Positions 1 through 64,000 of a DNA stretch of 64,000 nt are shown here, one piece after another. This DNA is from an uncultured Opitutaceae bacterium (GTDB taxonomy: Bacteria > Verrucomicrobiota > Verrucomicrobiia > Opitutales > Opitutaceae). Position 1 is the stretch's first letter. Every line of letters starts with the position of its first letter. The notes below the pieces were generated by a model. That model was not told the origin of the DNA and ran no database searches. It was given only the letters and a program-made list of their open reading frames with translations. Both the position numbers and the translations under genes were made by a program. Location: the NCBI GenBank assembly GCA_903929355.1, contig CAIYUN010000003.1:62001-126000 (forward strand). Direction: 5' to 3'.

Positions 1-163
1 GCCCCAGGTCCAGAACAAAGCGGGATTTCCCCCGACGAGTCATTTCGGTGAAGAAGTCACGCAAACAACGGCTGTTTTGAAAGCAAGCCCGCCCCTCGAC
101 ACGCACGACGACGGGATCGGCGGCGGCATCGACCAAGTAGGTGGATTTGATGATGTCAGACAT
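1..163 (-). CDS. STAS-domain protein (anti-sigma-antagonist type), 3' end outside window
   Basis: Only the first 54 codons are in the window; the gene reads off the left edge. The translation begins MSDIIKSTYLVDAAADPVVV and contains CFQNSRCLRDFFTEM followed by FVLDLG. This is the beta-strand, helix, 'hydrophobic-D-L' pattern of STAS domains of the SpoIIAA / anti-anti-sigma family. Such proteins act in cytoplasmic partner-switching signalling. The ATG is at 163-161 without a clear ribosome-binding site. The phosphorylatable Ser would lie beyond the edge, so it cannot be judged. A short STAS-only protein or the N-terminus of a larger one are both possible. Confidence 0.6.
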   Translation of the reverse strand, partial: MSDIIKSTYLVDAAADPVVVRVEGRACFQNSRCLRDFFTEMTRRGKSRFVLDLG

Positions 164-183
164 GGAGGAAAGATGGCTGAAAG

Positions 184-212
184 TCCCCGCAACACAAATC
201 GTGCCGCGGGGA
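184..212 (-). terminator. Hairpin downstream of acnA, terminator-like
   Basis: A 7-bp perfect stem (TCCCCGC / GCGGGGA) with a 15-nt loop lies 20 bp past the acnA stop. It is followed on the minus strand by only a weak T stretch (CTTTC), so an intrinsic terminator is possible but not strong. Confidence 0.3.
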
Positions 213-231
213 TGGTTCCGACCGGATAAAA

Positions 232-2931
<2,700 letters not shown>

Positions 2932-3011
2932 GGAAAAATAGCGGGACGACGGGAGCGGCGCCGAGCCCGGCGCCGAATCGGCGCGAGGTCGCCCCGGCTC
3001 CACCAAAGCAG

Positions 3012-3485
3012 TTACTTCGCCAAAGCGGCCTTCACCGCCGCGAAATTCGGTAAATCTTTCGGCGTCGCCGTCTGCTCCGCATATTTGACGACCCCGTCGC
3101 GGCCGATGACAAACGCCGCCCGGGCGCTGGTGTCGCCCACTCCAGCGAGCATCGGAAACAGCACGTCGTAGGCCCGGGTGGTGGTCTTGTTCAGGTCGGA
3201 CAACAGTGTGACCGTGATGTTGTTCGCCTTGGCCCAGGCCTCCTGGGCAAAAGGGCTGTCCACGCTGAGGCCATAAACTTCGGCGCCCAGACCGGCATAT
3301 TCGTTAAGGTGGGTGGTCGTCTCGCACAGCTCCGTCGTGCAGACCCCGGTGAAGGCCAGCGGAAAAAAGAGCAACACAGTCTGTTTCTGGCCGAAATTGT
3401 CGCTGAGCCGCACATCCTTGAGGCCGTCGGCGGTCTTGGTTTTGAGGGTGAAGTCGGGGGCTTGGGAGCCAAGGGCGATGGGCAT
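3012..3485 (-). CDS. Peroxiredoxin, AhpC/TSA family (AhpE-like)
   Basis: This 157-residue thiol peroxidase reduces hydrogen peroxide and organic peroxides. It has the thioredoxin-fold entry APDFTLKT and the active-site stretch [13 protein letters not shown], with the peroxidatic Cys at residue 49 and a second Cys at residue 54. An Arg-containing [15 protein letters not shown] strand follows. Its length fits the 1-Cys/AhpE or BCP-like group; C54 could act as a resolving cysteine. No signal peptide is seen, so a cytoplasmic location is likely. It lies just upstream of acnA on the same strand. A functional link, protecting an Fe-S enzyme from oxidants, is only inference. Confidence 0.9.
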
Positions 3486-3638
3486 AGGGTTAAGAGTTGA
3501 AGGTGGGTGGGCGGAAACCGGAACACTGCACGGACCACAAAGCAGGGGATGCCGGCCGGGTGCAACCCGATTTTCGAACTGTCACCGCGAGGGACTTGCC
3601 TTTCTTTTTGCACGCCTCTTATCCTGACCGACCAATCC

Positions 3639-4832
3639 ATGAGCCAAGCTCCCGCCCCCCTCTCGACCTGGGCCCGACACATCGCGCCGTCCCCGACGCT
3701 CGCCGTTGACGCCAAGGCCAAGGCCCTGCTCGCCGCCGGCGAGGACGTTTGCGGCTTTGCCGCCGGCGAACCCGACTTCGACACTCCCGCCCATATCAAG
3801 GAGGCGTGCATCGCGGCCCTCCTGGCCGGCAAGACCAAATACGCGCCGACCCCGGGCATCGAGCCGCTGCGCCAGGCCATCGCGGAGAAATATGCCGCCG
3901 ACCACGGCATGAAAATCTCACCGGCGCAGGTCATTGTTTCACCCGGCGGCAAATTTTCCTGCTATCTCGCCATTCTTGCCACCTGTTCACCGGGCGACGA
4001 GGTGATCATCCCCGCCCCCTACTGGGTGAGCTACCCGGAAATGGTGAAGCTCGCCGGCGCGGTGCCGCGTTTCGTTCTGGCCGGCGACACCACCGGCTTC
4101 CGGCTCACCCCCGCCATGGTCGAAGCCGCGATCACCCCCCGGACCAGGCTGCTCATCCTCAACTCGCCCTCCAACCCGACCGGTGCCGTCTATTCCCGGG
4201 CGGAGTTGGAGGCCATCGTCGCGGTCGCGTTGAAGCACAATCTCTACATCCTGTCCGACGAGATCTACGAGCACCTCCTTTACGACGGGGTGGCCTTCGC
4301 CTCGCCCGCCACCTTCAGCGCGGAGGCGGCGGCCCGGACCATCATCGTCTCCGGCTTCTCAAAGACCTATGCGATGACCGGCTGGCGACTCGGCACCACG
4401 GTGGCGCCCGCCCCTCTCGCCAAGGCCATCGCGGAGTTGCAAAGCCAGATTTCCTCCAACGCCACCACCTTCGCCCAATACGGCGCGCTCGCCGCGCTGA
4501 AGGAGAAGGAAAAGACGGCCACCGCACTGGCGACCATGCTCGTCGCCTTTGACCGCCGCCGGAAGTTCCTGCACGCGGCGCTGAACCAGATTCCCGGGGT
4601 CACCTGCCAGCTTGCCCAGGGGGCGTTTTATCTCTTTCCCAATATTTCTTCGTTCGGGCTCAAGTCGGATGAGTTTTGCACCCGCCTGCTCGACGAGCAG
4701 AAAGTCGCGGCCGTCCACGGCAGTGCTTTCGGGGCCGAGGGCTATCTGCGGCTGAGCTATGCGACAAGCGACGAGATCATTGCCAAAGGGGCGGCGCGGC
4801 TGGCCGTGTTCTGCGCGGGGCTGCGCAAGTGA
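3639..4832 (+). CDS. Pyridoxal-phosphate class I/II aminotransferase (aspartate aminotransferase-like)
   Basis: This 397-residue fold-type I aminotransferase has [17 protein letters not shown] near the N-terminus, [19 protein letters not shown], and the PLP-lysine segment [15 protein letters not shown] with K242 as the Schiff-base lysine. A C-terminal Arg region (YLRLSYATS) should bind the substrate carboxylate. These features match the AspB/AspC Ib subgroup, which transfers amino groups between aspartate (or related acids) and 2-oxoglutarate. The ATG at 3639 ([14 protein letters not shown]) was preferred over an upstream ATG because homologues begin about ten residues before the conserved region. 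It is convergent with dinB, two bases apart. Confidence 0.93.
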
Positions 4833-4834
4833 CT

Positions 4835-6031
4835 TCAGTCCATGCTCGTTTTTGACGCGGTCGTCGATTGGGCCAGTTGGTGGCCTCGCCGCACCACCGT
4901 TTCGCCCCCGCGCGCGTTGAGGCGGTCCAGCACGGCCGCCAGCTTGCGCCGCCGCTCCTCACCCTCGGCAAACATCTCGAGTTGCGCGGCCCCGCCTTCC
5001 ACCTCGGAAAACCGCACGCTGACCAGCCGCAGCGGCCGCCGCTTCCGCCAGGCGGCATGCAGCAAGGGCGCGACCAGCGGGTAAAACGGCGCCTCCAAGT
5101 CGGTCGCCGTCTCCAGACTCTGCGCATGCGCCTCCTGGGCAAAGTCCGGGTAGCGCACCTTCACCGTCATCGTGCGCACGCGTTTTCCGTCGGCCCGGAT
5201 TTTTGGCAGCAACGCATCAATCATCCCCTTGGCCACCCGTTCGATCTCCGCGAAGTCCCCGATGTCCGCCGCAAAAGTCTCCTGTTGCGAGTAGCTCTTC
5301 GCGTCCTCGTGCTCGGTTTCGACCGGCCGGTCGTCCTCGCCCCGCGCCATCGCCCGGACCTCGCGCCAGCCGTTCCCGAAAACGGACCTCAGCTCGTCCT
5401 CGTTCCGGGCCAGGATATCCCGCACCAGCCGAATGCCCCGCTCCGCCAGCACGGCCTCGGTTTTGCCCCCGATGCCGGGGAGTTTGCCGACCCCCAATGG
5501 GGCGAGAAACTCCGCCTCCGATCCCGGTGGCACCACCACGAAGCCGCGCGGTTTTCGCAGCTTTGACGCGATCTGGGCCACGAGCCGGTTGGCCGCGATT
5601 CCCATGGACACCGGTATCTGCAGCTCGGCCCAGATCTTCCGTTGCAGGCCACGCACTGCGGCCTCGACTGCCGCGGCGGTGGTGAAGCCGCAGGGTCCGA
5701 GGTCCAGGTAGCCCTCGTCGATGGAGTTACGCTGCACGATCGGGGTGAGCGTCTCGCACACGTCAAACATCCGCCGCGACACCTCCCCGTAGCCGCCGTG
5801 GCCGTGGGAGACGAGGATCAGGTCGGGGCAGACCTGGAGCGCCCGCGCCGTCGGCATCGGGGTGAACACCCCGCTGGCCCGAGCCTCGTAGCTGGCCGAG
5901 GCGATGATCCCACGCGCACGTCCGCCCACCGCGACCTTTTTTCCCCGCAACGTCGGGTCGCGCGCCTGCTCGACGGCCACAAAAAATGCGTCGGCGTCGA
6001 GATGCACGATGGTGGGCGTCAGGATGGTCAC
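4835..6031 (-). CDS. dinB: DNA polymerase IV (Y-family translesion polymerase)
   Basis: This error-prone polymerase bypasses DNA lesions. The catalytic palm motifs are intact: HLDADAFF near the N-terminus (D12 with the start used here) and NSIDEGYLDL (D105, E106). A helix-hairpin-helix (KLPGIGGKTEAVLAERGI) and the little-finger domain follow. The reading frame stays open to a GTG at 6085, but GTG at 6031 (product begins with TILTPTIVHL) gives the usual few residues before the first motif, so it is preferred; GTG at 6040 is also possible. The protein has about 398 residues. The extreme C-terminus contains no obvious beta-clamp motif that I can name with confidence. Confidence 0.93.
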   Translation of the reverse strand: MTILTPTIVHLDADAFFVAVEQARDPTLRGKKVAVGGRARGIIASASYEARASGVFTPMPTARALQVCPDLILVSHGHGGYGEVSRRMFDVCETLTPIVQRNSIDEGYLDLGPCGFTTAAAVEAAVRGLQRKIWAELQIPVSMGIAANRLVAQIASKLRKPRGFVVVPPGSEAEFLAPLGVGKLPGIGGKTEAVLAERGIRLVRDILARNEDELRSVFGNGWREVRAMARGEDDRPVETEHEDAKSYSQQETFAADIGDFAEIERVAKGMIDALLPKIRADGKRVRTMTVKVRYPDFAQEAHAQSLETATDLEAPFYPLVAPLLHAAWRKRRPLRLVSVRFSEVEGGAAQLEMFAEGEERRRKLAAVLDRLNARGGETVVRRGHQLAQSTTASKTSMD

Positions 6032-6168
6032 AGGTTGCACAATGGGGGGCTTGCCCGCCGGCGGGCCATCGCAATATTTTGCCACAAGCTTTTCTTCTTT
6101 TCCTCCGACTTCCAGCCTTCATCCTTTCAACGCTTCGCCCGTTCAACCCTTCCACTGCATTCAGGCCC

Positions 6169-7455
6169 ATGCCATCCCCCTCCACCTCCCGCCCGGCCAT
6201 CTCGGCCGCCTACCAGCTCGCCCGCGCCGCCTACGCCGAACGCGGGGTCGACACCGACGCCGCCATCCGGCGCGCGCTCGCTGTGCCGGTCTCGCTCCAT
6301 TGCTGGCAGGCGGATGACGTCCGCGGCCTCGAGGCGCCCCGCGACGGGCTGGACTCAGGCGGCATCATGGCGACCGGCGGCTATCCCGGCCGCGCGCGCA
6401 ACGGCGACGAGATGCGGTCCGACCTGGACCTGGTCCTAAAACTCCTGCCCGGCCGCCACCGGCTCAATCTCCACGCGTTCTACGCTGAGACCAACGGCAA
6501 ACCGGTGGACCGCGATGCCCTCACCCCGGCGCACTTTGCCCGCTGGCTCGACTGGGCCAAGGCCGCCGGCATCGGCCTGGACTTCAACCCGACCTACTTC
6601 GCGCACCCCAAGGCAGCCTCCGGCTACACCCTCTCAAGCGCCGACCGCGGGGTGCGGCAGTTCTGGATCGACCACGGCCGGGCCTGCCGTCGCATCGCCC
6701 GGCATTTTGCCCGCGAGCTGGATTCACCCTGCGTCCACAACCACTGGATTCCCGACGGGGCCAAGGATCAACCGGTGGACCGCTGGGGCCCCCGCGCCCG
6801 CCTTGTCGAGTCGCTCGACGCGATCCTCGCCGAGCCCAAGGGCGGACAGGACTTGTGTGTGGACGCAGTGGAGGGCAAGTTGTTCGGCCTCGGCAGCGAG
6901 GACTATGTCGTCGGATCGCAAGAATTTTACCTGTCCTACTCACTCAGTCGGAAAGTCGTGCCCTGCCTCGACCTCGGCCATTACCACCCGACGGAATCGG
7001 TGGCGGACAAAGTCTCCGCCCTGCTGCAGTTTCATCCCCGCCTGCTCCTGCACACCAGCCGGCCCATGCGCTGGGACAGCGACCATGTCGTGATTCTCGA
7101 CGACCCCGTGCGGGCGCTTTTCAACGAGATCGCGCGCGGCAATGCGCTCGGCCGCGTGTTTGTCGCGCTGGACTTCTTCGACGCCAGCATCAACCGCATC
7201 GCCGCCTATGTCATTGGGGCTCGCGCCACCCGTCAGGCCATCCTCCTCGGTCTCCTCGATCCCACCAAGCTGCTGCGCGCCGCTGATGCCGCTGGTCACG
7301 GCCACGAACGCCTCGCCCGGATGGAGCAGGCCAAATCCATGCCTTGGGGAGCGGTTTGGGACATGCTCTGCATCCGAGGCGACACGCCGCCCGCCGAGAC
7401 CTGGCTCGCCAATGTCACCCGTCACGAGATCAAGGTGCTGGCCAAGCGGACGTGA
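6169..7455 (+). CDS. rhaA: L-rhamnose isomerase
   Basis: This 428-residue TIM-barrel sugar isomerase converts L-rhamnose to L-rhamnulose in the cytoplasm. Conserved segments are SLHCWQADDV near the N-terminus, NLHAFYAE, LDFNPTYFAHPKA, CVHNHWIPDG, VEGKLFGLGSEDYVVGS, LDLGHYHPTE and RWDSDHVVILDD. They supply the Asp, Glu and His metal ligands of the RhaA family. The ATG at 6169 (MPSPSTSRPA) is the first that gives family length; the frame stays open further upstream. No rhamnulokinase, aldolase or transporter gene lies nearby, so in this window the enzyme is isolated from the rest of the rhamnose pathway. It converges with the LysR gene. Confidence 0.95.
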   Translation: MPSPSTSRPAISAAYQLARAAYAERGVDTDAAIRRALAVPVSLHCWQADDVRGLEAPRDGLDSGGIMATGGYPGRARNGDEMRSDLDLVLKLLPGRHRLNLHAFYAETNGKPVDRDALTPAHFARWLDWAKAAGIGLDFNPTYFAHPKAASGYTLSSADRGVRQFWIDHGRACRRIARHFARELDSPCVHNHWIPDGAKDQPVDRWGPRARLVESLDAILAEPKGGQDLCVDAVEGKLFGLGSEDYVVGSQEFYLSYSLSRKVVPCLDLGHYHPTESVADKVSALLQFHPRLLLHTSRPMRWDSDHVVILDDPVRALFNEIARGNALGRVFVALDFFDASINRIAAYVIGARATRQAILLGLLDPTKLLRAADAAGHGHERLARMEQAKSMPWGAVWDMLCIRGDTPPAETWLANVTRHEIKVLAKRT

Positions 7456-7491
7456 GGGGGGATCATGTTTGAAGCTAGGGCGCGACACGCT

Positions 7492-7569
7492 GGGCGCGCC
7501 GTTCCCGACTGGAGCCAGGGCGACCTCGCCGCGCATTCAGATGGGGCCGGCGGCAACAACGGCGCGCCC
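7492..7569. repeat. Perfect 12-bp inverted repeat between rhaA and the LysR gene
   Basis: Arms GGGCGCGCCGTT (7492-7503) and AACGGCGCGCCC (7558-7569) are separated by 54 bp. It lies in the 171-bp convergent intergenic region and contains no T-tract, so it is not a typical terminator. It may be a repeat remnant or a weak transcription barrier. Confidence 0.5.
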
Positions 7570-7626
7570 TCACCCCCCTGAGCCTGCAACGGGCTGGTTA
7601 CCGCCAGGCTTCATGGACTTCAGGCA

Positions 7627-8526
7627 TCACCCACCTACCACACCCAGAAACGCCGCCAGCGCCGGATCGGGTGGCGGGCTTGCCCGCCAGCCGAGCACCA
7701 GCCGGCTCTCCGGTGCGGGGCCGGTGAGCGGACGGAAGGTGACCTCGGGGGGAAGGTGCTGCGCCTCCGAGGGCGTCATGAACGTCGCTCCGACCCCGGC
7801 GCGGACAAACCCGACCCCGTTGGCGCGCGGCCAAACCTCCTCGGCAATGCGGGGTGACACCCCGGCGCTCGTGAACGCGGCCAGCACCCGGTCGTAAAAA
7901 CCGGGGTTGTGGGCCCGGGGAAACAGCACCCACGGCGTATCGGCCAGATCCCGCAGGCGCAGGCGCGCACGGCGCGCGAAGGGGTGGCCGGAGGGCAGCA
8001 GCACGCCGTTCTTCTCGTGCAACAGAGTGCGGGTTAGCAGTCCTGGCGTCGGCGCATCGGGATGAAAAAACCCGCAGGCGAGCTCCCCGGCCTCCAAGGC
8101 GACGAGCTGCGCCGAGGTGGGCGATTCATTCAGCTCCAGCTTGATGCCGGGGTGCCGGCGGTGAAACTCGCGGAGAATACCCGGCAGCACCGTGGCCATG
8201 GCCAGGCCGGTGAAGGCGACGCGTAGGTGGCCGACCTCGCCGCCCGCCATCGCTCGCAGTTCGCCGGGAATGGCATGGAGGGAGCGCAGGAGAGGCTCGG
8301 CGCGCTCCAGCAGCAGGCGGCCGGCGGGGGTGAGCTCCACGCGCCGGCGGGTGCGGGTGAGCAGCGGCGTGCCGAGCGCCCGTTCCAGTTGCGCCACCTG
8401 GCGGCTGAGCGCCGGTTGGGCCACCCCCAGCGCCTCCGCCGCCGCCCGGAAATGCAGCCGCCTCGCCACCTCCCGAAAATAGACGAGATGGCGCAGTTCA
8501 AAGGGAAATTGATACTCTCGGGGCAT
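7627..8526 (-). CDS. LysR-family transcriptional regulator
   Basis: This 299-residue protein has an N-terminal winged helix-turn-helix (about residues 6-65: ELRHLVYFREVARRLHFR, AAEALGVAQPALSRQVAQLE) and a C-terminal type 2 periplasmic-binding-like effector domain. That layout and length are standard for LysR-type regulators. The ATG at 8526 (MPREYQFPFE) fits the family; the frame is open further upstream only through the palindromic repeat. It is divergent from leuC, so leuCD is a candidate target, as LysR regulators often control the divergent gene. The effector is unknown. Confidence 0.9.
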   Translation of the reverse strand: MPREYQFPFELRHLVYFREVARRLHFRAAAEALGVAQPALSRQVAQLERALGTPLLTRTRRRVELTPAGRLLLERAEPLLRSLHAIPGELRAMAGGEVGHLRVAFTGLAMATVLPGILREFHRRHPGIKLELNESPTSAQLVALEAGELACGFFHPDAPTPGLLTRTLLHEKNGVLLPSGHPFARRARLRLRDLADTPWVLFPRAHNPGFYDRVLAAFTSAGVSPRIAEEVWPRANGVGFVRAGVGATFMTPSEAQHLPPEVTFRPLTGPAPESRLVLGWRASPPPDPALAAFLGVVGG

Positions 8527-8596
8527 CACAGAGAGCCAAAGAAGTATTTCCCCGTTTGGCAAGTTTCTGGTACTTTCAACGACGATCTTCCAGTCC

Positions 8597-8672
8597 TTTA
8601 ACCACGGATTGCATAGATTAACACGGATAAGACTAAATTTGTATCCGTGCTCATCCGTGCAATCCGTGGTAA
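8597..8672. repeat. Imperfect palindromic repeat between the LysR gene and leuC
   Basis: The left arm contains TTTAACCACGGATTGCA followed by ACACGGAT. The right arm contains ATCCGTG, CATCCGTG and CAATCCGTGGTAAA. Read as reverse complement, the arms match over about 30 bp with a few mismatches. It is about 75 bp overall, fills the divergent promoter region and looks like a dispersed intergenic element rather than an operator. Confidence 0.75.
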
Positions 8673-8697
8673 ACTTCAGTCTCATCTTGATCCCATC

Positions 8698-10119
8698 ATG
8701 ACCGACCCCAAATCACTCTTCCAGAAAGTCTGGGACGCCCACACCGTCCGCACCCTGGCCAACGGCCAGACCCAGCTGCTCATCGGCACGCACCTGATCC
8801 ACGAGGTCACCTCGCCCCAGGCCTTTGGCATGATGCGGGATCTCGGCCTCAAGGTGCTGCGGCCCGATCGCACCTTTGCCACCGTGGACCACATCGTGCC
8901 GACCGACCAGTTTGCCGAGCCCTTTCGCGACCCGGTCGCCCAGGAGATGATGGACGAGCTGCGCAAGAATTGCGCCCGTTTCGGGATCACCTTTTTTGAC
9001 CGCGCCAGCGGCAAGCAGGGCATCGTCCACATCGTCGGCCCCGAACAGGGGATCACCCAGCCGGGGACGACCATCGCCTGCGGCGACTCGCACACCAGCA
9101 CGCACGGGGCGTTCGGCGCCATCGCGTTTGGCATCGGCACCACGCAGATCCGCGACGTGCTGGCCACCCAGACCATGGCGCTTGGCCAGCTGAAGGTCCG
9201 CCGCATCACGGTGAACGGCGCGCTGCGCCCCGGGGTCTATGCGAAGGATGTGATCCTCCACCTCATCCGCACGCTCGGCGTGAACGGCGGCACAGGCTTC
9301 GCCTACGAATACGGCGGCGAGGTGTTTGACCGCATGACGATGGAGGAGCGCATGACCGTGTGCAACATGTCCATCGAGGGCGGCGCGCGCGCCGGCTATG
9401 TGAACCCCGACGAAACCACCTTTGCCTACCTGAAGGGCCGGCCCTACGCGCCCAAGGGCGCTGCCTGGGACGCGGCCGTCGCACGCTGGCGCGCTACCGC
9501 CAGCGACCCCGGCTGCCACTACGACGATGTGGTCACGATCGCCGCCGCCGACATCGCGCCCACCGTCACCTGGGGCATCAATCCCGGCCAGGGTGTAGCC
9601 ATCACCGAACGCATCCCCGACCCCGCCACGGCGTCCACGGTGGATGAGAAAGCTTCCGTCGAGGAAGCGCTGGCCTACATGAAGCTCACGCCCGGCGCGG
9701 CGATCAAGGGCACCAAAATCAATGTGGCCTTCCTCGGGTCCTGCACCAACGGGCGCCTGGGCGATTTCCAGGAAGTCGCCCGCTACCTGCCCGGCCACAG
9801 GGTCGCTCCCGGGGTCAAGGCCATCGCCGTGCCCGGCTCCCAGATTGTCGCCCTCCAGTGCCAGCAGCTTGGCCTGGACCAGATCTTCCGCGACGCCGGG
9901 TTTGAATGGCGCGAGGCGGGCTGCTCGATGTGTCTGGCGATGAACCCGGACAAACTCGTTGGAGACCAGCTCTGCGCCAGCTCCTCAAACCGCAACTTCA
10001 AGGGCCGGCAGGGCAGCCCCACCGGCCGCACCCTACTGATGAGCCCGGTCATGGTGGCCGCCGCCGCCGTCACCGGCGCCGTGGCCGACGCCCGCGAGGT
10101 CTTCGGCGTGAAAAACTAA
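8698..10119 (+). CDS. leuC: 3-isopropylmalate dehydratase large subunit
   Basis: This 473-residue aconitase-superfamily protein is the [4Fe-4S]-bearing subunit that isomerises 2- to 3-isopropylmalate in leucine synthesis. The cluster ligands are C349 (GSCTNGR), C409 and C412 ([10 protein letters not shown]). The active-site segment [13 protein letters not shown] and the C-terminal [11 protein letters not shown] are present. The ATG at 8698 lies just after the palindromic repeat and gives family length. leuD follows after a 125-bp gap on the same strand, and that gap also holds a dispersed repeat. Confidence 0.97.
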
Positions 10120-10138
10120 AACCAACAAACCCCAATCA

Positions 10139-10235
10139 TTTATCGCCAAGCCGCCAAGGCGCGAAGAGCCAATCAAGATGATTTTCAATTCTGAACCTCC
10201 GCGTCTCTGCGCCCTCGCGTCTTTGCGTTAGAAAT
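10139..10235. repeat. Dispersed GCAAAGACGCG-type repeat between leuC and leuD
   Basis: The left half reads CGCCAAGCCGCCAAGGCGCG. The right half, as reverse complement, contains AACGCAAAGACGCGAGGGCG followed by ACGCGGAGG. The same kind of sequence recurs at 50229-50340 and, more divergently, around the GxxExxY gene at 58227-58764. It occupies almost the whole leuC-leuD gap. Confidence 0.65.
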
Positions 10236-10244
10236 CCTTCTCCC

Positions 10245-10847
10245 ATGTCCCTCGCTAAAATCACCTCCCTCACCGGCCGCGGCGTGTTCGTCCCCGGCAA
10301 CGACATCGACACCGACCGCATCATCCCGGCGCGCTACCTGAAGTGCGTCACCTTTGACGGGCTGGGCGCGTTTCTTTTCCAGGACGTGCGCAAAAACGAC
10401 GATGGCACCGACAAGCCCCATCCGCTGAACGATCCGCGCTTTGCGGGCGCGACGATCCTCCTGTCGGGCGCGAACTTCGGCTGCGGCTCCTCGCGCGAAC
10501 ACGCACCCCAGGCGATTCAGAAGCACGGCTTCAAGGCGGTGGTCGCCGAGGGCTTCGCTGAGATCTTTTATGGCAACTGCGTGACGCTCGGCCTGCCCTG
10601 TGCCTCGGCCAGCCGTGAGGATATCGCCAAAATCGCCGCCGCGATCGAAACCCATCCCGAGACGGAGATCGTCCTCGACGTGGCGAAACAGGAAATTCGT
10701 TTTGCTGGTCAGACGGTGAAGGCGGCCGTGCGTGACAGCGCACGCGACGCGCTGGTGAACGGCCGCTGGGATCCGATTGGCGAACTGCTGGAAGGCCTGC
10801 CGGCGGTGCAAACGACGGCCGCCAAGTTTCCGTATCTGGCGGCGTGA
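10245..10847 (+). CDS. leuD: 3-isopropylmalate dehydratase small subunit
   Basis: This 200-residue swivel-domain partner of LeuC completes isopropylmalate isomerase. It carries the conserved PGNDIDTDRIIPARYL near the N-terminus, the substrate loop NFGCGSSREHAPQAI, and FAEIFYGNCVTLGLP. Length and motifs match LeuD, including the 30-residue-longer form seen in many bacteria. The ATG at 10245 is the only reasonable start. No leuA or leuB is present in the window. Confidence 0.96.
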   Translation: MSLAKITSLTGRGVFVPGNDIDTDRIIPARYLKCVTFDGLGAFLFQDVRKNDDGTDKPHPLNDPRFAGATILLSGANFGCGSSREHAPQAIQKHGFKAVVAEGFAEIFYGNCVTLGLPCASASREDIAKIAAAIETHPETEIVLDVAKQEIRFAGQTVKAAVRDSARDALVNGRWDPIGELLEGLPAVQTTAAKFPYLAA

Positions 10848-10878
10848 ACGATTGGGGGGGCGAATCGCCCTCTCCTCA

Positions 10879-11766
10879 TTAAACGGCAGGTGCCAACACC
10901 TGCAGGCAGCGCGGCCGGATGGTGAAATCCACGCGCGGACCGGCCTCATGCACCTCGCCATCCGTGTGCAGCGGTCCCGGGGCGACGCGCTCGACCGTGA
11001 AGCGCGCCCCGCGCAGTTGCAGCACGTCGCTGCGGCGGTCGAGTGTGCCGTTAAACAGCCGCGTGAGGAGCGGGGGGCCGTTGATCAGATTGACCGGCGG
11101 CACGGCCGCCAGATCAAGCAGACCGTCGTCCACCAGCGCGCGCGGGGCGATCTGGGCGTTGTTGCCGTATTGGCTGGAGTTGCCGATCGCGAGGGTGAAC
11201 ACCGAACGGGCATGGCGGTCGCTGTCCTGGACAATGACATAATCCTGCGGCCGGTAGCCCCACCAACCGCGGATGCCGGTGGCAATGTAGCCGGGCAGAC
11301 CCCGGCGGGTGAGCAGGTTGAATCGCCGGGCGATTTCCGCCTCGAAGCCCAGTCCGGAAATGACAAAAAACGGCCGCCCGTCGGCATAGCCGGCATCAAT
11401 GGTCCGGGGCTTCCCGGTGCTCAACAGCGCAAGCGCAGCCGGGGCGTGCAGCGGGATCCCGAGATGGCGGGCCAGGCCGTTGCCCGAGCCGCAGGGGATT
11501 AGGCCCAGCATTGTGGGGGTGCCGAGCAACGCCTGGGCGACCTCGTTCATGGTCCCGTCGCCGCCAAACGCAAACACCAGGTCGCAGCCGTCGGCCACCG
11601 CCTGCCGGGCCAGCTCGGTCGCATGGTGCCGCCGCTCCGTCGGGGCAATCGCGATATCGGGCCGATGCGTTCCAATCCAGGCCCGCACGCTGGCGAGCAA
11701 CGCCGGATGGCTGGAGAGGAAACCCGAGTTGGGATTGTAGATGATGCGGGCTTTCAAACCGGGCAC
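10879..11766 (-). CDS. Diacylglycerol-kinase-family lipid kinase (YegS/DagK type)
   Basis: This 295-residue protein begins with the DAGK catalytic domain: RIIYNPNSG, then FAFGGDGTMNEVAQALLG (the GGDGT nucleotide loop) and LIPCGSGNGLARHL. A beta-sandwich C-terminal domain follows. Family members phosphorylate diacylglycerol or other lipids at the membrane surface. The start is a GTG at 11766. It is divergent from miaA, with a palindromic repeat between them. The actual lipid substrate cannot be told from sequence. Confidence 0.88.
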   Translation of the reverse strand: MPGLKARIIYNPNSGFLSSHPALLASVRAWIGTHRPDIAIAPTERRHHATELARQAVADGCDLVFAFGGDGTMNEVAQALLGTPTMLGLIPCGSGNGLARHLGIPLHAPAALALLSTGKPRTIDAGYADGRPFFVISGLGFEAEIARRFNLLTRRGLPGYIATGIRGWWGYRPQDYVIVQDSDRHARSVFTLAIGNSSQYGNNAQIAPRALVDDGLLDLAAVPPVNLINGPPLLTRLFNGTLDRRSDVLQLRGARFTVERVAPGPLHTDGEVHEAGPRVDFTIRPRCLQVLAPAV

Positions 11767-11867
11767 GGTGGGGGAAAAAACCGGCGAGGCGACGCCAAAA
11801 CAATCGGAGGAGTGGCCACCCCAAAGTACAATGCCCCAAAATGGAGGCGGCTGAAGTCAAACTGGAG

Positions 11868-11926
11868 CCGCGACGCCCTCGTCGCGGTCGGGTAATCCGC
11901 GGAACGCGACGGGGGTGTCGCGTCCC
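11868..11926. repeat. Double-hairpin repeat between the lipid kinase and miaA
   Basis: There are two adjacent perfect hairpins: CCGCGACG-CCCT-CGTCGCGG (11868-11887) and CGCGAC-GGGGGT-GTCGCG (11905-11922). Neither has a T-tract. They share the CGCGAC core, as expected for a two-unit palindromic intergenic repeat. Confidence 0.6.
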
Positions 11927-11995
11927 CAAGATTGCAGCAAACTACTCCATTTCTTTGTGCGCTTTGGGCTTTTTTGTGGCAATGGCTTGGTGGCC

Positions 11996-12904
11996 ATGAC
12001 CCATGTCCTCCATGTCCTCACCGGGCCGACCGCCGTCGGCAAGACCGCCCTGGCGCTGGACTGGGCCGAGGCGCATGGCGCGGAAATCGTGTCGTGCGAC
12101 TCGCTGCTGTTCTACCGAGGCATGGACCTCGGCACCGCGAAACCGACCCTCGCCGAACGCGCGCGGGTGCACCACCATCTCATCGACGTGTGCGATTTAA
12201 CCGACCGGATGAATGTAACGTATTATGTTACAAAAGCTCGGTCGGCGGTGGAGGAGATCGCGGCGCGCGGGCGCGCGGTGCTGGTGGTGGGAGGGAGCGG
12301 GTTTTACCTGAAAAGCTTCTTCGCCCCGGTGGCGGACGAGGTGGCGGTGCCGGCGGCGTCGCGGGCAGAGATCGCAGGAAAATTGAAACGCGACGGGCTC
12401 CCGGCGCTGGTGGACGAGTTGCACCGGCTCAACCCGGGCGGACTCGGCGCGTTGGACGTGGCGAATCCGCGCCGGGTGACCCGCGCCCTGGAGCGCTGCC
12501 GGGCATCGGGCAGGACCCTCGCGGAGCTGGCGGCGGATTTTGCGCGGCTGCCGGCACCACTCGCAGGCTGGGAGGTGCGGTGCACCCAACTCGACCGGAC
12601 GCCGGCCGAGCTGGATGTACGTATAGTTACGAGGGTGGAGGCCATGCTGGGTGAAGGACTGGTGGACGAGGTATGGCGGCTGCGCGCGATCGGGTTGGAG
12701 CAGAATCCCAGTGCGGCGCAGGCCATCGGTTACCGTGAGACCATGGCGATGCTCGACGGCAAGCTGGCCGCAACCGACCTCGCGGCCGAGATAGTCAAAA
12801 ACACCCGGGCCTTGGCAAAAAAGCAGCGAACTTGGTTTCGCACCCAACTGCCGCCACACCGAATCGTGGACGCGGCAGTGGCGGACGTGGCGGGGTTGTT
12901 TTGA
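11996..12904 (+). CDS. miaA: tRNA dimethylallyltransferase
   Basis: This 302-residue enzyme transfers the dimethylallyl group to A37 of tRNAs that read UNN codons. It has the P-loop GPTAVGKT at residues 10-17, SCDSLLFYRGMDLGTAKPT, HHLIDV, LVVGGSGFYLK and the C-terminal QAIGYRE segment with KNTRALAKKQRTWFR. All are diagnostic for MiaA. The ATG at 11996 (MTHVLHVLTG) is the conventional start; the longer upstream frame is not conserved in type. A short conserved-looking minus-strand gene follows convergently. Confidence 0.96.
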   Translation: MTHVLHVLTGPTAVGKTALALDWAEAHGAEIVSCDSLLFYRGMDLGTAKPTLAERARVHHHLIDVCDLTDRMNVTYYVTKARSAVEEIAARGRAVLVVGGSGFYLKSFFAPVADEVAVPAASRAEIAGKLKRDGLPALVDELHRLNPGGLGALDVANPRRVTRALERCRASGRTLAELAADFARLPAPLAGWEVRCTQLDRTPAELDVRIVTRVEAMLGEGLVDEVWRLRAIGLEQNPSAAQAIGYRETMAMLDGKLAATDLAAEIVKNTRALAKKQRTWFRTQLPPHRIVDAAVADVAGLF

Positions 12905-12930
12905 GCCGTCTCAACAGCAGAACCGGACCT

Positions 12931-13182
12931 TCACCTGGCACGGGCGCGCGATTTTTCTATCTCGGCGTACTGCTTGGGCGAGAGCAGCCGGCGGGGGACG
13001 CGGCGCGCGGCCTCGCCGAGCAGTTTCTCCCAGTCGGCATCGGTCGGGGGACCGTAGGCTTCCCACGAAGTGTGGTGGCCGAACTTGCGCGTCCAGACGA
13101 CGTTGCCGCCGTGGATGCGGACGAGGATTTGGTGTTTACCCCGCTCCGGGTCCGTGGCCCACCAGCCGAATTCCATGCTCAT
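12931..13182 (-). CDS. Small hypothetical protein
   Basis: This 83-residue protein with no family that I recognise is rich in aromatic and basic residues. It includes MEFGWWATDPERGKHQILVR, NVVWTRKFGHHTSWEAYGPP and a C-terminal basic helix with LSPKQYAEIEKSRARAR. Its ATG overlaps the stop of the upstream metallophosphoesterase as ATGA, so the two are probably translationally coupled. A second ATG two codons in is equally possible. The compact, non-repetitive composition supports a real gene, probably cytoplasmic. Confidence 0.65.
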   Translation of the reverse strand: MSMEFGWWATDPERGKHQILVRIHGGNVVWTRKFGHHTSWEAYGPPTDADWEKLLGEAARRVPRRLLSPKQYAEIEKSRARAR

Positions 13183-14018
13183 GTGGTCGCCATCATGGCA
13201 GGTGCCACCAAAGGGGCGAGCGCAAAGTCTGCGACCACCCGGCCGGGATGAAACGCACCCCCGAGACCTTCAATTTTCCGGACCTGCACATGCCCGCCGG
13301 CCAGATCCACGAGGAGCGCACCCAGCGGCGGGCAAAACGCGCCGGTGTTGACGACCGTGCGGCCAACCCGCCGCCACACCCCGGGGAAGTGGACATGCCC
13401 GATGACCACGACCTGCGCCGCCGGCCGCTGGGCGGCGGCGAGGCGGGCGGCACGGCCGGGCGCGACCGCCCAGGTGTGCAGCATGGCCAGGGCCCGTTGC
13501 GGGGGAAAAAGATCCCGCGCCAGGCGGGCCGCGCGCTGGGGCGAGGAATGCAGCTCGGGCAGCTGCTCGCAGGGCAGACCGAGGCACGCTTCGCGGATCA
13601 TCAAGAGTCGAGTCGGGAGGTTGACCCAATCCTCCGGCGCATGCCGCTGCCGGATCGGGACGAGCCGGCGGATGAGTTCCTCGCGGAGGTGGCACCACGG
13701 CGCGATGGAGTCGAACAAGACATCCCCATGGGTGACCCAGACGCGCCCATCCTCCAGCGCCAGCTCGTGGGTGGTGGAGATGTCGGGGTCGTGGTTGCCG
13801 GTGACAAAGACGACTGGTCTCCCCCACCCCGCGAAATAAGCCCGCAGCGCCGCAATCTGCTCGGGGACGGCTCCCGCCTGAGTGTGGCAGCAATCTCCGT
13901 TCAGCACGAGGGTGTCCACCCCTTCCAACAAAGGGTTCAGCGCGGATAGGTCGCGGAGCCGGCTACGCTCGTCGCCATAGTGCAGATCGGAAAGGATGCG
14001 GGTGAGAGGTGCGGCCAC
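13179..14018 (-). CDS. Calcineurin-like metallophosphoesterase
   Basis: About 279 residues with the full dinuclear metallophosphoesterase motif set: ILSDLHYGD (D-x-H), LVLNGDCCH (GD), VFVTGNHDPD (GNHD), WVTHGD and VVVIGHVHFPGVW (GHxH). The fold is clear but the substrate is not. It resembles UDP-2,3-diacylglucosamine hydrolase-like and general phosphodiesterase members. The open frame begins at a TTG (14054); GTG at 14018, about six residues before the first motif, is preferred, with uncertainty. It overlaps the next gene by ATGA. Confidence 0.85.
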   Translation of the reverse strand: MAAPLTRILSDLHYGDERSRLRDLSALNPLLEGVDTLVLNGDCCHTQAGAVPEQIAALRAYFAGWGRPVVFVTGNHDPDISTTHELALEDGRVWVTHGDVLFDSIAPWCHLREELIRRLVPIRQRHAPEDWVNLPTRLLMIREACLGLPCEQLPELHSSPQRAARLARDLFPPQRALAMLHTWAVAPGRAARLAAAQRPAAQVVVIGHVHFPGVWRRVGRTVVNTGAFCPPLGALLVDLAGGHVQVRKIEGLGGAFHPGRVVADFALAPLVAPAMMATT

Positions 14019-14151
14019 GGCGGCCAAGGCAAGCGGACCGCCCGTCGGCGGCAAGGTTTTCCCAATATTTGCGTGGAAGGGGTGCCCTCACCCCGCATGC
14101 GACCTGCGTTCCGCGCTTGTCAGCCACCTTGGCGCACAGTGGAATCGGCCC

Positions 14152-14652
14152 ATGGCACTCATCGGTCCGCTTTCCACCATCCGCGTCCAACTCGCCGCCA
14201 CCCCCGGCCTGCAAATCGCCCTCGACTATGTCGGGGAGTGCTTCCGCGAAGGCGGCTCGCCGCGCGCGCGGCTGCTCGCCGCCGCCACCGGCCACAATGC
14301 CCGGGTGGAGCTAGGGAGCGGAGTGTTCGCCCTGGAACAGGTTTACCTCACCAAGCCCCGGGCCCAGGGCCGCTGGGAAACCCATGTCTCGTATATTGAC
14401 GTGCAGGCGATCATTGCCGGCGAGGAGTTCATGGAGACTGCCGACCGCGCCCGGCTCATCCTGCACGAGGATCTCACGCCCGGGAAGGACCTGGTGTTTT
14501 ACCTGCCGTTTGAACAGGGCAGCGTGCTGCGCCTCGCGGCGGGCGGGATCGCAGTCTATTTTCCCGCCGACGGCCACATGGGTTCCCTCGCCATCGGTGC
14601 GCCGGGCCTCGTGCGCAAGACCGTGGTGAAGGTGCCCGTGAGTCCTTCGTAG
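14152..14652 (+). CDS. YhcH/YjgK/YiaL family protein
   Basis: This 166-residue protein matches the DUF386 cupin-like family, represented by YhcH of the sialic-acid operon. It shows the expected ETHVSYIDVQAIIAGEEFM, DLVFYLPFEQGS and AVYFPADGHMGS stretches and a C-terminal KTVVKVPV strand. Family members are linked to sugar-acid metabolism, possibly as anomerases or isomerases, but the activity here is not known. The conserved His/Glu metal-site residues are present (ETH, DGH). The ATG at 14152 was chosen because homologues begin at M-x-x-x-x-L. rlmJ follows 23 bp downstream. Confidence 0.85.
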   Translation: MALIGPLSTIRVQLAATPGLQIALDYVGECFREGGSPRARLLAAATGHNARVELGSGVFALEQVYLTKPRAQGRWETHVSYIDVQAIIAGEEFMETADRARLILHEDLTPGKDLVFYLPFEQGSVLRLAAGGIAVYFPADGHMGSLAIGAPGLVRKTVVKVPVSPS

Positions 14653-14675
14653 CCCTGGCGCAGGAAGATCGGCCC

Positions 14676-15548
14676 GTGAATTACCGGCATCAGTTTCACG
14701 CGGGCAACTTTGCCGACGTGTTCAAGCACACTGTGCTGGTGCGGCTGGTGCGGGCGTTGCAACGGAAACCCGTAGGGCTGCTCCTGCTCGACACTCATGC
14801 CGGACGCGGCACCTACGACCTCGCGGCGGCGGCGCAGGGGGACTCGCGGGCGCGCACGCCTGAGTGGCCGGAGGGTCTGGGCCGACTGAGCGGGCGCGAC
14901 GACCTGCCGGCCGCCGTGGCAGAATACTTAGAATTGGTGAGGGCGTTTGACCGACGGAGGGGCAACGCGGACCCCACGCCCCGCCATTATCCGGGCTCAC
15001 CCTGGCTGCTGCACGCGGTGGCGCGGCCCCAGGACCGACTGGCGGCGTGTGAGCTGCAGCCCGACGAATTCGCGGCGCTGCGGGCCGAGTTTGCCTACGA
15101 ACGTCGGACGACGGTGCAGCTGCTCGATGGCTACACGGCCTTGCGCGCGATGCTGCCGCCGCCGGAAAAAAGGGCGCTGGTGCTGATTGACCCGCCTTTT
15201 GAGTCGCAGGATGAGTTTGCTCTCATCGCCAATGGGCTCAAGGAAGGCTTGCGGCGCCTGCCGGGCGGGACCTTTGCCGTGTGGTTTCCATTGACGGAGC
15301 GGGCGGGCGTCGCGGAGTTCGACCGCGAGGGCGGTCTGCGCCACACCGTGGCATTGCCACCGACGCTCGTGGTTCACCTGATGGTCAATGCGGAGACTTC
15401 GAAGTTAAAGGGTTGCGGGCTGCTCATCGTGAACCCGCCCTGGCAGTTCGACCAAGAACTGGCGCCGCTGGCTGACTGGCTGGCGGACGCCCTGGCCCAA
15501 GCACCCGGTGGCGGGATGGAACTGCGCTGGCTCGTGCCGGAGACCTGA
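14676..15548 (+). CDS. rlmJ: 23S rRNA (adenine(2030)-N6)-methyltransferase
   Basis: This 290-residue S-adenosylmethionine-dependent N6-adenine methyltransferase methylates A2030 of 23S rRNA. The hallmark N-terminus MNYRHQFHAGNFADVFKH is complete, with the SAM motif LLDTHAGRGTYDL and catalytic motif IV LIDPPFE. The start codon is GTG at 14676, preceded by an AGGA about ten bases upstream. It is transcribed after the YhcH-type gene. Confidence 0.95.
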   Translation: MNYRHQFHAGNFADVFKHTVLVRLVRALQRKPVGLLLLDTHAGRGTYDLAAAAQGDSRARTPEWPEGLGRLSGRDDLPAAVAEYLELVRAFDRRRGNADPTPRHYPGSPWLLHAVARPQDRLAACELQPDEFAALRAEFAYERRTTVQLLDGYTALRAMLPPPEKRALVLIDPPFESQDEFALIANGLKEGLRRLPGGTFAVWFPLTERAGVAEFDREGGLRHTVALPPTLVVHLMVNAETSKLKGCGLLIVNPPWQFDQELAPLADWLADALAQAPGGGMELRWLVPET

Positions 15549-15617
15549 GCCCAATCAAGTCGGGTCTTATTGCCGGCGGCGGCGCGGGAGTTGCAACGCT
15601 CCGCGCCGCCGCCCCGT

Positions 15618-16037
15618 CTACGCCACACGGGTTAACAGCTCGCGCCCGCACCCGGCGGATGCGACCGCCGGGCGCTCGGGCAGCGTGAGCGTGAGCACGC
15701 CGTCGTGGAGTTCCGCACGCACCGCCTCGTAGTCATAGGCATGGCCGAGGCGGAGGCGCAGTTGGTAGTCGCGCTGGGTGCGCTCCAGATTGAGCGCGGT
15801 CCAGTTGGCGCGGACAAAGCGGGTTTTCCGGGCGGTGACTATGAGGTCCGGCTCGTGGGCGGTAATCTCAATCCCGGCGGAGTCCACCCCGGGCACATAG
15901 ACTACCACCCGCAACTTACCGGCCTGCGCCTGGCAGTCAAAGTGAGGACTGCGAAAGGCGGCCGGGGCGGAGGGATCCGGGACGGCGCGACGGGAAGGGC
16001 GGCGGGCGGGATTCGGGCGGGTGATGAGCGTGTGCAT
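15618..16037 (-). CDS. Small heat-shock protein, Hsp20 / alpha-crystallin family
   Basis: This 139-residue ATP-independent holdase chaperone has an Arg/Pro-rich N-terminal arm of about 35 residues, then an alpha-crystallin domain. The domain contains VVVYVPGVDSAGIEITAHEP, a central strand with FVRANWTALNLERTQRDYQL, and the terminal DGVLTLTLPERP, the classical G-V-L-T/L strand. The ATG at 16037 gives the normal length. A terminator-like hairpin (16085-16125) stands just upstream on the same strand, which suggests either isolation from the preceding small ORF or attenuation of this gene. Confidence 0.87.
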   Translation of the reverse strand: MHTLITRPNPARRPSRRAVPDPSAPAAFRSPHFDCQAQAGKLRVVVYVPGVDSAGIEITAHEPDLIVTARKTRFVRANWTALNLERTQRDYQLRLRLGHAYDYEAVRAELHDGVLTLTLPERPAVASAGCGRELLTRVA

Positions 16038-16084
16038 GGCGGGAGAGGGAAAGCGTTGAAAAGATTGAAGGGTTGAGATTGAAA

Positions 16085-16125
16085 TAAAAAACGCAGCCAC
16101 GGGGCTGTGGGGCCACGGGCTGCGT
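16085..16125 (-). terminator. Intrinsic terminator between a small ORF and hsp20
   Basis: On the minus strand a perfect 8-bp stem (ACGCAGCC / GGCTGCGT, loop with an additional inner stem) runs directly into TTTTTTATTT. It lies 20 bp after the small ORF stop and about 50 bp before the hsp20 start. It is the best rho-independent terminator in the window. Confidence 0.8.
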
Positions 16126-16146
16126 CAGGTTCGAAAAAGTATCCGT

Positions 16147-16293
16147 TTAGGCGGAGACTCTGGCCTGAGCGACCGGGGCAGGACAAGGTTTGGCCCACTG
16201 CTGTCGGACCGCGACCAGTACCGGCCCGACGCCAACCGCCGCAGCGGCAGCGAGGTGGGCAGGGAGGCGGTGGGATTCGTGGGTCGTGCTCAT
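16147..16293 (-). CDS. Possible small protein (48 aa) upstream of hsp20
   Basis: The ATG at 16293 opens a 48-codon frame: MSTTHESHRLPAHLAAAAAV, a hydrophobic GVGPVLVAV core, then QQWAKPCPAPVAQARVSA. The middle could form a short membrane helix. The evidence for reality is positional: it ends 20 bp before a strong intrinsic terminator on the same strand and fills a 400-bp gap that otherwise holds nothing. No Shine-Dalgarno site is seen. It could instead be a leader peptide or an untranslated small RNA. Confidence 0.4.
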   Translation of the reverse strand: MSTTHESHRLPAHLAAAAAVGVGPVLVAVRQQWAKPCPAPVAQARVSA

Positions 16294-16315
16294 GGCGTGA
16301 TGCTACCCGTGCAAA

Positions 16316-16331
16316 TGCATACCGCGTGCCA
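16316..16331 (-). promoter_or_regulatory. Sigma-54-like element upstream of the small ORF
   Basis: The minus strand reads TGGCACG-CGGT-ATGCA. It agrees with the -24/-12 consensus TGGCACG-N4-TTGCA except for one base in the -12 box. The predicted start would be about 12 nt before the small ORF ATG. A single mismatch in a 16-bp motif is suggestive only. Confidence 0.35.
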
Positions 16332-16440
16332 AGCGGGAAAACTTTAAGGAATCGGCCTGGATAAACTCTGCGTTGGGCGCCAAGGCCCCGGCATGGCGCC
16401 TCCATCCCGGCCAGAGGTTGCGGTGCGGCCTTTTTTCCCC

Positions 16441-16830
16441 ATGCTGACGCAGATCATGGCCGTGCTAAACGACTCCACCACCACGCTCGCCGAACTCAAG
16501 GCCCGGGTGCTCGCCTTTGCCCGCGAGCGCGACTGGGAGCAGTTTCACTCGCCGAAAAACCTGAGCATGGCGCTCGCCGCCGAGGCGGCGGAACTGATGG
16601 AGCATTTCCTCTGGACCACGCCCAAGGCCTCGCGGAGCGTGGCGCAGGACGAGGCGAAGCGCCGCAAGATTGCCGAGGAACTGGCTGACGTGGTGATCTA
16701 CGCGATGGAATTCGCGAATGTGACCGGGCTGGACATGGCCGCCGCGATTGAGGCGAAGATGGCCGCCAACGCGCAGAAATATCCGGTCGATAAGTCCCGC
16801 GGGCGGGCGGACAAATACACCGAGCTTTGA
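16441..16830 (+). CDS. MazG-like nucleotide pyrophosphohydrolase (RS21-C6/dCTPase type)
   Basis: This 129-residue all-alpha NTP pyrophosphohydrolase has SPKNLSMALAAEAAELMEHF (the ExxE of the metal site) and IAEELADVVIYAMEFAN (the second E-x-x-D), followed by a basic KYPVDKSRGRADKYTEL tail. That arrangement is typical of the single-domain house-cleaning enzymes that hydrolyse non-canonical (d)NTPs to monophosphates. ATGs at 16441 and 16456 are both possible; no ribosome-binding site distinguishes them. No operon partner. Confidence 0.88.
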   Translation: MLTQIMAVLNDSTTTLAELKARVLAFARERDWEQFHSPKNLSMALAAEAAELMEHFLWTTPKASRSVAQDEAKRRKIAEELADVVIYAMEFANVTGLDMAAAIEAKMAANAQKYPVDKSRGRADKYTEL

Positions 16831-16961
16831 CGGGGTGTCGCCCAGGCCGAACGCCGGCTGCCGCCGGCCAAACCTCGGCACTTTTCTAGTCCGCATCACG
16901 AATGCCGGCCAACCCAGGCGGTGACACATTTTGCAATGCCACCATCACGGTAGGGGCGACT

Positions 16962-16989
16962 CTCCGAGCCGTCCGCGGACGGCTCGGAG
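16962..16989. repeat. 28-bp perfect palindrome
   Basis: CTCCGAGCCGTCCG is followed immediately by its exact reverse complement. It lies in the 320-bp gap between the MazG-like gene and the secreted-protein gene, with no T-tract on either side. The rest of that gap shows no gene that I can support. Confidence 0.85.
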
Positions 16990-17150
16990 TGGCAGCCCGA
17001 CCCAAAGATGGCAAATGCGTCACCACTGCACACAAGCGGGGTTGCAAATAAATCGGCAGGAGATAACCATTGACCAATCCCGGTTTTCCCAAGCCCATAT
17101 TTCGGCTGGCCGCCTTCCCCGACATGAGTCAAAAAGACCCTCCCCCATCC

Positions 17151-17591
17151 ATGAAATCCATCCCCCTCCTTCTCACCTTGTCCGTGTTGGCCTTCGCCGT
17201 CGCTCCCCTGCCCTCGCTCCGGGCCGATGATACATCCAACCGGCGCGACTATAAAAGTCCCGACGGCGGAATGATTCTCTTCGGTGGCACCGGAGACAAT
17301 GGCAGCCCGGCGGGAACTGCGGTCGCCCCCGGTGCCGGTGGCCAGACCACTAGCCCAGCCGGGGTTGCAACGGCTGGTTCGGCCGGAGGCTCCAGCTCCG
17401 CTGTCGCCAGCACGCCGCCGGTGCCCGCGGTCCCGGCCACACCACCACCGCCACCGCCGCAGCGGTCGAGCAATCGCCGCTCCTTCAACGATCCGAATGG
17501 GGGCGTTTCCATCTGGCTCCCAAATTTGCTTAACGGTCCCAAGGTACCGGAAGGGCCGCCGCAACCCGGCAATCGGCGGAATTACCCCTGA
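17151..17591 (+). CDS. Secreted hypothetical protein with repeated NRR motifs
   Basis: This 146-residue protein starts with a clear signal peptide (MKSIPLLLTLSVLAFAVAPL, cleavage probably after RAD). The mature part is low in complexity (Gly, Ala, Pro, Ser). Three times it repeats a motif: SNRRDYKSPDGGM, SNRRSFNDPNGGV and the terminal GNRRNYP. The spacing suggests two copies of an about 20-residue unit separated by a Pro-rich linker (PATPPPPPPQ). Nothing identifies a function; it is likely periplasmic or surface-exposed. Confidence 0.6.
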   Translation: MKSIPLLLTLSVLAFAVAPLPSLRADDTSNRRDYKSPDGGMILFGGTGDNGSPAGTAVAPGAGGQTTSPAGVATAGSAGGSSSAVASTPPVPAVPATPPPPPPQRSSNRRSFNDPNGGVSIWLPNLLNGPKVPEGPPQPGNRRNYP

Positions 17592-17608
17592 AGAAAAAAA
17601 GGAGGGGG

Positions 17609-17851
17609 CTAGTTGGCCGCGCAGCAGCCACATTGCGCGCCGCAGCAGTGGGACGAGGCGGAGGGCGACAGGTTGGGTTTTCGGTCGCCCACCCCCATCA
17701 GGCCATATCCGCCGGTGATGATGCGTCGGATGGGCATTCCCGTTTCGGGATGCCGGGTGAGCGGCGCGTCGCCCATGGACTGCCGCAGCTCGATACGCTC
17801 CGGCGGAACTCCGGGAATCAAGGGGATGGTCTCGTACACGTAGGTCGTCAC
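17609..17851 (-). CDS. FmdB-like small protein with Cys-rich C-terminus
   Basis: This 80-residue protein begins TTYVYETIP, which resembles the MPxYEY start of FmdB-family zinc-ribbon regulators, and contains GMPIRRIITGGYGLMG, the conserved VRRVISGG-like strand. The two CxxC pairs normally found in the middle are absent. Instead the tail ends in CCGAQCGCCAAN. The GTG at 17851 is the start. It is probably a derived member of the family; metal binding by the tail is inference. Confidence 0.65.
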   Translation of the reverse strand: MTTYVYETIPLIPGVPPERIELRQSMGDAPLTRHPETGMPIRRIITGGYGLMGVGDRKPNLSPSASSHCCGAQCGCCAAN

Positions 17852-17864
17852 GGCTCGGGGCAGG

Positions 17865-18365
17865 TCAGTGGAATGGCACTGACCAAGAGAGCATCAACAC
17901 CTCGGTGCCGGGATTGTAACTGGCAAGATGGGCGTTGGAAATGTGACCAAAACGGAGATTGAAGACCTGACCGCTGGTGCGGACGTAACCGGCCTCGGCA
18001 AAAGAATAAAACTCCAAGGATTCACCAAGAAATTTGCCATTGCCCGCCCGATAATCCGTCGGGGCGAATCCGACAGACATCCTCCAGCCCGAGTCCATCG
18101 GGAGTGTGTAAATCACTCCGGCCGAGAGAAACCATGTTCCACGCTCCGCGAAAGCCGCACCCAGCCAAGGTCGGATATTCCATTTGAACGACGAAAATCG
18201 CCAGTCGGCGGAAGCCAGCCACTGTTTTTCGCCACGGTCAATGCTCAGGAGACCGGCCCCCGCCACCAACTCGGGACCAGGCGGCGCCATCCCGGTCTGA
18301 GCACTGGCGCGTTGATTGATAAAAAACGGAAGGAGAAAAATCAGGATCCGACAGGGAATTTTCAT
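17865..18365 (-). CDS. pagL: Lipid A 3-O-deacylase, PagL family
   Basis: This 166-residue outer-membrane enzyme removes the 3-O acyl chain of lipid A. A signal peptide (MKIPCRILIFLLPFFINQ, cleavage after ASA) precedes alternating amphipathic strands expected for an 8-stranded barrel. The catalytic signature RFGHISNAHLASYNPGTE carries the His-Ser pair and the Asn-Pro-Gly of PagL. It ends with an aromatic strand, MLSWSVPFH. It lies 13 bp upstream of the FmdB-like gene on the same strand. Confidence 0.85.
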   Translation of the reverse strand: MKIPCRILIFLLPFFINQRASAQTGMAPPGPELVAGAGLLSIDRGEKQWLASADWRFSSFKWNIRPWLGAAFAERGTWFLSAGVIYTLPMDSGWRMSVGFAPTDYRAGNGKFLGESLEFYSFAEAGYVRTSGQVFNLRFGHISNAHLASYNPGTEVLMLSWSVPFH

Positions 18366-18445
18366 GGGCAGGGAAACACGGCTGGAAAAAGCGGGGGCCG
18401 GAGGGCATCAAGCTGTTGTTGTTGGAACCCACCCCAGGACGGCGC

Positions 18446-19024
18446 CTACGGCTGCCCCAGCTGGGGTGGCAGCGCCGCGAGACGATCGGTCAGTGCAACC
18501 TCCCGTTCGAGCAGGACGGCCTCGCGAGCGACCAACGCGGCGCGATCCTCGGTGAACGCGGCGGCCTGCAGCTCCAGCTCTGCCTTAAGGCGGCCGAGGG
18601 CGACTTGCTCCTCAGGTGACAGCACCGGTCGCCCGGCGGCCGTCCGACGGCCGGCTTCAAGCAATTGCTCCCGTGCCTGCAACAAGGCCTCGCTCTCTGC
18701 CAGCTCGCGTTCACGTTCGGCGAGGCGCAGCTCCATCTCGGCCAAGGCGCGCTCGCGACCGGCCAGCTGGGCCTCCAAGTGTTGCAGTGAGCGCTCTAGA
18801 TCGGAGGTTTGGACGGGACTAAGGGGGGAACCCGCGCCCCACGGTACGCGGGTGGCTGCGACCACCTGCGCGATTTGCTGCCGGGCGGCCGCAGAGGCGG
18901 CCTCCAGTGCAAAGGGGGGGCGGGTGACGACAATGGGCCGGCGGCGCGCCAGGACCAACGCCGGGCCGGGCGGCTTGGGCGGGGGGGCTTTGACACCAGG
19001 AGGCGGGAACGCGGGATCAGGCAT
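18446..19024 (-). CDS. Hypothetical coiled-coil protein downstream of fliR
   Basis: This 192-residue protein has a Pro-rich N-terminus (PDPAFPPPGVKAPPPKPPGP), a short central segment, then a long heptad-like coiled coil rich in Leu, Glu, Arg and Ala (about residues 80-190; DLERSLQHLEAQLAGRERAL onward). No signal peptide is seen. The frame remains open far upstream through fliR antiframe sequence, but the ATG at 19024 gives a sensible protein. It may be the last gene of the flagellar transcription unit, 200 bp past fliR, or a separate gene. Confidence 0.6.
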   Translation of the reverse strand: MPDPAFPPPGVKAPPPKPPGPALVLARRRPIVVTRPPFALEAASAAARQQIAQVVAATRVPWGAGSPLSPVQTSDLERSLQHLEAQLAGRERALAEMELRLAERERELAESEALLQAREQLLEAGRRTAAGRPVLSPEEQVALGRLKAELELQAAAFTEDRAALVAREAVLLEREVALTDRLAALPPQLGQP

Positions 19025-19193
19025 GGAAGGAAGGACTGATGACTGCTTGACCGGGAGACTTATGGCAGAAGTAGGAAAGGTGCAAGCAGCGGCTTTGATC
19101 GGCGGCGCGCTCATTTGGCCAGGCGGTGGGTTGCGACCTTGCCTCGCAGGTGCCCAACAGGCGCGCACCCACCCCGACAAAGGCAAACTGCCT

Positions 19194-19211
19194 CCCCGAT
19201 TGCTCTCGGGG
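19194..19211 (-). terminator. Hairpin just past fliR
   Basis: CCCCGA-GAGCAA-TCGGGG on the minus strand begins 13 bp after the fliR stop. It is followed by a second small hairpin (AGGCA-GTT-TGCCT) and a short TTT. This may partly terminate the flagellar operon; the T-run is too weak to be sure. Confidence 0.35.
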
Positions 19212-19224
19212 GGCGGGCCGGCCA

Positions 19225-19986
19225 TCAGGACCGGTGGCGCACCAGTTGCAACATCTGCCAAGGGAGCTGGTTGAAGGCTCCGCTCAAATACCGCGCGATC
19301 AAGCCGCCGGCGCCCGCCAGCAGGAGGAGGCCGAACATCACTCGCATCGCATAACTCACGATGAAGACATTCATCTTGGGCACCGCCCGGCCCAGGATGG
19401 AAAAACCCAGCGTGACGACAAAATTCAGTGCGATGAAGGGGGCGGCCATGCGCACCGCCAATTCCAACAGCCGAGCCACCGCTGTAATCAGGGTGCTGCC
19501 GGCGGCCGGGCTGAAACCACCGGCCCCCGCCGGTGCCAGCACAAAGCTGCGCGCAAATGCGGCCAGCACACTTTCCTGCGCATGGAGCAAAAAAAACATA
19601 AGCGCGCCAAAGAGTCCGACAAAAGCCGGCAAGGGTTCCTGCGCCGGTACCGGCGCGTTGAAGCCGGGGGCGGCCGACAGCCCGATTTCCCCCGCGATCA
19701 GTCGGCCCATCAGCTCGGCCACCGACAGCACGGAACGCACCACAAAGCCCATGGCGAGCCCGAGCAACAGCTCGTGTCCGGCGGCCAACGCCAAGGCGGC
19801 CCAGCCGACCGCCAGCGCGGCGGAGCCCGGCGGGGCCGACGAAGCCACGAGCCCGCCGAGGATCAAGGCCAGCGCAGCCCTGATCGTGGGTGGGATCCCG
19901 TTGCCTCCGAGCGACGGCAACGCCAGCAACAGACCAAACGCCCGGAGGGAACCCAGTACGGTGGCAAAGAGAATATCCGCGGGCAT
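19225..19986 (-). CDS. fliR: Flagellar export gate protein FliR
   Basis: This 253-residue inner-membrane protein of the flagellar type III export gate forms the FliPQR complex at the centre of the MS ring. It has about six hydrophobic segments, beginning with LFATVLGSLRAFGLLLALPS, and the conserved GLAMGFVVRSVLSVAELMGR and GLSAAPGFNAP stretches. It lies 15 bp after fliQ and is the last clear flagellar gene of the operon. flhB, which usually follows or fuses with fliR, is not present here. Confidence 0.93.
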   Translation of the reverse strand: MPADILFATVLGSLRAFGLLLALPSLGGNGIPPTIRAALALILGGLVASSAPPGSAALAVGWAALALAAGHELLLGLAMGFVVRSVLSVAELMGRLIAGEIGLSAAPGFNAPVPAQEPLPAFVGLFGALMFFLLHAQESVLAAFARSFVLAPAGAGGFSPAAGSTLITAVARLLELAVRMAAPFIALNFVVTLGFSILGRAVPKMNVFIVSYAMRVMFGLLLLAGAGGLIARYLSGAFNQLPWQMLQLVRHRS

Positions 19987-20001
19987 AACGGCCTCCCGGC
20001 A

Positions 20002-20271
20002 CTATGAGCCCATCGTACCCATGCGGGTGATGCATTGCACCGCAAACTCGCTCATATTGCGTAAAACCCAGGGGGCGAGGAACACGAGCAGTAGCGCCAG
20101 CACCACGAGTTTGGGGACAAACGTCAGGGTCTGCTCCTGGATGCTCGTGACCGATTGCAGCAGGCTCATGATGAGTCCCACCACCAGTATCACCCCGAGA
20201 AAGGGGGCGATGATCGTCAGCGAGAACATCACCAGGTTCTTGAAAATATCGATGGCGGCGTCGGGGGTCAT
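20002..20271 (-). CDS. fliQ: Flagellar export gate protein FliQ
   Basis: This 89-residue two-helix membrane protein of the FliPQR gate has hydrophobic hairpins IIAPFLGVILVVGLIMSLLQ and FVPKLVVLALLLVFLAPWVL separated by the conserved TSIQEQTLTFVPK loop. Its ATG overlaps the fliP stop as ATGA, indicating translational coupling. Confidence 0.95.
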   Translation of the reverse strand: MTPDAAIDIFKNLVMFSLTIIAPFLGVILVVGLIMSLLQSVTSIQEQTLTFVPKLVVLALLLVFLAPWVLRNMSEFAVQCITRMGTMGS

Positions 20272-21128
20272 GGGTGGAAACTGGCGACCAAACTTTGCAC
20301 CACCAAATGCCAGCCATCCACCAGCACGAACAGCAGCAGCTTGAACGGCAGAGACACAATGGACGGCGGCATCATCATCATGCCCAGTGACATAAGGATA
20401 GATGAGACGAGCAGATCAATCACGAGAAACGGGAGGAAGATCAAAAACCCCATTTGAAAGGCGGTCTGCAGCTCGCTGATCATAAAGGCGGGTACCACCA
20501 CCCTGAGCGGCAGGTTGGCAACCTTCGTCGGGGCAAACCGCCCCAGCTGCAGGAAGAACTCCAGGTCGCGCGTGCGCGTCTGCTTTAGCATGAACTCGCG
20601 CAGCGGCTTCGACGCGGCGTCAAGGGCGTCCACCGACTTGAGTTTGCCCTCGAGGTAGGGTTGGGCTCCCTCCGTGTAGACGCGATCGAAAACCGGCCCC
20701 ATCACGAACAGGGTGAGAAAAAGGGCCAGCCCCGTGACAATCTGGTTGGCCGGCGCATTCGGAACCCCCAGCGCGGTGCGGACAAATCCAAGCACGATGA
20801 CAATCCGGGTGAAGCTCGTCATCATCATCAGCAGGGATGGGGCGAGCGTGAGGAGCGTCATCACGACCACGATCTGGATCCCCACATTGGCCTGGCCGCC
20901 CTCGCCGCCGCCCTCGAGATTGACGGCGAGCCGCCACGGGCCCGCCGTGGCTGGTGCCGCGGGACCATTCGAACCGGCCGGACCGACGCCCGGTGCCGCG
21001 GCCGGATCGGACAACCCGGCGACCACCGGCACCGCCGGACCGGCCTCCTGGGCGGAGACGACGGGCGCAAGCCCGGCCACGACGAGCAATCCCAGGGCCA
21101 GCCGAAAATTAGGAAAGAGGGCGGCCAT
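20268..21128 (-). CDS. fliP: Flagellar export gate protein FliP
   Basis: This 286-residue membrane protein is the main component of the export gate. It has a signal-like N-terminus (FRLALGLLVVAGLAPVVSA), a Pro/Ala/Gly-rich periplasmic linker, and then the strongly conserved FliP core: MTSFTRIVIVLGFVRTALG, NQIVTGLALFLTLFVMGPVF, PAFMISELQTAFQMGFLIFL and a C-terminal LIDLLVSSILMSLGMMM-like run. The ATG at 21128 starts inside fliO's last codons (20-bp overlap). Confidence 0.96.
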   Translation of the reverse strand: MAALFPNFRLALGLLVVAGLAPVVSAQEAGPAVPVVAGLSDPAAAPGVGPAGSNGPAAPATAGPWRLAVNLEGGGEGGQANVGIQIVVVMTLLTLAPSLLMMMTSFTRIVIVLGFVRTALGVPNAPANQIVTGLALFLTLFVMGPVFDRVYTEGAQPYLEGKLKSVDALDAASKPLREFMLKQTRTRDLEFFLQLGRFAPTKVANLPLRVVVPAFMISELQTAFQMGFLIFLPFLVIDLLVSSILMSLGMMMMPPSIVSLPFKLLLFVLVDGWHLVVQSLVASFHP

Positions 21129-21555
21129 GGGTGGGATCCTTTTCCCCGAGGGGGGCGAGCAGCTGTATGCTCCCGGGCGCAACCCCGAGCAGAAACCGCT
21201 GGCCCTGGCACACGGCGACCACCAGAAACTGGCGGTTGCCGAGCGCGCGGGTCTCCTCCACCATCAGACTGGCGGCCCGGTGGGGGGAGGGCCGGGCGCG
21301 GGTTTTTCTCCAGTAAAAGAATGCGCCGGTGGCGCCAAAAACCGCCACCGCAAACAGCCAGGTCCCGCCCCCGCCGCCGGGGTGCTCCGCCACGGGGGCC
21401 GAGGCATCGGCCGGATAGATGACCGTCTCAACCGTGCGTCCGTCGTCCGGCATGGAGGCCGCGCTCATCGGCTGCGCCGTCTCCAAAACGGCGCAGCCGA
21501 CTACCATTAGCAGCCAGCGCATAACGCTGGAAAGGGGGCGGCGGGAGTGTTTCAC
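21109..21555 (-). CDS. fliO: Flagellar biosynthesis protein FliO
   Basis: This 148-residue protein has a signal-like N-terminus, a periplasmic stretch, one transmembrane helix (TWLFAVAVFGATGAFFYW) and a cytoplasmic domain with ALGNRQFLVVAVCQGQRFLL, typical of FliO. FliO helps to assemble the FliP ring. The start overlaps the fliN stop by ATGA; an internal ATG 11 codons later is possible. FliO diverges fast, so position between fliN and fliP is part of the evidence. Confidence 0.85.
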   Translation of the reverse strand: MKHSRRPLSSVMRWLLMVVGCAVLETAQPMSAASMPDDGRTVETVIYPADASAPVAEHPGGGGGTWLFAVAVFGATGAFFYWRKTRARPSPHRAASLMVEETRALGNRQFLVVAVCQGQRFLLGVAPGSIQLLAPLGEKDPTHGRPLS

Positions 21556-21800
21556 GGGGCTTTGCCGATCAGCTCGGTGATCTTGAGTCCGAAGTTCTCC
21601 TCCACCACCACGACCTCGCCATAGGCCACCAGCTTGTCGTTGACATACAGGCCGACCGGCTCGTTGGCGCGGTGCTCCAGCTGGATGACCGCGCCCGGCG
21701 CCAGGGCCAGCACCTCATGCATGGGCAGCAGGCAGGAGCCGAGCTGCACGGTGACTTTGACTTTGACGTCGAGGACCAGATCAAGCGTGGTGGTGTCCAT
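21552..21800 (-). CDS. fliN: Flagellar switch protein FliN
   Basis: This 82-residue SpoA (SPOA) domain protein forms the C-ring with FliM and FliG and binds the export ATPase complex through FliH. The core is LVLDVKVKVTVQLGSCLLPM, LALAPGAVIQLEHRANEPVG, LYVNDKLVAYGEVVVVEENF and a terminal GLKITEL. It is short, lacking the N-terminal extension of E. coli FliN. It overlaps fliM by 20 bp. Confidence 0.95.
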   Translation of the reverse strand: MDTTTLDLVLDVKVKVTVQLGSCLLPMHEVLALAPGAVIQLEHRANEPVGLYVNDKLVAYGEVVVVEENFGLKITELIGKAP

Positions 21801-22833
21801 GGGAGGGATGTTGGGTTTCTTCGGCCCGGGGAAGTTTGCGTTTGATGGTCACCGCGACGCGGTCGCCATCCAGGCCGACCGTGCCGCCAAACTTGGGGGT
21901 GCCGCTGAGGAGGATATTGGTCTCGTCAAGAATGCCGACGGGCAGCTCAAGCACATCGCCCACCTGCAGGGCCGCGATTTCGCGGAGGGACAGGTCCGCC
22001 CCCGCCCACTCGGCCCGGACGGGAATTTGCACCTGCTCATAAACGGCCCGCCACGCGGGCGGCAGGGCCGAAGCCGGCGGCTCCGCCTGCTTGTGGCGGC
22101 GGCTTTCCACCGCCTTTACCAGGGGCTCGATGGTGTAGTAGGGCACGCCGATCTGCATCTGCTCGGAACAGTCGCCAAAAGTGAACTCAACCGTCAGGGC
22201 CAGCACCACCGCATCACGGGGGGAAGTCTGCAGATAACGCCCGTTGCTCTCATGGCCGATGATCTGCGGGTGCAGCTCCGGCCCGCCCTTCCACTGCGCG
22301 CACCATTCCTCCAGCACAACATTCAGGATGTCCTCCAGCAGCGCGGTTTCGATCTCGGTGAGGTAGCGCTCGGTCTTGACCGAGTGACCGCGGCCGCCGA
22401 GCATGCGATCGACGAGGGTGAGGGCCAGCCGGGGGTTGACATCGAGCACGCCGACGCCGAGCAGCGGCTCGGCCTTGAAGAGGCAGATATGTGCCGGGCT
22501 CGGCAGGTTTTCGGTGAAGCGGGTGTAGGTCAGCGTCGTCAGACGGGTCATTTTCAGGACACATTCCATCCGCAGGATCAGGGCGAGACGCGCCGCCAGA
22601 TAGCGGATGAAGTCCTCGTGCAGAATGCGGAGCCGCCGCAGTTCGGCCTCGGTGAGAAACGCCGGGTTGCGAAAGTCGCAGGGCTCGACCCGCGCCGTTT
22701 CGGTGTCCATGTCCCGGCGGCCGTCGGCCCGCAGCAGGGCGGGCCGGCTCGTGGCGGTCGCCGAGGCGATCAGCCGGTCGATCTCGCTCTGGTCCAGCAT
22801 CGCGCCGGCGGGAATGTCGGGATCTTCAGCCAT
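21781..22833 (-). CDS. fliM: Flagellar motor switch protein FliM
   Basis: This 350-residue C-ring protein receives CheY-P at its N-terminus. An N-terminal LDQSEIDRLIAS corresponds to the CheY-P-binding LSQxEIDxLL peptide. A middle CheC-like domain (RMECVLKMTRLTTLTYTRFT, GVLDVNPRLALTLVDRMLGG) and a C-terminal SpoA domain (LREIAALQVGDVLELP) follow. All three parts are intact, suggesting chemotactic control of motor direction. It lies two bases from fliL. Confidence 0.95.
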   Translation of the reverse strand: MAEDPDIPAGAMLDQSEIDRLIASATATSRPALLRADGRRDMDTETARVEPCDFRNPAFLTEAELRRLRILHEDFIRYLAARLALILRMECVLKMTRLTTLTYTRFTENLPSPAHICLFKAEPLLGVGVLDVNPRLALTLVDRMLGGRGHSVKTERYLTEIETALLEDILNVVLEEWCAQWKGGPELHPQIIGHESNGRYLQTSPRDAVVLALTVEFTFGDCSEQMQIGVPYYTIEPLVKAVESRRHKQAEPPASALPPAWRAVYEQVQIPVRAEWAGADLSLREIAALQVGDVLELPVGILDETNILLSGTPKFGGTVGLDGDRVAVTIKRKLPRAEETQHPSHGHHHA

Positions 22834-22835
22834 GG

Positions 22836-23444
22836 CTATTGCACCACGAAATCGGAGAAATAAAGGTTTTCGGCCAGCTTCTGGCCGAGCGCCTGGTTGT
22901 AGGCGGCGATCAATTTCTCGCGGATGATGTTCTTGGAACCGGGCTCCTCCAAATCTGCGAGGGTGAGCGAGGCGAGCACGGCCAGAGTGACATCGCCCAG
23001 TTGTGGACGGGCGGCCTCGAACTTGGTCGAGAGCGCGGCGTCGGAGCCCGTCACAAGAAAACTGGTCTTCAAGTAACGGGTGCCCATGGTGCCGGCAAGG
23101 TTCACCACGACATTGTCGAAGTGGAAGTTCGGACCAGTGTCGGGCGCTTTTTTGTCTCCGGACTTGCCCCCTGCCGGCTTGTCCGGGTGGGCGGCCGGGG
23201 CGACTGCGGCGGCGGGCGTTTTCCCGTCCTCGTCCGTCAGGGATTTCTGCAGTCGGGGCAGCAGGACAAACTGGGCGACCGCCCAGGTGGCGGCGGGCGC
23301 CAGCACCACGGCGGCAATGGTGGGCAGCCAGGCCTTGAGCCCGGCCTTGGCCGGCGCGACGACGGGTGGCACCGCGACGACCGGCGGCGGCGCGTTCTTG
23401 TCGGCCGGGGCCGGGGTCTCTTTCTTCTCGGATTTTTCAGCCAT
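22836..23444 (-). CDS. fliL: Flagellar basal body-associated protein FliL
   Basis: This 202-residue protein has a Lys/Pro-rich cytoplasmic N-terminus, one membrane helix (WLPTIAAVVLAPAATWAVAQ), a low-complexity linker and a periplasmic domain with NFHFDNVVVNLAGTMGTRYL and SLTLADLEEPGSKNIIREKL. FliL surrounds the stator units and supports torque. Position directly before fliM is standard. Confidence 0.9.
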   Translation of the reverse strand: MAEKSEKKETPAPADKNAPPPVVAVPPVVAPAKAGLKAWLPTIAAVVLAPAATWAVAQFVLLPRLQKSLTDEDGKTPAAAVAPAAHPDKPAGGKSGDKKAPDTGPNFHFDNVVVNLAGTMGTRYLKTSFLVTGSDAALSTKFEAARPQLGDVTLAVLASLTLADLEEPGSKNIIREKLIAAYNQALGQKLAENLYFSDFVVQ

Positions 23445-23482
23445 GGGAACGGGGGCGCGCGAGGGTTGGAGGCCTCACGGGC

Positions 23483-24352
23483 TCAATGGGTGAGGTTGAC
23501 AATCTCCTGCAGGACCGCGTCGGAGACTGTGATCACCCGGGAGCTCGCCTGAAAGCTGCGCTCGGCGGTGATCATGTCGGCAAACTGGCTGGTGAGATCG
23601 ACGTTGGATTGTTCGAGCGATCCGGACTGTATGCTGCCAAGTCCGTTCGCGCCGGCCACATTATTGGCCGCAGTGAGGGTTGCGCCGCCGATGGGACCGG
23701 CGGACGCGGAACTGGTAAAGAGGTTGTTGCCGACCGCGCTGAGTGCGGCGGGATTGCTGTAGCTCTGCAACAACACCTGATTCGTGACGGCGGTGGAACC
23801 GTCCGAATAAAGCTCGTTGATGTTGCCGCCGCTGTCGACGTTGTAGGATTGCAGCTGGGTGCCCGCCGGAGGCGTACCGAGCCGGATGTCTCCGACCGTG
23901 GCGGGAGGAGTACCGGCGGAGCCGCCGGTCAGACCTTGCACGTGATAGCCATCGGCCGTGACCAGGAAACCCTGGCTGTTGACGCTGAACGTGCCGTCGC
24001 GGGTCGCATACATGCTGTTGTTCGAAGGATTGAGCACCTGGAAGAACCCGTTGCCGGAGACCGCGAGGTTGCTGTTGATCCCGGTGCTCACCAGCGTCCC
24101 TTGGCTGAAATCACCGGAAATCCTGGCAATATTCACGCCGGTGCCCACCTGCATGGGGTTCACCGTCGTGGCGCTGCTGCCGGAGTTGGACGCGCCGTTG
24201 AGGGTGTTGCTGAAACTTTCCTCAAAGTTGACGTTCGAGCTTTTGAAGCCGGTGGTGCTGACATTGGCAATGTTGTTGCCAATGACGCCGAGCTGTTCGC
24301 TGAAACCCTGCATCGCGCTGACGCCGGTGGAGAGTGAGTCGAGAAGTGCCAT
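23483..24352 (-). CDS. flgE: Flagellar hook protein FlgE (short form)
   Basis: This 289-residue rod/hook-family protein has the N-terminal helix with GVSAMQGFSEQLGVIGNNIA and NVSTTGFK, the mid-domain GNGFFQVLNPSNNSMYATRD and GTFSVNSQGFLVTADGYHVQ, and the C-terminal SNVDLTSQFADMITAERSFQ. Because it follows flgD and fliK it is most likely the hook protein. It is much shorter than typical FlgE (about 400 residues), so one outer domain seems missing. FlgF or FlgG cannot be wholly excluded by sequence alone. Confidence 0.85.
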   Translation of the reverse strand: MALLDSLSTGVSAMQGFSEQLGVIGNNIANVSTTGFKSSNVNFEESFSNTLNGASNSGSSATTVNPMQVGTGVNIARISGDFSQGTLVSTGINSNLAVSGNGFFQVLNPSNNSMYATRDGTFSVNSQGFLVTADGYHVQGLTGGSAGTPPATVGDIRLGTPPAGTQLQSYNVDSGGNINELYSDGSTAVTNQVLLQSYSNPAALSAVGNNLFTSSASAGPIGGATLTAANNVAGANGLGSIQSGSLEQSNVDLTSQFADMITAERSFQASSRVITVSDAVLQEIVNLTH

Positions 24353-24366
24353 GGTGGGAGGTTGGT

Positions 24367-24816
24367 TTAAGGTTGGGTGGTGGTGGTGGAAGGAGGAGTG
24401 ACGTCGACAAGTTTGCTCAAGGGATAGAGCGCGCCGTTGACGTTGAGCTGCACCGTGCCGGTGCTGTCATCCACGGACTGGACCCGGCCGCTGACCAGAC
24501 CCGCGTTCGTTTGCAGGGTGACGTTGGCGCCGATCAGACCGGTGGCGGTTTGGATGGCATTGTTCGCGTTGAGCGACGTGATCTGGGTGTCGATGTCCGA
24601 CGTCTGCTGCAGCGAGGTAAACTGGGCCATTTGGGCCACAAAGGCCGTGTCGTCCATCGGTTGCATCGGATCCTGCTGGGCCAGCTGGACCGTGAGCAGC
24701 TTGAGAAAATCGGCCTGGTTGAGCGACTGCGTGGGCTTGACGCTGCTGGCGGTCGAGGTTTGACCGGCGACGGCGGTCAGGGCGGATGCTGACGGGCTGG
24801 AAGAGGTGATGGTCAT
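24367..24816 (-). CDS. flgD: Flagellar hook-capping protein FlgD (short form)
   Basis: This 149-residue protein has the conserved N-terminal block NQADFLKLLTVQLAQQDPMQ and PMDDTAFVAQMAQFTSLQQT, then a small beta domain ending in NVNGALYPLSKLVDV. FlgD forms the temporary cap under which FlgE subunits polymerise. The C-terminal fibronectin-like/TudorD regions are reduced compared with the 220-residue enterobacterial protein. The ATG at 24816 (MTITSSSPSA) gives this length. It lies between fliK and flgE. Confidence 0.9.
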   Translation of the reverse strand: MTITSSSPSASALTAVAGQTSTASSVKPTQSLNQADFLKLLTVQLAQQDPMQPMDDTAFVAQMAQFTSLQQTSDIDTQITSLNANNAIQTATGLIGANVTLQTNAGLVSGRVQSVDDSTGTVQLNVNGALYPLSKLVDVTPPSTTTTQP

Positions 24817-24824
24817 GGCTGGGT

Positions 24825-26972
24825 TTAAGCGGTGGCCTGAAGCAGGCGCGAGGGCGTGGCGGCTGGCGAATGAAGGGATGCCTCCGTCGGGCCAGTGGCG
24901 GAATCGTTCCCCGCTCCCACGGGTATGGATTCGATTCCATGGGGGTCGGACCGGCTGTGGTTGTGCCGGGGCGAGTCTCCGCCCAGGCCGGACTGCGACT
25001 GGGCGGGACCGGCGTCGCCAGCGGGTGGCCCGGACGCGGCTGCCAAGGGCGCAAACACCGGTGCAGCCCAAACATGGGCGGCGGCCGCATGGCCTCCCAA
25101 AAAATCACCCCAGGCCGAGGCGAGGGCGGCGCGAACTTCCGGAGAGTCCGTCCGGAAGGAAGCATGGACCTGACCGTCGCGCATGGTCACCTGCAGCTCG
25201 ATCTCACCCGCGCCAGCCAGGTCAATCCGCACCTTGACCTTCTCCGCCGGCTGGCTCGCCACCAAATCAGCGGTACGTGCGACGCGCTCGACCAACGTTG
25301 CGGCCGCGGCCGGGAGGTGCTCCCCGGCAGCGGACGCAGCAGACCGTGAAATTGGCTGGTTGTTTTGCATCGCTGGGCCACCATCTGCATATTCGATGCC
25401 ATGGATCTGTCTTGTATTTGTTAGTTCCTTATATACAGATAGATCTTCTTTGTTATTATTTTCCGAACCAGATGGTTTCTGCCCCCCGGGCAGAGGAACG
25501 ACCTCCTTGACGGCAATATGTGCCGCCCCGGCCTGCCGAGGTGAATCGCCCTGCCCCACGGGAGCAGATGGCTCGGACTTGGGTGTGGCCCTTTCGCCTT
25601 TGACCGGAGAGCCCAGCACCATGCCGGGCATGGCTCCCGTGGAGCCGAAAACAAGTGATACCGTCGAAGGGGAGATCGTTGCGGGAATGTCCCTTGTCTC
25701 GTCGTGCGCCAATGGCCTGCTGCTGGAATCAGCCGCCTCCCTCGAGGCGGGAGGTGGCCTGTGGTCCTGATCGGGGCTTGGTTTGGCCTCCGCTTCGGCC
25801 GAGTCCGGCACGACTAAAGGGGAGTTGACCCTGTTGGGCTCAGTTTCGGTCGGGGCGTCCACCACCATCGGAGAATTGAGACGGCCCGGTGGGATCTCGC
25901 CGGCACCCGGGATCAAAAGCTTCTCGGCCAAAGCCGCCGCTGTCCGATGGGCAGGTGTAAAGGGGGTGGGGCAGATTGCCGGACCACCATCGGTTGGGAT
26001 GATCGCCAAAGGCGCGGGCTGCGGCCCGGGCTTGATCGCCGTGGGTGCCTGACCCCCGGGAAGCAATCCGGGTTGGGGCGTGGCAGCTTTGCCTCCCGTT
26101 GTCGGGCGCGGCAAAACCGCGACCGCAGGTTTATTCAGCCGATTGATACTGACGCTCGAAACCCCATCGCCCTGGATCGAATCAACATTGGTGATCTCCG
26201 GCACTGACCCCAGAGGGGGGGCAGCGTGCACCCCCTCGACCAATGGGCTTGGTTCCTGATTGAGTGGTGCGAGCGGCCGGGCCGAACCTGCGGTGGCGGC
26301 AGGTGGGGGGATTTTCCTGCCGGAGAATTCCGGTGATTTCTCTTCACTCAGTTCGGTTTTGTTCGGAGCGGGATGGGGCCGGGTCGGTCGCGCCGCCACT
26401 TCTCTGCCTGATTCGGTCGGCGGCGGGGTTGGTCCCACTGGAATTTGCCCCTCAGGCGAATTATTCGGAGTGCTGGCGGATTGCCCTCCAAGTTGCAACT
26501 TGGGCAAAAGATGCACTGGCTCCTCGTCTCCGGGATTTGGAGCCAACCGGCCGGCGATTTCCCGTTGCGATGGTTCCGTGGGTGGCGACCGGGTTCCCTC
26601 CCTGGTTCCACAGGTTTTGGCGCTGGCCGATTTGGCGCCTGCCGCCATGGCCAGGACCAACCCAAGATCATTCGTCAAACTGCCCGGGATTTCTGAATGA
26701 ATGGTCCGGCACGGGCTATCGGCCAAAGCGGGTGGGAGCAGGGTAACATCCGCTTGGGCGGGAGGGGTTCCCGCCACGGGGGACGGCGAGGATGGATCAG
26801 CCATGACATTCAGGCCCAGATCAACGAATCCGGACAAGACGCCGCTGAAGCCTGACCCGGGCAACGTCCTTCCAGTCGCCGGCTTGATTCCAGCCGACAT
26901 CGCAACCGCCGCCAATGCATCGCCGGGGCCCGGCGGGAGCGCGGTGGAGTTGGCGGCGGCAAAGGAAAGCAT
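24825..26972 (-). CDS. fliK: Flagellar hook-length control protein FliK
   Basis: About 715 residues. Most of the protein is Pro/Gly/Ser-rich, disordered-looking sequence, as in FliK ruler domains. The C-terminal folded domain (about residues 570-660) has VKVRIDLAGAGEIELQVTMR and DGQVHASFRTDSPEVRAAL, the substrate-specificity switch domain. FliK measures hook length and triggers the change from hook to filament export. An upstream TTG at 27050 would overlap the preceding gene; ATG at 26972 is preferred. About 35 codons near 25.38-25.48 kb are strikingly AT-rich and differ in composition from the rest. Confidence 0.88.
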   Translation of the reverse strand: MLSFAAANSTALPPGPGDALAAVAMSAGIKPATGRTLPGSGFSGVLSGFVDLGLNVMADPSSPSPVAGTPPAQADVTLLPPALADSPCRTIHSEIPGSLTNDLGLVLAMAAGAKSASAKTCGTREGTRSPPTEPSQREIAGRLAPNPGDEEPVHLLPKLQLGGQSASTPNNSPEGQIPVGPTPPPTESGREVAARPTRPHPAPNKTELSEEKSPEFSGRKIPPPAATAGSARPLAPLNQEPSPLVEGVHAAPPLGSVPEITNVDSIQGDGVSSVSINRLNKPAVAVLPRPTTGGKAATPQPGLLPGGQAPTAIKPGPQPAPLAIIPTDGGPAICPTPFTPAHRTAAALAEKLLIPGAGEIPPGRLNSPMVVDAPTETEPNRVNSPLVVPDSAEAEAKPSPDQDHRPPPASREAADSSSRPLAHDETRDIPATISPSTVSLVFGSTGAMPGMVLGSPVKGERATPKSEPSAPVGQGDSPRQAGAAHIAVKEVVPLPGGQKPSGSENNNKEDLSVYKELTNTRQIHGIEYADGGPAMQNNQPISRSAASAAGEHLPAAAATLVERVARTADLVASQPAEKVKVRIDLAGAGEIELQVTMRDGQVHASFRTDSPEVRAALASAWGDFLGGHAAAAHVWAAPVFAPLAAASGPPAGDAGPAQSQSGLGGDSPRHNHSRSDPHGIESIPVGAGNDSATGPTEASLHSPAATPSRLLQATA

Positions 26973-27024
26973 GGTGGCTGAACCCAATGGCGGAGAGCGA
27001 CCCGGCTGAAGAGAAGCCACCAAA

Positions 27025-27633
27025 TTAGACGGACGGCTTGGCGGGAACAATCAGGCGCAGGCGCTGCGACAAATCGGCGGCACGCTTGAAGTTGGCATTG
27101 TTCTCGCCCGGGGTGCGGCTGATCTCTTCCAGCAGGGCGGCGGCGGTCTCGGGTTTCATGAGTGAAAGCAGCTTGGCAACCGTGGTGTCATCCATCTGCG
27201 CAAAGATGGCGACTGCGGCCTTGGGTGTGAGCAGACTGTAGGTGGTGGCCAGCGTCTTGAGATTACCAATTTCCTGGGTCTGCACCTCAATGATGTGCTG
27301 GCTGATTTCTGTCCGGAGTGACTCCACCTGCCGCCGGACTTTGTCGAGCTCCTGGAGATCGGCGGCGAGCTGGGTTTCACGCAGGGCCACCGCCGCCTCG
27401 CGTTGGGTGACGGTGGCGCGGGACTCTCGGAGCTCGCGGGCGAGGTTCTCCATTTCGGGGGTCCAAAAATCCCACGGCTTTTCGGGTTTGGCAGCCTGGG
27501 CGACCGCCAGCCGATGGGCGCGGGCCTGCCCGACCAGCACGGCGGCCCCCTGCCAATACCACGCCAGGCCGGTCGCGGAACTGAGCAGGAGGCCCAGCGT
27601 CAAGGTGAACAAGGGGGAGCGTAACAGTTTCAT
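27025..27633 (-). CDS. MotE-like flagellar protein (membrane anchor, coiled coil, MgtE-N-type domain)
   Basis: This 202-residue protein has an N-terminal membrane helix (SPLFTLTLGLLLSSATGLAW), a coiled coil (about residues 60-125) and a C-terminal helical domain with YSLLTPKAAVAIFAQMDDTT and VAKLLSLMKPETAAALLEEI. That domain resembles the MgtE N-terminal/FliG-like repeat found in MotE, the stator-associated chaperone of MotC. Its stop overlaps the fliK upstream region and its start overlaps the fliJ stop by ATGA. A motor or export role is inferred from family and position. Confidence 0.75.
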   Translation of the reverse strand: MKLLRSPLFTLTLGLLLSSATGLAWYWQGAAVLVGQARAHRLAVAQAAKPEKPWDFWTPEMENLARELRESRATVTQREAAVALRETQLAADLQELDKVRRQVESLRTEISQHIIEVQTQEIGNLKTLATTYSLLTPKAAVAIFAQMDDTTVAKLLSLMKPETAAALLEEISRTPGENNANFKRAADLSQRLRLIVPAKPSV

Positions 27634-28082
27634 GATAGGGCGGAGGCGCGGGCGAGGTTCATCGAGCCGATTTCATCCAATTCCGCCGACTCCATTTTAT
27701 CGCAGTCGGCGCGATGCTCCAGGCGGGCGCGGTGCTCCAGACGGTGCACCATCTCGAGCTGGCGGCGGCACTCCATCCAGCGCTCCCGCGCCTGCTCCAG
27801 CCGGGAGTTGGTCTCACCCCGGACCTTCGCGGCGTCGGCCTCGGCCTGGACGCTCAAGTGGTAGGCGGTGAGTCCCGCCGCGAGTTCGCCCGAATGAAAT
27901 GGCACCGAACGCGTCGCGATGATGGAGTCGGACAGCGCGCGGCGGCGCTCGCGGGCCCGGCGCAGCCGCTCCTCCGCCTGTTCGAGCAGGCGCAGTTCGA
28001 CGGTGAACGCCTCCCGCGCGCGCTGCGCGTGAAGGTCGCGGAGAGTTTTGACGGACTCGAGGGGGAAGCGGAATTTTTTCAT
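27630..28082 (-). CDS. fliJ: Flagellar export protein FliJ
   Basis: This 150-residue, almost entirely coiled-coil protein starts with KKFRFPLESVKTLRDLHAQR, the conserved FliJ beginning (F-x-F-x-L-x-x-V). FliJ sits in the FliI hexamer like the gamma subunit of F1 and escorts export substrates. It overlaps fliI by ATGA. Confidence 0.9.
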   Translation of the reverse strand: MKKFRFPLESVKTLRDLHAQRAREAFTVELRLLEQAEERLRRARERRRALSDSIIATRSVPFHSGELAAGLTAYHLSVQAEADAAKVRGETNSRLEQARERWMECRRQLEMVHRLEHRARLEHRADCDKMESAELDEIGSMNLARASALS

Positions 28083-29404
28083 GGAGTGAGGACTTGTTGG
28101 AGACGGGAGTAGGTGTCGGCGCGTGGGGTGAACTCGTCGACTCCCTGGCGAAGAAAGGCCCGTAACGGTTCGTGCAGAACAACTGCGCGATCGAGGGCCG
28201 GGCTGGTGCCCTTTTGCCAGGCCCCGATGGTGATCAGATCCTCGTTCCGCCGGTACAGGGCGAGATACTCGCGGGCCCGGGCGGCGGTCTCGAACTCGGC
28301 GGGCAGACAGATGTCGCGGGTCAGCCGGCTGACGCTCTCGAGGACATCGATGGCCGGATAATGGCTGGCGTGGGCGAGCGCGCGGGAGAGTACCAGATGG
28401 CCGTCAAGAATCCCGCGGACGGAGTCGGCCACCGGCTCGTTCATGTCGTCGCCTTCGACCAAGACCGTGTAGAGGGCGGTGATCGAACCGCGTTCCCCGG
28501 CGCCGGCGCGCTCCAGCAACCGCGGCAGCAGGGCAAACACCGACGGCGTGTAGCCGCGGGTGGCGGGAGGTTCCCCAATGGCGAGCCCGATCTCGCGCTG
28601 CGCCATGGCAAAGCGCGTCACCGAGTCGAGCAGGAGAAGCACGTTTTTTCCGGCATCGCGAAATCCTTCCGCGATGGCGGTGGCGGTGAAGGCGGCCCGC
28701 AGACGCAGGGGCGCGGGCGTGTCGGAGGTGGCCACGACGACGACGGATCGGGCGAGACCGGCGGCTCCGAGGTCCTTTTCCAGAAACTCGCGGACCTCGC
28801 GACCGCGTTCGCCCACGAGGCCGATGACGATGACCTCGGCGGCGCAGCCGCGCGCAATCATGCCGAGCAATGTGGACTTGCCCACGCCGGAGCCGGCAAA
28901 CAGGCCAAGCCGCTGGCCGCAGCCCAAGGGAGTGAAGGCGTCGATGGCGCGCACCCCGGTGGCGAGCGGCCGGTGAATCCTCTGGCGGCGCAGAGGATGC
29001 GGGGGGCGCCCCCCGGTGATCGCCACCCTCCGCATCGGCACCGGCCCAAGTTCGTCAAACGGACGGCCCAGCGCGTCGAGCACCCGGCCGAGCAGCGCCG
29101 GACCGGGCACCGGCACCGGTGGGCGCTCGCCCGCCACCACCTCGCAGCCCGGATGCAGACCCGTGACGTCGCCCAACGGCATGAGCAGTACCCGCTCGGC
29201 CCGAAAACCGACCACCTCGGCCATGACCTCAAACTGGTCGCGTTCCGAGCGCAGGGTGCAGAACTCACCCAGGCCTACATTCGGGCCGTCCGATTCAATC
29301 ACCAGGCCGGTGACCGCCACCACCCGGCCCACGCGCCGCACCGGCATGGCATGCCGGACCTGGCTGCGCAGCGTTTCCAGATAGACTGTGACATCGGGGC
29401 TCAT
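28079..29404 (-). CDS. fliI: Flagellum-specific export ATPase FliI
   Basis: This 441-residue AAA/F1-beta-like ATPase powers and unlocks type III export. The P-loop is GLFAGSGVGKSTLLG, and VIGLVGERGREVREFLEKDL, LLLLDSVTRFAMAQREIGLA (Walker B) and PSVFALLPRLLERAG follow. The ATG at 29404 overlaps the fliH stop by ATGA. The open frame extends upstream only through fliH antiframe sequence. Confidence 0.97.
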   Translation of the reverse strand: MSPDVTVYLETLRSQVRHAMPVRRVGRVVAVTGLVIESDGPNVGLGEFCTLRSERDQFEVMAEVVGFRAERVLLMPLGDVTGLHPGCEVVAGERPPVPVPGPALLGRVLDALGRPFDELGPVPMRRVAITGGRPPHPLRRQRIHRPLATGVRAIDAFTPLGCGQRLGLFAGSGVGKSTLLGMIARGCAAEVIVIGLVGERGREVREFLEKDLGAAGLARSVVVVATSDTPAPLRLRAAFTATAIAEGFRDAGKNVLLLLDSVTRFAMAQREIGLAIGEPPATRGYTPSVFALLPRLLERAGAGERGSITALYTVLVEGDDMNEPVADSVRGILDGHLVLSRALAHASHYPAIDVLESVSRLTRDICLPAEFETAARAREYLALYRRNEDLITIGAWQKGTSPALDRAVVLHEPLRAFLRQGVDEFTPRADTYSRLQQVLTP

Positions 29405-29985
29405 GCGCTGAGCAGTTCCTCGCGCAAGCCCTCGAGTTTGGCGGTCGCCCGTGCATCCGTCACGCCAAAGCGGCTGCGCACAAGACAGTCGCCGGAATTG
29501 AGCGTGTCGTCGGTGGTGACACGCAGATTGGGGAAGTGGGTCCGCCACGCGGGCACGAGGCGTTCCACCACGGCGGCGTCGCCCGGGCCGACCACCAGCT
29601 CAAGGCCCTCGCGTTCCGGGTAAAGCTGGTCGAGGGCCTCGCGACAGAGCCGCTCCACCAACTCCGTCGTGGGCACGAAGCCGGCGAGCAGGCGATGGGC
29701 GAGGTCGACCGTGAGCGTCGGCAGCGCGCGCCGGACCTGGCTGAGCAGGCCGTCGTTCGCCTCGACGAGGCGCTGCAGGAGGCCCGCCTGCAGGGTTTGA
29801 AACTCGCTGCGCAGCTCAACCAGCTGCTGGTTGGAAAAAGCGCGGGCCGCATCCCCCCCTTCCTGGTAACCGGCAGCGCGGGCCGCGACCAGTTCGGCGG
29901 AGGTGTGAATCCGGGCGGCGTCGGCCGCCGACTGTACCTGGCCCAGCGGTCGGTCGAACGGAATGATGTGGTGTTGGGTGCCCAT
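29401..29985 (-). CDS. fliH: Flagellar assembly protein FliH
   Basis: This 194-residue protein has an N-terminal extended region (with RPLGQVQSAADAARIHTSAE), a helical middle, and a C-terminal V-ATPase-E-like domain with LELVVGPGDAAVVERL and LNSGDCLVRSRFGVTDA. FliH regulates FliI and ties it to FliN. FliH is variable, but the context between fliG and fliI and the C-terminal SGD-C-V pattern support the call. Confidence 0.87.
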   Translation of the reverse strand: MGTQHHIIPFDRPLGQVQSAADAARIHTSAELVAARAAGYQEGGDAARAFSNQQLVELRSEFQTLQAGLLQRLVEANDGLLSQVRRALPTLTVDLAHRLLAGFVPTTELVERLCREALDQLYPEREGLELVVGPGDAAVVERLVPAWRTHFPNLRVTTDDTLNSGDCLVRSRFGVTDARATAKLEGLREELLSA

Positions 29986-29994
29986 GGAGGAAGT

Positions 29995-31017
29995 TCAGGC
30001 CACCATGGCTGATTGGTCGGCCCCGAGGCTGATCGCGCCCTCCTCCTCGAGCCGGCGCACAACCTGGATGATGGCGTCCTGGGCGGTCTCGACGTCCTTG
30101 AGGCGTACCGGTCCCAGCATGGCAATCTCCTCGCGCAGCGCCTCGGCCGCCCGCTTCGAGATGGCCCCGAGAATCTTTTCGCGCAGCAACTCGCTGGTGG
30201 ACTTCATGGCCGTCGCCAGATGGGTGGAGTCAACCTCCCGCAGGATGCGTTGCAGATCCGCCAGAGGGAGATCACGGATATCATCGAAGCTGAACATCTT
30301 CCGCCGGACCGCGGCGCCGAGACGGGCATTGCGTTCCTCGATGTGGTTGAGCAACGACTTGGAGTTGTCCTTGTCGAGGTTCTTGAGCAGCTCCGCGACC
30401 GCCCGCACGCCGCCGCTGGCATGATAGGCCGGCGCGCTTTTCTTGGAGACATACCGCGTGAGGTTGCGGACAATCTTGCCCACCAGGTCCTGCGGAGTGC
30501 TCTCAATGGTGCCGAGCCGTTCGATTACATCGTCGCGCAGCTCGGGCGCGAGCAGCATGAAGATTTCCGCCGCCTTGGCGGGGCTGAGGTACGACAGCAC
30601 AAAGGCGATGGTTTGGGGCTGTTCATCCTTGAGCAGATTGAAGATTTGCCGTCCCTCCATCTCGGCGATGTCGGCGATGAGTTCGGTGGAGCTGGCGGGC
30701 GTGTCCGCCCCGGCCCGGTTGAGCATCAGGCCGGCCTTGTATTCCCCGCGGGCGAGTCCGAGGGTGCGGCGGGCATAGTCCATGCCGCCGAGGGCGCAGC
30801 CGATGCTGTTGCCGATCACCGGGGCGAATTCCTCCAGCACCGCTGCGCGCACCCCGGGGGTCACCAGCGGAACGAGGCCGATGTCGCGGCAGATCTGCTC
30901 CACTTGCGCGTCGTCAAACTGGCGCAACACATCGGCGGCGGCCTCCGGGCCGATCACAATGAGGAACACCCCCAGTTTCTGGAGGCGGGACAGTTTGCTG
31001 TAATCCAGGTCGGCCAT
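29995..31017 (-). CDS. fliG: Flagellar motor switch protein FliG
   Basis: This 340-residue rotor protein meets the stator and links FliF to FliM. The N-terminal domain (KLSRLQKLGVFLIVIGPEAA), the middle domain with DEQPQTIAFVLSYLSPAKAA (the EHPQ motif reads DEQPQ) and the C-terminal torque domain with MFSFDDIRDLPLADLQRILR are all present. Charged residues of the torque helix are retained. The variant EHPQ motif may alter the FliM contact. Confidence 0.96.
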   Translation of the reverse strand: MADLDYSKLSRLQKLGVFLIVIGPEAAADVLRQFDDAQVEQICRDIGLVPLVTPGVRAAVLEEFAPVIGNSIGCALGGMDYARRTLGLARGEYKAGLMLNRAGADTPASSTELIADIAEMEGRQIFNLLKDEQPQTIAFVLSYLSPAKAAEIFMLLAPELRDDVIERLGTIESTPQDLVGKIVRNLTRYVSKKSAPAYHASGGVRAVAELLKNLDKDNSKSLLNHIEERNARLGAAVRRKMFSFDDIRDLPLADLQRILREVDSTHLATAMKSTSELLREKILGAISKRAAEALREEIAMLGPVRLKDVETAQDAIIQVVRRLEEEGAISLGADQSAMVA

Positions 31018-31025
31018 GATCGGGT

Positions 31026-32591
31026 TCAGTTGTTCTTGGTCGCCACCCAGTCACGCAGGGCGGTGCCGACGTTGGCCGGCTTCTGGCGGATCAGCTCATT
31101 GAGCATGTCGGGGGTGAAGCTGGCGGCGCTCTGACTGCGACCACTGCCGGGGATCGCCGCGCTCAGCAGTTCCACCGGGACGGGTTCGGGCCGCTGTTTG
31201 CGCAGCAGGCGGTAGAAGAGGTAAAAGGCACCGAGGGCGATGGCCAGTGCGAGGTAGCGGACCCCGGCCTCAACCCAGCCCTGAATCTGGTTCACGGTTT
31301 CATCCTTCGCCATCTCCTTGTCGATCACCGGAACCTGGAAGGGGGTTTCCTGAACACTCACGAGTTCGTCGAGATTTTGCCCGGGACTGCCCTTGAGGCC
31401 GAGCGCGTTGAGCACGATCCGGCGCAGGTTCTCCACCTCCGCCGTGGTGCGCGCCGTGGCGGTGGTGGCACCCGTCGCCGGGGGACGGGAGGCGACAAAC
31501 ACGGCGGCGGTCAGGGACTTGATCGTGCCCGGATTGCGTTTGATGCTGCTGGTCGACCGGTTGATCTCATAGTTGAGGCTGTGGTTCTTGCGGTTCTGCG
31601 AATTTGTGACGGTCGGCGCGGCCTCCGCCGCCGTGGGGGTGGGGTTGTCCGGCGTGTTGGCGGTCACCCCCACGGCTCCGCCGCGGCGGACCTCCGTGGT
31701 GCTCATCACATCGTCGGTGTCGGTCTGGGTGCGGATCACGGCGCTGGCCGGGTCAAATTTCTCCTCGGTGGTGGTGGCGGCCTCGTTGTCGATCTCCGCC
31801 GAAACCCGGACGATCGCGTTGCCGGCACCCACCACGGGCAGCAGCATGGACTCGACCTTGTGGGCGAAATAGTCCTCCACCTGCTCGCGGTAGCGGATCA
31901 GGCTGGAGGCGTTCCCGAGGGTGGGATCCTCCTTGAGGTCGGCGGACAGCACCCGTCCGCGCTGATCCACCACGGCGACGTCGTCGAGGGAGAGCCCTTC
32001 CACGGAATTGGCCACGAGGTGCCGGATGGAATTGACGGCCTCGGGTTCGATCTTGGACGAGGCCAGCTCGATAAAGACGGAGGCTGTGGTTTTCGTGCCT
32101 TGATCCGTGAGCAGGAGCCGGTTTTCGGGCTGGACGATCATGACCCGGGCCCGGACCACGCCGTCAAGTTGCGCGATGGTCCGGGCTAGCTCGCCCTGGA
32201 TGGCCCGGATGTAATTGGTCCGCTGGACAAAATCACTAAGTCCGAACTGGCCCTTGTCGAAAATTTCAAACCCGACCCCGTCGCCGCTCGGCACCCCTTT
32301 GCCCGCGAGATCCATGCGGAGGCGGTGCACCTGGTCGGCTGGAACATAAATACTGCCGCCATCGGGCGAAAGGCGGTAAGGCGTGCTCTGCGACTGCAAC
32401 ACCGTCACAATGGCCGAGGTGTCCTTGTCGGAGAGGCGCCCGTACAGCAGTTGAAAATCCGGCTGCCGGGACCAGATGACCAGGCCGGTGCCGGCGCCGA
32501 TGACCGCGAGCGTTGCCAACACCAGCGACACGCGTTGGTTGAGACCGAGCTGGCCCCAGAGATCGAGCAGGGACTGAAAAAATGGCTTCAT
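31026..32591 (-). CDS. fliF: Flagellar MS-ring protein FliF
   Basis: This 521-residue inner-membrane ring protein has an N-terminal membrane helix (LVLATLAVIGAGTGLVIW), ring-building domains (YGRLSDKDTSAIVTVLQSQS; GDGVGFEIFDKGQFGLSDFV; ELARTIAQLDGVVRARVMIV), a central beta-collar, a C-terminal membrane helix (YLALAIALGAFYLFYRLL) and a short FliG-binding tail. The length is slightly below the enterobacterial 550. It lies 9 bp upstream of fliG. Confidence 0.97.
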   Translation of the reverse strand: MKPFFQSLLDLWGQLGLNQRVSLVLATLAVIGAGTGLVIWSRQPDFQLLYGRLSDKDTSAIVTVLQSQSTPYRLSPDGGSIYVPADQVHRLRMDLAGKGVPSGDGVGFEIFDKGQFGLSDFVQRTNYIRAIQGELARTIAQLDGVVRARVMIVQPENRLLLTDQGTKTTASVFIELASSKIEPEAVNSIRHLVANSVEGLSLDDVAVVDQRGRVLSADLKEDPTLGNASSLIRYREQVEDYFAHKVESMLLPVVGAGNAIVRVSAEIDNEAATTTEEKFDPASAVIRTQTDTDDVMSTTEVRRGGAVGVTANTPDNPTPTAAEAAPTVTNSQNRKNHSLNYEINRSTSSIKRNPGTIKSLTAAVFVASRPPATGATTATARTTAEVENLRRIVLNALGLKGSPGQNLDELVSVQETPFQVPVIDKEMAKDETVNQIQGWVEAGVRYLALAIALGAFYLFYRLLRKQRPEPVPVELLSAAIPGSGRSQSAASFTPDMLNELIRQKPANVGTALRDWVATKNN

Positions 32592-32625
32592 GGAATGGAG
32601 AAAAGGTTGGTTTCAGAATCGGCGC

Positions 32626-32958
32626 TCAGACCGGCAGGCGCATCAGCTCCTGGTAAGATTCGACCACTTTGTTGCGGACCTGCACCATGAGCCCGAAGTT
32701 CAGGGAGGCCTCCTGCATGGCGATGACACTTTGGTGCAGGTTGGGGTTGTCCCCCAGCAAAACGGAACGGGTGATGGCGGAAGCGTTGGCCTCGCTCTGC
32801 TCCACGCCGGAAACCATGTGGTCGATGACCGAGCTGAAACTGCCGGGATCCTGCCCCGGCGCCAGTGAGCCCTGCAGCCCGGTGAGGTCCGGGGCGGCCT
32901 CGGTCGGCAGACTGAGGGCGCGGGGCGCGAGGGAGGGGCTGAAGCCGATGGGAGCCAT
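32626..32958 (-). CDS. fliE: Flagellar hook-basal body complex protein FliE
   Basis: This 110-residue rod adaptor protein joins the MS ring to the rod. The diagnostic C-terminal half reads NPNLHQSVIAMQEASLNFGL followed by MVQVRNKVVESYQELMRLPV. It lies between flgC and fliF as usual. A longer frame-shifted reading frame overlapping this region is a shadow. Confidence 0.95.
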   Translation of the reverse strand: MAPIGFSPSLAPRALSLPTEAAPDLTGLQGSLAPGQDPGSFSSVIDHMVSGVEQSEANASAITRSVLLGDNPNLHQSVIAMQEASLNFGLMVQVRNKVVESYQELMRLPV

Positions 32959-32978
32959 GATCGTGGGTCGGTGGGGGG

Positions 32979-33404
32979 CTACTTGCCGATGTCGAGCGCC
33001 TTGAGGGCCATTTGGTGGGCATTCTTCGCGACCGACAAATTGGCCTCGTAGGAACGGGAGGCGGTGATCAGATCGACCATCTCATAGGCGATGTTGACGT
33101 TGGGGAGGGTGACCATTCCCTCGGCATCGGCATCGGGATGGCCGGGGTCGTTTACCCGCTGGCCCGGGGTCGGATCATTGCTGATTCCCGCCACCCGCAC
33201 GGTGGAAAGCGGCATGGTGCCGGGGGCGGCCCCGGTATTGTTGATCAGTTCGGTCTCAAAGCTCACCACCTTGCGCTGGTAGGCATGGCCGTCGGGACCA
33301 CGCGTGGTTTCCGCGTTGGCGATGTTTTGGGCGATCACGTCCAGCCGGGTGCGTTGCGCGTTCAGGGCGCCCGAGGTGGCGGCGATGCCAGGAAGTAGAT
33401 TCAT
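32979..33404 (-). CDS. flgC: Flagellar proximal rod protein FlgC
   Basis: This 141-residue rod protein has AATSGALNAQRTRLDVIAQN and IANAETTRGPDGHAYQRKVV near the N-terminus, and the C-terminal VDLITASRSYEANLSVAKNA followed by a helix ending LDIGK. All are family hallmarks. It is separated from flgB by 10 bp. Confidence 0.96.
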   Translation of the reverse strand: MNLLPGIAATSGALNAQRTRLDVIAQNIANAETTRGPDGHAYQRKVVSFETELINNTGAAPGTMPLSTVRVAGISNDPTPGQRVNDPGHPDADAEGMVTLPNVNIAYEMVDLITASRSYEANLSVAKNAHQMALKALDIGK

Positions 33405-33414
33405 GGTGGGGTCT

Positions 33415-33813
33415 TCAGCTGACGTTGCCGGTGATGGCGACCTTGAGTTGCTTGAGATCTCGGCTCACGACGTCGGTGAGGAACTCGTAGTCCACATGGT
33501 TCTTGTTCATGGCGAGCAATTCGGACTCCAGTTCGACACTGTTGCCGTCCGGCCGCACCGTGTGGACATTGGCATCCTCGGCCAGATGGGGAGAGATCGC
33601 GGCGATCTCGCCCGCCGAGGGGACCGCACCGGGAGCAAATTGGGCGCGCAAGGCCGAGGCGAAGTCCGGGGCCAGGTCGATGCGCCGGAAGCCCGGGGTC
33701 TCGGCATTGGCGATGTTCGTCGCAATCGCCTGCTGCCGGAGCACGGACCCATCCAGAAGCTTTTGCGCCAACTGGTAGTTGACGGAAATGGACACGGGTT
33801 CGATCATGGGCAT
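33415..33813 (-). CDS. flgB: Flagellar proximal rod protein FlgB
   Basis: About 132 residues, first gene of the flagellar operon. The core is LRQQAIATNIANAETPGFRR and the C-terminal NHVDYEFLTDVVSRDLKQLK. Starts at ATG 33813, ATG 33807 or GTG 33795 are all compatible with the family. The sigma-54 promoter predicted at 33819-33834 would place the transcript 5' end near 33808. That favours the second ATG (leaderless) or the GTG over the first ATG used here. Confidence 0.93.
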   Translation of the reverse strand: MPMIEPVSISVNYQLAQKLLDGSVLRQQAIATNIANAETPGFRRIDLAPDFASALRAQFAPGAVPSAGEIAAISPHLAEDANVHTVRPDGNSVELESELLAMNKNHVDYEFLTDVVSRDLKQLKVAITGNVS

Positions 33814-33818
33814 CTCTA

Positions 33819-33834
33819 AGCAACGTTGGTGCCA
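33819..33834 (-). promoter_or_regulatory. flgB: Sigma-54 promoter of the flagellar operon
   Basis: The minus strand reads TGGCAC-CAACG-TTGCT, a full match to the -24/-12 consensus TGGCAC-N5-TTGCW. It is positioned only a few bases before the flgB start. The predicted transcription start lies about 12 bp past the GC, near 33808. Sigma-54 control of rod/hook operons is established in several bacterial groups. Confidence 0.75.
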
Positions 33835-33974
33835 GACCGAGACCGACAGGTGTTACAAACCGGTATTCAGGGACTTAAAAATATCTTAACTCGAATGCCA
33901 CTGATATTGGCCGTCGGTTGAAAAGCCGGGGCAGTTTTTGCCGAGTCTGCCTGCGCGCAAAAAATGCCGCCGGT

Positions 33975-34001
33975 TTAAGTTTCAAACGAGTGAGCCGATA
34001 G
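33975..34001 (+). promoter_or_regulatory. Sigma-28 (FliA)-type promoter of the divergent response regulator
   Basis: TTAAGTTT-N11-GCCGATAG matches the FliA consensus TAAAGTTT-N11-GCCGATAA at 14 of 16 positions with exact spacing. It lies about 75 bp upstream of the GTG at 34074 and reads toward it. Confidence 0.7.
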
Positions 34002-34073
34002 GTTTTCCTGATTAAGATCGATCAACCAAGCTTGCGCCCAAACATCTGCCTGCCGGTGTCCGGCACCTGAAGC

Positions 34074-35345
34074 GTGAATTCACCCGACCCCAATGCCGCC
34101 CACCCCTTGCTCATCGTCGATGATGAGCCGCGGGTTCTGGCCTCCTTGAAGGAGGTGCTCGAACGGCAGGGCTACCACGTCGTCACCTCCAGTAATCCGC
34201 GGCGCGCCTTGGATCTGCTGGGCCGGCAGAAGTTCGCGGTCGTGATCTCCGACCATCTCATGCCGGAGATGACGGGGCTGGATTTCCTGGTCGAGTGCCA
34301 GCGCATCCAACCGCTGGCCAGCCGCGTGTTGGTCACGGCCCTGCTTTCGCTCCCAACGCTGGTCGAGGCGATCAATAAGGGCGAGATTTACCGCTTCATC
34401 GCCAAACCGTGGTTGCGGGAGGAGCTCTCCGCCACCATTCGCAATGCGGTCAACCGTCATGAGTTGCTCGTCCAAAACCAGCGCCTCCAGTCGGAAACCT
34501 CCGAGCTCAACCAGCGGCTGCAGTCGGTCAACACCGCCCTGGCCGGCCAGGTGGAGCAACTCGAATCCCAGCGGCGTACCCTTGATCAGCTCAACCTTGA
34601 GCTGGGTCGGCGTTATGATCATTCGCTGGAACTTTGCAGCCGGATCCTGGCCACCTACGATCCCTACCTCGCCGGGCAGACCCGCGCGGTCGTCGCCATC
34701 GCCGAGCAGATGACCGCCTCCGAGCATTTCACCGCGGAAGAAGGTCAGGTTTTGAAAACCAGCGCGTGGCTGTGCGATCTCGGCCTCATCGGGGTGTCGC
34801 GAGAGCTTTTGCGCACCTTCCGAAGCAATCCCAATAGACTTACAGAAAGAGAGATAGACAGTATTCACAGCCATCCGATCTACAGCCAGACCCTGACCGC
34901 GCACATGGATGGCCGGGGCAGCGTGGGTGAGACCGTCCGGGCTCATCACGAGCGCTTCGACGGCCACGGCTATCCTGACGGCGTCTCCGGCCTGGCCATT
35001 CCCTGGACCGCGCGTTGCCTGGCGGTGGCCGTGTGGTTTGTCGAATGCAGCCTGCCCACCGAGCAGGCCATCGATGCCGTCACGTCACAGTCGGGCAAGG
35101 CCCTCGACCCGGAGGCGGTGCGCCTCTTTCTCAAGACGACGCAAATCCGTCCCCTCCCCCGCAATGTGCGTGAGATCATGATTGAGGAACTCGCACCCGG
35201 CATGGTGCTCGCCAACGGTCTCTACAGTCCGCACGGCATGCTCCTCGTGGGCGAAGGCCAGGCTCTCAGCGGCGCCACTATCAGCAAGATTCTCAACCAC
35301 AACTTGATCGCCCCGATCAGCCAGCGCCTGCTGGTGTATTCCTGA
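34074..35345 (+). CDS. Response regulator with degenerate HD-GYP domain
   Basis: This 423-residue cytoplasmic regulator has a receiver domain (residues 10-125) with the acidic pair D16/D17, phosphoacceptor D60 (VVISDHLMPEMTG), T88 and K111. A coiled-coil linker (130-185) and an HD-GYP-like output domain (190-345) follow. The second half of that domain is well kept (H267; AHHERFDGHGYPDG, residues 290-303). The HD pair is C234-D235, the usual Lys three residues on is Leu, and a later metal Asp is Trp or Val. Cyclic-di-GMP hydrolysis is therefore doubtful; binding or signalling is possible. The start is GTG. It is divergent from the flagellar operon and preceded by a sigma-28-type promoter. Confidence 0.85.
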   Translation: MNSPDPNAAHPLLIVDDEPRVLASLKEVLERQGYHVVTSSNPRRALDLLGRQKFAVVISDHLMPEMTGLDFLVECQRIQPLASRVLVTALLSLPTLVEAINKGEIYRFIAKPWLREELSATIRNAVNRHELLVQNQRLQSETSELNQRLQSVNTALAGQVEQLESQRRTLDQLNLELGRRYDHSLELCSRILATYDPYLAGQTRAVVAIAEQMTASEHFTAEEGQVLKTSAWLCDLGLIGVSRELLRTFRSNPNRLTEREIDSIHSHPIYSQTLTAHMDGRGSVGETVRAHHERFDGHGYPDGVSGLAIPWTARCLAVAVWFVECSLPTEQAIDAVTSQSGKALDPEAVRLFLKTTQIRPLPRNVREIMIEELAPGMVLANGLYSPHGMLLVGEGQALSGATISKILNHNLIAPISQRLLVYS

Positions 35346-35351
35346 CCCGGC

Positions 35352-37409
35352 TCAGGCTCGCGCGGGCTCGTTGGTGGCCATCACTTGGCCGAGCTTGGTG
35401 GCAAATTCCTCCGCGGAAAAAGGCTTGGCGAGAAAATGCACCCCCTCCTGGGCGACGGTGTGCTGCGTGATGGGGTCGTCCACATACCCGGACATGTACA
35501 GAACCCGGAGCGCGGGTCTGATTTGTAAAAGCTGCCGGGGCAGGTTCTGCCCGTTGATCTCAGGCATGATCACATCGGTCAGGAGGAGATCGATGGTGGC
35601 AAGCTGCGTGTTGCGGGCGTACTCCAGCGCCTCCGGACTGCTGCCAAAGCACACCACCTCGTATCCGATCGATTTGGCCAGCAGGATGGTGACGGAGCGG
35701 ACCAGGTCGTCGTCCTCCACCAGGAGAATCCGTCCCTGGCCTTGGAACGGGGTGGCCCCATGCGTCACCTCCACGGGCAGGGTCTGGGGCGCGGCTTCGG
35801 GAAAGTAAATGTGGAACGCCGTGCCGCTGCCGACCTCGCTTTCAAAATTGATGCTCCCGCCGTTGGCTTGGGCGATGTTCAGGCAGGTGGCGAGGCCCAG
35901 CCCGGTGCCGCGGCCCTTGGCCTTGGTGCTGAAAAACGGCTGAAAAAGTCGGGCTTGCACGGCGGGCGGGATGCCGCCACCGGTGTCGGAGACCGTCAGC
36001 CGCACATAGCGGCCGGCCGGCGGACCGCCCGGCGCGGGGGTTGTCACCGTCTGGTTCCGCACCCGCAGTGTCAGCGTGCCATCAGCCGGCATGGCATCGC
36101 GGGCGTTCAGGCAAAGGTTGAAGAGAATCTGCTCAACCTGTTTGCGGTCGGCCCGGAACCAGGCGGGGCGATCGTCCAGATCCACGATGATTTTCACGTG
36201 CTCGCTCAGCAGGGAGCGGATGAAACCGCGCAGTTCGTCCACCAGCAGATTGAGGTCGGTGTCCTCGGGCCGGGATATTTCCTGGCGGCTGAACGCGAGC
36301 AGCTGACGGACCAGATGGCTGGCCCGGCTCGAGGCATGGAGAATGTCGTCGAGTTTGGCGAGTTGGGATTTGGCCGTGAGCTCGTCGCGCAGGAGCTCGG
36401 CAAAGCAGGAGATGGCCGTGAGCAGATTATTGAAATCATGGGCGATGCCGCCGGCGAGCAGCCCCACGGCCTCCATTTTTTGCGTTTGCAGCGCCCGGGC
36501 CTCGCTCTCGGCCAGGCGGCGCTGGGCCTGGTGGCGGGCCCGGGCGATGGCCAGCAATCCAGCCAGATTGCGGGCGTGATCCAGCTCAGCCGGGGGCAGA
36601 CCCTTGGGTTGGGGATGGAGCCCGACAAAAAAGCCGGCCTGCGGATCGTTCCGATCCACGGGCATCGCAAACCCACCCGCCCAGCCCAGCTCGGCCAACC
36701 GCCGGGGATCGAGCGGGAAATCTGCGGCATCCTCCGGCAGGTCCAGCACAAAGCTGGTGGGGGAACCGGGGGGCGTGGGGGCCGGCAGGTCGGCCAGCTT
36801 CACCGGCTGGGCGGCGATGACCTGCATGGGGGTGTCGTCCTCGGTTTTGAGGAGGAGCACGGCGGCCGGGAGCGTCAGATCTTCCCTGAACAAACGGAGC
36901 GCCTCCCGGCTGACCTCCTCCAGCGACCGTTCCTCGAGCACCATCCGGCTGAATTTGGTCAGGGAGATTTGGCGCAAGGCGATGAGGGTGAGCTGTTGCT
37001 CATGGTCCGACTGGGCGCCCACCGCCATCACGCTGCCGATGTAACCGCCCAGGCGGCCGTCGGTCAGACGCCACGGTTGGATGCGTTCCTGCACCCAACG
37101 GTAACCCCCGTCGGCATGACGCAGCCGATAGGCGAAAAAATCCGACCGGCCGGTGAAGAGCGATTCATTGGCCGCCAGTTTGTCCCGGTCGTCAGGATGC
37201 ACCAGCTCCTGAATCGACTCCGGCGAGGTGTCGTTGGCTCTTTGGCCGGTGGCCGACTTCCACTCGGCGTTGACGAAGCGAAGCCGGCCGGTCGCGTCGC
37301 TGATCCAAATCATCACCGGGGTGGCATCAAGAAAGGCCAGCCACGAGGGATCAAGGGAGGGCGGATCGAGCGGGGAAACCTGGACGGAGCGGCGGATGAA
37401 GTAAGGCAT
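35352..37409 (-). CDS. Hybrid sensor histidine kinase (PAS, GAF-like, HisKA, HATPase, REC)
   Basis: About 685 residues and cytoplasmic. The order is PAS ([20 protein letters not shown]), a GAF-like region, the phosphoacceptor box [20 protein letters not shown] of the NtrB type, the ATPase with [22 protein letters not shown] and [20 protein letters not shown], and a C-terminal receiver with [20 protein letters not shown] and a conserved Lys (FLAKPFS). The start is uncertain; ATG 37409 is used, and GTG 37457 is possible. It lies downstream of the FlgN-like gene and converges with the HD-GYP regulator. A role in motility is suggested by position. Confidence 0.88.
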
Positions 37410-37465
37410 GTGGCCGTGGACGATGGGATACTGCCGCAGGGCCGGGGGCGATGGCACGCTCAAAC

Positions 37466-37843
37466 TTACCCGGTCCGCCTCGGCTGGTCGTAAATTTTGC
37501 GCACGCTGGCCGTCGAGGTCGCGGGCGGGGCCGATGGCCGGGCCGGCGTGAGGCTGCACCGAAGGAGGTGTTGCTCGTTCTCGCGGTCGAGGTGAAGGAT
37601 TTGCAAAGTGCGCTCCCGGGCCCGCTCGAGGACGCTGCCGCCATGGGAGCCGGGGGGGAGCGGGAGCGCCCGCAGCTCCCCCAAGCTGGTCTCCAACCGG
37701 GCCGCCAGCGCCAGTTTGTAAGCGCGGGCCGACTCGTCGGGCGGACGCCGCTCACGCTGAAGAAAACGGTTTTCCTCGAGGGTGAGCTGATACAGTTCGT
37801 CGCAGAGGGCGAGGTGGCGTTCGAGCAGTTCGGGCAGGCTCAT
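37466..37843 (-). CDS. Small helical protein, FlgN-like export chaperone candidate
   Basis: This 125-residue protein is almost all helix: SLPELLERHLALCDELYQLT, EENRFLQRERRPPDE and RTLQILHLDRENEQHLLRCS, then a Pro/Ala tail. The E-x-x-x-L spacing and the length resemble FlgN, the chaperone of the hook-filament junction proteins, but identity is not certain. Its ATG overlaps the TPR gene stop by ATGA. The operon's sigma-28-like promoter supports a flagellar role. Confidence 0.55.
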   Translation of the reverse strand: MSLPELLERHLALCDELYQLTLEENRFLQRERRPPDESARAYKLALAARLETSLGELRALPLPPGSHGGSVLERARERTLQILHLDRENEQHLLRCSLTPARPSAPPATSTASVRKIYDQPRRTG

Positions 37844-39246
37844 GGGTGCGTGGTCGCGGCGAGGCCGGGACGCGGGGGGGTGATAAGGGTGTTGAGATCG
37901 GCTTGGGTCTGCGTCCACCACAGCAGTTGCTGGGCACGCCAGGCGGCCATCCGTCCGATTTCGGCGAACTCCCCTGGTGGATCTCCGACAAGGGAGCCGA
38001 TTTGCCGATAGATGTCGAGGGCGTCTTTGGTCTGCAGCAGCCGTTCATGGCAGAGGGCCATTTGATAGAGGACCGGCAGGCGCCAGGCGGGTTGGTCATC
38101 AAGTGCGGCCAGCGCCTTGTAGAGCACCAACGCGCTGGCGAAGTCGCCCTCGGTGTAAAATTGGTTGGCCAGCTGGTTCCCGGTGCGTTGCTGCCAGGTG
38201 CGCCATTGCCCCGCGTTGGTGACGGACCGGTCATGTACATGGTGGAGCAGGGCGAGCGTGACCTGGAGCGAATCGTCGCGCCGGTTTACGTCGTTCAGGA
38301 TTGTAGCGAGCAGGAAGCGCGCCTCGGGGCTGTTGGCATCATCCGGATCCTGTTTGATGTACGCCTGCAGGGCCAGCACGGCGGCCGGCCGGTCGCCGGA
38401 GAGCGCCAGGGCCTGGGCTGACTTGAACCGGGCCCGCGCCCGGTCTGCGTCCGCCAGATCCAGCAGGTTCAGGCGGTTGAAAAAACGGACCGCCTCCGCG
38501 TAATTACCCGTGGCGAGATGGGTCTCCGCAATCTCGAACTGCGCGGTCAGAGCGAGCCGGCGGTATTCGTCGGCGCCGGTTTCCGGAAACTTGATGGCGG
38601 TCTGAAGGACGTTGTAAAAACTGGCGATGGCCAGCTTGGGACTGCCGAGATCACGCAAGGTGCGCCCAAGCTCGAGGTAGGCGGCGGGTGCCTCCGGATG
38701 GTCGGCGTGGTCCTTGATCAAGCGCTCGTAAGTTGCGGCCGCCTTGAGCTGGTCGCCCCCCAGGCGGTAGGCCCGCGCCAGCCCGAGCAGCGCCCTGGCT
38801 TCTTCCTCGGGATCCTCGCTGATCTCCGCCACCTGGCGATAGGCGATGCGGGCGGACTCCGCGTCCCCCGCCGCCAGCTTGACCGCCCCGATCCGCAGAA
38901 GACTGGCCCGTTCCGCGCCCGACAAGATGGAGACGGCGGACTCCGCCCGCGGTGCGGCGTTCGTCGCCGCCGGAATTGGCAAGGCGACTGGAGTCGGGGT
39001 GACGGCTGAAGCGACGTTGGGGGCATTTTTCGCCGCGGCCCGCAGCCAGCCGGCCCATTCTGCCGGCGTCGGAACCAGCCCCGGGACGGGGGCCGTCGGT
39101 CCGGAGGCGTGCCCACCCGCCCCCGGCGCCATGGAAGCGGGGCGGCTACCCGCCATGGCAGTTGGCGGGGTTTCCGGCTGCGCCTCGCCGGAGACGGCAC
39201 ACAGGAGGAATGCCAATGGCATCCAAGACTTGACGGGGGAGTTCAT
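37840..39246 (-). CDS. Secreted TPR-repeat protein
   Basis: This 468-residue protein has a signal peptide (MNSPVKSWMPLAFLLCAVSG, cleavage near GEA), a Pro/Ala-rich linker, and then about seven to eight TPR-like helical pairs from residue 110, such as ARIAYRQVAEISEDPEEEAR, KAAATYERLIKDHADHPEAP and EAVRFFNRLNLLDLADADRA. TPR arrays mediate protein assembly, here in the periplasm. It is coupled to both neighbours by ATGA overlaps. The partner is unknown. Confidence 0.82.
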   Translation of the reverse strand: MNSPVKSWMPLAFLLCAVSGEAQPETPPTAMAGSRPASMAPGAGGHASGPTAPVPGLVPTPAEWAGWLRAAAKNAPNVASAVTPTPVALPIPAATNAAPRAESAVSILSGAERASLLRIGAVKLAAGDAESARIAYRQVAEISEDPEEEARALLGLARAYRLGGDQLKAAATYERLIKDHADHPEAPAAYLELGRTLRDLGSPKLAIASFYNVLQTAIKFPETGADEYRRLALTAQFEIAETHLATGNYAEAVRFFNRLNLLDLADADRARARFKSAQALALSGDRPAAVLALQAYIKQDPDDANSPEARFLLATILNDVNRRDDSLQVTLALLHHVHDRSVTNAGQWRTWQQRTGNQLANQFYTEGDFASALVLYKALAALDDQPAWRLPVLYQMALCHERLLQTKDALDIYRQIGSLVGDPPGEFAEIGRMAAWRAQQLLWWTQTQADLNTLITPPRPGLAATTHP

Positions 39247-39677
39247 TTTTCCTCGTAGGTTGCCTTGCTCACGGGCGGAGCCGGTGGGGGGACGAAATAC
39301 GGCAGGATGTCCTCCAGCCGGGTGGGCCTGGTCTGGACCGGATCCGGCACCAGCTCATATTTGGGTGCGGGCGACGCTTTGGGCGGCCCGGGAATGGGAG
39401 CCGGCGTGGCCACCGCCACCACCGGGGCGGGGGTCGTTCCCGTGACCGAGGTCTGGGTCGAATGGGTTTTTTCCTCCGGTGTGACTGCCTTCACCACGGC
39501 TGCGATCACCGGTGGTGGCTGCTCCGTCCGAATCGGCTCGGGCAGACTCACCGTGAGATAAGGCGCAGAGGCCCCATTGCCAAGGGCGGCGAGAACACAG
39601 GCGGTGAGAGCGGCGATGGATCGGTGGGAGGAAGGGTGAAGGACGACGCCCGGCGGGCGGGTGGGATGTGCGGACAT
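39243..39677 (-). CDS. Pro-rich secreted or membrane-anchored hypothetical protein
   Basis: This 144-residue protein has a hydrophobic N-terminal segment (SIAALTACVLAALGNGASA) that may be a signal peptide, followed by Pro/Ala/Thr/Val-rich, probably disordered sequence and a conserved-looking end (RLEDILPYFVPPPAPPVSKA). No domain is recognised. It is the first gene of a four-gene ATGA-coupled unit with the TPR, FlgN-like and hybrid-kinase genes. Confidence 0.6.
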   Translation of the reverse strand: MSAHPTRPPGVVLHPSSHRSIAALTACVLAALGNGASAPYLTVSLPEPIRTEQPPPVIAAVVKAVTPEEKTHSTQTSVTGTTPAPVVAVATPAPIPGPPKASPAPKYELVPDPVQTRPTRLEDILPYFVPPPAPPVSKATYEEK

Positions 39678-39736
39678 GAAAAGACGGGTCAGTTGTTAAT
39701 GTAACTGCTCCATCCTGAAGAGAGAACCTGCCCCCC

Positions 39737-39764
39737 TTATCGGCGCGGGCGGGGCTGAGGTTGA
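39737..39764 (-). promoter_or_regulatory. Sigma-28-like promoter of the Pro-rich/TPR/FlgN-like/kinase operon
   Basis: The minus strand carries a perfect GCCGATAA -10 box (39744-39737). A weak -35-like TCAACCTC (39764-39757) lies 12 bp upstream. The start codon follows about 60 bp downstream. Confidence 0.5.
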
Positions 39765-39778
39765 GAGAAATGTGCAAT

Positions 39779-40279
39779 CTATCCCACCGCAGGCACCCCG
39801 GCCTCCGCGAGCAGGGCGACCAAATCGAGCGGGCGGGTGAACATCGCCAGGCTGCCATCGGGGTTCAATGGCCATTCCTCCCGGGGGCGATCGCGGTAGA
39901 GCTCAACGCCGTTCGCGTCGGGGTCCCGCAGGTAAAGCGCCTCGCTCACGCCGTGGTCGGCGGCACCGTCGAGCGGGTGTCCGGCCCGCTGCACGCGACG
40001 CAAGGCATCGGCCAGGGCGGCGCGGGAGGGATAGAGAATTGCCGTGTGGAACAGGCCGGTGGAACCGGGGGGCGGAGGTCCGCCACCCAAGCTCTCCCAG
40101 GTGTTGAGCCCCAGGTGATGATGGTAGCCGCCGGCGGAGATGAACGCCGCCTGGGTGCCCATCCGCTGCATGAGTTGAAATTTCAGCACCCCGCAGTAAA
40201 AGTCCAGCGCGCGGCTGAGATTCGCAACCTTGAGGTGGACATGGCCGATGCGGACGGCGGGATCGATGGGAGCGGACAT
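39779..40279 (-). CDS. VOC-family dioxygenase/glyoxalase-like protein
   Basis: This 166-residue vicinal-oxygen-chelate protein has two beta-alpha-beta-beta-beta units. It shows GHVHLKVANLSRALDFYCGV with the first metal His, AAFISAGGYHHHLGLNTWES with the second, LFHTAILYPSR, and YLRDPDANGVELYRDR with the Glu ligand. These fit the catechol-2,3-dioxygenase-like branch (CatE-type, shortened). The substrate is unknown. The frame is open upstream, but ATG 40279 (MSAPIDPAVRIG) is the natural start. Confidence 0.85.
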   Translation of the reverse strand: MSAPIDPAVRIGHVHLKVANLSRALDFYCGVLKFQLMQRMGTQAAFISAGGYHHHLGLNTWESLGGGPPPPGSTGLFHTAILYPSRAALADALRRVQRAGHPLDGAADHGVSEALYLRDPDANGVELYRDRPREEWPLNPDGSLAMFTRPLDLVALLAEAGVPAVG

Positions 40280-40571
40280 AGGGAAGAAAGGACTGAAGGC
40301 TGAAGGTTGCCAAACTGGGAATCGGAGAGGCCCAAGGGACCCACGAAGCCAGGAATGGCAAACCGGGCCCTGAGCTTGGGATTGGCCTGGTTTGTCCCTA
40401 CGACAACGACTTTTACCCGAGAACCGGAGCCATGGCCGATGCGGATTTTTCTGGCCCAAAGACTAAAAGTGCCCCCCCGGGGCGACGGACCGGTGACCGC
40501 CTTCGCCATCCACGCAACTTTAAAACCGAGGCCAACTCCGCAAAACACGAAATTTATATATATATACGCGC

Positions 40572-40648
40572 TGGTGGACCTTACAGGACTCGAACCTGTG
40601 ACCTTTTCCATGTCAAGGAAACGCTCTAACCAACTGAGCTAAAGGTCC
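40572..40648 (-). tRNA. tRNA-Val (anticodon GAC), CCA encoded
   Basis: This 77-nt cloverleaf on the minus strand has acceptor stem GGACCTT/AAGGTCC, D arm GCTC-AGTTGGTTA-GAGC, anticodon stem TTTCC/GGAAA with loop TTGACAT, a five-base variable loop, T arm ACAGG-TTCGAGT-CCTGT, discriminator A and an encoded CCA. The anticodon GAC reads GUC (and GUU) valine codons. A (TA)n run lies just beyond the 3' end. Confidence 0.95.
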
Positions 40649-40825
40649 GCTGCCAACGGGAGAGGAATTAAGCATCAACCCGGGGAGGTGGCGCAAGGAA
40701 AAATGTCGCATCCCAAACCAGTCACCCAACCGCATGCGTTGGACGGGGTCGTTGCCCCCGGTCCGACTCCTGACCCGATTTTCTTCGGCTGCATGGGTGC
40801 GCCCAGCCAATCCCGGCCAATCCAG

Positions 40826-41779
40826 TTAGGCTCCTGGCCGAAAAAAATCTTCGGCCGCGTCGCGATCCCGCACCATCTGCGTGCGGAGTTCGTCCACACT
40901 GGAGAACTTTTTCTCCGGGCGCAGGAAGTGCAGCCACTTGACGGTCAGCGGGTCACCCGCGTCAAATGGGCAGCCGACCAGCAGATGCACCTCGAGCAGC
41001 GGCGCGACCGCGGCGGTTTCGACGGTCGGGCGCAGGCCAAAGTTGGCGACGGCGGGGAGCGGCCCGGCCGACTTCGCTCCGGTGACCTGCACCGCATACA
41101 CCCCGAAACGTGGCGCCAGCCCTGGCTGCCAGGCGAGGTTGAGGGTGGGAAACCCCAGCGTGCGCCCCAGCTGCCGGCCGGGCACGACCGGGCCTTCGGC
41201 CGCATAGGCGCGGCCGAGCATCGCGTTGGCCTCTTCCATCCCGCCGGCCTCGAGGCAGGTGCGGATGCGAGAGCTGCTGATGGGTTCGCCATTGAAATTC
41301 ACCCTCGGGGTGCTGAACACCTCCAGACCCAGGGCGCGCCCCGTCCTGACCAGCAAGGCCACATCGCCCTGCCGGCCCTGGCCAAAGCGAAAATTCTCAC
41401 CCGCGTACACCCCGGCCAGCTGCGGGAGGTGTCGCCGGACATGCGGCAGGAAATCCTCCGCCCGGATGTGCATGAAATCGGGCGTGAAGGGCTCGACAAT
41501 AACCGCGTCCACTCCGAGTTCGAACAGCGCTCGGGTGCGGGCCGCGTCGTCCATGATGAGCCGGGTCGGGTTGTCCGGTCGAAAAAGCGCACTCGGATGC
41601 GGCCAGAACGTCAGCACGCCGGCCTGGCCACCGGCCCGGCGGGCCGATTGCACGGCGGCCCCGATTACCGCGCGGTGCCCGAGATGCACCCCGTCAAACA
41701 TCCCGATGGCCAGATGAAGTGGTTTCCAGGGCGACCCGGCGACGGCGGCCAGACCGGAAAACTGGGCGGGCCAGATCAT
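40826..41779 (-). CDS. ribF: Bifunctional riboflavin kinase / FAD synthetase
   Basis: This 317-residue protein makes FMN from riboflavin and then FAD. The N-terminal nucleotidyltransferase has LAIGMFDGVHLGHRAVIG and the distal ISSSRIRTCLEAGGMEEANA. The C-terminal kinase barrel has GRQLGRTLGFPTLNLAWQPG, FGVYAV and NFGLRPTV. Both halves are complete. ATG 41779 (MIWPAQFSGL) is used; the frame is open upstream. It is the last gene of the nusA-infB-rbfA-nrnA-truB unit. Confidence 0.95.
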   Translation of the reverse strand: MIWPAQFSGLAAVAGSPWKPLHLAIGMFDGVHLGHRAVIGAAVQSARRAGGQAGVLTFWPHPSALFRPDNPTRLIMDDAARTRALFELGVDAVIVEPFTPDFMHIRAEDFLPHVRRHLPQLAGVYAGENFRFGQGRQGDVALLVRTGRALGLEVFSTPRVNFNGEPISSSRIRTCLEAGGMEEANAMLGRAYAAEGPVVPGRQLGRTLGFPTLNLAWQPGLAPRFGVYAVQVTGAKSAGPLPAVANFGLRPTVETAAVAPLLEVHLLVGCPFDAGDPLTVKWLHFLRPEKKFSSVDELRTQMVRDRDAAEDFFRPGA

Positions 41780-41823
41780 GCGGATACGACAGTGGGAACA
41801 GGGAGGCACCGGCACGCAGCCGC

Positions 41824-42573
41824 CTAGGGGGCTGCGGGCGGAACGGTGACGGCAGCCGGGGGTGGCAGCGCGACGTGGGCGGGAAGGAGGACCTTTTCGA
41901 TTTCGGGCGGCGTCATCTTCTCCAACTGCTCCAGGGTCACCGCGGCTTTGACGCTGAGGCTCCCGGAACTCTCGCGGCGGAGAATCTTCAGGTGCGCCCC
42001 GCAGCCGAGCCTCGCACCCAAATCGTGCGCCAGCGTCCGGACATACGTACCTTTGGTGCAGTGCAGGACAAATCCAAGATCCGGTGGGGTCCAACTTGTG
42101 AGCGAAAACTCCATCACCCGGATAAAGCGTGGCTCCCGCACCACCTCCTCCCCCTTGCGCGCGCTCTTGTACAGCGGCACCCCCTTGATTTTCACCGCCG
42201 AAAACATCGGCGGCGTCTGGTATTGGTCCCCGGTGAAACCCTGCAGCGCGGCGCGCACCTCCGCCTCGGTCAGCGGCGGCACGGGGCGCGTCTCCAGCAC
42301 CTCCCCCTCGGCATCCTGGGTGTTGGTGGACTCGCCCAGGCGGATGACGCCGGAATACACCTTGTCCACGCTCATCAGGTATTGCGAGAGGCTGGTGGCC
42401 TTGCCCACGAGCATGACCAGCAGTCCGGTGGCCATCGGATCAAGGGTTCCGGCGTGGCCGATGCGGCGGGTGTGCAGGATGCCGCGCAGCCGCGCGACAA
42501 CATCATGGGAGGTGTGGCTGCCGGGCTTGTCGAGCAGCAGCACGCCGTTAAGTTCGGGGGCGGGCGCGGGCAT
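41824..42573 (-). CDS. truB: tRNA pseudouridine(55) synthase
   Basis: This 249-residue enzyme makes pseudouridine-55 in the T loop of tRNAs. The N-terminal [20 protein letters not shown] and the catalytic motif [18 protein letters not shown] with the active Asp are intact, as are [20 protein letters not shown] and the C-terminal [15 protein letters not shown]. The start overlaps the nrnA stop by one base (TGATG). Confidence 0.96.
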
Positions 42574-43595
42574 CAGGGTGTTTTCGTCCGTGCCGCGTCC
42601 ACCCGGCTGAGCTGGGCGGCGAGCGCGGCGAGCAGTTGCCCGCGGAATTCCGCCGGGGCGCCGCCCTTGAGGTTCAGGCCGGCCGCGCAGGCATGGCCGC
42701 CCCCCCCGAATTGGGCCGCCACGCGGTCCACCCGACAGGCCGGATCCTTGGCGCGGAGGCTGGCTTTGATGCCGTCGGCGCGCTCCTCAATGAGCACGCC
42801 GATGTCCACCCCGTCGATGCCGCGCGCATAGTCCACCATGCCTTCGATGTCCTCGGGCTGGGTGCCCGTCCCCTCGTAGCTGCCGGGGGGCAGCACGCCC
42901 ACGCACACCCGGCCACCGCACTCGAACTGGAACGACGCGAGGAAACGCTGGAGCAACTGGAGTTTCCCGCGCGATTCGCGCTCGTAGAGCTCGGCGGCGG
43001 CCTCGGCGGGCCGGGCGCCGGCCGCGACCAGTTCAGCCGCGAGGAGGAAGGTGCGGCGCGTGGTCGAGTGAAAGCGGAACTGGCCGGTGTCGGTGGCGAT
43101 CCCGGCATAGAGCGCGCTCGCCGCGGTCGGGTCCACCGCCAGGCCTTGGTCGGAGCACAGGCCCGCCAGGATTTCGCACGTCGCCGCGGAGTCGGGGTCC
43201 ACGAGGTTGTGGACGGCGAAGCCGGGGTTGGAAAGGTGATGATCGAAGCTGGCGTAGGGCGTCGGAAAACGGGCGGCGAGCCGGTCACCGGCCCGGGCCA
43301 GATCGGCGCAATCCACCAACAGCGCGGTCCAGTCGCCGGCGGCCAGATTGGCGCCGAGCACGAAAGGCGTGTCCCCGACACAAAATTGCAGCCGGCGCGG
43401 AACCGGATCGGGATTGGCACAGACCACTTCGCGGCCGCGGGCGCGGAGCACCCGGGCCAGCGCCACTTGGGCGCCGATGCAGTCGCCATCGGGCCGGGCA
43501 TGGCCGATCACCACGAGGCGACCGGGCGGCAGGGCCGCCAGCAGCGCGGCGAAGCGCGGGGCGAAGTCCGGGTAGTATGCCGGGGAGGAATTCAC
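42573..43595 (-). CDS. nrnA: DHH-family oligoribonuclease / pAp phosphatase (NrnA type)
   Basis: This 340-residue DHH/DHHA1 phosphoesterase degrades short RNAs (nanoRNA) and may hydrolyse 3'-phosphoadenosine-5'-phosphate. The DHH-type motif series is [42 protein letters not shown] and [15 protein letters not shown]; the DHHA1 substrate-binding [12 protein letters not shown] is near the C-terminus. The start is GTG, overlapping the rbfA stop. Genomic position after rbfA is common for this gene. Confidence 0.93.
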
Positions 43596-43999
43596 GGGGC
43601 GGCGGTGCCGTCGTCGGCAGGGTCGGTTTCCCCGGGATCTTCCCCCGGGGCCGCCTTCCCCTTGGCGGCAATCTCGTCGAGGACAGCCAGGATGCGGTTG
43701 CCCCGCAGCGTGGCCGTGTCCGGGAGGAACGTGAGCGCCGGCAAATGCTTGAGCACGATCCGTTGACTGAGGGTCGTGCGCAGAGTGGCGGAGTGTCGGC
43801 GCAACCAGCGGAGCCGGTCTTCGGCCTGTTCGTCGTCACCCATCACCGCGACAAAAATTTTGCAGGAACGCAGGTCGGGCGCCACATCCACGGAGGTGAC
43901 GGTGACCGTCACCGTCTCCGCCTGGAACTCCTGGTGCAGCAGCCCGCTCAGCTCGCGCTGGAGCAGCTCATTGAGGCGGAGGGTGCGGGCCGTGGGCAC
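43592..43999 (-). CDS. rbfA: Ribosome-binding factor A
   Basis: This 135-residue KH-like maturation factor of the 30S subunit has RLNELLQRELSGLLHQEF, VTSVDVAPDLRSCKIFVAVM and LRTTLSQRIVLKHLPALTFL, the standard RbfA pattern, plus a short acidic tail. The start is GTG at 43999. It follows infB after 125 bp that include a terminator-like hairpin. Confidence 0.92.
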   Translation of the reverse strand: MPTARTLRLNELLQRELSGLLHQEFQAETVTVTVTSVDVAPDLRSCKIFVAVMGDDEQAEDRLRWLRRHSATLRTTLSQRIVLKHLPALTFLPDTATLRGNRILAVLDEIAAKGKAAPGEDPGETDPADDGTAAP

Positions 44000-44110
44000 G
44001 GGCTGAGATTTGTTATGGGTTATTGGTTAACGCTAATTTGGCCATTTCGAACTCACGTCGAGCGGTCGGAGACGGTCCAAAATCGTCCGATAATAAATAT
44101 TCAATCACCA

Positions 44111-44144
44111 ATAAGAATTAAAGGTCAGAGCGAAGCTCTGACCT
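44111..44144 (-). terminator. Intrinsic terminator overlapping the infB stop codon
   Basis: On the minus strand GGTCAGAGC-TTC-GCTCTGACC (9-bp perfect stem) includes the last infB codons and the TGA, and is followed by TTTAATTCTTATT. If active it would limit transcription into rbfA-nrnA-truB-ribF. Confidence 0.6.
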
Positions 44145-46593
44145 TCGCCACCTCGTAGCACTCGATGATGTCGCCGGGCTCGTAGCCGTTGAAATCGCCC
44201 AGCTTGATGCCGCACTCGAGGCCGGCGCGTACTTCGTTGGCGTCGTCCTTGAAACGTTTGAGGGTGGCGATCTTGCCCTCGTGCACGACCTCCTTCTTGC
44301 GCCGGAGGCGCGCGGCGGAGTTGCGGGCGATCCGGCCCTCGGTGACCAGGCAGCCGGCCACGAAGCCCTTGCCCTGGGGGAACGTGGCGCGCACCTCGGC
44401 CGCGCCCGTCTTGGTCTCCTTCAGGTCGGGGTCCAGCAGGTCGGCCATCATCTCGCGCACCTTGTCGGCCAGCTCGTAGATGATGGTGAAGCTTTCGATG
44501 CGCACGCCGTGATGCTTGGCCAGCGGCGTCACGCCGTTCTCCAGCTTGGTGTTGAAGCCGATGATGATGGCGCCGCCGGTGCCGGCCATGAGCACATCGT
44601 TCTTCGTCACGAGGCCGACCTCCGACGAGAGCACTTCCAGGGAGACCTTGGCGCTCTTGATCCCCTCGAGCAACTGGCGGACGGCCTCGGCCGAGCCGAA
44701 CACATCGGTCTTCACAATGACCTTGAGCGTTTTTTTCTGCTCAGCCGCGATGTTGGCAAAAAGCTGCTCGACCGACACATCCTGCGGCACGGCGGCGATC
44801 GCGGTGGCCGCGTCCTGGCGCTGGGTTTGCTGCTCCGCCTCGGCCAGCTTTTCGGCCTCGCGGGCGTTTTTGGCCGTCGTAAAGGCGGCCCCGGCATCGG
44901 GAGTCCCGGACCAGCCGATGATGCGCACCGGGGTCGCCGGCACGGCCTCCTTGACGCTTGCGCCCTGATCGTCGTAAAGCGCGCGCACCTTGCACCAATG
45001 GGGGCCGCAGACGAGCGCGTCGCCCACCCGGAGCGTGCCCCGCTGGACGATCACGGTCGCGAGGGGACCGCGGCCAACATCCACCTGGGACTCGATCACC
45101 ACACCGCTGGCGGGAGCCTTGGGATTGGCCTTGAGTTCAAGCACGTCGGCCTGGAGCAGAATCATGTCGAGCAGGTCGGTGAGGCCGGTGCCCTTGAGCG
45201 CGGAGACGGGAACCGTGATGGTCTCGCCGCCCCAGTCCTCGGGCGCGATATTGCGTTCCTGCATCTGTTGCTTCACCCGGTCGAGGTTGGCGCCCTTCAC
45301 ATCCATCTTGTTGACGGCGACCATGAGGGCCACCGCGGCGGTCTGCGCGTGCTTCAGCGCCTCATCCGTCTGCAGCATGAAGCCGTCGTCGGCGGCCACC
45401 ACGAGCACGGCGATATCGGTGACGGCGGCGCCGCGCGCGCGCATCTTGTTGAAGGCGGCGTGGCCGGGGGTGTCGAGAAAGGTGATTTTCTTGCCGTTGT
45501 GCTCGATCTGATAGGCACCGATATGCTGGGTGATACCGCCCGCCTCACCGGCGGCGACCGCCGCCTTGCGGATGGCGTCAAGCAGGGAGGTTTTGCCATG
45601 GTCCACATGGCCGAGGATGCAGACCACCGGGGGACGTGGGGCGAGGTTTTTGGCCTCCTCCTCCTCGGCTTTGGCGCGCTGGGCCGTCGCCTTGTCCTGC
45701 GGGGTTTGCGCGACCGTCTCACCACGGTGCTTGACCTCGAGGATGAAGCCATGGCTCTCTGCGATCTTGGCGGCGACCGCCTCGTCGAGACTGGAGTTCA
45801 TGGACGCAAAACCACCGGTGGCCTGCGTGACTTCGTTGATGAGTTTGAATGGTTTAACCCCGAGCACGGCCGCAAGGTCGCGCACAATGATCGGGGGTTT
45901 CATCTGGATCAGACGAACGTCGGTGTCGGTCCCGGGCCGGCGAGTGAGGACCGGCATGACCACGGGCGAGGGGGAGGGCGCACGCGGCGGGGTGGCTGGC
46001 AGGGGTGCACGCGGAGGCAACGCGGCAGGCGATTTGGCCACAGGGGGCAGGCCGGGTGGCGACGACGGAGCGGGTTTGAGTGCCGGCACCGGGAGGGTGG
46101 CGGCGGCCGGCCGCAAGGGGGGCGGAACGGCGGGCGCGGGTTTGGAAAAGCTGACCGGTGGCGCCAGTCGCGGGGCGGCCGGCGGAGCCGGCGCGCGCGG
46201 CGGAGGCGGGGCCACGCTCCGGGGTGTGAGCATCACGGGCGGGGAGCGCAGGGCGGTGGCGGCGGCTTTGGCCGCAGCTTCCCGCACCTCTTTCTCGCGG
46301 ACAATATCCTGCGCCGATTTTACGAAGACGCCTGCGGGAAGGTTCAACTTTGGCGGTTCCGGCGCCGGAGTTTCCGCGGCGGGGGGGGGCGGCGGGGCGG
46401 CTGCGGGGGCCGGCGGCGCCGTCTCCAGGCTCACTCCAAACTCCTTCGCCACATAATCCGCGTAGATGTCGCTGATTGTGCTCGAGGGTGACTTCACGTC
46501 CGCGCCAATGATCTTGCGCTCCTTGAGAAGCGCCATCAGTTCCTTGTTGGGCTTGCCGATCTTGGCGGCGAGTTCGTGGATGCGGATACTCAT
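44125..46593 (-). CDS. infB: Translation initiation factor IF-2
   Basis: This 822-residue GTPase brings fMet-tRNA to the 30S subunit. The IF2-N segment ([20 protein letters not shown]) is followed by a long Pro/Ala linker (residues about 60-270), a second N-type segment, the G domain ([34 protein letters not shown]) and the C-terminal domains ([20 protein letters not shown]). The ATG at 46593 is canonical. The Pro/Ala linker has low-complexity codon runs, typical of high-GC genomes. It lies 40 bp after nusA. Confidence 0.97.
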
Positions 46594-46633
46594 GCGGGGC
46601 GCGGACGGTGGGAGGCGGTAAAAGGGACGGTGG

Positions 46634-47863
46634 TTACTTGCTGCTGGCGACGCGGGTGGCGATGTCGGCGGCCTCCTCAGTGGTGAAGCCGGCGCCCTCC
46701 AGATCGGCCGCTTCGACGCCGTCGAAGAGCTCGAGGGAGACGAAGCCGGCCTTGACGAGGCGAAGGGCGACATCCTCGCCGAGACCCAGCGCGGTCATCA
46801 GCTTGCGCTTGGCGTCGCCCTCGGGGTCGGCGTTGACGACCTTGAACTCCTCGATGTCCAGGCGCCAGCCGATCAGGCGCGAGGTGAGGCGCGCGTTCTG
46901 GCCTTTGCGCCCGATGGCGAGGGCAAGGTCCTCGTTGGCCACCTTGAGCAGGATGCGGTGGTTTTTCTCGTCGAGCTCGACCCCGCGCGGCACGGCGGGC
47001 TTGAGAGCCTCGACGATCATCTCACGCGGGTCGGCAAAATAGTTGATGATATCGATCTTTTCGCCGTTGAGCTCACGCACGATCGTTTTGACCCGGGCGC
47101 CGCGCGCACCGACACAGGCGCCGACCGGATCCACCTTGGGGTCGGTGGTGACGACGGCAATCTTGGTGCGGTAGCCGGGCTCACGGGCAAATGCCTCGAT
47201 CCGAACCGTGCCGTCGGCGATCTCGGCCACCTCCACCTCAAACAGGCGGCGGACAAATTTCGGGCTGGACCGGGTCAGGATGATCTCGGGCCCGCGCGGC
47301 GTGTTCTCGATCTCGAGCAGGAGGCAGCGTACGCGGTCGCCGGGCTGATAGTCCTCGCCGGGCACCTGCTCCTTGTGCTTGAGGACGGCCTCGGCCTTGC
47401 CCAGATCAATATAGGTGTCACCACGCTCCTTGCGACGCACGGTGCCGGTGACAATGTTGCCCACCTGGTCCTTGAAATCGTCGTAGATGCGGTCCTTTTC
47501 AAACTGACGGATGCGCTGCATCACGGCCTGGCGCGCGGTCTGGGCGGCGATGCGGCCGAGCGTGGACGGGTCAATCGGGCGGTCAATGAGCTCGCCGAGG
47601 ACCGCGCCCGGCTTGAGGGCCTGGGCTTTCTCCACATGAATCTCGGTCCGCGGGTTGCTGACGGAGTCCACCACCTTGAGCTGCACCCACGCCTGGAGCT
47701 GGGCGGACTTGGGGTTGATCTCGATTTTCAGCTCCTGGCCGGAGTTCACGCCCTTCTGCGCCGCCGTCTTGAGGGCGGTCGTGATGGTGGCGATCATGTC
47801 GGCACGACTGATGCCCTTCTCCTTCTCCATGTATTCGAGGACGGAAAGAATTTCGCTGCTCAT
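46634..47863 (-). CDS. nusA: Transcription termination/antitermination factor NusA
   Basis: This 409-residue protein has the NusA N-terminal RNA-polymerase-binding domain ([20 protein letters not shown]), an S1 domain (about residues 130-200), and KH domains with [20 protein letters not shown] and [21 protein letters not shown] short helix-hairpin-helix-like C-terminus ([20 protein letters not shown]) follows. The ATG at 47863 is canonical. It is the first gene of the operon; rimP is not upstream. Its leader carries a terminator-like hairpin. Confidence 0.96.
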
Positions 47864-47890
47864 GGCTTTAAGTGGATGGGTGAAAAGTGG

Positions 47891-47917
47891 AAAAAAAAGG
47901 CGGGCCACGCGGCCCAC
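47891..47917 (-). terminator. Terminator-like hairpin in the nusA leader (attenuator candidate)
   Basis: The minus strand reads GTGGGCC-GCGT-GGCCCGC, one base, then eight T residues, ending 28 bp before the nusA ATG. It lies between the predicted promoter and the gene, so terminating here would control the whole operon. Confidence 0.6.
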
Positions 47918-47950
47918 CCCGGAAAACTGACGGTGTGTTGGAAGGGACAG

Positions 47951-47979
47951 TTTGTGCCCGGGCCGCAAAACCTTGTCAA
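47951..47979 (-). promoter_or_regulatory. Candidate sigma-70 promoter of the nusA operon
   Basis: A consensus -35 TTGACA (47979-47974) is followed after 17 bp by a poor -10 (CACAAA). It is the only TTGACA in the 293-bp gap between nusA and the DUF2851 gene. No gene is seen in that gap. Confidence 0.4.
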
Positions 47980-48156
47980 GCCCCGCGCGGTCAAGGGGGG
48001 CGAATAACCACGGGGACGGCCCCAAGCCCTCTTTTTTGCCGTCTGGCACCGGCCCCCTGCCCTCTCAACCGCACCGGAAGTCCGCCCCTTCCCCAGTCTC
48101 GGATGCATACACGCTCCGACCAATCCTTTTCGCCCCTTCACCCCACCAGGCTGGCT

Positions 48157-49317
48157 TTACTCCGCCAGCTGCCAGCCAATCAGCCCCTGCGCCGCACCAT
48201 GGCAGGCCGGACATGCGGGCGCGTCGAATACCCCCAATGCGCGCAGCACGGGTGGCAGCGATTCCGGCAGATCCCCGGGGAACCATGCCTGCCAGAGTCC
48301 GCCAAGCTCTGCCCCCGTCTCCGCCGCCAGCAACGGCAGGAATCCATCGCACACCAGTGTGTCGAAACGCGTTCCGCCCACCGTACTGGCACAGATTTCA
48401 TCCGCCAGTTTTTTTCGCAACGCGGGCAGTTGGTGCCTGCGGCGCAGCCCGCCCACCCCGGCCAGGCCTGCCGCCGGCAGGACCGGCCAGGTCATCGCAC
48501 ATGCCCGCAGCCGGGCGGGCCAGCCAGGGCGTGCCGCACTCCAGGCCGCGTACTGGCTTAGGCGCAAACGCGGGTGGTTGGGTGGACGCACCGCATGCAG
48601 GTGCCACCGGCCCGCCTGCGCCCCCCACGCCGCCGCCAGATCCACCTGGCCCGCCATCCACTGTGCGGGCGGAAACTGCGCCGCGACCGCGAGCATGGGG
48701 GCGCGGTTGAAGCGGTGCCCGAGGACTTCCAGTGCCGCGTGATGACAGGCGTCCTCCCAGCCGAGAAGGGCCAGCCGCCGCCGGGCAAAATGGATCTTCT
48801 GCCCCCAGCGCTGCTCCGCATGGCGGGCGAGCAATGCCGCCAGCGCCCCGGGGTCGAGCGCCGCCAGCACCGCCGGCACCCGCGCCAGCGGGCGGCTCGC
48901 CAGCGCCTCCATGGCCTCGTCCTCGGCGTATTCCTCCAGCCCGCGTTGCAGCAACGGCAGGAGCGCGAGCACGGGCATTTGCCGCCCGGCGGCGCCGGGC
49001 GTGAACTTTTCCGCCGATGGAAACAACACCACGTGCAAAACGACCCCGGCGTAGGCCGGGTCGGCGGAATGGGCGTGCGCCACCCAGTCCGCGGCGTGCA
49101 GATGCAGCTCGATGTCGCCGGTCACCTCCACCCCGCCGAGCCGCAACCGCGCGCCCAGAAAATCCGGCCCACCGAGCCGGTTCCACCGGCCGGGCTCCAG
49201 GATTTCCACCGGGCGGCCGTCCGCCGTCCGCGCCAGCCCCTGGTCAAACTCGCGCCGCGCCCAGATGCGCTGGAGCAATTTTTCCGAAAAGGTGAACGGA
49301 CCGTAAAGCCCCGGCAT
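48157..49317 (-). CDS. DUF2851 family protein
   Basis: About 386 residues. It shows the characteristic pattern of DUF2851: LARTADGRPVEILEPGRWNR, LGGPDFLGARLRLGGVEVTG, DIELHLHAADWVAHAHSADP, YAGVVLHVVL. The rest is Ala/Leu/Arg-rich helix, and a Cys pair (PACPACHGAAQG) lies at the end. The biochemical role is not known; the conserved Asp, Glu and His resemble a metal-dependent active site. ATG 49317 (MPGLYGPFTF) is preferred; ATG 49383 would add 22 residues. The terminal CPAC is typical of the longer family members. Confidence 0.82.
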   Translation of the reverse strand: MPGLYGPFTFSEKLLQRIWARREFDQGLARTADGRPVEILEPGRWNRLGGPDFLGARLRLGGVEVTGDIELHLHAADWVAHAHSADPAYAGVVLHVVLFPSAEKFTPGAAGRQMPVLALLPLLQRGLEEYAEDEAMEALASRPLARVPAVLAALDPGALAALLARHAEQRWGQKIHFARRRLALLGWEDACHHAALEVLGHRFNRAPMLAVAAQFPPAQWMAGQVDLAAAWGAQAGRWHLHAVRPPNHPRLRLSQYAAWSAARPGWPARLRACAMTWPVLPAAGLAGVGGLRRRHQLPALRKKLADEICASTVGGTRFDTLVCDGFLPLLAAETGAELGGLWQAWFPGDLPESLPPVLRALGVFDAPACPACHGAAQGLIGWQLAE

Positions 49318-49490
49318 CTCCGCGACGCCGGTCTCGGATGCGGCGACAGGGGAACCAGGGATGTTGCGGGGGCGTGCTGGCACGCGGCAGGTGTGAAAGG
49401 CGGTCGCCGATTGATCGGGCGATGGCCGGGGCCTAGTTGAGGGCAGGGCGGAATGGCCTGCAAGCCATCGTTGGGCGCGCGGGGTCTTGC

Positions 49491-50228
49491 CTACCCCACC
49501 CCGCTGGCGGCGACCCGCCGGGCGTCTGTAAGGGTGAGGCGTTTTTCATAGAGCGCCTTGCCGATGATCACGCCGTGCAGGTTGATCTGGCGCCGCGCCA
49601 GCGCGCCGAGCGCCTTCACGTCGGCCAGTTGCGATACCCCGCCGCTCGCGATCACCTGCGCGCCCACGGCGGCGCACATGGCCTCCTGGGCCGCCAGATT
49701 GGGTCCGGTGAGCATGCCGTCGGTGCCGATGTCGGTGTAGATCAGGGTCGCGACGCCGAGCGCGTCCATCTGCCGCGCCAGCGCCAGCGCGCCCGTGCCG
49801 GTCGTGTCCACCCAGCCCTTCACCGCCACCTGGCCGTTCTTGGCGTCGAGGCCCACGGCGATCTTCGACCCAAATTCCGCCACCAGGCCGCCGACAAACT
49901 CCGCGCTCTCCGCCGCCCGGGTGCCGATGACCACGCGGCTGACCCCTGCGGCCAGCGCGCGCTCCACGATGGCGCGCGTGCGCATGCCGCCACCCAGCTG
50001 CACTTTCATCCCCAGCGCCGCAATCTCGGCCACCTTGGCCAGGTTTTGTGGCTCGCCCCCAAACGCCCCGTCGAGATCCACGACATGCACCCACTCGCTG
50101 CCCGCCGCGTGAAACTGCGCCGCGACCTCGGCCGGGTTTTCAAAATACACGGTTTCCTGGTCGGCCCGCCCCTGCGTCAGCCGCACGCAGCGGCCGCCTT
50201 TGATGTCAATTGCCGGATAGATGATCAT
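49491..50228 (-). CDS. hisA: Phosphoribosylformimino-AICAR isomerase
   Basis: This 245-residue TIM barrel of histidine biosynthesis isomerises ProFAR to PRFAR. It begins MIIYPAIDIKGGRCVRLTQG with the catalytic Asp, and has VHVVDLDGAFGG, KVQLGGGMRTR (phosphate loop), VVIGTRA, TDIGTDGMLTGPN with the second Asp and VIASGGVSQLADV. It is complete. The upstream frame would run into a repeat; ATG 50228 is certain. The other his genes are not nearby. Confidence 0.96.
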   Translation of the reverse strand: MIIYPAIDIKGGRCVRLTQGRADQETVYFENPAEVAAQFHAAGSEWVHVVDLDGAFGGEPQNLAKVAEIAALGMKVQLGGGMRTRAIVERALAAGVSRVVIGTRAAESAEFVGGLVAEFGSKIAVGLDAKNGQVAVKGWVDTTGTGALALARQMDALGVATLIYTDIGTDGMLTGPNLAAQEAMCAAVGAQVIASGGVSQLADVKALGALARRQINLHGVIIGKALYEKRLTLTDARRVAASGVG

Positions 50229-50340
50229 GGGAAGACGCGAGGCGAAGCGCAAAGCGGCCAAGTCGCAAAGAAATTTTTCCAGGGTGAGGTCTATCCCCCG
50301 GAAATTTCCCCTTTGCGCCTCCGCGTCTTTGCGTTTCATC
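50229..50340. repeat. Dispersed GCAAAGACGCG-type repeat between hisA and the M42 peptidase gene
   Basis: The left half is GACGCGAGGCGAAGCGCAAA followed by CGGCCAAGTCGCAAAG. The right half, as reverse complement, is AAACGCAAAGACGCGGAGGC followed by GCAAAGGGG. It lies in the divergent promoter region and belongs to the same family as 10139-10235. Confidence 0.65.
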
Positions 50341-50346
50341 TGTCCC

Positions 50347-51417
50347 ATGCCCAAACCCTACGTCGCGCCCGCGTTTCTCACCGAGTTGCTCCATGCCCGG
50401 TCTCCCTCGGGGGCCGAGTTTGAGGCCCAGGTGGTCTTTGACCGCCATGTCGGGCCGGCGGCTGCCACCTACGCCAAGGACGCCATGGGGAACCGGATCG
50501 CCACCCTCAATCCCACGGGCGACCCCGTGCTCATGCTCGCCGGCCACATGGACGAGCTGGGCCTCATCATCACCTATGTCAACAAGGACGGGTTCATCTA
50601 TTTCGACACCATCGGCGGCCACGACCGCAGCATCATCTCCGGCCGCCGGGTCGTCATCCGGACGGCCGCCGGGCCGGTCAAGGGGGTCACCGGCAAGCGC
50701 GCCATCCACCTGATGGACGACGAGGACCGCAAGAAGGTGCCCAAGATCCATGAGATCTGGATCGACATCGGCGCCCGCACCAAAAAGGAGGCGCTCGCCC
50801 GGGTGCGCATCGGTGACACGGTGACCTATGACTCCGAGTTCGAGCTGCTCCAGGGCAGCGTCGGCACCGCCCGCGCCTTCGACAACAAGGTCGGCGCCTA
50901 CATCGTGGGCGAAACGCTCATCCGTCTCGCCGCCGCGAAAAAGCCGCCGGCGGCCCGGGTGGTCGCCGTCGCCACCGCGCAGGAGGAGATCGGCACCCGC
51001 GGGGCGACGACCGCAGCCTATGCCGTCAATCCGCATCTCGCGCTGGCGGTGGATGTCGGCCATGCGACCGACCACCCGGACTGCGACCAGCGCAGGTTTT
51101 GCGAGACGAAGCTCGGCGGCGGCCCGATCATCTGCCGGGGCCCGAACATCAACCCATGGGTTTACGATCGTCTCATCCGGACGGCGGAAAAACTCAGGCT
51201 GCCCCATCAGCTCGATGCCGACCCGCGGCCGACCGGCACCGACGCGCGCGCCCTCCAAATGGGCCGCGGCGGGGTCGCCACCGGGCTGGTGAGCGTGCCG
51301 CTGCGCTACATGCACACCCCGAGCGAAGTCGTGGACCTGGAGGATGTGGAGGCCTGCGTGCGGCTCTTTGTGGCCTTCACCCAGTCGCTGGAGCCGGGGG
51401 ATTACGGGCACTGGTGA
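50347..51417 (+). CDS. M42-family metallo-aminopeptidase
   Basis: This 356-residue dinuclear zinc/cobalt aminopeptidase (PepA/FrvX/TET type) forms large cytoplasmic assemblies. Metal and catalytic segments are MLAGHMDELGLI (H, D), AFDNKVGAY, VATAQEEIGTRGA (Glu pair), LAVDVGHATD and the C-terminal VPLRYMHTPSEVVD (His). The fold insert IVIRTAAGPVKGVTGKRAIH-type PDZ-like domain is present. ATG 50347 is the start. Substrate specificity cannot be told. Confidence 0.92.
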   Translation: MPKPYVAPAFLTELLHARSPSGAEFEAQVVFDRHVGPAAATYAKDAMGNRIATLNPTGDPVLMLAGHMDELGLIITYVNKDGFIYFDTIGGHDRSIISGRRVVIRTAAGPVKGVTGKRAIHLMDDEDRKKVPKIHEIWIDIGARTKKEALARVRIGDTVTYDSEFELLQGSVGTARAFDNKVGAYIVGETLIRLAAAKKPPAARVVAVATAQEEIGTRGATTAAYAVNPHLALAVDVGHATDHPDCDQRRFCETKLGGGPIICRGPNINPWVYDRLIRTAEKLRLPHQLDADPRPTGTDARALQMGRGGVATGLVSVPLRYMHTPSEVVDLEDVEACVRLFVAFTQSLEPGDYGHW

Positions 51418-51459
51418 GTGGGGAAAGTCGCGCCGGCGACGCTGCCTGCGCTCTGTCGT

Positions 51460-51535
51460 GGTGGAGCGCGTTGCCCCCAACGCGCTTGGCCGGGAGCATG
51501 GGTCAAACCAACGCGTTGGGTCAACGCATTCCACC
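51460..51535. repeat. Palindromic repeat, copy A (upstream of the secreted jelly-roll-like gene)
   Basis: Its ends are GGTGGA and TCCACC, with inner hairpins GCGCGTTG-CCCC-CAACGCGC and CAACGCGTTGGGTCAACGC. It is in the same orientation and of nearly the same length (76 bp) as copy B at 52539, with about three-quarters identity. Confidence 0.8.
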
Positions 51536-51598
51536 GCCCCAAAGAGCTCACGCTCGCAGCTTCCTCGCTTGACGTTTCCAACCAAAGGGAGCCATTTC

Positions 51599-52489
51599 AT
51601 GGACAGTTTTCCCCGCGCACACCCCATGAACCATCGTATTCCCCGGTCCGATTCTTTCCCTCTTTTTGCCTCGGCCGCCCTGTTCGGCTGCCTTCTCGCC
51701 ATCACGGGACGCGCGGCCGCCGCCGACATCCCGCCCGCGTCAAAGACCCCGCCCCTCTTTGTTGAGAACTTTGAATCAACCTCAGTCGGGCAGATTCCCT
51801 CCGGTTTCACAGCCACCGGCAAGGTGGCCGTGGCCGATGACTTCTCAAATTCGGGCAAGAAATCGCTGAAGATCGACGCCGCCCAGAAAGGCCCGCGGCG
51901 CATCACGCTCAAGGGCGACATCCTCACCAAGCTCGGCGGCCAGTTCTGGGGTCGGCTCTATTACCGCGTGCAGCAGCCGTTCCCGCTGCCGGACCCCGCC
52001 AGCAGCAACCCGGTCATCCATGCCACCTTCGTCGCGGGCTCAGCCCTCAGCCCGCAGTTCAACGATTCCATCGAGATCCGGATGCTCGACACGGTCGAAA
52101 ACAAGCAGGGCGCGCACCAGTACATCTACAACGTGCAGCCCAAGTCGCGTCCCGAGTTTGGCAAGCAAAGCCCCTACTCGTATCATTACACCGACGCCTG
52201 GACCTTGGCGGAATGGTCCGTAGACGAGGCGACCCAGAGCTACCATCTTTACATCAACGGCCAGGAGATCACCGGCGTCGCGCTGGACAAGGGCGCGGGA
52301 AACTTCACCAAGGTGGAGCTGCCGAAAGTTTTCACCAGCCTGTCGTTTGGCCTCTATAACTACCAGCCGGCCGGGACCGGATTTGTGGTCTGGCTGGACG
52401 ACATTGCCCTCGGCAAGGAGCGCATCGGCCCGGTCGCGGGAGATGCCGCCAAGCCGGCCGCTGCGGCGTCGGCTCCGGTCCAAAAGTAA
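51599..52489 (+). CDS. Secreted protein, probable beta-jelly-roll (Cip1/lectin-like), function unknown
   Basis: This 296-residue protein has a signal peptide (hydrophobic run SFPLFASAALFGCLLAITG, cleavage after AAA). The mature domain of about 250 residues has alternating beta segments: FVENFESTSVGQIPSGF, KSLKIDAAQKGPRRITL, FWGRLYYRV, HQYIYNVQPKSRPEFGKQ, YHLYINGQEITGVAL, FGLYNYQPAGTGFVVWLDDI. The layout resembles carbohydrate-associated jelly-roll proteins such as Cip1, but this is a guess from pattern. ATG 51599 has AGGGAG seven bases upstream; ATG 51626 is an alternative. It lies between two copies of a palindromic repeat. Confidence 0.7.
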   Translation: MDSFPRAHPMNHRIPRSDSFPLFASAALFGCLLAITGRAAAADIPPASKTPPLFVENFESTSVGQIPSGFTATGKVAVADDFSNSGKKSLKIDAAQKGPRRITLKGDILTKLGGQFWGRLYYRVQQPFPLPDPASSNPVIHATFVAGSALSPQFNDSIEIRMLDTVENKQGAHQYIYNVQPKSRPEFGKQSPYSYHYTDAWTLAEWSVDEATQSYHLYINGQEITGVALDKGAGNFTKVELPKVFTSLSFGLYNYQPAGTGFVVWLDDIALGKERIGPVAGDAAKPAAAASAPVQK

Positions 52490-52510
52490 GCCCCCTAGGA
52501 TTGAGGTAGC

Positions 52511-52528
52511 GCAGGCATCTCTGCCTGC
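52511..52528. repeat. Small hairpin GCAGGCA-TCTC-TGCCTGC
   Basis: A perfect 7-bp stem with 4-nt loop, ten bases ahead of palindromic copy B. It may be part of the same composite intergenic element, or help to terminate transcription after the secreted-protein gene. Confidence 0.5.
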
Positions 52529-52538
52529 TTCTGGTCAG

Positions 52539-52617
52539 GGTGGAGCGCATTGACCTCAATGCGCTTGAACCGGAGTGGCGCCGTCAAACCAACGCGTTGA
52601 GGTCAACGCGTTCCACC
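52539..52617. repeat. Palindromic repeat, copy B
   Basis: 79 bp with GGTGGA and TCCACC ends; hairpin GCGCATTGA / TCAATGCGC, then CAACGCGTTGAGGTCAACGC. It is the sister of copy A at 51460. It lies between two convergent genes. Confidence 0.8.
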
Positions 52618-52643
52618 CCAGACCGAGAGCCCGTGGAGCTTGT

Positions 52644-53489
52644 TCACACCGCAAACGGATTGAAAGCCCGCTCGTTTTGGATCGTCGTGAGCGGACCGTG
52701 TCCCGGCGCGACCACGGTGTTGGCCGGCAGTTCTGCAAACAGGCGCCGCAAGCCTTCGCGCAGGAGGGGCGCGGAAAAATAACACCCGCCCACCGATCCG
52801 GCGAAGAGCAGATCGCCCGAGACGAGCAGCGGTGGGGATTGCGGTACGCGGGGGACCCGCACACCATAGCAGTTGTGCGCCGCGGCATGCCCGGGCGTGC
52901 TGTAAGCGCGCACCTCGATGCCGCCGAATTCGACCCGTTCCCCCTCCCCCAGGGCCGTGGCACCGGCGAGGGCGGTGTCGGCCGGGCCAAAGACCGGAGC
53001 GGGGCCGAATTCCGCCAGCACCGCCGCCAGCCCGCCCATGTGTTCGGTCTCAGCATGCGTGATGAACACCGCGTCGAGGCGGCGGAGGTTTTTTGGCCAC
53101 ACCCGCCGCAGCAGCGTGAAATCCGCGCCGGTGTCGAAGAGGATCCCGTGCGACTGGGCGCAGTCGGCGACGAGGTGGGCGTTGACCACACCGATGCCGT
53201 GGGCCATCCGGAGCGGATAGAGACAGAATGGGAGCCCGGCAATTTCGGGCAGAGGGTAACGGCCGCCCGCAAGCGCGGCGAGGCCGACCTCGTTGAGCCC
53301 CAGCGCCGCCGCCAGCCGGGCCGCCTCGGCGCCCGTGAAATCGGGCCGGTAGTCCATCGCGTCACGGATGCGCGCGAGCCCGAGGCCGGTGCGCGCGGCG
53401 AGCGCCGGCGCGTCGCAACCGGCGAGGCGCATCGCCTTCTCCAGCACGTCGCCCAGCTCGTCCTCCAGCGGTGCGCGTTCGATGACCAT
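52644..53489 (-). CDS. HTH domain fused to a metallo-beta-lactamase-fold hydrolase
   Basis: 281 residues. The first 75 form an XRE-like helix-turn-helix (LEKAMRLAGCDAPALAARTG, LGLARIRDAMDYRPDF, LAAALGLNEVGLAALAGG). The rest is an MBL fold: ILFDTGAD, FITHAETEHMGG (residues 143-152), STPGHAAAH (H201), LVSGDLLFAGSVGG (D226) and a final APGHGPLT His. The canonical HxHxDH reads H145-A-E-T-E-H150, so two of four ligands are Glu. Metal binding may be altered. Substrate is unknown. ATG 53489 is the first that includes the whole HTH. Confidence 0.83.
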   Translation of the reverse strand: MVIERAPLEDELGDVLEKAMRLAGCDAPALAARTGLGLARIRDAMDYRPDFTGAEAARLAAALGLNEVGLAALAGGRYPLPEIAGLPFCLYPLRMAHGIGVVNAHLVADCAQSHGILFDTGADFTLLRRVWPKNLRRLDAVFITHAETEHMGGLAAVLAEFGPAPVFGPADTALAGATALGEGERVEFGGIEVRAYSTPGHAAAHNCYGVRVPRVPQSPPLLVSGDLLFAGSVGGCYFSAPLLREGLRRLFAELPANTVVAPGHGPLTTIQNERAFNPFAV

Positions 53490-53648
53490 GCCGCACTTTG
53501 CAGCCGGATGGCGGCGCGTGCAAGCCGGGGAAGGTGTGGTTTGGGGGCTTTTGCCAGCCCGCCGCGGGGTGAGGGCACCCGGCCCACATTTTGAGCCGGA
53601 GCGAAAAAAACCTTGGGCTTTTCTTTCCCGAGCCGCAGCCTCACGGCG

Positions 53649-54218
53649 ATGGATCCCATTCAAAGCGAGGTTCTCGACATCTTCACGCGCACCCGCGCGC
53701 TCCTGCGCGGGCACTTTGTGCTCCGCTCGGGGCTGCACAGCGGGCACTATTTCCAATGCGCCCAGGTTTGCCAGGATTTGGCGGCGGTCACCCGTCTGGC
53801 CGAGCTCCTGGTCGCCAGGCTGGGCGGTCTCAGTTTCACCACCGTGCTCGCCCCGGCGATGGGTGGTCTGGTCATCGGGCAGGAGGTCGCGCGCCAGACC
53901 AAGATGCGGTATATTTTCGCGGAAAAGGAAAACAACGTGCTCGTGCTGCGGCGCGGCTTCACGCTCGCACCCGGCGAACGGGTGCTGATCGTCGAGGATG
54001 TGGTGACGCGCGGTGGCCGGGTGGTGGAGTGCCTCAACCTCATCCGCGCCGCCGGCGGCCTGCCGGCGGGGGTGGCGATGCTCGTGGACCGCAGCGCCGG
54101 GACCACCCGCTTCGACGTGTCGGCGGTCTCGCTGCTGGAACTCAGCTTCCCCACCTACCCCGCCGACCAAGTGCCGGAGGCCCTCGCCAAAATCGCGATA
54201 GAAAAGCCCGGCAGTTGA
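53649..54218 (+). CDS. pyrE: Orotate phosphoribosyltransferase
   Basis: This 189-residue type I PRTase joins orotate and PRPP in UMP synthesis. It has LRSGLHSGHYFQCAQVCQDL (orotate/phosphate loop), APAMGGLVIGQEVARQTKMR, FAEKENN (flexible loop with the catalytic Lys) and the PRPP motif VLIVEDVVTRGGRVVE. ATG 53649 (MDPIQSEVLD) is the natural start. It is divergent from the MBL gene and convergent with the interrupted lipoprotein gene. Confidence 0.95.
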   Translation: MDPIQSEVLDIFTRTRALLRGHFVLRSGLHSGHYFQCAQVCQDLAAVTRLAELLVARLGGLSFTTVLAPAMGGLVIGQEVARQTKMRYIFAEKENNVLVLRRGFTLAPGERVLIVEDVVTRGGRVVECLNLIRAAGGLPAGVAMLVDRSAGTTRFDVSAVSLLELSFPTYPADQVPEALAKIAIEKPGS

Positions 54219-54323
54219 CCGCGGTCGCGGTGAAGCGAGCCTCCTCCGTCCGGGGGGGCATGGCACGACCAGCGCGACCGGACCCCGGAAACGGCAGGCT
54301 GACCGCCCACCCGAACACCCCGG

Positions 54324-54839
54324 CTATAGTTTGGCCCGGGTGACCTCGTCCCGGGTGCAGGTCTGTCCTTCCCGGAAATTGGCAAAGGCGCTCTCCTTCA
54401 CCGCCAACGGCGGGTACTCCTTGCCCGACTGCACGCCCTTGAGGGTGAGCTCAAATACCGACGGGGTGCGCGTGTAATCGTTGAGATGAAACTTGGGATC
54501 GGATTGGACCAGCGTGCCCGGGGTGGTCGTCTTCTTGACGACCACATATTGCGTGTCCTCGACGGCTTTCGCCGCCGCCTTGTCCTAGAAATCGTCCACC
54601 TTGGCCTGCAGCTCCGCGATCTTCCTGGCGGCGATGGCGAGCTTTTGCTCCTCCTCCGCCTTGGCGGCGGCGAGGGCCGCCTCGGCCGCGTTTTGTTTGC
54701 GCAGGGCGTCGGCGAGATCCTTGCGCAGCTCATTCTCCTTGGACGGTGCAGCGGGCGCGTCTGGTGCGTCGGGCGCGCAGCCGCCGAGCCACAAGGCCGC
54801 CATCACGACCAGGACAGAGAGGATTCGTTTGGTGCACAC
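54324..54839 (-). pseudogene. Lipoprotein gene interrupted by an in-frame TAG
   Basis: The N-terminal part has a lipoprotein signal (TKRILSVLVVMAALWLGGC, lipobox LGGC) and a Lys/Ala/Glu coiled coil ending AELQAKVDDF. A single TAG at 54587-54585 then stops the frame. The same frame continues without further interruption for 86 codons (KAVEDTQYVVVKKTTTPGTL; KFHLNDYTRTPSVFELTLKG) to a natural stop at 54324. The whole would be about 170 residues. A nonsense mutation, a base error or readthrough are all possible. GTG 54839 is the likely start; GTG 54866 is an alternative. Confidence 0.7.
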
Positions 54840-54874
54840 GGCGTTGCTTACGACGCCAGGGATCACCGGAGGTT

Positions 54875-56200
54875 TCAGGTGAGCGCACGGAGCATCACCC
54901 GGGCGTTGCGGCCGCTGTCCTCGTAGGACTTGAGCCGTGCCTCGGGCAGGATGCTCTTGTCGGCCTCGGCAAAGCCCAGGCGGGACGTGAAGAAGGAATA
55001 GCTCTGCGTCGAGAGCGCCACCACCTCCGTCGCGCCCCGTTCCTTCGCCATCATGCAGGCGTAGTCCACCATTTTTTTCCCAATGCCCCGGTTCTGGTAA
55101 AAGGGCAGCACATACAGCGACCCGACCTCCGCGAGTTGCGGATGGTCCGGATAGTAGGAGAGCGTGACGCAGGCGATGATGTTCTCGTCGATCTCGAAAA
55201 CGTAGAACTGGTCGATGTTCTTCTCGATGGTCTGCTGCGTGCGGTTGAGGAGCTCCTCGCGCCGCACCGCATGGCGGGTGAGGCTCCAGATAAACCGCAC
55301 GTCGCCCTTCCGGGCCTGCCGGATCTGCTGGTAATCGCTCGCGTAGATGAGGGAGCCCACACCCTCGTTGGAGAAGATCTCGTTGAGCAGACTGTCGAAG
55401 ACACGTCCGTCCACCAGGTGGACCCGGGGCACGCCCGTCTCAATCGCCCGCACCGCATGCACTGCCTTGCTCTGGAGCGCCTCGGGCAGGGCCTCGGGCC
55501 GGTCCTTGAGCAGGGTGCGGAGGGCATCCACCGAAATCTCGCGGCGCAACACGCCATCAATCTCGAGGCCGGCGTGGGGCGAGAGATAGAGGACTTTGGA
55601 CGCGCCGAGCGCCTCGGCGACCTCGGCGGCCAGTTGGTCGGAATTCACCCGAAGCGCGAGGCCCTCCGGTCCATAGCCCACGGGCTGGATGATCGGGACA
55701 ATGCCGGCGTTGAGCAGGTGCAGGACAAACTCCTTGTCCACCCGCTCGACCCGCCCGGTGTGTTGCTGGTCCACGCCGCGCAGGATGCCAACCGGCAGCG
55801 CCCGGACGGCGTTGGTGATGGCGCACTTCAACGCGTTCTGGGTGAGACCCTCCAAGATGAGCTGGGAGACCCGGGCCGAGGCCCGGACTGCGAGCTCAAG
55901 GGTGGCGGCATCGGTCACGCCGGCCCCGTCGTCGTTGGTGATGGGGATGCCCCGTTGGGCGGCGAGTTCGCGGAGCTGCAGGCCGATGCCATGGACCAGC
56001 ACGACCCGGATGCCCAGGCTGCGCAGCACGGCGATATCCACGAGGAGATTGCTGAAATTTTCGTCCGCGACGATTGCCCCGTCCAGCGCGAGCACGAAAC
56101 ACTGGCCCTGAAAACGTGGGACGTATTTCAGGATGCCGCGCAGGTCGGCGGGCTTGATGGTCGGGGTGGCGGCCGAAACGGAACCGTTGCCAGTGCTCAT
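54875..56200 (-). CDS. argA: N-acetylglutamate synthase (amino-acid kinase fold + GNAT)
   Basis: This 441-residue enzyme starts arginine biosynthesis by acetylating glutamate. The N-terminal amino-acid-kinase-like domain has RFQGQCFVLALDGAIVADEN and IRVVLVHGIGLQLRELAAQR, with the arginine-binding surface. The C-terminal GNAT domain has ACVTLSYYPDHPQLAEVGSL and YVLPFYQNRGIGKKMVDYA, with the acetyl-CoA loop QNRGIGKK. The order and length are those of classical ArgA. ATG 56200 is clear. It lies 77 bp after ccsA. Confidence 0.95.
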   Translation of the reverse strand: MSTGNGSVSAATPTIKPADLRGILKYVPRFQGQCFVLALDGAIVADENFSNLLVDIAVLRSLGIRVVLVHGIGLQLRELAAQRGIPITNDDGAGVTDAATLELAVRASARVSQLILEGLTQNALKCAITNAVRALPVGILRGVDQQHTGRVERVDKEFVLHLLNAGIVPIIQPVGYGPEGLALRVNSDQLAAEVAEALGASKVLYLSPHAGLEIDGVLRREISVDALRTLLKDRPEALPEALQSKAVHAVRAIETGVPRVHLVDGRVFDSLLNEIFSNEGVGSLIYASDYQQIRQARKGDVRFIWSLTRHAVRREELLNRTQQTIEKNIDQFYVFEIDENIIACVTLSYYPDHPQLAEVGSLYVLPFYQNRGIGKKMVDYACMMAKERGATEVVALSTQSYSFFTSRLGFAEADKSILPEARLKSYEDSGRNARVMLRALT

Positions 56201-56277
56201 GGAAGACCGCGTTTGTCAGGCAATGCGGGCCGCGCGTCAAGCGCGCCGCGCGGTCCGCAAATGTCCGCGGGGTGCCC

Positions 56278-58182
56278 TCAGCCCGCGTTTGGCAAAGGCT
56301 GAGGTTCTCCGCCCCGGACCTGCTTCGGGGCGGTCTCCGCCCTACCGCCGCTCCGCCATTTGACCGCCGGGCTCGTCGCCAGTGCGATGAACGCCAGCTG
56401 GCTCACCACAAACGCGAGGAGCCACCAGAAAGTTTTGTCGATGAAACCGTAACTATGGAGCCCTACGCTGAGCATGTTGACGCCAAACCAGCTCCAGCTC
56501 GTGACCACGTTGCCAAAGATCGCCAGCGCCATGAGCCCGCGCTGGCGGACCAACCCGCCCCAGCGGGCGTGAAGAATGAGCGCGTTCCACAACACGATGA
56601 TGAGCGCGCCGTTTTCCTTCGGGTCCCAGCCCCAGAAGCGGCCCCACGACTGGTCGGCCCAGATGCCGCCGAGGACGGTGCCGACAAAACTGAACAAGGT
56701 CGCGAAACAGACGATGCCATAGACCATCTTCGTCAGCGCGGTGGCGGTAGCCGGTTCCAGGGTCCGCGTGAAGACTCCGCGCACGACGTAAATGAGCGCG
56801 AGAAAGCCGGCCAGATAGGTGGCCGCGTAGCCGCTGGTGACCACCACCACATGCGTGCCGAGCCAGAAGTTCGAGTCGAGCACTGCCCGCATCATTTCCA
56901 TGGTGTCGCCGCTGAGCGCGAGATGGTGGGCGATGAGCAGCGTGCAGAAGCCGATCAGGCCGGCCGCCGCGCTGCCGATGCCGTCGCGGTAGATCACCTC
57001 CAGGACGAGACAGAGCGCCACCGCACCCCAGCCGATGAAGAGCGCGGATGAGTAAAGATTGGTGACCGGCGGGCGTCCTTCCAGCCACATTCGGACCAGG
57101 ATTCCGCCGGTGGCGAGCACCCAAGTGAGTCCGGTGAGCCAAAGTGCAGCCCGACCCAGCGCGTCGGGCCAGCGGAGCCAGGAAAACACCGCCAGCACGA
57201 ACGCAGCCACATACAAAACCATGCCATGGTAAAACGGCGCGGCGGCATTGAAGGCCGCCTCCGTGTCCGTCTTGCCAATCCGCTCCCCGTATTTCCCCAT
57301 CAGGGTGGCCCGATTCAACCCGACGAGTTTGTTGAAGACGGTGGCATCCTCCGCCCTCCAGGCATGGCCCATGGCGGCGTAAGCGAGGACGCCGGGGTCC
57401 AATTTTCTGTCCTTGACGCCATCGAGCAGCGCGTTGCCGGCGTTGCGCCAGTTGTCGCGGTTGGGGTCGTCTTCGGCCGGGGGAATGGCAAGCACCGACC
57501 CATGGTCGGCCATGGCCTGAAACTGCTTCACCGCGTCCAGCGTGGCATTGGCGGCCTTCTCGTCATAGGGCTGGCCGGCCTGCTCCGCCCGGACGGCGGC
57601 CACGCCCGCGGTGAGACCACCCTGGTAGGTGGCGAGGTCGGCCTGGAAATCACTGCTCGCGGGAATGGTGAGCGAATACCGGAGGCCAAAATACAGCGAC
57701 AGATGGGAGCTCAAGGTCATCACCGCGTGCTGGAAGGCGTTCCGGGCATTCTCGGGCGTGTCTCCGGCGAGTTTGTCCTGTTTCTCGATTTCATCCAACT
57801 TGGGGATGATTTGGGCGGCGGAGAAGCGCTTCCCTCCCGCGCCGTCCTCGGTCGCGAAACCGAGCAGGGCGAGCAGATCCGGATGCACAATCTCAATGTC
57901 CTGATAATGGTCGGCCTGGTCCCCGCGGAACAACATATCGAGCAGCCATTCGTCGGGGGTGAGGGTGCGCCCATCGGGGGTGACCACTGCCTGGCGGCCC
58001 TGGAGCAGCAGCAGACTGGTGCGGGCCACCGTGTCGAACGGTTTGAGCCGGCCCTCCATGAGCACCGGCAGCCGACCGAAGGCCTGGAGATCGAAGGCCC
58101 CGGCAGGTTTGGCCGGGAAAAGCGCGAATGCCAAATACAGCAACCCAAGACCAAGGACGAGGTGGGGGATGAAACGTTTCAT
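56278..58182 (-). CDS. ccsA: Cytochrome c assembly protein CcsA (ResC-like), long form
   Basis: This 634-residue inner-membrane protein, together with ResB, moves haem across the membrane and attaches it to apocytochrome c (system II). The C-terminal half has eight or so membrane segments and the haem-handling WWD motif (IWADQSWGRFWGWDPKENGA), with conserved His residues (ARWGG, LIAHHLALSG). The N-terminal 300 residues form a periplasmic domain (FGRLPVLMEGRLKPFDTVAR) after a signal anchor, as found in the long CcsA of some Planctomycetes-Verrucomicrobia group members. resB precedes it, but a GxxExxY gene now lies between the two. Confidence 0.9.
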   Translation of the reverse strand: MKRFIPHLVLGLGLLYLAFALFPAKPAGAFDLQAFGRLPVLMEGRLKPFDTVARTSLLLLQGRQAVVTPDGRTLTPDEWLLDMLFRGDQADHYQDIEIVHPDLLALLGFATEDGAGGKRFSAAQIIPKLDEIEKQDKLAGDTPENARNAFQHAVMTLSSHLSLYFGLRYSLTIPASSDFQADLATYQGGLTAGVAAVRAEQAGQPYDEKAANATLDAVKQFQAMADHGSVLAIPPAEDDPNRDNWRNAGNALLDGVKDRKLDPGVLAYAAMGHAWRAEDATVFNKLVGLNRATLMGKYGERIGKTDTEAAFNAAAPFYHGMVLYVAAFVLAVFSWLRWPDALGRAALWLTGLTWVLATGGILVRMWLEGRPPVTNLYSSALFIGWGAVALCLVLEVIYRDGIGSAAAGLIGFCTLLIAHHLALSGDTMEMMRAVLDSNFWLGTHVVVVTSGYAATYLAGFLALIYVVRGVFTRTLEPATATALTKMVYGIVCFATLFSFVGTVLGGIWADQSWGRFWGWDPKENGALIIVLWNALILHARWGGLVRQRGLMALAIFGNVVTSWSWFGVNMLSVGLHSYGFIDKTFWWLLAFVVSQLAFIALATSPAVKWRSGGRAETAPKQVRGGEPQPLPNAG

Positions 58183-58226
58183 TTTAGGGCGAGGTCGGAG
58201 AATGGATGAGCAATAAAAACAATCGG

Positions 58227-58258
58227 AGTTTTACACAAAGATCGCGAAGAACGCAAAG
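58227..58258 (+). repeat. Left inverted repeat of the GxxExxY cassette
   Basis: The arm AGTTTTACACAAAG followed by ATCGCGAAGAACGCAAAG is the near-complement of 58732-58764 (about 29 of 32 bases identical when reversed). It lies just after the cassette gene and 45 bp before ccsA. Confidence 0.8.
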
Positions 58259-58323
58259 GTTTCAGAGAGAGAGTGAGGGAGGCTTCTTGACGGTCTTGGC
58301 GATTTCTGTAAAAAACTCTGGGT

Positions 58324-58728
58324 TCAGGGCTGATCAGCCCCCTGAAGGATTAGGCGGCAGATGCCGTCCTTGAGGACGGGCTCGTGATAATTTATGAGCA
58401 ATCCGATGGGGGCATCGAGCAGCTTCATGTAACTCAAGAGCTGCGCCTTGTGAACCGGCAGGATCTTCTCCACCACCTTGTTTTCCACGATGAGACACCG
58501 CTCCGCAAAGACGTCCAAGCGCAGCGGTTCCTCAAAAGTCAGCCCCTTGTATTCGATTGGCACGAGCAGTTGGTTCGAGGCTTTGATGCCTCGCAGCTCG
58601 AGTTCTCTCATCAAACAGCGCTCATAAATGCTTTCGATCAGGCCGGGACCTTTGAGCCGATGGACCTCGATAGCCGCTCCAATGATCTGTCCGGAGAGTG
58701 CGTTGGCTTTGGCGAATTCCGGATGCAT
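58324..58728 (-). CDS. GxxExxY protein (PD-(D/E)XK nuclease-like)
   Basis: 134 residues. The naming motif is GPGLIESIYERCLMREL, followed by QLLVPIEYKGLTFEEPLRLD and LIVENKVVEKILPVHKAQLL. The Asp (LRLDV) and the E-x-K (VENK) give the PD-(D/E)XK core, so it could be an active nuclease; the biological role of the family is not known. ATG 58728 gives the typical start (MHPEFAKANALSGQIIGAAI). It lies between two inverted repeat arms and separates resB from ccsA. Confidence 0.9.
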   Translation of the reverse strand: MHPEFAKANALSGQIIGAAIEVHRLKGPGLIESIYERCLMRELELRGIKASNQLLVPIEYKGLTFEEPLRLDVFAERCLIVENKVVEKILPVHKAQLLSYMKLLDAPIGLLINYHEPVLKDGICRLILQGADQP

Positions 58729-58731
58729 GGA

Positions 58732-58764
58732 CTTTGCGGTCTTTGCGACCTTTGTGTAAAAACT
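58732..58764 (-). repeat. Right inverted repeat of the GxxExxY cassette, abutting the resB stop
   Basis: Reverse complement of the left arm: AGTTTTTACACAAAG followed by GTCGCAAAGACCGCAAAG. Its outer end reaches the first base of the resB stop codon (58764-58766), so the insertion point is precisely after the last resB codon. Confidence 0.8.
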
Positions 58765-59957
58765 CAGGCGGCCGCGGAGGACTTGCGGCGGGAAATGAAG
58801 GTGACGAGAGAAAGGCCAAACTGCCACAGCAATCCGCCGGCCACCATCAGGCAGCTGATGTAGGGCAGCTTCCAGCTCGGGTTACGCACGACTTGCAGGA
58901 CCGACTTGTAGTCGGGTGTGTCCATTTGTTGCTGGTAAAAAGTCATCCCATTGTAGCGGAGCGGGGCGTTCATGTAGATGAGCTTTTCGCTGTCCTCCCG
59001 ACCGTCGGCTGACGTGAGCCGCACCCGGCTGGAGAAATTCTTTGGGATGTCCGATCCCGGATAGATATCGTGCGACGCTTTGATGAGCGTGAGCGAGAAA
59101 GGCTCGTAGTCGCGCACGGGGCGTAAGTCGAGCTGCCAGCTGTGACCAGCGTCGTCCGTGAAGGTCTGCGGGGAGAAGGCTTTGGGTGCCAGGTAGAAAT
59201 AGGCTGAGACCAGCCAAGTGCCAAATGAATGGTCCTTGCCCATCAGCTCAACCGAGGCGACCGGCAGGTTCAACTCGTCGTCGCTGTAAGTGAACGGCAG
59301 CGGGGTGACCGAGAGTTGGGGGCCGAGACCGGTGGTGGCAAGCCGGCTGCCCGGCAGTTCACCGGGCGGCTGCTGGGCCGGGCCGCGGATGTCCGCGTTC
59401 GGATAATAGGCCCGCGGGATCACCGTGAACGGCAGGGCCTGACCCTGCGAGTTCGTCAGCGGCAACGGCTGCCCTTTTTCCAACAGCGCCGCCGGGATGG
59501 CCACGACTTCGTTATAGCCGGGGCTGGTGGTGTCAATCAGCGCGAGTTCGAAATCGCGTGAGTTTTCGGCGTAGTTCTTGGTGTCGCCCTCGTTGAACTT
59601 AAGCTGGAATTCCTGCTGCCAGAGGCCGGAAAGCAGCTCGCCCAGCAAAAGGAGTATCACCCCCGCGTGAGCGAGATGGATGCCCAGTTTGCGCCAGGTC
59701 AGTTTGAAGCGCTGAAGGTGGGCGGTGACGAGATTGACGAACAACAACCCGCCAACGAGGTAGCCACCGGGAAAAACCGGCACCGAAACTCCCTTGATGT
59801 TCTTCCAGACAATGAAGGTGTGAAAATATTGCTGGTGCACGCCCCAGACGCCGAGCTGGGTCTGCGCCAGCGTCGCCACGAAAACGAGCACGATGGACAG
59901 TGCAAGCAGGACAACGGTGAGCCGCAGGGAGGCGAAAATCTTGAAGAGGGAGGCCAT
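58764..59957 (-). CDS. resB: Cytochrome c assembly protein ResB (Ccs1-like)
   Basis: This 397-residue membrane protein is the partner of CcsA. It has N-terminal membrane helices (LFKIFASLRLTVVLLALSIV; FPGGYLVGGLLFVNLVTAHL; IHLAHAGVILLLLGELLSGL), a large periplasmic domain (residues 110-355), and a final helix (YISCLMVAGGLLWQFGLSLV) with a basic tail. The stop coincides with the end of an inverted repeat arm. The upstream lipoprotein gene is 14 bp away. Confidence 0.9.
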   Translation of the reverse strand: MASLFKIFASLRLTVVLLALSIVLVFVATLAQTQLGVWGVHQQYFHTFIVWKNIKGVSVPVFPGGYLVGGLLFVNLVTAHLQRFKLTWRKLGIHLAHAGVILLLLGELLSGLWQQEFQLKFNEGDTKNYAENSRDFELALIDTTSPGYNEVVAIPAALLEKGQPLPLTNSQGQALPFTVIPRAYYPNADIRGPAQQPPGELPGSRLATTGLGPQLSVTPLPFTYSDDELNLPVASVELMGKDHSFGTWLVSAYFYLAPKAFSPQTFTDDAGHSWQLDLRPVRDYEPFSLTLIKASHDIYPGSDIPKNFSSRVRLTSADGREDSEKLIYMNAPLRYNGMTFYQQQMDTPDYKSVLQVVRNPSWKLPYISCLMVAGGLLWQFGLSLVTFISRRKSSAAA

Positions 59958-59971
59958 GAGAGATTGGCGGT

Positions 59972-61090
59972 TCAGGGCGCCTTGACGGTTTTCAGGAAGG
60001 TGAGAAATGCCGTCTTCTGTTTCTCGATCACCACCGTCGGGCCGGACAGCTTGAAAAACCAGGTGGCATCCCCCACCGGCACGATGGCGCCAAGGATCCG
60101 TTGTGGCGAGGCCGACGGGGCGCCGGTGAAATCGGCGAGGATGAACTTCAGGCCGACTTGCTCAAAGCGGGTCACGTCGGGCGTGGAGGAATCGTCGGCC
60201 AGCGGGGGCAGTTGGACCTGGCCCCGCCAGCGGTTGAGATTGGCCAGTACACCACCGACATCACCCGGGAACGCCGTGATGGAAAGCTCCGCCTCCGCCC
60301 CATTGTCGCCGGGGACGCCAAAGGTGGCCTTGCGCATGGCGCTGGCAGGCTTGGCGCTCCAATCGCCCGGTGCGGTCCAGGTCAAATCCTTGCCCTGGGC
60401 AGTGGGCACCCCCGTGGAGGCCATCGGCATGGTGGCGGGTGGAATTACAGAGACTGTCGGCGCCACCGGGGCCGCGCCCGGCCGGATGGTTTTTACGAAC
60501 GCAAGAAACGCCTCTTTTTTCTGATCCAGAAGCGCAGCCGGCCCGGAAAGCTTGAAAAACCAGGTGTTGTCGCCAACCGGCACGATGACCCCGAGCATCC
60601 GTTGCAGCAGTGCGGGCGGCAAACTGGAGAAATCAGCGAGGGTGAGCTTCAGGCCGGCCTGATCGAGATGGGTGACACCGGCGGCGGCTTCCCCGTCGGG
60701 CAGCGGAAGCGGGGCAAGTTGGAGCTGGCCGCGCCAGCGGTTGAGATTGGCGAGCTCCCCCCCCACCGTACCCGGAAAGGCGGTGACTGAAAGCTCGGCT
60801 TCCGTGCCGTTGTCGCCGTGGATGGCGTAGGTGGCCTTGCGCATGGCGGAGGCTGGCTTGGCTTCCCAGTCCGACGGGGCGGTCCAAGCTAATTCCTCGC
60901 CACCTGCGACCGGCACAGGGGCTGTCATCCCTCCGCCTCCGGGGGCGGTCATCGCCGTGCCACCGCCCGGTGGCACGGTGGACGGCACATCCTTGGGGGC
61001 GCGATAGGCCGTAACCTTGGGTTCACGACAGCCGGCCACGAGGAACAGCAGCGCAGCGGCGGGCGGGAGGAAGGCACGAAGGGGCAGCAT
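59972..61090 (-). CDS. Lipoprotein with two tandem, nearly identical domains
   Basis: 372 residues. The signal peptide ends in a lipobox (LFLVAGC), and a Pro/Gly/Thr-rich linker follows. Two copies of an about 135-residue domain follow: copy 1 with WTAPSDWEAKPASAMRKATY, copy 2 with WTAPGDWSAKPASAMRKATF, both followed by EAELS-TAFPG and NLNRWRGQ-QLPPL-type segments, and both ending in a GDNTWFFKLSGP-like strand. The copies are about 70-80 percent identical by eye, so the duplication is recent. The function is unknown. Coupled to resB, it may act in cytochrome c maturation or simply share the promoter. Confidence 0.82.
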   Translation of the reverse strand: MLPLRAFLPPAAALLFLVAGCREPKVTAYRAPKDVPSTVPPGGGTAMTAPGGGGMTAPVPVAGGEELAWTAPSDWEAKPASAMRKATYAIHGDNGTEAELSVTAFPGTVGGELANLNRWRGQLQLAPLPLPDGEAAAGVTHLDQAGLKLTLADFSSLPPALLQRMLGVIVPVGDNTWFFKLSGPAALLDQKKEAFLAFVKTIRPGAAPVAPTVSVIPPATMPMASTGVPTAQGKDLTWTAPGDWSAKPASAMRKATFGVPGDNGAEAELSITAFPGDVGGVLANLNRWRGQVQLPPLADDSSTPDVTRFEQVGLKFILADFTGAPSASPQRILGAIVPVGDATWFFKLSGPTVVIEKQKTAFLTFLKTVKAP

Positions 61091-61252
61091 GAAGGGGAAA
61101 ACTTCCCAAGATCGCCGGTGAAATGCAATCCGCAAGTCACCGGTGGTCCGGTCTGATATAAGCACGGCTCAAGTCACACGATCACGTGCCTAAGGTTTGT
61201 TGAGATCCATGCGGAGGTCTTTCACGCACAAAGCGTCCCACCCTGTCAGCTT

Positions 61253-61573
61253 CTACGTTTTACGTGCGCGGACTGGTCGCGATACGTGCTTCTTCTCCAA
61301 GGCTTTGATGCGAGCCTCGAGTGCGGCGATCCGTGTCTTCGTTGGTTCGTCAATCCGAGCGAGGGTTTCCTTGATCTTATCGCCCAAGGTGTGACTTGCC
61401 GTCTCAAACTCCTTGCGCCCTTGGACGGTAATCTTTTCCGCCATGATCCGGGCGTCGCCCGCACTGACCTTGCCCTGGCGTACAAATTCGCCGAACGCCT
61501 CCTCCGCTCTTTCCCTGGTCACCACCGCCGCACCAACCGCCGAAAGGATAGTTTTCTTGAAGAGGTTGGTCAT
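61253..61573 (-). CDS. Phasin-like small helical protein
   Basis: 106 residues. TNLFKKTILSAVGAAVVTRE begins a helix, and the body EEAFGEFVRQGKVSAGDARI followed by helices with GDKIKETLARIDEPTKTRIA and ALEARIKALEKK resembles the PhaF/phasin-type regulators that bind polyhydroxyalkanoate granules or nucleoid DNA. The C-terminus is basic (RPVRARKT). ATG 61573 is used. A PHA synthase is not present nearby, so the role is tentative. Confidence 0.7.
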   Translation of the reverse strand: MTNLFKKTILSAVGAAVVTRERAEEAFGEFVRQGKVSAGDARIMAEKITVQGRKEFETASHTLGDKIKETLARIDEPTKTRIAALEARIKALEKKHVSRPVRARKT

Positions 61574-61679
61574 AATGGGAACCAATAGCCCGGTTTGTCT
61601 CCCAGCGCAAACGCAAAGTCCAAGACTCGCTCAACAATCGGGCATGGACCAGCCGAATCTCACTCCTGCCAAACCAAAA

Positions 61680-61710
61680 CCCGCACCCGAAACCAAAGAT
61701 CGGGTGCGGG
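61680..61710 (-). terminator. Intrinsic terminator after the REC-REC-STAS gene
   Basis: CCCGCACCCGA-N9-TCGGGTGCGGG, an 11-bp perfect stem, followed on the minus strand by GTTTTGGTTTGG. It lies 25 bp beyond the response-regulator stop and ends the cheX transcription unit. Confidence 0.7.
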
Positions 61711-61734
61711 TCCGGTGCAGGGCGGCGGACATGG

Positions 61735-62958
61735 TCAGCCCGCCGAAGTTCTCCATGCGCCCACCGGCTCGGCGAGTGCTTCCGCCGGCATGGGCTCGGC
61801 GGCCGGTTCTTCCGTGGCCGCCGGGGGCATGTTTTTTTTGAAGCTGCCGCGGGCCTCGGCCACGGAGGGGAAATACTGCCAGGTGCTGGTGTCCTCGTAG
61901 CCTTGGCTGTCCTTGACGACCTTGCCGGTTCCGACCAGTGCAAACTCAAATCCCAGATCGCGGCAAATTTGCATGCTGTTGATGACAAGTTTTATATGTC
62001 CAACATCAAGATTCCTGACCAAGAGCAGGTCGAAAACCGCCTGATTGATGCCGGCGTTGACTGCATTGGTCACCTGAATCTTGAGCTGGTCGGAAATCTC
62101 TGTGATCAGGGTCGTCGGGCAGTTGTCCGGCAGCTGCAGCACGATCAGGTCGGGCTCGGTGCGGAAATAGCGTTGGGAGGTGTCGAGCCGCATCGCCTTG
62201 GCCGCTTTGACCTCCAAATCCACGAGATCGATGGGTTTGGTGACAAAGAAAGTAAAACCGACCTGCTGTGCCTGTTGCTGGATCGCGGCATCGGTCTTGA
62301 CCACGAGCGCCATGATGGGGGTGTATTTGGTCTTGTGGCTGCTGCGCAGCTGGCGGAAGAGCGTGAAAGCACCCTCGTCGGAGAGGGACAGCGAGATCAT
62401 CACCAGATCCACTTCCTCCTGTTTGCAGAAATCGAGGGCCGCCTCGGCGTTGGCCACACTCTGCACCTGCCAGGGAGTATGCTTGAGACCGTTTTGTATC
62501 TGACTAACAATGAGCGGCTTGTCATCGACAATCAGGATCACCGCCGGGTCAAAGATGGACTTGGGCTTGATTTGCACCTCGGAGATGGATTTGAGGTCGA
62601 TGATCCGGCCTATTTTCTGCACGAGCACATCCTCCTTGAAGGGCTTGACCATGTAATCCCGGACCCCGATTTTGGCGATTTTGATGATGTTTTCCCGACC
62701 ACCCTCGGCCGTGAGCATGAGCACCGGCACCGACTTGAGGACAGCATGAGCCTTCAACTTGCAGAGCATCTCAATGCCGTCCATGATGGGCATGGTGACA
62801 TCGAGCACGATGAGGTCTGGGCACTCCTTGGTCGCGAAGGCCAGCCCCTCGACGCCGTTGGCCGCCTCGAAGATCTCGCAATCATAGATTTTCAAGGTGT
62901 TGACGAGGATGGACCGCACGATGGCGGAGTCATCCACGAGAAGAATTTTGGGTCGCAT
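61735..62958 (-). CDS. Response regulator, two receiver domains plus STAS-like output
   Basis: 407 residues. REC1 (1-122) is intact: D9/D10, D53 (LIVLDVTMPIMDG), T83 and K105. REC2 (138-255) retains D145/D146 and K241, but its phosphoacceptor is Ser189, so it cannot be phosphorylated normally. A STAS-like domain (about 262-345: LIVLQLPDNCPTTLITEISD; VFDLLLVRNLDVGHIKLVIN) and a disordered Pro/Ala-rich tail follow. This combination is unusual. It lies 12 bp after the restored cheX end, so both probably act together in chemotaxis or motility. Confidence 0.85.
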   Translation of the reverse strand: MRPKILLVDDSAIVRSILVNTLKIYDCEIFEAANGVEGLAFATKECPDLIVLDVTMPIMDGIEMLCKLKAHAVLKSVPVLMLTAEGGRENIIKIAKIGVRDYMVKPFKEDVLVQKIGRIIDLKSISEVQIKPKSIFDPAVILIVDDKPLIVSQIQNGLKHTPWQVQSVANAEAALDFCKQEEVDLVMISLSLSDEGAFTLFRQLRSSHKTKYTPIMALVVKTDAAIQQQAQQVGFTFFVTKPIDLVDLEVKAAKAMRLDTSQRYFRTEPDLIVLQLPDNCPTTLITEISDQLKIQVTNAVNAGINQAVFDLLLVRNLDVGHIKLVINSMQICRDLGFEFALVGTGKVVKDSQGYEDTSTWQYFPSVAEARGSFKKNMPPAATEEPAAEPMPAEALAEPVGAWRTSAG

Positions 62959-62970
62959 GGCGGGTAGGAT

Positions 62971-63484
62971 TTAGGCACTGGGTCCCAAGTGAAGGTCGGC
63001 CATCAGGAATTGGCCTCCAAGGTCAAACCGGTAGCAGCGGCGGACGGTGTGCTCGACTTGGTCGAGTTTGAACGTACACCCCCCGCTGGACTGTAGGGAG
63101 GGTGAGCCGGCAAGGGAGGCCAAGCTCGACCAGTTGGTTCTTAAAAGTCCCGAGGGTCATGTTGGTCAGCTCCCCGACAACCTCGTTGACGACCTTTTCA
63201 CCAGTCGAGGCGATTTTCAGCAGCGAAAGTCCCAGCATCCGGGAGGCACAATATTCGGCCAGAGGCTGGCTGAAATAGAGATAGATCAGACCGGTGAGGT
63301 CGCCCACCACCCCGGCGGTGCCGACCACATGGATTTGCTCCAGTTTGACGGTGTAATTGGAAGGATCCATCAGGGTGGGGACGATCCGGGCGGGTTTGCC
63401 GATCATGGTCCTGAACACGGCCTGTACGGCCCGGTCGATGGAGAGGTCCAGGACGCCATTATCGATTGCTTGGATGCTCGCCAT
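62971..63484 (-). pseudogene. cheX: CheX-family chemotaxis phosphatase, frameshifted near the 3' end
   Basis: Residues 1-134 read as a CheX (SIDRAVQAVFRTMIGKPARI; GLIYLYFSQPLAEYCASRML; the ExxN motif E105-L-T-N108 in VGELTNMTLG; CRLTLPTVQRG). After a run of six G (63084-63079) the frame ends in a short Arg/Pro tail (stop 63023). One base out, the frame continues CTFKLDQVEHTVRRCYRFDL and GGQFLMADLHLGPSA to a stop at 62971, which resembles the expected CheX end. Removing one G restores about 170 residues. A true mutation, phase variation and sequencing error are all possible. Confidence 0.8.
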
Positions 63485-63552
63485 GGATAGGAGGTGGGGA
63501 GGATTGTTCTGGATTTCAGGCCAGGATGGCTGGGTACGGTCAGGTGCCAACC

Positions 63553-63924
63553 TCAGGCGGTGACGAGCTCCCTGGGAGTGATTTCCCCGCGGGCTATGGG
63601 TGTCTCCTGGGCCCCAAGGGCGGGCGAGGGCATGATGTCGGTCACGTTTCCGGCCGCAGTGTCCCACGCAAAACCGAGGGCGCCGCTGAAGAATGAGCGG
63701 GTGGTGATGACTTCGCCATCGACGCCGTGCCAGCTCGCATACAGGTTGTGCTCGCCGTCGGCCAGCAGGCAGCCGCGGAGGGTGAGGGTCAGACCGAGCG
63801 TCGGGTGGCTGAAGCAGGCGGTCCCGGCGTGATAGTTGACGCGTCGGCACCAACCCGAGGCGATTTCGGGACGCCGCACACGGAGCTGGTTTTCGACCAA
63901 GGAGAGAAAGGAAAGCAGGCGCAT
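63553..63924 (-). CDS. Small hypothetical protein upstream of cheX
   Basis: This 123-residue protein has no domain that I recognise. It starts RLLSFLSLVENQLRVRRPEI, and its body is beta-rich (TLGLTLTLRGCLLADGEHNL, YASWHGVDGEVITTRSFFSG), with an acidic/polar end. There is no signal peptide. It is the first gene of the cheX-regulator group and is preceded by a sigma-28-like promoter. A chemotaxis role is inferred only from that position. Confidence 0.6.
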   Translation of the reverse strand: MRLLSFLSLVENQLRVRRPEIASGWCRRVNYHAGTACFSHPTLGLTLTLRGCLLADGEHNLYASWHGVDGEVITTRSFFSGALGFAWDTAAGNVTDIMPSPALGAQETPIARGEITPRELVTA

Positions 63925-63952
63925 GGGAAAAAGGGTGCTTGAATCACAGTGC

Positions 63953-63980
63953 CTATCGGCTCGCATCCGGACAAAGTTAA
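63953..63980 (-). promoter_or_regulatory. Sigma-28-like promoter of the hypothetical/cheX/regulator operon
   Basis: The minus strand reads TTAACTTT-N12-GCCGATAG, matching the FliA consensus at 6 of 8 (-35) and 7 of 8 (-10) positions, with the spacer one base longer than optimum. The start codon is 29 bp downstream. Confidence 0.55.
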
Positions 63981-64000
63981 GGGCCGGACGGGCGAAAAAT

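Follow-up and report, generated by a model that had tools for sequence, protein, structure and literature searches.

Why should a small nuclease gene, enclosed by inverted repeats, separate a resB-like gene from a ccsA-like gene, and why directly after the stop codon of the former? We addressed this question in a window of 64,000 nucleotides (the whole stretch of DNA that was analysed) from an uncultured Opitutaceae bacterium. The GxxExxY/PDDEXK_3 nuclease gene (58324..58728, minus strand) runs from an ATG at 58728 to a stop at 58324 and encodes 134 amino acids; an alternative, longer frame starts with GTG and extends to 58827. The open reading frames directly upstream (resB-like, 58764..59957, minus strand, with its stop codon at 58764-58766) and directly downstream (ccsA-like, 56278..58182, minus strand) carry the names given in an earlier note on this DNA, and a frame similar to the second follows resB in relatives too. 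The upstream arm (TTTTACACAAAGGTCGCAAAGACCGCAAAG, 58732..58761, minus strand) consists of three units of about 7 bp at 9-bp steps (CACAAAG, CGCAAAG and CGCAAAG, separated by GT and AC). It leaves a gap of 3 nt to the nuclease ATG on its inner side and of 2 bp to the resB stop on its outer side, as the claim of a cassette inserted directly after that codon had it. The far-side inverted arm (TTTTACACAAAGATCGCGAAGAACGCAAAG, 58229..58258, plus strand) is complementary to it at 27 of 30 positions; the arms are thus inverted as described earlier, but their well-matched part is 30 nt long rather than 32-33 bp. Because a third, decayed arm (58286..58315, minus strand, 73%) is located in the stretch from the left arm to the end of the gene, where it forms a gene-less pair with 58229-58258, the order along the direction of the gene is arm-gene-arm-arm. 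The two main arms were the top inverted pair under 1500 bp in a scan of the window (score 24; runner-up 18), and the arm motif matched twice in the window and never in 100 shuffles. These shuffles, together with the controls of two arm surveys, led us to reject a chance origin. We also rejected a homing endonuclease within a group I intron, since the self-splicing intron expected there was missing: a search of Rfam over 57900-59000 returned only an nhaA-I match under the gathering score.

The alignment of the arms and the profile matches of the protein (125.6 bits to TIGR04256, cut-off 35; 117.5 bits to PF13366, cut-off 22) confirmed that two inverted arms enclose a gene of the PD-(D/E)XK type. 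The window protein carries the motifs GPGLIESIYE and D..ENK. With loose patterns, the GxxExxY motif was present in 168 of 175 proteins and the D..ExK active-site pattern in 173, and dN/dS was 0.04-0.14 in 7 of 11 close pairs, the others being saturated (these pairs, like the 15 used below for flanks, were hand-picked among close proteins). Active-site retention and purifying selection bear out the intact nuclease core that had been proposed. An AlphaFold2 model of the window protein (pLDDT 94.1) had as its best PDB match SSO0001, which we take to be a Cas4 (Foldseek E 6e-4, probability 1.00), with lambda-type exonucleases also near; a profile sequence search of the PDB gave 0 matches. PF13366 was the sole Pfam family above cut-off in each of four GxxExxY proteins scanned, the window's included. 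Cas4 profiles matched weakly (the window protein had a best PADLOC Cas4 match of E 0.011 and no match to PF01930, to which the protein of locus L016 scored 13.8 bits, cut-off 22.7), and the proteins scanned reached none of the Cas4 profiles with a listed cut-off. A PHROGs search with the window protein returned no match, and among phage records GxxExxY occurred only in two records of Halogranum tailed virus 1. Across the phylum, 52 of 115 sampled genomes had a match.

The cassette is real, and it is one instance of a general pattern. In the genome of the window and its relatives, 105 matches were resolved into 97 loci, the other 8 being fragments or second pieces; two loci with short flanks (L086 and L141) were left out of the arm count. 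Arms were found at 76 of the remaining 95 GxxExxY genes, a clear arm pair being absent at 19, and at none of the controls (0/87 sites 900 bp further out and 0/24 resB loci). In other phyla and in Methanosarcinales archaea, arms accompanied 57 of 74 GxxExxY loci versus 1 of 61 controls. Six of 80 loci were left out of this count for short flanks, and the 80 sample one clade because they were picked by an LGPGLLES-type peptide pattern. Gene and arms therefore belong together, and the excess of repeats near GxxExxY genes, on which the earlier note had let its proposal depend, is strong. In the same genomes, S23/IVS-type genes (TIGR02436, encoding four-helix bundles) had a similar arm layout at 17 of 27 (L361, L371 and L378 left out), mostly with 7-bp steps versus the 8-10 bp of GxxExxY arms.

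The position after a stop codon also proved to be a general rule. Neighbors were looked for within 250 bp, which left 13 of 133 elements undetermined; among the other 120 elements, the upstream gene was co-directional in 95, and in 69 of these the distance between its stop and the arm was -6 to +16 bp (longest-open-frame gene calls). Such placement, the complementarity of the arms and the TIGR02436 parallel would all suit an RNA element like the intervening sequences (IVS) of 23S rRNA, in which the arms would pair in the transcript, RNase III would remove the gene loop, the protein would bind RNA, and life within operons would be permitted. The IVS of Coxiella, as described in PMC4990558, is a 28-bp stem around an ORF. 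The arms are arrays of about three units of some 7 bp at 8-10 bp steps. Of 169 elements, 79 had three exact units in each arm, and in 73 of these the spacer lengths of the two arms were equal (20% expected). Between the two arms of an element, units were 92% alike versus 62% for spacers, and between orthologous loci 88% of unit positions were conserved versus 54%; pairing alone would not require units to outconserve spacers, which tells against this RNA reading. In a comparison meant to test pairing through concerted evolution of the two arms, spacer identity was 63% within an element versus 54% between orthologues in 16 elements, with the rows of L016, L017, L021 and L106 partly out of register. 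Single arms are not hairpins: across 266 arms, the longest perfect stem inside one arm averaged 2.5 bp (2.6 when shuffled), and none reached 6 bp. A fold nearest to SSO0001 and the lambda-type exonucleases adds to the case against an IVS-like RNA element, which we consider rather unlikely.

Unit type and protein lineage match. The unit sequence (CACGGAG in the L016 type, CACTAAT in the L018 type, for example) is unlike among paralogues of one genome and tracks the protein tree, on which the last base of the unit changed twice against a shuffled mean of 12.6 (39 of 95 elements). Across genomes, higher protein identity went with higher arm similarity (Spearman 0.23; permutations at most 0.11). 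Further, the residue after the motif glutamate sorted with the last unit base in 14/14 and 20/22 cases (Fisher 3e-8, uncorrected for kinship), a grouping picked after inspection of the table; an initial grouping, on the residue that precedes the glycine of the motif, gave P 0.019.

Arms also occur without the gene. The earlier note had seen gene-free pairs similar to those of the cassette in two gaps that it named leuC-leuD and hisA-pepM42. Both pairs exist, at 10144..10229, 25 bp past an ORF end at 10119, and at 50248..50335, but they resemble the arms of L021, another GxxExxY gene of the same genome; with E-values of 0.32 to 1.6e-5 per arm, these resemblances are individually weak to moderate. 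A third gene-less pair, of the CACGGAT type, lies at 8597..8673 (8597-8628, plus; 8643-8673, minus). A single arm like those beside the GxxExxY gene L023 is at 11954..11980 (minus strand, E 1.65e-4). CACGGAT arms are numerous in this genome and are carried by none of its 8 GxxExxY genes found. A genome-wide search for arm copies with and without the gene, as proposed earlier, returned 331 exact triple-unit sites, mostly gene-less, versus 1 for the reversed pattern; the window's own arm type had 6 further sites at up to 3 mismatches (reversed control, 0). A pattern with spacers of 1-3 was less specific (437 sites versus 51). For the study of dispersed arms, 100 of the 331 sites were listed and four overlapping copies of one array were excluded; partners and frame context were read at 25 arms, since 30 of the 100 had loci and five of the 30 had short flanks. 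For 16 of these 25 arms, a search out to 400 bp gave no ungapped partner that scored 14; this search misses gapped partners, and one of the 16 is a window arm whose partner is further off. Some dispersed arms were situated between divergent frames. Both observations tell against pairing within a transcript as the reason for the arms.

The number of gene-less arms follows the presence of the gene. Exact triple-unit sites numbered 2-598 in 28 genomes with the gene and 0-7 in 10 without it. Among the 115 phylum genomes, the median was 69 sites with the gene versus 3 without (controls 4 and 2; P 4e-19, uncorrected for kinship; G142, whose match was under the cut-off, scored as without), and a loose threshold of excess was passed by 10 of 64 genomes lacking the gene. 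Gene presence is patchy between congeners. In one genus (g40), the 13 species that lack the gene had 0-3 sites versus 16 in the sole species with it; in another (g56), species with the gene had 8-366 sites versus 8-9 in those without.

How the elements came to their sites was approached through their flanks. The resB-ccsA junction was compared in relatives, as had been suggested; arms vary there, and empty junctions are present in some relatives. This supports one half of the earlier view of a mobile cassette. The other half, active movement of the gene-bearing cassette, found no support: only 2 of 109 same-genome pairs of gene copies were near-identical (>90%), 12 of 15 chosen close pairs shared flanking homology between species (L102/L111 being the least clear match), and no constant target-site duplication was found at the outer ends of 133 gene-bearing elements. 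For an ordinary, IS-like transposon, in which GxxExxY would move itself and the arms would be terminal inverted repeats, speak the inverted ends, the gene-less derivatives, the empty junctions and a slight excess of outer-end matches of at least 6 bp (8/133 versus 2.9 expected in mixed pairs, P 0.01). These matches were unlike in length (6-8 bp) and place; given the excess, rare duplications may have occurred. Such a transposon is highly improbable because the gene copies are distinct, their flanks are often homologous and no constant duplication was found; in addition, PF13366 stands alone in the protein. Gene copies are thus old and under selection; they seem to move rarely, the numerous part being the gene-less arms.

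Long retention with homologous flanks, low dN/dS and arms after stop codons would also suit a host regulatory or chromosome-organizing system, with a domesticated nuclease-fold binder and arms as operators or landmarks (parS/matS-like). This is improbable, since one genome holds several distinct paralogues whose arms differ from gene to gene, the presence of the gene is patchy among congeners and the catalytic residues are retained. The arms might also have spread solely as passengers of DDE MITEs and by segmental duplication, GxxExxY merely recognizing them. Two MITE families do contain arms. Of four copies of the first, which has the terminal inverted repeat CACAACTATCCCAT, two show a 9-bp duplication; the second, with GTAACTACTCAGGTA, shows 8-bp duplications in four copies read by eye and has 80 matching pieces in one genome. 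Something else therefore moved these multi-copy arm pairs in the two genomes concerned. No listed match crossed the join when hairpin-free copies of the G045 MITE were sought as empty sites (40 of 92 candidates scored), and relatives close enough for nucleotide-level presence or absence of one gene-less arm pair were not found. In the genome of the window, loci L174 and L182 resemble two copies of one unit. By eye, the CGCTAAT pairs of genome G026 have unlike loops and flanks, which argues against passengers alone; we regard this explanation as very doubtful.

We infer that the cassette is probably a member of a nuclease-repeat system, REP-RAYT-like, in which a Cas4-like nuclease recognizes its own arms. 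The small PD-(D/E)XK protein, encoded between two inverted arrays of units, would bind the units of its arms and nick or cut the DNA there, and the cut, followed by host repair or copying, would keep and spread arm-bearing sequence. The gene itself would mostly stay put and depend for its transcription on read-through out of its upstream neighbor, and the protein would be able to repress itself through the arm that lies 3 nt ahead of the start codon. Given this scheme of binding, cutting and spread, the system would work like a REP and its RAYT nuclease, made of unrelated parts. Several observations weigh against this reading: the arm pairs that travelled within MITEs, the CACGGAT arms carried by none of the genes found in their genome, the 19 genes without a clear arm pair, the slight excess of outer-end matches, the 10 gene-lacking genomes above the loose threshold, the counts in genus g56 and the lower specificity of the pattern with spacers of 1-3. 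The chances seem to us about even that GxxExxY genes and heptad arms form an undescribed class of nuclease-repeat elements that occurs in both bacteria and archaea and parallels REP-RAYT independently. A minimal Cas4-like nuclease would then read 7-bp units in tandem, their last base being tied to the residue that follows the motif glutamate, and drive the persistence of hundreds of short repeats, many after stop codons; S23 genes with 7-bp-step arms would be a second, unrelated protein with the same layout. For GxxExxY, a widespread family of unknown function, each protein gains a predicted DNA target beside its own gene, so that assays of binding and cleavage can test its function directly. 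The association also ties many dispersed repeats, a large class of which we found no description in the literature, to a gene, and may offer a second, independent case of a kept nuclease that persists with its repeats, a joint persistence stated as an open puzzle for REPINs (PMC3116915). The four-helix-bundle parallel may also prompt a fresh look at the nature of intervening sequences.

Among known systems, Cas4 and the lambda-type exonucleases share the fold and weak profile matches, but the GxxExxY proteins scanned score below the listed Cas4 cut-offs; a domain called GxxExxY by one pipeline is cas4 by another (PMC8934634). MITEs, too, are many-copy, gene-less inverted-repeat units; at gene-bearing arms, however, no constant target-site duplication was found, and their partner gene is not a DDE transposase. 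Like the 23S rRNA IVS described in PMC4990558, the cassette is a unit of about 450-540 bp in which inverted arms of about 30 nt enclose a single short ORF; it lies, however, between protein frames rather than in 23S rRNA, its protein is unrelated to the S23/four-helix-bundle family and its kind of arm has 8-10 bp steps. The TAACTGA heptamer repeats of Beggiatoaceae, cyanobacteria and Bacteroidetes are likewise intergenic, tandem and patchy in their spread, and their author suggests that the mobile component may be a protein that binds the repeats (PMC4679880); the passages cited from that source name no partner nuclease, and the 7-bp steps are nearer to the arms of four-helix-bundle genes than to those of GxxExxY. 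REP/REPIN-RAYT (TnpA-REP) systems also have distinct nuclease genes, each alongside its own repeat type, and dispersed inverted pairs, with repeat and nuclease co-evolving and the nuclease not self-mobile (PMC3116915, PMC8266576). GxxExxY genes show the same arrangement: inverted copies of a repeat stand on both sides of the nuclease gene, and further copies are scattered through that genome. RAYTs, however, are HUH/Y1 nucleases, whereas GxxExxY is of the PD-(D/E)XK type by its Pfam family and fold; a REP is an imperfect palindrome, whereas a GxxExxY arm is a tandem of three heptads without an internal stem of 6 bp or more; and the GxxExxY system occurs in archaea too.

Inverted arms enclose the GxxExxY gene in the window, which is part of a 3.80-Mb genome in 91 contigs. 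The two 30-nt arms (58229-58258 and 58732-58761; 27/30 complementary) were the top inverted pair under 1500 bp in an inverted-repeat scan of the window, and their motif is not expected by chance. The minus-strand gene between them (58324-58728) encodes 134 residues that match TIGR04256 (125.6 bits) and PF13366 (117.5 bits), confirming the earlier note's description of a nuclease-family gene within inverted arms. The right arm lies 2 bp from the stop of the resB-like frame and 3 nt ahead of the GxxExxY ATG, and a third, decayed arm (58286-58315) forms a small pair with the left one. Allowing up to 3 mismatches, the window arm type recurs at six more sites in the genome, against 0 for the reversed control. 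Judged by eye, L011 and L014 among these six look like gene-less pairs. The gene-free pairs proposed elsewhere in the window are present at 10144-10229 and 50248-50335, together with a third at 8597-8673, and have unit types other than the cassette's. By Foldseek, the closest structure to the protein model (pLDDT 94, pTM 0.87) is that of SSO0001, a Cas4 (E 6e-4, probability 1.00, TM 0.51 by query length); those ranking next, with weaker E-values, are for the most part lambda-type exonucleases and a splicing endonuclease. The nuclease core is intact, as had been claimed: the E of GxxE, the D and the ExK are nearly invariant in the family.

The pairing of gene and arms extends well beyond this locus. 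Arm pairs lie at 7/8 GxxExxY genes of the same genome; the eighth (L023) has a pair just upstream, similar by eye to those of its relatives L131 and L137. Across 38 genomes (this one and its relatives), 28 carried the gene, with 105 matches and 97 loci examined. Arm pairs, here defined as an inverted pair scoring at least 17 within 400 bp of the domain, were present at 76 of the 95 loci with both flanks, compared with 0/87 at sites 900 bp further out, 0/24 around resB and 25/950 when left and right flanks were taken from different genomes. A broad survey covered 80 loci in public genome contigs, with record titles naming Planctomycetota, Chloroflexota, Bacteroidetes, Acidobacteria, cyanobacteria, alpha-, beta- and gammaproteobacteria, Parachlamydiales and Methanosarcinales archaea, among others. 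Pairs occurred at 57 of its 74 usable loci (far control, 1/61), and the mixed-flank rate (49/740) was raised because the clade surveyed shares one unit type. A haloarchaeal virus, Halogranum tailed virus 1 (KC292026.1; H9/H10), also encodes a GxxExxY-like protein, annotated as a PD-(D/E)XK nuclease. Among unusual loci, L130 (G009:C1:5001936-5005694) has two adjacent domain matches in one open frame of 277 codons, L032 (G020:C130) lies within a long palindrome suggestive of a fold-back assembly artefact, and G027:C73:118563-120203 has CACAGAT arms in direct repeat on both sides of the gene, mostly at steps of about 112 bp.

TIGR02436 genes (four-helix-bundle or 23S-IVS type; L359-L388), used as a same-size control, proved to have inverted arms too (17/27, versus 0/27 in the far control); these arms hold tandem units that mostly follow each other in 7-bp steps (AGTCAGG, GTTGAGA, AGTAGCG). 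Of the 29 genomes searched, each of the seven without GxxExxY also lacked this family, as did G008, which has GxxExxY. In our reading, TIGR02436 is a second family that shares this layout; a sceptic could take the result to mean that arms of this kind are less specific to GxxExxY than the other controls indicate.

GxxExxY arms consist of an outer end, AT-rich or TTCAC-like, and then about three 7-bp units at 8-10 bp steps. The unit consensus is roughly CRCNRAD (CACGGAG, CACAGAG, CGCAAAG, CACTAAT, CACGAAA, CGCGAAT, CACGGAT and others), with more divergent units in some lineages (AACGAAG, CCAGGAA). Single arms, when tested, were not palindromic. In the 79 elements whose arms both have three exact units, spacer lengths were equal in both arms in 73 (random pairing expects 20%), and identity between arms was 92% in units, 62% in spacers and 34% in the 8 nt inside the arms; between orthologous loci, units were 88% and spacers 54% identical. 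Because units are better conserved than spacers in both comparisons, sequence constraint acts on the units more than on pairing.

The unit type tracks the protein rather than the host. Between genomes, arm similarity rose with protein identity (Spearman 0.233; permutation maximum 0.110): arms were shared by 0.4-0.5% of pairs at 20-40% identity, 30% at 60-80% and 7/10 above 80%. Within genomes, 2/109 pairs shared arms, and two protein pairs were more than 90% identical. A maximum-likelihood tree of 39 proteins accommodated the last unit base (G versus T or A) with two changes, compared with 12.6 in shuffles (0/500 as low). Where the motif Glu is followed by S, T or I and then YE, the last base was G in 14/14 proteins; in the others it was T or A in 20/22, a grouping chosen post hoc once the table was seen.

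Gene-free arms are abundant in the genome, as the genome-wide search revealed: allowing spacers of 2-3, the exact three-unit pattern matched 331 sites and, read backwards, 1; spacers of 1-3 were less specific here (437 versus 51). Among the exact arms listed for this genome, neighbours less than 600 bp apart were convergent in 15/24 cases (window pair included), divergent in none and in the same direction in nine. In the archaeon G041 (C5, C26, C84, C100, C166 and C167), some CACAGAT/CACTGAT pairs are divergent, unlike the CACAGAG family. Site numbers followed gene presence, with 2-598 in the gene-bearing genomes of the 38 and 0-7 in the ten without. In a phylum sample of 115 genomes, the median was 69 in the 51 with the gene (control 4) and 3 in the 64 without (control 2), and 49/51 and 10/64, respectively, passed the excess threshold. 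Within genera, g40 had 16 sites in its sole gene bearer (G118, three genes) and 0-3 in 13 gene-lacking species, g55 had 33 in its sole bearer and 1-10 in nine gene-lacking species, and g38 had 19 and 21 with the gene versus 3 without; g56 did not fit this trend (8, 14, 37 and 366 in bearers versus 8 and 9 in non-bearers). All of 32 genomes from many phyla had sites, mostly far above control but weakly in G039, G048, G051 and G064.

Some arm pairs are spread by another agent. Multi-copy pairs in G026 and G045 are contained in MITEs that have terminal repeats of their own. The G026 element (L297-L300; TIR CACAACTATCCCAT; 9-bp duplications in 2 of 4 copies read) carries CACAGAT arms, and its non-coding interior is conserved. 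The presumably IS66-like MITE of G045 (Methanosarcinales; L309-L327; TIR GTAACTACTCAGGTA; 8-bp duplications, four copies read) has 80 matching pieces in G045 and 7 in G041, with the arm hairpin central in aligned copies. CACGGAT arms are common in the window's genome but on none of the 8 genes found there; congeners do have such genes.

Gene-bearing elements tend to follow a co-directional gene. In 120 elements with neighbours assignable from the longest open frame, the upstream gene ran in the same direction in 95 and both neighbours did in 74; for 69 of the 95, the upstream stop lay between -6 and +16 bp relative to the arm (median 8). Annotated records include fabD-GxxExxY-fabG in Sphingomonas parapaucimobilis (empty junctions of about 30 bp in Sphingomonas paeninsulae and 24 bp in Sinorhizobium meliloti) and radA-GxxExxY-FAD gene in Bacteroides finegoldii (13 bp when empty in Parabacteroides distasonis). 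In Phocaeicola massiliensis (L390; OY726023.1), the radA-FAD junction holds a different open frame. Comparison of the resB-ccsA junction in relatives revealed empty sites, the frames overlapping or almost touching in six loci (L060, L061, L067, L068, L077 and L079). By eye, three congeners (L054, L056 and L058) have gene-less arms at this junction whose unit types differ, and in L065 (G020) a broken GxxExxY fragment flanked by arms occupies the position that the cassette has in the window. Because relatives are thus empty or carry other arms or a fragment, the junction has apparently been used repeatedly.

The earlier note had taken the cassette for a mobile or domesticated element. Flanking homology between species or genera in 12/15 close, hand-chosen pairs, the failure to find a constant target-site duplication at 133 gene-bearing elements (matches of at least 6 bp at element ends in 8, expected 2.9) and dN/dS of 0.04-0.14 in the seven unsaturated of 11 hand-chosen pairs indicate a gene that is mostly old and retained, not a busy transposon. 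It may move at times, because three pairs (L025/L052, L129/L111 and L135/L137) have flanks without homology.

Association, cognate unit types, dispersal and conservation were all observed. Most likely, the GxxExxY protein would recognise the units of its own arms in duplex DNA and cut or nick there, repair or copying would then favour arm-bearing DNA, and read-through transcription from the upstream gene would express the nuclease. Binding, cutting, spread and self-repression are the steps that we infer. In the portions retrieved, literature on GxxExxY, PF13366, PDDEXK_3 and TIGR04256 held passing mentions only (PMC9756366 also matches these names); an earlier description is possible, subscription literature being mostly outside the search. 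One of 12 arm strings was printed in the text portions searched, in a fish eDNA study, and strings broken by spaces would escape. Nor did the retrieved parts of the literature on REP-like repeats in Verrucomicrobia and Planctomycetes, or on RAYT with other nucleases, contain an account of the GxxExxY-arm system. The nearest working model is REP-RAYT (PMC3116915, PMC8266576), whose nuclease fold and palindromic repeat the GxxExxY system lacks. Because the GxxExxY-arm system did not show all the defining features of any known element family tested, we consider it new as a category, with the caution that REP-RAYT is a clear analogue in system behaviour.
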